This document shows, in pieces, positions 1 through 23,762 of a stretch of DNA of 23,762 nt. The notes below the pieces were generated by a model. That model was not told the origin of the DNA and searched no databases. It worked only from the letters and a program-made list of their open reading frames with translations. Source of the DNA: a virus; the IMG/VR virus record IMGVR_UViG_3300004097_000057, positions 1 through 23,762 of that record; one strand, written 5' to 3'. The first letter of the stretch is position 1; the number at the start of each line of letters is the position of its first letter. The position numbers were made by a program, and so were the translations under genes.

Positions 1-1
1 T

Positions 2-271
2 GGTAAACCAATGGTCTCTCTAGTAGAGACTGAGTTTATCCTTGGTGTAGCTCAAGTGTTAACATTTGGAGCTAAAAAATATGATATAGACAACTGGAAG
101 AATATGGAAGAAAAAGATCTAAGAAGAATTAAAGATTCTGCGCTTAGACATACTTTAGCTTACACTTCAGGGGAACTATTAGATCCCGAAACAGGGTTAA
201 GCCATGCTTATCATGCTTCTTGTAATCTTATGTTCCTAGACTATTTTGATAAACTAAAGAAGCAAGTATGA
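2..271 (+). CDS. dATP/dGTP diphosphohydrolase N-terminal-domain protein (5' truncated)
   Basis: The reading frame is open to the left edge (GKP precedes the first visible Met at base 11), so the true start lies outside the window. The visible part has the family pattern: GKP..SLVETEFILGVAQVLTFGAKKY, then NW, then LRHTLAYTSGE, DPETGLSHAYHASCNLMFL. This matches the phage-common domain once called DUF5664 and now named after dATP/dGTP diphosphohydrolases, which are all-alpha, MazG-like nucleotide pyrophosphohydrolases. From family knowledge, such proteins adjust dNTP pools during phage replication and are found in some phages with modified purines; this fragment alone does not show which substrate is used. 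It belongs to the plus-strand early/middle side of the genome, and its TGA stop overlaps the next start as ATGA. Confidence 0.75.
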   Translation, partial: GKPMVSLVETEFILGVAQVLTFGAKKYDIDNWKNMEEKDLRRIKDSALRHTLAYTSGELLDPETGLSHAYHASCNLMFLDYFDKLKKQV

Positions 272-438
272 TTAATACAATTATGAACTTGTTTAAAACA
301 GCTTTTATTGTAATACTTGTAGGAATATGTATGATGGTAATTTTTTACGCATCATACTTAATTGTTCCTATGTTAATACTTTCATTTGTTGGTCTTATTA
401 CATACTTTGTTATAAAGTTTAAGAATAATCCCTTCTAG
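268..438 (+). CDS. small protein with two membrane spans, 56 aa
   Basis: An ATG at 268 overlaps the stop of the upstream gene (ATGA), which suggests translational coupling; a weak AAAGAAG Shine-Dalgarno lies just upstream. The 56-residue product is very hydrophobic, with predicted spans at about residues 11-29 (AFIVILVGICMMVIFYASY) and 31-50. It ends with a basic tail (KFKNNPF), typical of a hairpin membrane protein with both ends on the cytoplasmic side. I recognise no family. It lies away from the lysis genes, so a holin role is possible but not supported. The TAG stop (436-438) directly abuts the TAG stop of the convergent late gene (439-441). Confidence 0.6.
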   Translation: MINTIMNLFKTAFIVILVGICMMVIFYASYLIVPMLILSFVGLITYFVIKFKNNPF

Positions 439-3400
439 CTATTTAAACAGCTCAGTAGGGAATATTGAATTAATACCAATAATATCTAATGGTGTATGAA
501 CTATATCTACACCCGAATCTAATCTAACAGGTAATGTCGCATCGAGAATTGTCTCCATGTGCATTTCTGTTATACTATCCAACTCAAGACCTAACGCAGT
601 ATTTACAGCTCGTTTTGTGAGCATTCTGTATGCAGGTACATGTATTCTAGCCCAGTAAGACGGGAACATTAAAACACCGTAATCACTTAAAATTTTCATT
701 GCCAGGGGCATATTTTCTTTGTAATCTGGAAAAGATTCAACTACAAGAACTTCAGCTTCTTTTGAGTCCATATTCTTACTCTTAGTTAAATATCTATAGT
801 ACGTTTCTTTTGCTATTGTATCAATAGCATCATTATACCAAACACCTGCTTTCACAATTTCCGAGTTAGGTGAAATAATAAAGTTGTTTAAATAAGCAAC
901 ACTATCTTTCTGAGTTTTAATCTTTTTAATCCTCTCAGCTGCCCCATCTAATAGCCTCCCCATTTCCTCAGTCGATTCAGACTTTTTAACAATATTACCA
1001 ACATACTTTAATACCTCAGTACCATCTCCAGTTACATTTGCAATATCACTAATAAACTTGTTTAAAAGATTTGGAGTACCATCTTTTTTATTTAACATGT
1101 ATTCTAAACCAGTATTTATATCTGCTTGTAAACCTTTTAATGAATCAATATTATTATTGTAAATATCAGAACTTAATGAGTTCATAAATCCACGTTTAAC
1201 TACACCATTCAATGGGTGATCTTCTAATCTTTGGATTAAATTATCATACTTAGTTTGCAAATTTGTATCTTTAGGGTATGCGACTTGTTTAACTCTAATT
1301 TTAGCGATTTGAGTTCTTAGTTGCCCTAATGTATTCATCTCCGCCATAATAGCTTTACCTTCAGTAGCTTGTGTGCTTAAAGGGACACCCATAGTAGTTA
1401 AGAATGCGACATTTGATGCAGTATCTTTAGCTAATTTTGTAGGGTTTGCAACAGCCATACCAATCTTAGCACCACTAATTAGTTGTTTAACTACTTTACT
1501 AGCTCTTTGCAGCTTAGGGTTATTGTTAAAGAATGATGTATTATCACCTATTAACCAGTAAGCCATATCTTTTCTAACTAACGATACTTCATTTTTGAAC
1601 CCATCTAGATTCGATAAATTTGTATCAATAGGTTTATACTTAGCTTTAATATCCGCTGGTAAGTCTACATATTTAGCACCTTGACCTAATTTGATAAACC
1701 AATGATGATCAACATCTTTATCTTTTATTAGTGTTTGTAATACTTCTACATTTGAGCTATCATTAGTCTCAATAACTATCCTAATATCATCTTTTAGCAT
1801 TTCCTTACGTAATATACCAGCTTCTTGTGCAGCGATCATGTGTGACGTTGTATGGACTAATGAATGACCTGGTTTTCTAATGATTCCCATTTCAGTCTTT
1901 TCTTCAGATGTTAACACTTTCCTAAAGTCATTATCTCCAACTTGAACAATATTATTAGCCTCTAAATCTAAATTTTTAGCTAAACTAGAACTAATTTTAA
2001 TATCATTAGATGTTGTACCTAAATCAATACCTGCACCTTCTAAATAGAATGAGTCATCAATAGTTCTAACAGCTAATCCTACTTTACCATTTTCTGGTCT
2101 AGTAATAATTCTCCAACCTGTACCCTCTGTATATCCAAATTTATCTATATCGTTTTCAGTAATGATTTGTTTTTGTAAACCTTTACTATAATACTCCCCA
2201 ACTAATGAACCTTTAACATCAGGTCTCATACTAACACCACTACCTATGTCTTTATGGATCATAGCTAATGCTACAGCGTTATCTTTAATAATATCATGTA
2301 ACTCAGTGTTACTTTGGAACATTTCAAACTTGTCTAAACCAAATTTTTCTAAACCTTTTAAGGCAATTAATTCTTTAATTTCATTAGCTTTCTTACTTCC
2401 AGATATTAAGTGGTCTAAATTATACCCGTATTTACTATTAACTACTTTATTATCACTATAAAGACTCACAAAGTGATTCACATAACTTAAATGTTTCTCA
2501 GACATAGATTCATCTAACTCTAAGATTCTAGCTTGTATGTCCGCTGTAGACGTGTTTTCATAACCATATAAAAAGTAATCTGATAAAGGTACTTTATTTA
2601 TTACATTATACAAGTCTTTATGTTGCTCTTTTGTAAAATCAGCTGTTAGATCATCAATCTTAGTCATAATATCATTATCTCTAGTTGTCCTATCTTGATG
2701 TAACTTACTAGACACTGATTGAATCATATTTTTATGTTGTTTCTTATTTAGTTTACTTAAATGTGTAAACTGTAATAATTGCTGTAAAGCAGTAGACCCA
2801 TCATACACACCTTGAATTTTGTTAGAAACATCTACATATAATGGAAATTTTTCTTTTAAAAGTTTATGAGTATTTTTTGTAACAGTTTCAGCTTTAGCTT
2901 CTACTTTACTTAATAACATAGAGTGTACAGCATCATTTAGATTAGTAACTCTATTACTTATAAGAGTTTCAGCTTTAGAGAATGTGCCTTTACTATCATC
3001 AATTCTACTATATAGTACACCTGGTGTTTCACTTGTAGATTTACCTAAATTATCATTTCTTAAAAATGAGTCTGTTAGCGCGTTACGTAACTCTTCTTTA
3101 GTATTCTCATCAAAGTTAGTACTAAATGTATCTTTTAACCATTTACCTAATGCTTCCCAGAAACCTTGTACTTCTCCGTCTTGCTCAACTGTTTGTTTAC
3201 CTATAGCATCAACTAGATTCTCTTCAGAACCCCATTTCTTTATAGCTGCTTGTACTATTGGAGTATCTCTAAACATAGCAATATAATGATGTGCATATTC
3301 ATGTGGTAAAGTATCTTCAGTCATCTTAGAAGGGTCCAAAAGTACTGTTTTAGCATTAATATCTGCTTGACCTTTAATATCACTATCTAAAGCTTTGTAT

Positions 3401-6400
3401 TCTAGATTAATATCTGGGTATACATCTTTAAGAATTTTTTCTATCTTAGTTTTTATAGTAGAATCATTTTCAACTGTTGTAATAATATCTTCACTTTTAA
3501 TATCCCCATCAAATGGAGTAGACTCTGGTTTAGCACCCTTTAGCTTTTTAGCTTGTTCAATACCTAATTCTTTTTGAGTTGTTTCTGTATCCTCGGTTGT
3601 TTCAGCTTTAGGTACTGGTTTTTTATCAGGATCTGGATCTGGTTTCTTGTTAATAACTGGGTCTGGAACTTGACTTACATCTTGACCAAATATAGATTTT
3701 GTGTTATCATTAAATTGTGTATCAATAATATTTTGTTTTTCAGTAATAATTGCATCGATCTGTGTTCTTAATTTAGGAATACCAGGATTAGCAGGGTCCA
3801 TCAATTCAGCAGTTTTTAATGCGTTATCTAAGATATCATAGTCTCTAGCCATTTGTTTAAATCTTTTAATATAATGACCTTGAGCAGCTTCTCCAGTAAC
3901 AGGATCAGCAATAATCTCATCATGTACTGGAATAATACCATTAGATGATTCTATATCTGTCATTGCATCATTAGTTGCTGAATAGATATTAAATGTATCT
4001 TTAGCATGTACAGCATTCGCTTTCAAAGTAGTTAATGTAGGACGTTCTTCTCTAGTAGCAACTTCCCATACAGTACCAGCTTTAGTCTTAACATCTTTTG
4101 CAACATCAAAGATTTTTTCTAGTGGGATTCCATATTTATTTAAATTTTCTTTAGTAAACTCGATTCCATTTAAAACAGCTGAAGGAGGCATCAATTTAAT
4201 ATGTTCACCTTTCTTCTTTTGAATATCAGTTAACACGTTAAATACATCACCTAAAATTGTATTTCTCTCTTTAAACAGTTTGTTAGCAACTTCTTGGTTA
4301 AGCGTTGTATATAAAATTACTGCTGGAGATAAATTACCATCTTTTAAAGCATCAACTGTTTCTGAGTAAATTGTAGGGTCTGACAATATCTGTTTATAAT
4401 TTAAACCGTCTTTACCTAATAATGTAGAAAGATACTTACCAGCTTTTTTACGGCCTGGTCCATTCTTTTGCATAGCAACAAATAACTTATTAGCCATACC
4501 TTCCGCAATAGTATTAGTAGCAGCTTTCTTACCTTGACCATATATCAATGTCATTGTAGGGTCTTTAGATAGCTCTCTAGTATCTACTTTACCATTCTTA
4601 TCATATATACCTGATTCCATTAAAGCATTAATTACTGGTCCAAAGTTCTTCTGAGCTAATGTACCTGTTTTTAGTTGTTCAACTTTAGATAGTCCTGAAC
4701 TGTCTTTAGTAAACTCATTAATAGCTTGTTGTAAGATCCCATATACATCATTTAATGATTTTGTATCACCATCTAAATTTAATACGTCCATACTTTTTAG
4801 TATTTTAGCTACTTTAGGATTTGTACCTAATGCTTCCATTAGTGTAATCATACCACCAGAAGCTTTCGCATCGGACTTAGTTGCATATTCAGTAGTTACT
4901 GAACCTGTTTCTAAACCTGATCTAACATCATTAATAGCCGCTAATGTAGATAATAAAGTTGTAGGTTGACCTTTAAACTGGTTATTCTCACTTATTACAT
5001 CATCTAGAAATTTAACCTTAACCCCTAAATCACTTTCATTTTCAAATAGATCTTTATATACTTCTAAGTACGCATCTAAATCTGTATTCTTACCTGGAGT
5101 AGTAATGTCTTCAACACTAAAACCTGATTCATCTTCAAGTTCTGATACCATATGTTTATACACTCTAATACCTTCTTCTGAAGTAATATCAAATGTAACT
5201 TCACCTGTAGTTAATCCATGTCTAGCAAATTTACTAGTTTGTGCATTTAGTATAGTAGTCATATTATGCAATCTAGCATTTCTTACAAAGTTATAATCAA
5301 AATGTAAATTAATTGGATTTCCATCAGTATCTAGATAATCTGAATATTTTACTAGTAAGTCTTCCATTGGAGCAGATTGAGATAAGTTTTGTCCACCTTG
5401 ACTTTCTTTCTTTTCTAATGACATTTTTAAATCATTTAACCCAAATATATTATTTAAAGCATCTGTACTACCAGCAACTAATTCTAATGACCAATCATTA
5501 AATCCTCTTTCAATACCACTTTCATTATATACTTCAGCTAGCTGTTTAATAAATGAGTGATTACCTTTAGATAACTTACTTCCTGTTTTAGCAATAGTCT
5601 TTCTAGCTTCTTGTAACATAGGTGATACATCACTATAATCATTATCTGACATCTTATCAATATCTGTATCTGAAGGTTTAGATAAGCTTGGCTCTACAAT
5701 AGTAGAAGCAGTAGTTAATTTATTAGTAACACTTAATATACCTGCAATAGTATCTAGTTCTGGTGCTTTCTGTCCATCTTTTTTATATTCATATGCCATT
5801 TCTCTAGCTAATGCGTTATTACTAAAGTATAGTTCATTATATTTACCATATCGGTCATTATCTGTAACGAGACTATCAATATTAATATTTACAACTTGTC
5901 CTACACTAGTTTTTTCTTCATTACTAATATTAACAGTTGGTTGATAGTTATCACCTTCTACAAAGTCATTTATATATGAACCTTTAGAAATAGTAACTGC
6001 ACCAGTTGATTCTAAATCTTTTAGGACAGTTAAACCAACTTTACTATACATAACTTCAATTTGTGAAGGTACTCTTAAATTTTCTTTAGTAGATTTAAAT
6101 CTAAAACCTTGTTGATACATTACCTTTCTACCTATAACAGCAGCTAATCTTCTAATAGGAATATTAGGTGTAATACCATTTGAACTAATTCTAGATGTAC
6201 TAATATTATTATTTTTAGCTTTATCAGATTCACCTTTAATAGCATCAATTACATTCTGTAAACCTACAGATCGTTGTACAGCATTTTCTGGTTCTGATAA
6301 TATATCTAAAAATTTTGAAACACTTTTAATATTTTTACTTTGGATAAAACCAATCTTTTTATAGAATGCTTTACCTACTAAATCTTTGATAGCTGATATA

Positions 6401-6564
6401 GATGTAGAATTACCTTTTAAAAAACCAATCAAATCCTTAGGATTCAATTGAGTTATATCAAATCGTAAAGATTTCTCTTTATCAAAGTTTACACCTACTT
6501 TACTATTGAAGTGTATTGTATGCAACACTTCTAATAGTTCTTCTTTTGTAATACAATTAGCCAT
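439..6564 (-). CDS. N4-type virion RNA polymerase with metallopeptidase motif, 2041 aa
   Basis: The first ~960 residues contain the single-subunit (T7/N4) RNA polymerase signatures in order. A T/DxxGR-like element VRNAR ends at R431 and is followed by an NAQTSK stretch resembling the T7 NPQG region. Motif A has D565 (SDAKASGG), then VYGILQQAINEF, like T7 DIYGIVAKKVNEI. Motif B reads RELSKDPTMTLIYG (R663, K667, Y675), matching T7 R627-K631-Y639. A NAVHAKD element precedes motif C VHDE (H881, D882). In N4 this enzyme is packaged, injected and transcribes early genes from hairpin promoters. A Pro/Asp-rich linker (about 966-990) follows, then a zinc-peptidase motif HEYAH (1088-1092) with a possible third ligand at E1114/E1115, and about 900 residues of ejection-protein-like sequence. 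N4 vRNAP is about 3500 aa, so this one is short. An AAGGAAA Shine-Dalgarno supports the start. Confidence 0.88.
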   Translation of the reverse strand: MANCITKEELLEVLHTIHFNSKVGVNFDKEKSLRFDITQLNPKDLIGFLKGNSTSISAIKDLVGKAFYKKIGFIQSKNIKSVSKFLDILSEPENAVQRSVGLQNVIDAIKGESDKAKNNNISTSRISSNGITPNIPIRRLAAVIGRKVMYQQGFRFKSTKENLRVPSQIEVMYSKVGLTVLKDLESTGAVTISKGSYINDFVEGDNYQPTVNISNEEKTSVGQVVNINIDSLVTDNDRYGKYNELYFSNNALAREMAYEYKKDGQKAPELDTIAGILSVTNKLTTASTIVEPSLSKPSDTDIDKMSDNDYSDVSPMLQEARKTIAKTGSKLSKGNHSFIKQLAEVYNESGIERGFNDWSLELVAGSTDALNNIFGLNDLKMSLEKKESQGGQNLSQSAPMEDLLVKYSDYLDTDGNPINLHFDYNFVRNARLHNMTTILNAQTSKFARHGLTTGEVTFDITSEEGIRVYKHMVSELEDESGFSVEDITTPGKNTDLDAYLEVYKDLFENESDLGVKVKFLDDVISENNQFKGQPTTLLSTLAAINDVRSGLETGSVTTEYATKSDAKASGGMITLMEALGTNPKVAKILKSMDVLNLDGDTKSLNDVYGILQQAINEFTKDSSGLSKVEQLKTGTLAQKNFGPVINALMESGIYDKNGKVDTRELSKDPTMTLIYGQGKKAATNTIAEGMANKLFVAMQKNGPGRKKAGKYLSTLLGKDGLNYKQILSDPTIYSETVDALKDGNLSPAVILYTTLNQEVANKLFKERNTILGDVFNVLTDIQKKKGEHIKLMPPSAVLNGIEFTKENLNKYGIPLEKIFDVAKDVKTKAGTVWEVATREERPTLTTLKANAVHAKDTFNIYSATNDAMTDIESSNGIIPVHDEIIADPVTGEAAQGHYIKRFKQMARDYDILDNALKTAELMDPANPGIPKLRTQIDAIITEKQNIIDTQFNDNTKSIFGQDVSQVPDPVINKKPDPDPDKKPVPKAETTEDTETTQKELGIEQAKKLKGAKPESTPFDGDIKSEDIITTVENDSTIKTKIEKILKDVYPDINLEYKALDSDIKGQADINAKTVLLDPSKMTEDTLPHEYAHHYIAMFRDTPIVQAAIKKWGSEENLVDAIGKQTVEQDGEVQGFWEALGKWLKDTFSTNFDENTKEELRNALTDSFLRNDNLGKSTSETPGVLYSRIDDSKGTFSKAETLISNRVTNLNDAVHSMLLSKVEAKAETVTKNTHKLLKEKFPLYVDVSNKIQGVYDGSTALQQLLQFTHLSKLNKKQHKNMIQSVSSKLHQDRTTRDNDIMTKIDDLTADFTKEQHKDLYNVINKVPLSDYFLYGYENTSTADIQARILELDESMSEKHLSYVNHFVSLYSDNKVVNSKYGYNLDHLISGSKKANEIKELIALKGLEKFGLDKFEMFQSNTELHDIIKDNAVALAMIHKDIGSGVSMRPDVKGSLVGEYYSKGLQKQIITENDIDKFGYTEGTGWRIITRPENGKVGLAVRTIDDSFYLEGAGIDLGTTSNDIKISSSLAKNLDLEANNIVQVGDNDFRKVLTSEEKTEMGIIRKPGHSLVHTTSHMIAAQEAGILRKEMLKDDIRIVIETNDSSNVEVLQTLIKDKDVDHHWFIKLGQGAKYVDLPADIKAKYKPIDTNLSNLDGFKNEVSLVRKDMAYWLIGDNTSFFNNNPKLQRASKVVKQLISGAKIGMAVANPTKLAKDTASNVAFLTTMGVPLSTQATEGKAIMAEMNTLGQLRTQIAKIRVKQVAYPKDTNLQTKYDNLIQRLEDHPLNGVVKRGFMNSLSSDIYNNNIDSLKGLQADINTGLEYMLNKKDGTPNLLNKFISDIANVTGDGTEVLKYVGNIVKKSESTEEMGRLLDGAAERIKKIKTQKDSVAYLNNFIISPNSEIVKAGVWYNDAIDTIAKETYYRYLTKSKNMDSKEAEVLVVESFPDYKENMPLAMKILSDYGVLMFPSYWARIHVPAYRMLTKRAVNTALGLELDSITEMHMETILDATLPVRLDSGVDIVHTPLDIIGINSIFPTELFK

Positions 6565-6573
6565 TTATTTTCC

Positions 6574-9309
6574 TTATTTACAAAGAGTATCTTTTAACGC
6601 TTCAGCAAATAAATCTACTTCAGCGTCAATTTCTGTACTTTTAACTTTTTGAGTATTAAAATTTTGATCTATTTTATCCTCTTGATCTAGTATTGTATCC
6701 TCTTCATGTTTAGTAGATGATTGTTTAGGATCTAATATACCTAATATATCTTGAACTAATGAGTCATCTTTTGTAGCAATTTCATTATCTACTAAATCTG
6801 GGTACTGTTCATAAAATAGTTTATTTAATTTACCTATGTTTTCAATATCACCTTCTTTTTCAATTAGTTTAGATGCAACTCTTGCAGACATAACACGTTT
6901 TTCACCTTTAGTAAGACTCTTATCATTTATTAATGACTCAGTAATATTTTTACTAGTAACACCTTCTTCTTTTGCAATTTGTTTAGCTTTTTCAGCAAGT
7001 TCTTGAACCTTAGGTTTTAATGCTTTGTAATATTGTTTAGTCTTTTTAACAACTGCATCTACACCTTCTTTAATTTTACTTACTACTGTTTGTTCTTTAT
7101 AACCTTTTTTAATTTTACGCTCTAAACTATTATATTGTTTAGTTGTAATATCTTTAGATCTATCTAAAACTTTTAATGCGGTATCTAATTTCTTCTTAAT
7201 TTCTGGGTCAATTACTTGTTGACCTGATATACCTTGTAATTCATTATAAATTACAATAGCTTGGTTCTTAGTAACATTTGCAGAAGATTTTAACTTAGCT
7301 ATAGTAGACTGTTCAGGTAATACTGTAAGTATTTTATCAGATATAATACCTAAAGTTTTTCTGGCATTTATTCTAGTATCTTTAGCAGTAGTTAATAGTT
7401 TTTTAACATATGGAGAATTTGATGCAACACCAATCATAGTATCTAAATCACCATCTGTGATCTCATTTATAACTTTTTTAAGTTTCTTATCAATCTCTTT
7501 ATTAGATAACGCATTATTAGCTCTCCCTTCAATAACATCATCCATAAACCCTCTAGCAGCTGTTGTATCTAAATTTTTAGCTGTGTCCACAGTAGTGTCA
7601 ATTGTCTTACCTGTAAAATCTTTTGTAATTTTATAAGCTTCAGTAGCAGTTTTAACTACACCTTTAATAGCATCTGAACCTACAATCTTTTTTACACCTT
7701 GTTTTGCATTATTATATACTCTATAAGTTGCATCATTAGCTCGTGCAGCTTCCAGGATCGTCTTTGACTTAAGAGTTGCATCATTATTAGCACTCATAGC
7801 TTTACGGGCTATAGCAGTTGCCATTTGATCAGTAACTACTGTACCTTTATCTTTTAGTTTATCTAGACTTGCTTGGATACTATTACTAGCTGTGTGGATT
7901 TTACCACCTACATTATTTTCAGGGTCATTTATAAATTTATCTAAATCTGTTTTAGTAGTAATTTTATCTAGTGCCTCAGTTTGAGAATCTAATTGACTTG
8001 TAAATGTTTGATGTAGTGTATCTTCAGCTTCATATTTATCTTGTATAGATTGTCTATCTTCTTTTGTAAGCGCTTTATATCCAGCTTTAGCTGAAATATC
8101 TGCTATTTTATTAGCAACAGTCTTAGTAGTCTTACTTACACCTCGTGCAGCTAAATTTGTTGTACCGGTTACTGCCAGAGGGGCAGCTCTAATAGAACCT
8201 GAAGTTGCTCCACCTAAAATAGCAGATATGTTAGCTTCTTTTTGATTAGCCTTATTACTAAGTAAATCACCAAAGTTACCTGGATTCTCTGTAAGAATTT
8301 GTGTCCAAGTTTGTAAATATTCTTGACCTGCTTCTGACCCTACAGCTTGTGCTATTCTACTTGCATTAATACTTATATTTTTAGTTAAACCTTTTAAACC
8401 ACCACTTGCTAATGCTTTAGCTGTACCTATAGTTAAGTCTTCAGCAATATCTGTAGGAATAGCTTTTGCCATACCTTTAAAAATATTAAATTCAATACCC
8501 ATTAATGCAATATTTGCAGTACTAGAACCCACAATACGTTGCCAAGAAGCTTCTTTACCAGTAGCTTCCTCATACGCTCGTTTCTGTTGATTCGCCATAC
8601 CAGCACCAATAGTTATAGTAGCTGGATTAACCTTTACTACTTTATCTAATGCTTTTAACATTTTAGGTACTGTTTTACTACCAGCTTTAGCAGCAACCAT
8701 ACCTAATTTACTTAATACATTAGCTTGACCTACTCCCGGTATTAACATAGAACCAATAATAGCAGTACTATCAGCAGCTAAACCTGGAACCGCAGTTAAT
8801 GCATCTCTAGTTAAGTTCCAACCAGCTCCTAATATATTACCTACTCCACCTTGGTCTACTGCTTGACCGAATGCATCATAACTCTCACCTACATTTGTAA
8901 TATTTTGTTGATGTGCTCTATCATCAAATCCTACGTGTTGATTAATCTCTTCATCAGTTCTATAATCTATGTTACGTAACTGTTCAGCTTGTTGATCGAA
9001 ACCTAATTGTTCAGCACCCCATCCAGCAATATCTGTACCTAATTGTGCAGTATCTCTACCTAACTTATAAACTCCTGCTTGTACTTGATCTACGTAATCA
9101 GATTGAGGTTCATTTGTAGGTGTATTACCATATAGGTTGTTAAAAGTATCATCTAATGAACCTAGTAAAGGAGCTGGTTCTGGTGCTATATTATTTAGCT
9201 TAACATTCTTATTCTTAGCAAGTAGATCCATCTTTTGTTGAGCTAGAGATGGAGTACTTGTAGGTACATCAAAATTTAAACCTTGTGTTTGTTGTTCTTC
9301 ATAACGCAT
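6574..9309 (-). CDS. internal virion (ejection) protein, 911 aa
   Basis: This is a large protein ending 9 bases before the vRNAP gene and starting 9 bases after the 551-aa gene, with Shine-Dalgarno AAGGAC. Residues 1-70 look disordered (Gln/Pro/Asn-rich). Residues about 150-380 are rich in Gly/Ala and contain several short hydrophobic stretches (VPGLAADSTAIIGSMLIPGVG near 174-194; ITIGAGMA near 232-239; AILGGATSGS near 363-372). They also contain an EAGQEYLQTWTQ segment, typical of phage ejection proteins that insert into the host envelope. Residues about 400-911 are highly charged, Lys-rich and probably helical. No catalytic motif is apparent. By position it corresponds to N4 gp51/gp52-type injected proteins. 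It could instead be the detached equivalent of the N4 vRNAP N-terminal domain; that is inference from position and size only. Confidence 0.7.
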   Translation of the reverse strand: MRYEEQQTQGLNFDVPTSTPSLAQQKMDLLAKNKNVKLNNIAPEPAPLLGSLDDTFNNLYGNTPTNEPQSDYVDQVQAGVYKLGRDTAQLGTDIAGWGAEQLGFDQQAEQLRNIDYRTDEEINQHVGFDDRAHQQNITNVGESYDAFGQAVDQGGVGNILGAGWNLTRDALTAVPGLAADSTAIIGSMLIPGVGQANVLSKLGMVAAKAGSKTVPKMLKALDKVVKVNPATITIGAGMANQQKRAYEEATGKEASWQRIVGSSTANIALMGIEFNIFKGMAKAIPTDIAEDLTIGTAKALASGGLKGLTKNISINASRIAQAVGSEAGQEYLQTWTQILTENPGNFGDLLSNKANQKEANISAILGGATSGSIRAAPLAVTGTTNLAARGVSKTTKTVANKIADISAKAGYKALTKEDRQSIQDKYEAEDTLHQTFTSQLDSQTEALDKITTKTDLDKFINDPENNVGGKIHTASNSIQASLDKLKDKGTVVTDQMATAIARKAMSANNDATLKSKTILEAARANDATYRVYNNAKQGVKKIVGSDAIKGVVKTATEAYKITKDFTGKTIDTTVDTAKNLDTTAARGFMDDVIEGRANNALSNKEIDKKLKKVINEITDGDLDTMIGVASNSPYVKKLLTTAKDTRINARKTLGIISDKILTVLPEQSTIAKLKSSANVTKNQAIVIYNELQGISGQQVIDPEIKKKLDTALKVLDRSKDITTKQYNSLERKIKKGYKEQTVVSKIKEGVDAVVKKTKQYYKALKPKVQELAEKAKQIAKEEGVTSKNITESLINDKSLTKGEKRVMSARVASKLIEKEGDIENIGKLNKLFYEQYPDLVDNEIATKDDSLVQDILGILDPKQSSTKHEEDTILDQEDKIDQNFNTQKVKSTEIDAEVDLFAEALKDTLCK

Positions 9310-9318
9310 TTAATGTCC

Positions 9319-10974
9319 TTATCTTGTAACAGATTTAGTGAAATTTCTAATATCTCTCTTTTTTATAGCTCTTTCATAAACAGCTTTTCGTTCTCTTGCA
9401 TTTTTAGCTTTTTTATAGTCTTCTGCAAGACCGATAGTATTGATTAAGCTAATTTGATCTTCATGTTTATAAGTATCTCTTTTATACTGTTCTTTCTTCT
9501 CAGCCCTATCGTCTTTAATTCTTTGTCTTTTATCTATTTGGTTTTGAGCTTTCTGTCTAGTAAAAAAATTAAGACTTTTTAATTCTTTCTTTTCTTGTTG
9601 TGTTATTTTCACCTTTGAAGGATCTTCTTTAAGGCTCTCTTCATCTTGATTAATAGCATCATCACTATATCCTTCAATAACAGACGTTAAATCTTCTGGT
9701 TCTTTAGTTTTATCTGAACTTGTACTACTTTTTTTAGTATCCACTACTTTTGGTCCATTAAAAAATGTGTCTAAAGATGTTTTATCAGCTGTACCTCTTA
9801 AACCTGATTGAGCTATCTTAACATCGTTCTCTTGGAAATTTTTAGTAAGTAATGCCATTTGTTTTCTTATATCAACATTATTTGCTTCTACAGAATTAGA
9901 TCTACTACCACCGTCATTAGTTGTTCTAACGCTTGAAGCTGAAGGTTTACCCATATATGATGCAATAGTTGCAGGATCTGCTAATGCGTCATCTATTAAC
10001 CAATTCTCTTTTACACCTGCTTCTAAACCTCTAGCAATTTGAGTATCATCATAACCATAGTTTTTAAGTACAGTAACTGTTTTATTTAGGTTCCCTGTTG
10101 TAGGTCTTGTTTCACCAAATAGTGTACCACTAATTTTACCTGTAATATCTTTACCTATTGCTAATTTTTCAATAGTATTAGATATTAATGTTGGATTGTC
10201 TTTTTGAGTAGAAACAGTTTTATTACCTTTACCTACAGAAATAGTACCATCCTCATTAACAGTCATACCACTACCACTTCCAATACCTTTTTTAAGAATA
10301 GCCATATTTTCTTTATAAATAGTTTCATTCATCTCTCTTTCAGCTTTAATATTTTCAGCTGAATTTACAGGATAACGTGAAGCCAACTCTGAAGCTACAA
10401 CACTATCTGCTTCTGCTTTAGTAAACTTACCGGTATTCATTAATTGAGCTAATGCTTGTTCTTTAAAAGCACTAGGGTCTCTATTAAGTGTATAATCTGC
10501 TTTAGTATTATCAATCGATTGACCATCTCCTAAATCAGTATATAAACCCTGGTTTAAGATATTTAATTCTTTATCAAAGTTACCTCTTGCTACTGGATCA
10601 TTTTGTAAATCTTGACCTTCATATTTCTTATTTAGTTCAACAAATTTATTATTTACATCAGCAGTAAGTTGTGTGTTAACAGGATTTGCTATTTTACTTA
10701 ACTCAATACCTGCATTACGTTGATCTATAAGTCTTTGTTGTTCAGTCATAGTTGCATCATGACTTGCTTGTTGTCTAGTATTAGCTTGGTTTAATAGATT
10801 AAGTCTTTTATCTGACTCAATTCTATCTTGTTTTAACTTTTGTTGTTGTAAATTTCGATCTAGTGTTTGGCTTGCAATAGTAGAAACATTAGACAAATTC
10901 CTAGAAGCATTAACCATTGCCTGGTCACTACCAAAACCTCTAGCTACACTATTCCATCTTAAATCTTGAGCCAT
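9319..10974 (-). CDS. internal virion protein, 551 aa
   Basis: This is a soluble, helical, Gln/Asn/Lys-rich protein. Residues about 25-80 are a probable coiled coil (repeated LQQQKLKQDR, QRLIDQRN). The centre has a Gly-Ser loop (GIGSGSGMTV) and the C-terminal ~100 residues are strongly basic and helical (QKAQNQIDKRQRIKDDRAEK; KNARERKAVYERAIKKRD), suitable for contact with DNA or another core protein. It has no membrane segments or enzyme motifs that I recognise. It lies between the 206-aa and 911-aa ejection-type genes, like the gp15-type core protein of T7-like phages or gp52-like proteins of N4. Its Shine-Dalgarno (AAGGATT) overlaps the stop of the 206-aa gene, so the two are probably translated together. 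Confidence 0.65.
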   Translation of the reverse strand: MAQDLRWNSVARGFGSDQAMVNASRNLSNVSTIASQTLDRNLQQQKLKQDRIESDKRLNLLNQANTRQQASHDATMTEQQRLIDQRNAGIELSKIANPVNTQLTADVNNKFVELNKKYEGQDLQNDPVARGNFDKELNILNQGLYTDLGDGQSIDNTKADYTLNRDPSAFKEQALAQLMNTGKFTKAEADSVVASELASRYPVNSAENIKAEREMNETIYKENMAILKKGIGSGSGMTVNEDGTISVGKGNKTVSTQKDNPTLISNTIEKLAIGKDITGKISGTLFGETRPTTGNLNKTVTVLKNYGYDDTQIARGLEAGVKENWLIDDALADPATIASYMGKPSASSVRTTNDGGSRSNSVEANNVDIRKQMALLTKNFQENDVKIAQSGLRGTADKTSLDTFFNGPKVVDTKKSSTSSDKTKEPEDLTSVIEGYSDDAINQDEESLKEDPSKVKITQQEKKELKSLNFFTRQKAQNQIDKRQRIKDDRAEKKEQYKRDTYKHEDQISLINTIGLAEDYKKAKNARERKAVYERAIKKRDIRNFTKSVTR

Positions 10975-10983
10975 AATTAATCC

Positions 10984-11604
10984 TTATACTATTTTATTTT
11001 CTGAGAGTTTTCTACTATTTATATAGTTTTGACTTGCGGTTATTTGGTCTTGAGTCATTGCAGACCCACCTAATGCTAAACCTACATCTTGAGAGTTTTG
11101 TAACCCTGTGTTATAACCCATTGCTTGTGCAATATAATCTGCATTAGTTGTAGCTTTTTCAGCTGCGAACTTCTCTTTAGCTAAACCATAATTCTTATAA
11201 CCTAGATAAGCATTTGCCACACCAGTAAGAGCCTGAACACCATTCATAGCTGTATTCAAACCTGATGATATATTACTACCATCTAGATTCTGACCATTAG
11301 GACTCTCTTGTAAATATTTTGTTGCTTCAGGATTATTAGATAAATCACCTGTGTACATTTGCTTACCATTTTCTACATATCCAAATGTATTGTTATCTTG
11401 CATTCCTGTAGCAAACCCAAATGAAGTACCTAAATTCTTATTTACACCTGCTTCAAATCTATTTGGAGTATTAGTACCTTGTGTTGGTACAGATCCTAAT
11501 CCTTTGTTAAACACACTAGGAGAAACTTTTGCACCAACCGATCTAGTATTTGTGCCCCCACCAATTATTTGTCCTGAATATGGGTCTTTAAATGTATCAG
11601 ACAT
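10984..11604 (-). CDS. small internal virion protein, T7 gp14-like architecture, 206 aa
   Basis: The N-terminal ~110 residues are Gly/Asn/Ser/Thr-rich and probably disordered. Residues about 117-136 are a short hydrophobic helix (NTAMNGVQALTGVANAYLGY). An amphipathic helix follows (KNYGLAKEKFAAEKATTNADYIAQAMGYN), and the C terminus holds a GLALGGSAM segment. A disordered lead followed by a small-residue hydrophobic helix and AEKA..N...Q..GYN is the usual layout of small ejection proteins such as T7 gp14; this is similarity of architecture, not a proven homology. The gene has its own extended -10 promoter candidate just upstream and a Shine-Dalgarno AAAAGGA. It heads the 206-551-911-vRNAP run of ejected proteins. 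Confidence 0.6.
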   Translation of the reverse strand: MSDTFKDPYSGQIIGGGTNTRSVGAKVSPSVFNKGLGSVPTQGTNTPNRFEAGVNKNLGTSFGFATGMQDNNTFGYVENGKQMYTGDLSNNPEATKYLQESPNGQNLDGSNISSGLNTAMNGVQALTGVANAYLGYKNYGLAKEKFAAEKATTNADYIAQAMGYNTGLQNSQDVGLALGGSAMTQDQITASQNYINSRKLSENKIV

Positions 11605-11633
11605 TTTTTATCCTTTTTTATTTTTATTTTAAA

Positions 11634-11642
11634 ATTATACCA
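11634..11642 (-). promoter_or_regulatory. extended -10 promoter candidate before the 206-aa ejection gene
   Basis: On the minus strand the sequence reads TGGTATAAT, a perfect TGn extended -10, with expected start about 22 bases before the ATG of the 206-aa gene. The only non-coding DNA between the 817-aa and 206-aa genes is 43 bases, and the motif sits in it. No -35 box is clear. The same nonamer occurs before the scaffold/capsid genes, which supports real use by the host sigma-70 polymerase. Confidence 0.5.
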
Positions 11643-11647
11643 TAATA

Positions 11648-14101
11648 TTATACAACACCGCTATGATAATATTTTTCATAGTCAAACTGGTTAGTATAAA
11701 AATCATGTACCGTTAAATCAATTGCTTTAAAGTTAAGTTCAATTGCTTTATACATCATTGCATCTACACCATCTATAAAAGGTGGTATATGTTCTATTGT
11801 AGCTAACTCTGCTACTTGTGCGGTACTAAAATAATCTATCTCAGTACTAATAGCCTCCTCTAATTTACGATTAGCTTCATCTGCAGCTATCTGTGCTCCA
11901 TGTATATCATCATTTAACACTTGCATCTTATCTTGTGTAATACTCGTGAATGTTTGAGTAAATGAAGATACCGCAAATATTATCGTGTTTGCTGTTGTTA
12001 AACCTACAGAACCTACATCAAAGGCTCCAGAATACACCATTATTACCACATATATTGCTGTATATATAGCTTTTAATATAGCATTATCAGTAGACTCTAA
12101 TAGCATTTTAAAAGCATAGGAGGCTGCAAATGTTATTAATAAGGCTTTAACTGCCGCTAAGAAGGCAGCACTTGTTGCACCTCCTGTAAACCAAGTAACT
12201 ACAAATATTACAATAGCAATAACATACATAACAATCTTAACAAATTTTCCAAATTTTTCTGTTTGATAATATTTTAAATGTGTTACTTGTACCGCATATA
12301 TAGATAATCTTAATGATTTAGCAAATAAATCCATTTGTTCTAAAGGCGTAAGTTTATCAATAAAAAACTTAGAGATAGGTATAATTAATGTACCTTCAGC
12401 TAAAGTACCTGAAGTAGTATTATAGTATTTACCATCTGCAATAAATGTAGTACTAGCTAAATATGTAATCTCATACTCAACATATAACGTAGTAGTTATC
12501 TGTCTTCTAACAAGTAATGTATCTATTGTGTTTATCTCAGTCTCAATCTGTATTTGACCATTAGGACCTTCAATCTCAACATCTGTTTCAATATCTTTAG
12601 TACCTACTACATTTTCATACGTGTTTATAGGCCCAATACTTCCAGTATTTGTAGTCCTATTAAACTCTTTCCATAGTAATGAAGCATTATAAGCACCTTC
12701 AATCATTGTTACTGAATAGGATGAGTTATCATCTTTGTATAAAGAAGAATCAACATACACATAATCAAATAACTCATATAAAGCCCTAGCTATAATAGGA
12801 TCTTCTACTCTTGGGTCTACACCAAAATGAATATGGGCTGATGTAACATCTTCTATATCAGGGCTCTCCTCTATACTTTCTAAAAGTAAGTCTGGATCTA
12901 AGCCTATTGTATGTAATATAGATTTTGCATCTAAGTACTCTTCTGATTCTTTGTCTTCTGTGATACTTACTTTACTATTTCTAAGAGATATAACCGGAAG
13001 CATTTCTAAATTAGTAATCACCTCTGTTGCGTTATCTAGCTCTGTGTATGTACCTAAACCAATTTGGTAAGTCCAATACCTAATATCATCAATATTACCT
13101 GTATGGTATACCATAATATAATGCAAGGTTGGCTCTGAAGCAGGTACATATAATGTTACTGGTTCATATGGTTCACCCTCCTCCTCTTCCTCCTCAACAG
13201 AATCAACTATCTCAGTCTCAATAGGGACCTCTGTTACTACTGTCTCATCTAAAATTATTATATTATTAGGATCTACTTCCTCACCAGGCTCTACCCCCTC
13301 TTCAACCTCTTCAACTTCTACTTTATCTACTAATTCTAATGTTACTAGAACATGTGTAGTAACTAATTTTGTAATTGCTGGTATAGGTTCAGGTTCAGGG
13401 TTAGCCTCAGTAGCCTCTGGGATAGTGTCCGGTATACTAGTAATTGTAACTGTAGTAACTGTACGTTGTATTGTTTTTCGACCAATAATAACATCATAGT
13501 TATCAGTAGAGTAGTTATAATCAATACTAGTAATGTGATAAACAAAACTATTATATGATAAAGTATTTGTATAATGAGTATAACCATACTGATTAAATAA
13601 TACACTTGACACTACTTCCTGTTTTGTTGGTACACTTCGTTTAGCTAATACTTTAGTAGGGTTCACACCATATTGAGCACTAATAATCGCCAATATTTTA
13701 GCAGAAGGTATTGTGTTTGCTTGTAAATTTGTCTCTGGTAGTCCGTGTAAATACTCGTTTTCTCCATTATAAAAGTAGTTATTATAAGCACCTCTAATAT
13801 TATTAGAACTTTGTGTAAGTAAGGTAATAATACCAATATCTGTTTTAGCATGAGTAATCGCTAGTTGTGTTAACATACTAGATATATCTTCAGACTCTTC
13901 AAACAGTAATTGGTCATGTACATTTACACTGACTAGGTCTTCTCCTTCAATACCAAATACAAGAAGTGATTCCCCTATAGAATCCGACATAAAATGTTCA
14001 AAATCATCAGATAGTAAGACTAGCCCCCCAGTAAGTGATATTAAAGCCGCACCTGTAAGAACTTTAAGTCCTCCTACAAGAGACTTACCTATACTACCCA
14101 T
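11648..14101 (-). CDS. large membrane-active virion protein, 817 aa
   Basis: I do not recognise a named family. The protein begins MGSIGKSLVG and has a Gly-rich hydrophobic N-terminal stretch (about residues 8-30) resembling a membrane-inserting peptide. The middle is beta-rich and acidic, with two Glu runs (about 261-276 and 302-310) and long Thr/Val/Ile stretches. Four predicted membrane segments lie at about 621-638, 642-662, 677-692 and 698-715, followed by a helical acidic tail. Size, position before the small ejection protein, and this mix of features suggest a structural or tail/channel component that enters the host envelope. Its ATG overlaps the stop of the 163-aa gene by 8 bases (ATGGGTAG), so it is translationally coupled to the acyl cassette. 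Its N4 counterpart, by order only, would be about gp53-gp54. Confidence 0.6.
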   Translation of the reverse strand: MGSIGKSLVGGLKVLTGAALISLTGGLVLLSDDFEHFMSDSIGESLLVFGIEGEDLVSVNVHDQLLFEESEDISSMLTQLAITHAKTDIGIITLLTQSSNNIRGAYNNYFYNGENEYLHGLPETNLQANTIPSAKILAIISAQYGVNPTKVLAKRSVPTKQEVVSSVLFNQYGYTHYTNTLSYNSFVYHITSIDYNYSTDNYDVIIGRKTIQRTVTTVTITSIPDTIPEATEANPEPEPIPAITKLVTTHVLVTLELVDKVEVEEVEEGVEPGEEVDPNNIIILDETVVTEVPIETEIVDSVEEEEEEGEPYEPVTLYVPASEPTLHYIMVYHTGNIDDIRYWTYQIGLGTYTELDNATEVITNLEMLPVISLRNSKVSITEDKESEEYLDAKSILHTIGLDPDLLLESIEESPDIEDVTSAHIHFGVDPRVEDPIIARALYELFDYVYVDSSLYKDDNSSYSVTMIEGAYNASLLWKEFNRTTNTGSIGPINTYENVVGTKDIETDVEIEGPNGQIQIETEINTIDTLLVRRQITTTLYVEYEITYLASTTFIADGKYYNTTSGTLAEGTLIIPISKFFIDKLTPLEQMDLFAKSLRLSIYAVQVTHLKYYQTEKFGKFVKIVMYVIAIVIFVVTWFTGGATSAAFLAAVKALLITFAASYAFKMLLESTDNAILKAIYTAIYVVIMVYSGAFDVGSVGLTTANTIIFAVSSFTQTFTSITQDKMQVLNDDIHGAQIAADEANRKLEEAISTEIDYFSTAQVAELATIEHIPPFIDGVDAMMYKAIELNFKAIDLTVHDFYTNQFDYEKYYHSGVV

Positions 14102-14585
14102 CAGTTAATCCTAAATATTTAAACATTTTTTTACCTTTCTCATAGATATCTTCTCTTAGTATAGTTAATGGTGAACCATGAGTATGATAGGCCCTAATAC
14201 TTGAACCTGTAGCCATTGATAAAAAGTATTTTAAACCACCTGGGTGTGGTGTAACTTTTATCTTATGTGCATCATATATTTCAAATATAGTTCTTAAACC
14301 GATTAACATACCTGTTACATCTTTTTCAAGATGTATACTTACACCTATATACATATTGTCTTTCACTAACATATACACAAAACCAATTCGTTTATCTTCT
14401 TTAAATATTGCAAAAGCTAAACCTTGCTCTAATGAAGTCACCATATTCTTTTTGTATAGAGGTAGATAAGTATCTATTAACTTGTCCTCAACTTCAGCTA
14501 TATCTAAGTCTATTTGGTTTAGGTCTTCAATTTTGTGTACAGTGTATTGAGCTCCTTGTTTATTTGTGTAAGACACATGAAGCAT
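14094..14585 (-). CDS. possible GNAT-fold acyltransferase, 163 aa
   Basis: The start is well fixed by a perfect AGGAGG seven bases before the ATG. The sequence has a GNAT-like order: an N-terminal helix pair, then strands AFAIFKEDKRIGFVYMLV and NMYIGVSIH, a helix (TGMLIGLRTIFEIYDA), strand KIKVTP, and a Gly/His-rich segment (HPGGLKYFLSMATGSS, then YHTHGS). I see no clean acetyl-CoA P-loop (QxxGxG/A), so the assignment is tentative. T7-like phages carry a GNAT-like gp13 at the same place, just before the internal virion proteins, which supports a virion-assembly role. Its direct coupling to an ACP and a ketoacyl synthase raises the alternative that it takes acyl groups from ACP. It overlaps the synthase gene by 26 bases and the 817-aa gene by 8. 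Confidence 0.5.
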   Translation of the reverse strand: MLHVSYTNKQGAQYTVHKIEDLNQIDLDIAEVEDKLIDTYLPLYKKNMVTSLEQGLAFAIFKEDKRIGFVYMLVKDNMYIGVSIHLEKDVTGMLIGLRTIFEIYDAHKIKVTPHPGGLKYFLSMATGSSIRAYHTHGSPLTILREDIYEKGKKMFKYLGLTDG

Positions 14586-15420
14586 AAAATCCTCCTAGCC
14601 CACTAGCAACACATAATACCTTACCTTGTAGTTTTATATCATCTGCAACCATACATAACTCTAATAAACCACTTGATCCTTGACTATGACCAATTTTAGC
14701 TTTATAACCTATTACATTAGGTCCAAAGGCTTCGTACTCAGCTTTGTCATTTACTTCAGTTCCTGTTGCATGACCTTTAACCATATCTGAAGCAGTATAC
14801 ACCTTTTTATATCCCTCTGCTGTTACTAGAAATGGATTATTACTATATGTATAGGATTTCTTACAATGACTTACTTCAAACCCTTCTCCTTCTTTAGAGA
14901 ATACAGCACAAGCAAAACCATCACTGGCTCTTACAGATATTCTATGTTCATGAAATATTCGTACAGTATCAAAACTAGTTTTTTCTTCTGTTATTACTAT
15001 TACATGATCCATCCCAGAATCTAACATTTCTTTAGCTTTTATTATTCCATACATACTACTTGCACATGTATTACTAACTATCTCCATATCATTGATCTGT
15101 ACATCATTTTGTGCAAACAAACTAGTGTACTTATGTGCCATATGGGCTACTAAACCTTTTATAGCCATAGGACTAGGTAAATCATTATCAAGAGAGTTAC
15201 TATAGTCTTTTTTACATACTCTATGTTCTGATTGGTGGAAAGAGGCTCCATTAGAGTACACTAACCCTACTTTACCTTTCAGCTTAATACTATCTAATTC
15301 TTCTTTGAACATTTCCATGTATTGGGGAGTCATATATGCACTTCTATCTAGTTCAGGAATCGCAATTCTATCTTTGCAATCTTGTGTTGCGTGTTTGTAG
15401 AAATATTTAGTTAGAGTCAT
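14560..15420 (-). CDS. compact beta-ketoacyl-ACP synthase, 286 aa
   Basis: The thiolase-fold condensing enzyme signatures are all present. Numbering is from the ATG at 15420, which has a GAAAGAG Shine-Dalgarno; a TTG five codons upstream is less likely. Nucleophile C119 is in VSNTCASSMYG. The first His, H217, is in HATGTEVND. K240 and H245 are in the YKAKIGHSQGSSG block, with the same K-to-H spacing as FabF. A C-terminal GLGGFYAS corresponds to GFGGTN. The Cys-His-His triad marks the KAS I/II class, which condenses acyl groups with malonyl-ACP. The protein is much shorter than FabF (about 410 aa), with shortened spacing before C119 and between C119 and H217. The FabF gatekeeper Phe position is Leu (L275). 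It overlaps the ACP gene by 14 bases and the 163-aa gene by 26. Confidence 0.85.
   Translation of the reverse strand: MTLTKYFYKHATQDCKDRIAIPELDRSAYMTPQYMEMFKEELDSIKLKGKVGLVYSNGASFHQSEHRVCKKDYSNSLDNDLPSPMAIKGLVAHMAHKYTSLFAQNDVQINDMEIVSNTCASSMYGIIKAKEMLDSGMDHVIVITEEKTSFDTVRIFHEHRISVRASDGFACAVFSKEGEGFEVSHCKKSYTYSNNPFLVTAEGYKKVYTASDMVKGHATGTEVNDKAEYEAFGPNVIGYKAKIGHSQGSSGLLELCMVADDIKLQGKVLCVASGLGGFYASCVLHK
14591..14596 (-). promoter_or_regulatory. AGGAGG ribosome binding site inside the ketoacyl synthase gene
   Basis: The minus strand reads AGGAGG six to seven bases before the ATG of the 163-aa gene. It is the best Shine-Dalgarno in the cassette. It lies in the codons for the conserved Gly-Gly near the C terminus of the upstream synthase, so the protein motif and the ribosome site share the same bases. 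Confidence 0.7.
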
Positions 15421-15655
15421 TGGTAACTCTTTCAACGATTGTTTTAATTGTTAAGTCTTCTATGCTATTCTTTTCAAGCCATTCAGAGCTAAATCTAGAG
15501 TACTTTTCATCTAAGGCTAGCAAAACCATACTAATACCAAAACTATCAACACCACAGTCAATTAACTTGCTATCAATAGTAATCCTATTACCATGTTCTT
15601 CCCTTACTGTTTTATTTATAAAATCCACTATTTCATGTTCTATAAGTTTCATCAT
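15407..15655 (-). CDS. acyl carrier protein, 82 aa
   Basis: This is a small acidic four-helix protein of normal ACP length. The 4'-phosphopantetheine site is at S38 in LIDCGVDSFGISMVLLALDE, which matches the ACP pattern LxDLGxDSLxxVELxxxLEE with Phe in place of Leu after Ser. A host phosphopantetheinyl transferase would be needed to load it, since none is encoded here. Two adjacent ATG codons are possible; AAAGGG lies about 3 bases before the first and 6 before the second (15652), so the second may be used. A promoter candidate stands immediately upstream. It is the first gene of the ACP - ketoacyl synthase - GNAT cassette and overlaps the synthase start, which suggests the two act as partners. 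Confidence 0.9.
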   Translation of the reverse strand: MMKLIEHEIVDFINKTVREEHGNRITIDSKLIDCGVDSFGISMVLLALDEKYSRFSSEWLEKNSIEDLTIKTIVERVTNDSN

Positions 15656-15680
15656 AATCCCTTTATATTTTTTATCATAT

Positions 15681-15708
15681 ACTATATCATGATTCTTCTT
15701 ATAGTCAT
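15681..15708 (-). promoter_or_regulatory. promoter candidate for the acyl cassette
   Basis: In the 62-base gap before the ACP gene the minus strand reads ATGACT, a 16-base spacer, then TATAGT preceded by TGA (extended -10). The predicted start would be about 18 bases before the first ATG. The -10 region also lies in a near-palindrome (ATATAGTATAT), which could bind a regulator. The match is moderate; no experiment or second copy supports it. Confidence 0.4.
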
Positions 15709-15717
15709 GTTAAAATT

Positions 15718-16410
15718 TTAAGAAATACCTAATGGGTTTGATTTAACTGTTAAACCTAAACCTGCCATTGCACCTTTCATAACACTATCAATAGAATCTA
15801 CTTTAATAGTATCAGGTACTGAGTTTGCATCTTTTGCGACAGAATAAGCAACAGACCAACTATCTAAAGTTTGTTTTAATAATTTTTGTATCGCATCATC
15901 ATCAAAACCTTTAGTTTGTCTTGCTACTAGTAAAGCTTTTTTATCTTCAGTGATTGCTTGTTTTTCAACTAACTCTCCTTGATTCTCTTTTAATACACCT
16001 TCATTAGTAAGAACAATACCTTCTAAGCCTTTATTAACTCTATCTATTACACCATTTAATTTTAACTCAGAATCTTGTGTTTGTAAAAGATCAGTTTCTT
16101 CAGCAATTCTCTCACCTTCTAAACCTGTAATAGTTATATCAGCAGCTAATTTTTCTGCTTGTAATGTTGCAATATCTTTACCTAATAAAAACCTAACTGC
16201 TTCTGTTAATGTATTTTGGAATGCACCTAAATATACAGTTGCATAATCTTTTTGTGTAATACGTTCAGCATTGTACTGAGCATTAATATGTTGATTTGCT
16301 GTTGCCATTAAGATATCAAACACACCGTCTCCTGTAACAACAAAATTTTCATCTGTTGTTACATTACTTGTTAAATCACTAATTTCTAAGTCTGTGATAG
16401 TTATTGACAT
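15718..16410 (-). CDS. minor virion structural protein, 230 aa
   Basis: The N-terminal ~75 residues contain a conserved-looking helical block (GDGVFDILMATANQHINAQY, then ERITQKDYATVYLGAFQNTL). Residues about 78-165 form a long heptad-like coiled coil (AEKLAADIT, ERIAEETDLLQTQDSELK, LVEKQAITEDKKALLVARQ). The C-terminal part has a block TKGFDDDAIQKLLKQTLDSW seen in structural proteins that follow the capsid gene in N4-like and related marine podophages. I recall that pattern rather than having searched for it. Its exact role (head completion, neck or tail) is not known to me. Shine-Dalgarno AAAGGTA; only 11 bases separate it from the 171-aa gene. Confidence 0.55.
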   Translation of the reverse strand: MSITITDLEISDLTSNVTTDENFVVTGDGVFDILMATANQHINAQYNAERITQKDYATVYLGAFQNTLTEAVRFLLGKDIATLQAEKLAADITITGLEGERIAEETDLLQTQDSELKLNGVIDRVNKGLEGIVLTNEGVLKENQGELVEKQAITEDKKALLVARQTKGFDDDAIQKLLKQTLDSWSVAYSVAKDANSVPDTIKVDSIDSVMKGAMAGLGLTVKSNPLGIS

Positions 16411-16421
16411 CGTTGTACCTT

Positions 16422-16937
16422 TTAATCTTCTGGGTTTTCGTCGAGTACTACAACATTATATCTCGCTGTAGTTCTAGCTACTTTATTTCCTGTTGGTCTT
16501 TTTGTAATTGCATGTTTTTCATCAACAAATTGAACCATAGTTTTAGCTTGAATAGCTGCTACTACTGCCGCAGGGACTTTTTGTTCAATTGTTTTTTGAG
16601 TAATACAACCAATTTTAAAATACTTATTTACAATGTTTGTAACGATCGTTGGATCATTTTGCTGTGATGGATCTAAATCCATAACTTTCACAAGCATTGG
16701 TTTCTTTGCTATCTCTTCTGCACTTAGTACAGCCTTATTAGGTCCTACGGATGTAGATGTTTCTACTGTTTGACCAGATTCCTCTAGTTTTAAGTCAACT
16801 TTTAACTTTAATGTGTCAAATCCAATATTTGGGCTGAATGTAACACCTAATAAACTTGCTTTTTGTTTTAGATCTGCAAATAGTTTATCATCTTTAGTTT
16901 CAACTTTGTTGTCATTTTTTGTATTGTCTGTAGACAT
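16422..16937 (-). CDS. capsid-adjacent structural protein, 171 aa
   Basis: Residues about 20-52 (LFADLKQKASLLGVTFSPNIGFDTLKLKVD) resemble a short HeH/LEM-type helix-turn-helix found in small phage proteins encoded beside N4 gp56-family capsids. The middle has a charged linker (EESGQTVETSTS). The C-terminal ~90 residues form a beta-rich region with VMDLDPSQQNDPTIVTNIVN and KAHAITKR-like basic loops ending in VVVLDENPED. No enzyme motif is visible. It is the first gene after the terminator downstream of the capsid gene, so it should be made at lower level than capsid. Shine-Dalgarno AAGGAAA lies 5 bases before the ATG. A head decoration, vertex or head-tail joining role is inference. Confidence 0.5.
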   Translation of the reverse strand: MSTDNTKNDNKVETKDDKLFADLKQKASLLGVTFSPNIGFDTLKLKVDLKLEESGQTVETSTSVGPNKAVLSAEEIAKKPMLVKVMDLDPSQQNDPTIVTNIVNKYFKIGCITQKTIEQKVPAAVVAAIQAKTMVQFVDEKHAITKRPTGNKVARTTARYNVVVLDENPED

Positions 16938-16954
16938 TTGATTTCCTTTTTATG

Positions 16955-16992
16955 ATTAATATAAAAAAGAGAGGATACTAAACCCTCCCTTT
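16955..16992 (-). terminator. intrinsic terminator after the major capsid gene
   Basis: The minus-strand RNA forms a 9-base-pair stem, AAAGGGAGG with CCUCUCUUU (one G-U pair), around a 9-base loop. The stem runs straight into a U tract (six consecutive U, then AUAUU). It begins 8 bases after the capsid stop codon. GC-rich stem plus U-run is the standard rho-independent form and is unusual in this AT-rich window. It would cap high-level capsid transcription and let only read-through reach the minor structural genes. Confidence 0.8.
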
Positions 16993-16999
16993 CACCTTA

Positions 17000-18232
17000 C
17001 TAGTATTTTGTAGCGTGTACAATTCTAGCCATTTTTTCAGGCTCTAGTGCAATACTTCCTGCGAAGAAATTGAACGAGTAGATACCTTGTAATCCGTGTG
17101 GATCTTCATATGAAGCAACACCTGGTTTTTTACTTAAGAAATTAATCTTTTTGTTACCTTGTAATCCAACAGTTGCAAAAGCACCTTTAGTTACATAGAT
17201 AATTGGAAGACCATCGTAATAAGTTCCTGCACCTGATTGACCTCTAGCAGTAGCTTGAGCAGCAGTTAAAGTAGTTGATTTATATCCTTCTAAAGGAGAT
17301 GCACCAACAACAGCACCACAACCGTCATATCTCATCATTCTTTGTGCTTGAATGAATCTAGTTGAGTGAACAGCACCAACTTCATTTTTAGCTAAGTTAC
17401 CTGCAGCTGCATACATTCTAGCTGGTACAAATGCTTTTTGTTCAAAATCATCTTTTAGACCATTTAATGTTCTAACTGAATCTCTACCACAATAAGCAAA
17501 GTAAGCAGCGTTTACTGGTACAGTACCTGCATTTCTTGAACCATCAATAATAGATGTATTCATTTTAGCATAGTTAGCTTCTAAGCTATCTTCAACATTT
17601 AGAATAGTTTCATACTCTAATGCAGTTTCATTACCTGAAACAGTTGTACCGTCAACACCTGATACTGTTAATAGAGAAGTAGCAATACCACCATATACTT
17701 CAATACCACAAGAACCTAAAAGCTCTTTTTGTAAATAATCATCATATAACTCAGCAGCTAGTTCACCCATTTTTTCATAATATTGAGATTCCATTTTAGC
17801 ATCTGAAAATTTATCAACTTCATCAGTGTATTCTAAGAATGCACCCATTCTAGTTAATGTACCTTCTTTAGTAATTCTAGTAACACCAACTCTATTTACT
17901 CTACCAGCACCTTCTGAAAGAAGTGGTAAACCATTTGTAACATCAACAACAGATCTAGATCCACCATATAAGTTACCATTTGCATTTGGATCTTGTTTTA
18001 CACCAGTTGAATCCAGACCTTGATCTGTAACGTTGGCATCATCTAAGATATATAAAGTCTTGTGAACTTTAAGCGTTTTACCATGATTTAATGGTAGTGT
18101 TCTTGAATCAACTAATTGTTCAAAAATAATATCTTTTTTTGCTGTTCTAATACCTTTTTCAATAAGGGCCTCAACCCTTACGTTTGCTCCATTAGTTGCT
18201 GTACTTTTACCATTTCCATATACTTGTGACAT
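17000..18232 (-). CDS. major capsid protein, N4 gp56 family, 410 aa
   Basis: The length and sequence match the N4-gp56 major capsid family (HK97 fold). An N-terminal arm is followed by a helix (VRVEALIEKGIRTAKKDIIFEQL). Family-type segments follow: NRVGVTRITKEGTLTRMGAFLEYTDE (residues about 112-137), helix ESQYYEKMGELAAELYDDYLQKEL, GTVPVNAAYFAYCGRDSVRTLNGL, and VGAVHSTRFIQAQRM. It ends FNFFAGSIALEPEKMARIVHATKY. It forms the head shell with the scaffold encoded just upstream. Codons and Shine-Dalgarno (AAAAAGG) fit a highly expressed gene. A promoter candidate upstream of the 121-aa gene and the terminator after the stop frame a capsid transcription unit. Confidence 0.9.
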   Translation of the reverse strand: MSQVYGNGKSTATNGANVRVEALIEKGIRTAKKDIIFEQLVDSRTLPLNHGKTLKVHKTLYILDDANVTDQGLDSTGVKQDPNANGNLYGGSRSVVDVTNGLPLLSEGAGRVNRVGVTRITKEGTLTRMGAFLEYTDEVDKFSDAKMESQYYEKMGELAAELYDDYLQKELLGSCGIEVYGGIATSLLTVSGVDGTTVSGNETALEYETILNVEDSLEANYAKMNTSIIDGSRNAGTVPVNAAYFAYCGRDSVRTLNGLKDDFEQKAFVPARMYAAAGNLAKNEVGAVHSTRFIQAQRMMRYDGCGAVVGASPLEGYKSTTLTAAQATARGQSGAGTYYDGLPIIYVTKGAFATVGLQGNKKINFLSKKPGVASYEDPHGLQGIYSFNFFAGSIALEPEKMARIVHATKY

Positions 18233-18248
18233 TTTCTAACCTTTTTAT

Positions 18249-19364
18249 TTATGCTTTATCGAGGAATGCATCTAATTCTGCATCACTCATAGCACCAAAA
18301 TCTAGAGTTGTTGCTCCAGCTTTAGTACCACCTGTTAAGGAAGCGGCTTTCTTTTTTTCTTTAGTATTAGGTTTAACCTTAGGTGTTTGAGCAGCTTCTG
18401 CATCTAGCTTGGTTTTTTCAAACTGTTCAATCTCTTGCACTTTTGCTGCTCTTGCACTCATATATACTTCGTAATCAGATCTACCGTCTCCCGACAATTT
18501 CATTTTTTCTGCAATTGGTGATACTAAGTCATACATACTTTTATCAGTCCCTTCAATAGGAGTCATTTCCTCATGGAGGTTTCTAATCATACTTGGATCT
18601 TTTAAAAATATTTGTTGACTTTGTTCATCCCAACCTGTCAAAAGTAGTTCTTGTACTTTTGGAAATATAGGACTATCACCTATTTCACCGACAACCTCAT
18701 CATAACTTACTTCAAAATCACTCACAGAGTAATCCTTAGCTTCTAATATTTCTGATGGTAAATCTAATGAGTCTATATTGTTATCCTGCAAAAGCCTTGC
18801 AATAGCATTTTGAGGGTTTTCTTTATAGTTAGCCATAAAATTTACAGCTTCATCAATATTAACACCAGCTTTCTCAGCTGCCATAATAGATCTTTTATGA
18901 CCTGCAATAGCTTGGAACTTTTGTTGAGCTCCTACACCAGCACTTGCCATTTTATATAATTCATCTATACTATCTATTGGATACTCTTTACCATTAGCTT
19001 TTAATGGTTGGAATTTTGTTATACCATCTGATTGTTTATCATCTGTAGTTGTACCCTTATCTTCATTTTCTTTTGTGTCTTCATCATCCACCTCGTCAGT
19101 TTCAGTTGTAGTTTCCGGTCCATTATCATCAGTTTGGTCATCTCCAGTTGAATCCTCTTCTGAGTCCGTTTCCGAATTTGCAGACTGATCGACACCAGTT
19201 CCTGCTTCTTCTTCTTCCGGTTGTTCTTCCGATTCTTCGCTTGCCGGGCTTACAGAGTTATTATCACTCAGGCCAGATTCGCTTTCACCCTCAAATGTAG
19301 GTTCACTTGCTTCAATTGCTGCATCTAATTCAGCATCAGACATATTATCAAATTGATTTTCCAT
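18249..19364 (-). CDS. capsid scaffold (head assembly) protein, 371 aa
   Basis: It lies directly before the capsid gene, the usual scaffold position. Residues about 20-112 are extremely acidic and low-complexity (Glu/Asp/Ser/Thr). The rest is helical, with a TKFQPLKANGKEYPIDSIDELYKMASAG block typical of N4-like and related phage scaffolds. The C-terminal tail is basic (KPNTKEKKKA) followed by a Gly/Thr linker and a final helix. The same helical motif MSDAELDA occurs near both ends (residues 8-15 and 359-366). Scaffold C-terminal helices commonly bind capsid, so this may be a docking motif present in two copies. There is no sign of a protease domain. The start is one base after the stop of the 121-aa gene. 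Confidence 0.8.
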   Translation of the reverse strand: MENQFDNMSDAELDAAIEASEPTFEGESESGLSDNNSVSPASEESEEQPEEEEAGTGVDQSANSETDSEEDSTGDDQTDDNGPETTTETDEVDDEDTKENEDKGTTTDDKQSDGITKFQPLKANGKEYPIDSIDELYKMASAGVGAQQKFQAIAGHKRSIMAAEKAGVNIDEAVNFMANYKENPQNAIARLLQDNNIDSLDLPSEILEAKDYSVSDFEVSYDEVVGEIGDSPIFPKVQELLLTGWDEQSQQIFLKDPSMIRNLHEEMTPIEGTDKSMYDLVSPIAEKMKLSGDGRSDYEVYMSARAAKVQEIEQFEKTKLDAEAAQTPKVKPNTKEKKKAASLTGGTKAGATTLDFGAMSDAELDAFLDKA

Positions 19365-19365
19365 C

Positions 19366-19731
19366 TTAAGCTTCTTCGTCTTTTAATATAGGTTCACCAG
19401 AAAGTTCATCAAACTCAACATCTTTATTATTTTCTGCATCAACTTTTTCACGTTCCATTGCTTCTAAACTAAATTGTACTTGATTACCTAAAGTAATAGC
19501 ACTGTTTAAATACACATGTAAGTGACCAATACCTGCAATTTTTTCTCTAATAATTCTTTGTTCAATCTCATCTTGCATTTCATTATCAACTAATGCAAGA
19601 GGTAATCTCATTGCTTCATCTTTAAAATAACCTTCTTCAAATACTATTTTGTATTTTGGATCTTGAAACAATTCGATAATTGTGTCTCTTAACAATAAGG
19701 CTTTATCACCTTGTTCTGTTGTCATATTCAT
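19366..19731 (-). CDS. small acidic protein between portal and scaffold genes, 121 aa
   Basis: I chose the ATG at 19731 (reading MNMTTEQGDK) because it has a strong AGAGGAAA Shine-Dalgarno. An ATG 11 codons upstream (19764) has none. The protein is acidic, probably alpha-helical, without membrane segment or enzyme motif: a helical N-terminal half (LLLRDTIIELFQDPKYKIVF), a central EQRIIREKIAGIGHLHVYLN segment, and an acidic tail (DVEFDELSGEPILKDEEA). By gene order it matches the N4 gp58 position between portal (gp59) and scaffold (gp57); function unknown. It is the first gene after the extended -10 promoter candidate and so probably leads the capsid transcript. Confidence 0.65.
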   Translation of the reverse strand: MNMTTEQGDKALLLRDTIIELFQDPKYKIVFEEGYFKDEAMRLPLALVDNEMQDEIEQRIIREKIAGIGHLHVYLNSAITLGNQVQFSLEAMEREKVDAENNKDVEFDELSGEPILKDEEA

Positions 19732-19811
19732 TATATTTTCCTCTACTTTATTGACCTTAGTCATTAGATTATATCTATATGTTAGCCTAGTGGCACCGTT
19801 TTATTGAAATC

Positions 19812-19820
19812 ATTATACCA
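19812..19820 (-). promoter_or_regulatory. extended -10 promoter candidate for the capsid transcript
   Basis: The minus strand reads TGGTATAAT within the 157 to 190-base gap after the portal gene. Upstream DNA is A/T-rich with no clear -35 (TTGATA is 20 bases away). The same nonamer is found before the 206-aa ejection gene. The leader would be about 75 bases to the preferred ATG at 19731 and includes a small dyad (GCCACTAGGC). N4 late genes are known to be read by the host sigma-70 polymerase, which fits. Confidence 0.5.
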
Positions 19821-19852
19821 TATTTATATTAAATTATTATCAATTCAATAAC

Positions 19853-19874
19853 AACAGTCTTTTTAAGGACTGTT
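19853..19874 (-). terminator. hairpin after the portal gene
   Basis: A 7-base-pair perfect stem (AACAGTC with GACTGTT) closes an 8-base A-rich loop. It begins in the stop codon of the 15-codon reading frame after the portal gene. No U-run follows on the minus strand, while the plus strand shows a weak one (TCTTTTT), so termination on the late strand is uncertain. It may instead protect or separate the portal mRNA end from the capsid transcript, which starts about 40 bases further on. Confidence 0.35.
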
Positions 19875-19920
19875 ATCTCTTTTTACTAATAGTAAGTGAA
19901 TCTAATATTTCTCGACTCAT
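19873..19920 (-). CDS. possible 15-aa leader-type peptide after portal
   Basis: The frame reads MSREILDSLTISKKR. Its ATG starts one base after the portal TAA, with AGGA (inside the last portal codons) seven bases upstream, a good coupling arrangement. Its stop codon opens the hairpin at 19853-19874. It could be a real micro-protein or a translated leader controlling the hairpin. It is too short for any statistical support, so confidence is low. Confidence 0.25.
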   Translation of the reverse strand: MSREILDSLTISKKR

Positions 19921-19921
19921 A

Positions 19922-21877
19922 TTATATTCCTGCTTTTTTACTAGCATTATTGTCTTTTACTTGACCTTGAACACTGATTTTTTCTAGTTCTCTTTCATGA
20001 CTTAGACCTTGTTCTTTTTCAAGATAATCTAAATCTTTAAGGTCACTATCACTATTACCTAATCTTGCTTTAGCTTGTTCAACTGCTGTTTTTGCTTTCT
20101 TAAGCTCTACATCTACTGCATTCTCTGCACCTTTAGCTTGTTCATTATAAATTTGTGCTTTTAATTTAGCAACATTTAATTGATGCATTTCTTCTGCTTG
20201 TTTCATTGTTGCCTCTTGTGCTGGATCTGGTTCAGGATTTTCAATCTTATAAGCAATATCAGGTTCTCCAATTAATTTCATATAACGACTTAGTAATGTT
20301 TGTTGTGCTGTTTGAGGCATATTAGGTCCCATTGTTTGTAGCACGAAACCAGTAGACTGTGCTTTAGATTCTCTAGTTTCTGCGCTCTCAAGTATAATTT
20401 TAATATTAAATTCACTAGCTCTTTGTGATTCTACAAAGGGTTTGTCAGTTATAGCTTCAACTTCTTCTGGTGATAAAAACTCCCTATTGTACTTACTAAA
20501 TTTCTTTAGTATTGGGATAATACAATCTTGTGCAACACCTCTAGTTATAAGCATCTCTCTTTTAGCACTTGAAGAAGTAGTAGCACCAACAGCTGCAGCT
20601 GATGAACCTAAAGCGTTTCCACCTGTACCGTGGTTCATTTGACTTACACCTACTGCTGATTCTGCTGAACTTTCATTTTTATCTAATACTTGGAACACAG
20701 ATGGGTTAAGACCTTTATATGAATCTTCATACACATCTGCCATAGACGTATTATACTCAAAATCTAAACCTTGTTTCATCTTACGTAGATTAGTTTCATC
20801 TGTAAAACCTTTTTTAGTTCCAGTTTGTCCATTATTAGCTAATTTCATATCATCAAAAATACCTCTATATAATACAGATTCAATTTGTTGTTTCTTACCA
20901 GTTTTAGCTGCAAGAGGTTCTCCCCAAACTGCACCAGGTATTTTCTTATATACTGCTTTTTCAAATGGTATTTCTTGACCTGGTAATGGGTTCTCTTCTT
21001 CTCTAATAACTACATCACCAACCCATGCAATAACTATAGGTTCTACTATACCATCACCATTGAGATCATAATTTCCCCAATATTCATGAACAATAAGTTT
21101 TCTTCTTAATGCATCTTCAAACTTAAATGTTTCATCTGTAGTATCTCTACTTTGGTATGTTTCATCTCGTTCTAATTCATCTAGTATCTTATCTAGATTT
21201 TTATACCTACCATCTTTTTTTAGTGTGCTTAAATCTGTCTCCCAATCATGAATTACAAATGAGGCTTTATTTAAGTCACCATTACATGTAGGGTCAACTC
21301 TAATGTCTATAGGGTCAATTAAAATTCTAGTTGGTCTATTTACAGTAGTAAACATTTTAGTAACTGGTTTAGTACCTATCTGTGTAACTTGATTTGTTAT
21401 AGGATGAGTAACTAAGATTGGTTCTTGGACCTCTCGTTCTTCTTCCTGGAAGTCCCAACCAGTCTTAACAAACGCTGTACCTTTTTCAGCTATGTAAGTC
21501 ATTAAATCAGTCATAAAACTTTGATGATCTAGTGTTTGGATAAACTGGTATGTTAGTACTGTCTCTTCTTGTTCTGAGATTGCGTAATCTTTATGTGTGT
21601 AAGGTTTAGCATTAATAAGGTCTTGAGAACTAGTAAATGGATCTATTAGTGAAGGGATTTGCCAATCTAATAAATTTTTAGTTAAATCACTAACATACTT
21701 ACTTTTATGATCTACTTCAGTACCATAGGGCTTAGAATCTCTTATTCCTTCCCAAGCAGCAATCTTATTATCATTCTCATTTTTTGCAACCTCACTACCT
21801 TTATAATCAGCTTTTGCATGTAGTAGTAATTTACTACTATTTTTTTGTGAGTCACTTGTGTTAACATCTGATGTCAT
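19922..21877 (-). CDS. portal protein, N4 gp59-like, 651 aa
   Basis: The size and composition are those of an N4-type portal, the dodecameric ring at the DNA entry vertex. The N-terminal half contains the usual clip/wing-type segments (WEGIRDSKPYGTEVDHKSKY near residue 40-60, AEKGTAFVKTGW near 128-139, and a strand-rich RPTRILIDPIDIRVDPT). A further block resembles phage portals: LIVHEYWGNYDLNGDGIVEPIVIAWVGD. A Ser/Ala-rich loop (GNALGSSAAAVGATTSSSAK, about 415-435) precedes the crown region. The last ~85 residues are a charged coiled coil (MKQAEEMHQLNVAKLKAQIY to ELEKISVQGQ). Shine-Dalgarno AAGGAAT. The large terminase that should partner it is not in the window. Confidence 0.85.
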   Translation of the reverse strand: MTSDVNTSDSQKNSSKLLLHAKADYKGSEVAKNENDNKIAAWEGIRDSKPYGTEVDHKSKYVSDLTKNLLDWQIPSLIDPFTSSQDLINAKPYTHKDYAISEQEETVLTYQFIQTLDHQSFMTDLMTYIAEKGTAFVKTGWDFQEEEREVQEPILVTHPITNQVTQIGTKPVTKMFTTVNRPTRILIDPIDIRVDPTCNGDLNKASFVIHDWETDLSTLKKDGRYKNLDKILDELERDETYQSRDTTDETFKFEDALRRKLIVHEYWGNYDLNGDGIVEPIVIAWVGDVVIREEENPLPGQEIPFEKAVYKKIPGAVWGEPLAAKTGKKQQIESVLYRGIFDDMKLANNGQTGTKKGFTDETNLRKMKQGLDFEYNTSMADVYEDSYKGLNPSVFQVLDKNESSAESAVGVSQMNHGTGGNALGSSAAAVGATTSSSAKREMLITRGVAQDCIIPILKKFSKYNREFLSPEEVEAITDKPFVESQRASEFNIKIILESAETRESKAQSTGFVLQTMGPNMPQTAQQTLLSRYMKLIGEPDIAYKIENPEPDPAQEATMKQAEEMHQLNVAKLKAQIYNEQAKGAENAVDVELKKAKTAVEQAKARLGNSDSDLKDLDYLEKEQGLSHERELEKISVQGQVKDNNASKKAGI

Positions 21878-21901
21878 ATTATTCCTTTATTACAATTTAT
21901 A

Positions 21902-22330
21902 CTATGGAGTAAAAGTAAGTATTTTACCATTTCGTCTAGGTCTTACATCTATATGTAGCCAAGAAACACCTAACTCAACTCCCCCAATAAAAGGAAATTC
22001 ATCTGGGTTATCTAGAATATAATTTCTAATATCATCTACATTATACCGGGAAAAAATACAATCTATTGCTTTTCCGACACTATGTTGAGATCGTTCAGAG
22101 TAATACTTACTATCTTTTGTTCTTAGACCACTTTGACTTCTATTACCACTCCATAAGTAGTTATTAATAGACATAGAACCATCATTAAACTTTTCTTTAA
22201 GCTTGTCTATAGTTTGGAGTAGTTTATCATCCAGGAGACCCCATAAGACATCTTCATGTGCTAATTTTACTATAGCAGGAGAAACTAATTCTTCTATTTT
22301 AAAATATTTACTTTTTACTATTTGTGCCAT
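21902..22330 (-). CDS. M15-family peptidoglycan peptidase (endolysin), 142 aa
   Basis: The zinc-ligand pattern of M15-type D-Ala/L-Ala carboxypeptidase-like endolysins is clear. SGLRT is followed by SQHSVGKAIDCIF (ligands H83 and D90) and GVSWLHIDVRP (ligand H126, with D128 in the usual HxD; numbering from the ATG at 22330). It has no signal peptide or wall-binding domain, as expected for a small phage endolysin for Gram-negative peptidoglycan that a holin must release. A GTG three codons earlier is possible, but AGGTGG sits 5 bases before the ATG, which I prefer; the ATG also lies one base past the previous stop. It could act in lysis or, less likely, as a virion entry peptidase. It sits between the membrane-anchored coiled-coil gene and portal. 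Confidence 0.85.
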   Translation of the reverse strand: MAQIVKSKYFKIEELVSPAIVKLAHEDVLWGLLDDKLLQTIDKLKEKFNDGSMSINNYLWSGNRSQSGLRTKDSKYYSERSQHSVGKAIDCIFSRYNVDDIRNYILDNPDEFPFIGGVELGVSWLHIDVRPRRNGKILTFTP

Positions 22331-22331
22331 A

Positions 22332-22775
22332 TTAACCACCTATTCTATTTAATTGACTTATAAGATTTATAATCCATAAAACTAAACTACCTAACACACC
22401 AATAGTTAAGAACACCCCAGAACCAATCCAAAAGATTTTAAACCCTTTACGAATAGCATCTGACATAACTTTTATATCTTCTTTAACATCGTTCATTTCT
22501 TTCTTAGTCACATACTTGTCCTCAAGACTTTTAATTTCATCTCTCATTGCAATTATCGCAACCTCTATTTTATTGTAAGTCTCTGTCTCTTCTTTACCAT
22601 GTGTTTTAAACATTTCCATAAATGCAGACACTTGTTGAACAACTAATTTTATATTAGTATTATTCTCCGATAGGTCTTTATCTGCTTCGTTAATTCGATC
22701 ATGTACTTTAGCTTCTGACTCACGAAAAATCTTAGCCAGTTTATCCAGATCTGCTTTAACCTCTTTACTTCCCAT
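22332..22775 (-). CDS. coiled-coil protein with C-terminal membrane anchor, likely lysis accessory, 147 aa
   Basis: Residues 1-110 are highly charged and heptad-rich (DKLAKIFRESEAKVHDRINE, IKLVVQQVSAF, RDEIKSLEDKYVTKKEMND, VKEDIKVMSDAIRKGF). A single strong membrane segment follows at about 113-137 (FKIFWIGSGVFLTIGVLGSLVLWII), with a short basic tail (NRIGG). This layout resembles XhlA/haemolysin-type lysis proteins and other tail-anchored holin partners. A spanin role is possible but would need the opposite arrangement (N-terminal anchor). The gene directly precedes the M15 endolysin, one base from its ATG, supporting a lysis function. It has no good AAGGAG; AAGGCG lies at about 8 bases. Confidence 0.6.
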   Translation of the reverse strand: MGSKEVKADLDKLAKIFRESEAKVHDRINEADKDLSENNTNIKLVVQQVSAFMEMFKTHGKEETETYNKIEVAIIAMRDEIKSLEDKYVTKKEMNDVKEDIKVMSDAIRKGFKIFWIGSGVFLTIGVLGSLVLWIINLISQLNRIGG

Positions 22776-22813
22776 AATACGCCTTGTTTAATTTTTATAA
22801 ATATATTAACCCA

Positions 22814-22847
22814 ATTATATCTAAATATTTTTAAAGTAAATTACTTT
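22814..22847 (-). promoter_or_regulatory. -10-like box with overlapping dyad before the lysis pair
   Basis: On the minus strand TATAAT (22814-22819) lies about 40 bases before the coiled-coil gene. Some 14 bases upstream of it is a perfect dyad, AAAGTAA-T-TTACTTT (22833-22847), occupying the place of a -35 box (TTTACT, 15-base spacer). The arrangement could be a promoter with an operator or activator site. The region is so A/T-rich that chance matches are likely. Confidence 0.3.
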
Positions 22848-22877
22848 TTATATTTATTTTAAAAATACCTAAATTTT

Positions 22878-22913
22878 ATATTCTACTACCACTAATGTGT
22901 GATAGTAAAATAT
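22878..22913 (-). terminator. 15-base-pair hairpin between lipoprotein and lysis genes
   Basis: The two arms are fully paired over 15 positions (13 Watson-Crick, 2 G-U on the minus strand) around the 6-base loop ACATTA. It starts about 15 bases after the lipoprotein stop. No direct U-run follows on the minus strand (AAAATTTAGG, then TTTTT further on). A weak terminator, an RNA-processing or stability element, or a protein-binding site are all possible. It is the longest perfect hairpin I saw in the window. Confidence 0.5.
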
Positions 22914-22927
22914 TCACCATTTACAAC

Positions 22928-23188
22928 CTATTTCAAGGTATCTTTTTCTAATTCTAATTTTACATCGTTTCCCTCAACAAGCTTATAAGTACCAACTATA
23001 AATTTATCTGTAGTGTCTAAATGAAGCTTTTTAATTTGCTCTTCACTTACAAATGTAACTACACCTTCTTTAACTACTTTATATATAACTTTAACATCAT
23101 CTTTTGTGTACGTGTGTCCAGACACTACACCTGTACACCCACTAAACATTACTGCTAAACTTATTACAACTAATACTAATTTTTTCAT
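22928..23188 (-). CDS. small lipoprotein, 86 aa
   Basis: The N terminus is a lipoprotein signal: KK, hydrophobic core (LVLVVISLAVMF), lipobox FSGC with Cys18. The mature part of about 69 residues is soluble and charged (YTKDDVKVIYKVVKEGVVTF, then KLVEGNDVKLELEKD). Such proteins next to lysis genes may serve as outer-membrane spanin subunits, or in superinfection exclusion. It is not proline-rich like classical Rz1, so the spanin assignment is only a possibility. A perfect AAAGGAG lies 8 bases before the ATG, suggesting strong translation. It follows the phospholipase-like gene by 2 bases. The lipobox supports a Gram-negative or at least lipoprotein-processing host. Confidence 0.7.
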   Translation of the reverse strand: MKKLVLVVISLAVMFSGCTGVVSGHTYTKDDVKVIYKVVKEGVVTFVSEEQIKKLHLDTTDKFIVGTYKLVEGNDVKLELEKDTLK

Positions 23189-23190
23189 TT

Positions 23191-23559
23191 TTATATCTCC
23201 TTTAATTTAAAATCGAATGCACTCTCACCATGATCTTTTACAAAACTATAGTAAGTCATACATCTATTCCTAGCCCATTTAGTAGGGTAGTACCATCTAT
23301 TTACTGATTCAACTGCAAGAATTAAGTTATCAAAAAACTCCTCATCTGCTAGCTCTTTATCATCTTCAGTTCCACCAAACTCATACCTATCATCATGACG
23401 ACAACAAATAGGTGTTATATTAAGAAAAAAGATAGTATCAGGCACTAGGTTTTTATTCCACCCACTACCACAACCATTACAATTTTTCTTTGGCATATAG
23501 CCAACTCTCTGAGAGAGATTGGTCATAGTATCTTTTGGTATTTGTAACAATTTAAACAT
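23191..23559 (-). CDS. phospholipase A2-like protein, 122 aa
   Basis: The core motif CCRHDDRYEFGG (residues 52-63) is the PLA2 active-site helix pattern CCxxHD, with catalytic His55 and Asp56. It is preceded by a Cys/Gly-rich segment (NCNGCGSGWNKNLVPDTIFF, residues 26-45) in the place of the Ca2+ loop. A second helix (DDKELADEEFFDNLILAVE, about 66-84) offers the partner acid residue. Six cysteines (27, 30, 52, 53, 100 and the spacing around them) could form disulfides. Short phage proteins of this pattern are known. No signal peptide is present, so export would need a holin or the protein acts from the cytosol. It overlaps the 69-aa gene by 8 bases and precedes the lipoprotein, i.e. it lies in the envelope-attack group. 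Confidence 0.65.
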   Translation of the reverse strand: MFKLLQIPKDTMTNLSQRVGYMPKKNCNGCGSGWNKNLVPDTIFFLNITPICCRHDDRYEFGGTEDDKELADEEFFDNLILAVESVNRWYYPTKWARNRCMTYYSFVKDHGESAFDFKLKEI

Positions 23560-23761
23560 CTAGAATAATAGCTTCTAATTCTTCAGTAGTAGTACAAGCC
23601 TTAATCGCATCCCTTTTAGCTACCATCTCCCCCTCTTGTGTAGCTAAATAGTTTACTTTTGCTATAACTGCATAGAGAAGTTCTGTTCTTTTTATTGGAT
23701 CGTTTTGTACCATTGCATCTATTGTAGGTGTTGGTGTTGTATTATCTAAGTTCCAAGCCAT
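23552..23761 (-). CDS. hypothetical protein, 69 aa
   Basis: The frame runs from an ATG at the extreme right edge; its ribosome site and any longer N terminus lie outside the window. The product begins with a Thr/Pro-rich stretch (NTTPTPT) and continues as two probable helices (IKRTELLYAVIAKVNYLATQ; RDAIKACTTTEELEAIIL). No family is recognised. Its stop overlaps the start of the phospholipase-like gene (ATGTTTAA), so the two are coupled. Confidence 0.5.
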   Translation of the reverse strand: MAWNLDNTTPTPTIDAMVQNDPIKRTELLYAVIAKVNYLATQEGEMVAKRDAIKACTTTEELEAIILDV

Positions 23762-23762
23762 A

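Follow-up and report, generated by a model that had tools for sequence, protein, structure and literature searches.

The DNA analysed here, a window of 23,762 nt from an N4-like podovirus of which it is a fragment, carries three overlapping genes for an ACP, a compact beta-ketoacyl-ACP synthase (KAS) and a predicted acyltransferase of the GNAT fold. Judging from sequence, we consider it rather likely that this cassette is a dedicated unit that lipidates the phage's own tail-tip protein at the N-terminus in an acyl-ACP-dependent manner. The target is probably the protein encoded directly downstream, a gp53-type tail plug here and the product of the first ejection-region gene in P22-like phages, with its N-terminus as the modified site. 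The identities of the three enzymes, their intact catalytic residues, their conserved order and the tight link between the cassette and the plug N-terminus were established by sequence, model or comparison.

The gene order in the window is capsid, gp55, tail tube (gp54), ACP, KAS, GNAT and tail plug (gp53-like), and all features described below lie on the minus strand. Upstream are an N4 gp56-type major capsid protein (17000..18232, 410 aa; phrog_1357, 4.6e-67, 474 phage records) and a gp54-like virion protein (15718..16410, 230 aa; phrog_2050, 4.7e-35), which is the tail tube in N4, occupies the position of N4 gp54 and forms the upstream boundary of the cassette. The ACP gene (15407..15655) encodes 82 aa, the KAS gene (14560..15435) 291 aa from a TTG, with an alternative ATG at 15420, and the GNAT gene (14094..14585) 163 aa. 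They are followed by the plug gene (11648..14101, 817 aa; phrog_2220, 5.9e-54) and, in N4 order, by an ORF in the position of gp52, the outer-membrane ejection protein of N4 (10984..11604, 206 aa; phrog_2646, 5.6e-8). ACP and KAS overlap by 29 nt with the TTG start and by 14 nt with the ATG, KAS and GNAT by 26 nt, and the GNAT stop and the plug start by 8 nt. A first-pass annotation of this DNA had described an ACP with an intact Ser38, a condensing enzyme with a Cys-His-His triad and a GNAT-like protein, overlapping one another and the next virion gene, and all of this was borne out. It had placed them between the capsid and ejection genes, which is correct but can be narrowed to the interval between tail tube and tail plug. 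Its promoter candidate in front of the ACP gene was rejected: the region has 10 sigma-70-like sites, not above the 13.4 ± 4.0 found in shuffled sequences.

The single-sequence Pfam match of the window ACP to PP-binding was under the cut-off (E=0.021; 15.5 bits against 20.8). The ACP profile matched solved ACP structures at 9e-7, and NodF (4e-4) was the best sequence match of the window ACP among solved structures. Its phosphopantetheine motif, DS[LF], has Ser38 within GVDSFG. The Asp-Ser pair is invariant across the aligned phage ACPs, and the Ser of 15 phage ACPs aligns with that of E. coli AcpP. Direct homologues of this ACP are encoded in the same place by the Alteromonas phages R22Y and PT11-V19, which have a GNAT gene before the plug and no KAS; the Alteromonas phage ACP matches the window ACP at 1e-5.

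The window KAS, with 291 aa, is shorter than most P22-type phage KAS (about 366-378 aa) and than a full FabF-type enzyme (~400 aa). Its Pfam match to Ketoacyl-synt_C was above the cut-off (24.6 bits against 20.8), and its N-terminal half had only weak KAS III similarity in the same search. The KAS profile matched actinorhodin KS at 1.4e-14 and also FabF, and hhalign aligned the window KAS with the P22-type phage KAS at 99.1% (1.7e-18). Residues Cys124, His222, Lys245 and His250 align with C164, H304, K336 and H341 of E. coli FabF, and none of the four varies among the phage KAS compared, 12 of N4 type and 70 distinct ones of P22 type. Decay of the triad in relatives, set beforehand as a refutation of the cassette's proposed role, was thus not seen. 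KAS was lost twice, in two lineages that retain ACP and GNAT, and comparison shows ACP-GNAT to be the stable core of the cassette, with KAS dispensable.

Structure prediction, which the first-pass annotation had proposed as a check, gave a GNAT fold for the third protein. The window model is of moderate confidence (pLDDT 75, pTM 0.69) and matched GNATs in Foldseek with probability 0.95-1.00, its neighbours including NatD, Ard1 and Naa50. The model of a P22-type third gene (pLDDT 93) matched GNATs with probability 1.00, and phage 'internal virion protein A' was among its fold neighbours. GNAT folds have many substrates. The window protein is homologous to those of five N4-like relatives (HMM 2.7e-10); it had no significant match in Pfam, including the HlyC family, for which its relatives were also negative, and N-myristoyltransferase (NMT). 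No sequence similarity was detectable between the window GNAT and the P22-type GNAT, so the claim for the two groups rests on fold and position. By eye, the alignments of both phage GNAT families contain no conserved acyl-CoA P-loop motif, (Q/R)xxGx(G/A), in the stretch from beta4 to alpha3. T7 gp13 and P22 gp14 were also considered as sequence homologues of these phage GNATs, and no similarity was found.

In N4-like phages the ACP-(KAS)-GNAT-plug order is conserved, and the cassette defines one clade of 15 plugs, two of which belong to Alteromonas phages in culture. Outside this clade, ACP-KAS lies directly before an ejection-region gene in at least 78 viral contigs, most of them P22-like; among the 78 parsed, the third gene was of the GNAT fold in 64. 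Almost every P22-type locus has a spacing of -1 to +3 nt between the GNAT stop and the start codon that follows; for the majority of N4-type loci the value is about -4 nt. The cassette is thus present in many aquatic short-tailed phages. Chance assembly of three unrelated ORFs was ruled out, because homologues of all three occur elsewhere in the same order. Broader profiles were required to find these loci; searches of viral sequences that used just the window KAS, or the initial alignments of GNAT and ACP, returned almost only copies of the window. Scanning genomes for the P22-type GNAT yielded a single match, on a contig attributed to a Balneolaceae MAG, and KAS matches in Listeria, Enterococcus and Staphylococcus 'phage' records, which are unverified, unannotated contigs, were treated as bacterial contamination. 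The neighbourhood search, a check proposed by the first-pass annotation, found the homologues linked and not scattered singly. With these linked homologues and the invariant triad, the evidence now best supports its proposal that the phage would make or divert an acyl group and attach it to a virion protein. Its alternative of a host lipid is weakened.

The plug matches the solved N4 gp53-like chain 9ze4_M at 4.2e-9 by sequence alone and at 1.6e-81 with a profile, and its gene is flanked by gp54 and gp52, the arrangement of N4. In the passages of the N4 preprint covered here, gp53 is described as the tail plug, whose hydrophobic knot corks the tail tube, and no lipid or membrane role is reported for its N-terminus (PMC12633501). 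The window plug starts MGSIGKSLVGGLKVLTGAAL. Its N-terminal extension (about residues 1-46; 13964..14101), the putative acylated and membrane-active segment, co-occurs with the cassette. With a relaxed extension motif, set after inspecting the misses, and with L102 left out because this fragment is short, the extension was found in 15/15 cassette plugs and 0/73 plugs without the cassette among N4-like phages, a split that on the tree comes down to essentially a single gain and a single loss and not to many independent events. The first count, with an overly strict motif, had been 8/13 against 1/70. L102 is an exception to the co-occurrence, having an extension and no cassette upstream. L122, which is nested in the cassette clade, has lost the cassette, and its N-terminus is cationic, MSWLSSKLSKAEKWLKKKY.

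The downstream proteins of the N4-like and P22-like groups are unrelated (no match between plug bodies and P22-type proteins; best E 0.16), but they have in common an N-terminal segment of ~40 residues of the form M[G/S/A/P]-hydrophobic. An HMM built from residues 1-45 of the N4-type plugs that accompany the cassette matched P22-type downstream N-termini from residue 1 (best 1.1e-8), a similarity to which a composition rich in Val, Ala and Asp may contribute. Of the cassette-downstream proteins, 41/48 and 8/11 had the start M[GSAP][AGVF][VIL][VILA], compared with 1/452 background ORFs. Every one of these downstream proteins has G, S, A or P as residue 2, with Gly in 19/48 against ~1% of the background. 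The candidates therefore do not show the strict Gly2 of NMT acceptors, and 7/50 distinct P22-type downstream proteins start with Met-Pro, an awkward acceptor for N-acylation. Gly2 as proof of N-acylation was rejected, since cassette-free N4-like plugs also begin Met-Gly (MGLFS.KK; N4 and DEV).

From these observations we infer acyl transfer, its acceptor atom, the chain and a membrane role as follows. A host phosphopantetheinyl transferase would activate the phage ACP at Ser38, and host fatty acid enzymes would load it with an acyl group whose chain the phage KAS sets or extends. The GNAT-fold enzyme would then transfer this group from the carrier onto the product of the next, overlapping gene. 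The acceptor would most likely be the alpha-amino group of the Gly, Ser, Ala or Pro exposed by Met removal, at an N-terminus that continues into a predicted hydrophobic or amphipathic helix. In the virion, such a greasy N-terminus could be placed at the tail tip or belong to one of the proteins that are ejected. On adsorption it may insert into the outer membrane and help to open or anchor the DNA channel.

The same virion protein might instead be lipidated at an internal residue, such as the lysines that HlyC and CdiC modify, the N-terminal helix serving only as a recognition tag. Known acyl-ACP-dependent GNAT-fold protein acyltransferases modify lysines, and CdiC, encoded directly upstream of its substrate gene, adds 3-hydroxydecanoate (PMC8510554). 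Met-Pro starts would pose no problem for such an enzyme, and all six N4-type GNATs in the alignment share Asp26 and His114, candidates for a His/Asp dyad of the HlyC type. We nevertheless regard this version as unlikely: the shared segment has no conserved lysine, 30/50 P22-type and 4/14 N4-type proteins have no lysine at all in the first 40 residues, the HlyC family is absent from the Pfam matches, and the P22-type GNATs have no invariant His.

Two readings without lipidation of the virion protein appear improbable to us, in equal degree. The genes could be auxiliary metabolic genes, with ACP and KAS boosting or redirecting host fatty acid synthesis and the GNAT acting on a host target. The ACP of R22Y was published in this sense, for host fatty acid metabolism (PMC11705849), as was the fabG-acpP-fabF set reported in Rhodobacteraceae prophages (PMC8224337), and a few ACP-KAS pairs lie in another context without a GNAT (L075, L086, L087, L089). 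However, the cassette lies inside the virion operon, overlaps the plug gene and tracks the plug N-terminus; neither a PPTase nor FabG was found in ten cassette-bearing records; and ACP and GNAT persist in the two KAS-less lineages. The other reading makes the GNAT an N-terminal acetyltransferase of the plug or a non-catalytic assembly chaperone, as T7 gp13 and P22 gp14 may be, with ACP and KAS separate or structural. It agrees with the Foldseek neighbours named above and with the place of T7 gene 13 and P22 gene 14, likewise just before a membrane ejection protein. Acetyl transfer, however, requires neither ACP nor KAS, and the ACP Ser and KAS catalytic residues are intact across deep divergence, so that acyl chemistry is favoured over acetylation only.

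N-terminal lipidation of the plug would bear on wider questions. How short-tailed phages first breach the outer membrane is a long-standing question, to which an acylation cassette, if real, would be a chemical answer. It would also explain 'auxiliary' phage ACP genes now credited to host metabolism, and suggest a function for the small genes that precede the T7 and P22 ejection proteins. A transferase that did work in this way would represent a novel type of N-terminal protein lipidation. We give a little under an even chance to the broadest version: that phages of at least two podovirus groups use their own ACP, KAS and GNAT to fatty-acylate, at its N-terminus, the protein at the head of DNA entry, giving a lipid-tipped tail on a non-enveloped virus by an N-terminal pathway for proteins made in the cytosol that resembles neither NMT nor HlyC nor the lipoprotein pathway, and that T7 gp13 and P22 gp14 may be stripped-down functional counterparts. 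In the literature searched, which left aside bioRxiv and most subscription journals, we found no paper on acylation of phage ejection proteins and no precedent for regarding tail plugs or ejection proteins as lipoproteins. The first-pass annotation had known of no described phage system of this make-up, and this holds for the same literature, in which the ACP alone had been annotated (R22Y).

Like NodF-NodE-NodA, the rhizobial ACP, KAS and N-acyltransferase, the phage cassette is proposed to feed a specific N-acyltransferase through a dedicated ACP and KAS; the Nod acceptor is a chitin oligomer, whereas that of the phage would be a protein. NMT, an enzyme of the eukaryotic host, contains two GNAT domains fused together and takes acyl-CoA as its donor. 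As in myristoylated viral capsid proteins, which NMT modifies on Gly2, a viral entry protein would here be N-acylated after Met removal, but by one small phage GNAT with a dedicated ACP, and on Ser, Ala or Pro besides Gly at residue 2. Like T7 gp13 (PF11090) and P22 gp14 (DUF2824), which have no ACP or KAS beside them, the phage GNAT is encoded by a small gene directly upstream of that for an outer-membrane ejection protein. HlyC, ApxC, CyaC and CdiC (class IV CDI) differ from the phage cassette in using host ACP without a KAS and in modifying internal lysines of secreted toxins, and have no detectable sequence relation to it. They share with it the GNAT-like fold, the acyl-ACP donor (proposed here) and an enzyme gene directly upstream of that for the target (putative here), and in these CdiC-type and toxin acyltransferase systems the lipid promotes membrane attachment (PMC8510554).

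The virion genes of the window, a 23.8 kb IMG/VR virus record, lie on the minus strand in the N4 order: portal, gp57-like, capsid, gp55-like, gp54-like, ACP-KAS-GNAT, gp53-like, gp52-position, gp51-position, a 911 aa protein and the virion RNA polymerase. The three-gene cassette noticed in the first-pass annotation, which consists of ACP (15407-15655), KAS (14560-15435) and a GNAT-fold protein (14094-14585), was confirmed, and these genes and the gp53-like gene (11648-14101) overlap one another. The promoter candidate that had been proposed before ACP does not exceed chance. A scan of viral sequences found two more contigs with identical copies of the window genes, one of them 66 kb in length. 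The virion RNA polymerase gene (439-6564, minus strand) encodes 2041 aa, and the N4 polymerase profile matched only from about position 1251. The 911 aa protein is encoded by a separate gene before it (6574-9309, minus strand), which may be the missing N-terminal part of a split vRNAP. The vRNAP reported for the cultured Alteromonas phage R22Y has 2083 aa (PMC11705849). A 122 aa ORF at 23191-23559 contains ICCRHDDRYEFGG, which by eye resembles the phospholipase A2 active-site stretch; Pfam and PHROG searches with this ORF gave no match. A putative lipoprotein (MKKLVLVVISLAVMFSGC) at 22928-23188 adjoins it.

The window ACP gave a weak match as a lone sequence and, together with its relatives, a clear profile match to ACP structures (9e-7). 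The Asp-Ser site is invariant among the aligned phage ACPs. The window KAS is compact and FabF-like. Its four active-site residues line up with those of E. coli FabF, and neither the 12 enzymes from N4-type phages (gp53-like tail plug downstream of the cassette) nor the 70 distinct enzymes from P22-type phages (ejection-region gene downstream) show any variation at them. In the KAS tree, a branch with support 100/98 separates the phage enzymes, N4-type and P22-type together, from six bacterial enzymes; long branches call for caution. Since KAS was lost in two lineages that retained ACP and GNAT, ACP-GNAT is the core of the cassette and KAS is accessory.

Family searches with the third protein of the window gave no significant match. 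Its model, built from four sequences, is of moderate confidence (pLDDT 75), and its structural matches are GNAT enzymes, N-terminal acetyltransferases among them. The P22-type counterpart, modelled from 46 sequences with high confidence (pLDDT 93), is likewise a GNAT, and "internal virion protein A" is a fold neighbour of it. Sequence similarity between the N4-type and P22-type GNATs was undetectable in our comparisons, so the two families either go back to separate recruitments or have drifted apart past recognition. T7 gene 13 (L105 308-724) and P22 gene 14 (L106 8911-9366), both small and directly 5' of the gene for an outer-membrane ejection protein, look GNAT-like by eye.

Searching viral sequences with a KAS profile that combined the window protein with that of a single P22-like metagenomic phage gave 109 matching contigs. 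The usual order in the 78 parsed contigs is head-closure gene (gp10-like, assigned from gene order), small gene, ACP, KAS, third gene and next gene, and the third gene is of GNAT type in 64. Plug-protein scans of N4-like phages found a group with ACP-KAS-GNAT or ACP-GNAT before the plug, to which the cultured Alteromonas phages PT11-V19 and R22Y belong. Four viral loci (L075, L086, L087 and L089) have KAS genes without a GNAT-type gene, with ACP at least in L075, L087 and L089; the gene that follows encodes a protein of about 105 aa, which has KHKV(N/S)A close to the N-terminus, and this is another context for the ACP-KAS pair. The P22-type GNAT scan found a sole cassette in the genome collection, on a contig of a Balneolaceae MAG; this may point to a true host, through a prophage or an infection, or the contig may have been binned wrongly.

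The gp53 profile of the gene overlapping GNAT matches solved N4-type plugs at 1.6e-81, and this gene encodes the plug closing the N4 tail. According to a 2025 preprint (PMC12633501), N4 gp53 is located at the distal tail, with a hydrophobic knot at the mouth of the tube. An N-terminal hydrophobic or amphipathic extension is present in 15/15 cassette plugs versus 0/73 other N4-like plugs, as called with a motif that was loosened once an initial version had proved too strict (8/13 versus 1/70). On the plug tree, the cassette-bearing plugs form one deep clade with 99% support. In L122, which belongs to this clade, the cassette was lost, so that gp54 and plug lie 31 bases apart, and the N-terminus has turned cationic. 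The fragment L102, which was left out of the tree for its shortness, carries an extension, and its upstream sequence contains no cassette. The co-occurrence of cassette and extension depends on few independent events. N4-like plugs without the cassette, L107, L108, L128 and L131 among them, start with MG[LM]FS.KK or similar, which resembles the eukaryotic N-myristoylation signal, with no cassette adjoining.

In profile comparison the body of the plug did not match the P22-type downstream protein (best E 0.16). A profile of plug residues 1-45 nevertheless matched the N-terminal end of that protein, with the alignment beginning at residue 1 (best 1.1e-8). Among the downstream proteins, 41/48 of P22-type and 8/11 of N4-type start with M[GSAP][AGVF][VIL][VILA], versus 1/452 other ORFs. 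Residue 2 of the downstream proteins is Gly, Ser, Ala or Pro without exception, and methionine aminopeptidase cleaves before these residues at that position. Lys is not conserved in the common segment, with many members lacking it in the first 40 residues, and the N-terminal amine is the only amine common to all downstream proteins. The window plug start, MGSIGKSLVGG, is divergent: it has a small residue 2 and is hydrophobic, but is without the VV..ED pattern. The post-cassette protein of one P22-like phage (L005 12840-14759; MW202545) has unusually many cysteine pairs and much glycine for an ejection-region protein.

The simplest reading is that the cassette directs a putative acyl-ACP-dependent N-terminal acylation of a tail-tip or ejection protein. 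Host PPTase and reductases would complete the pathway, and the phage ACP, KAS and GNAT would acylate the N-terminus; no PPTase or reductase genes were found in ten cassette-bearing records, some of them fragments. The earlier suggestion of an acyl group placed on a virion protein or a host lipid is narrowed here to one putative acceptor, the N-terminus of the protein encoded directly after the cassette; an internal lysine is a less likely alternative acceptor. Met-Pro starts, seen in 7/50 P22-type downstream proteins, count against this N-terminal version, as do the Met-Gly starts of cassette-free plugs (N4 MGLFSSKTK, DEV MGLFSSKKK).

In the literature searched, the ACP alone was already known and was interpreted as an auxiliary metabolic gene (PMC11705849), and no paper was found that describes the whole cassette as one unit. 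Bacterial CdiC, an acyl-ACP-type enzyme encoded beside its substrate, with a lipid proposed to enter lipid A (PMC8510554), is a precedent for the cassette logic. HlyC/CdiC and NMT work similarly and are analogues, and the tests made did not place the cassette in these families. The enzymes of the proposed system are of known kinds.
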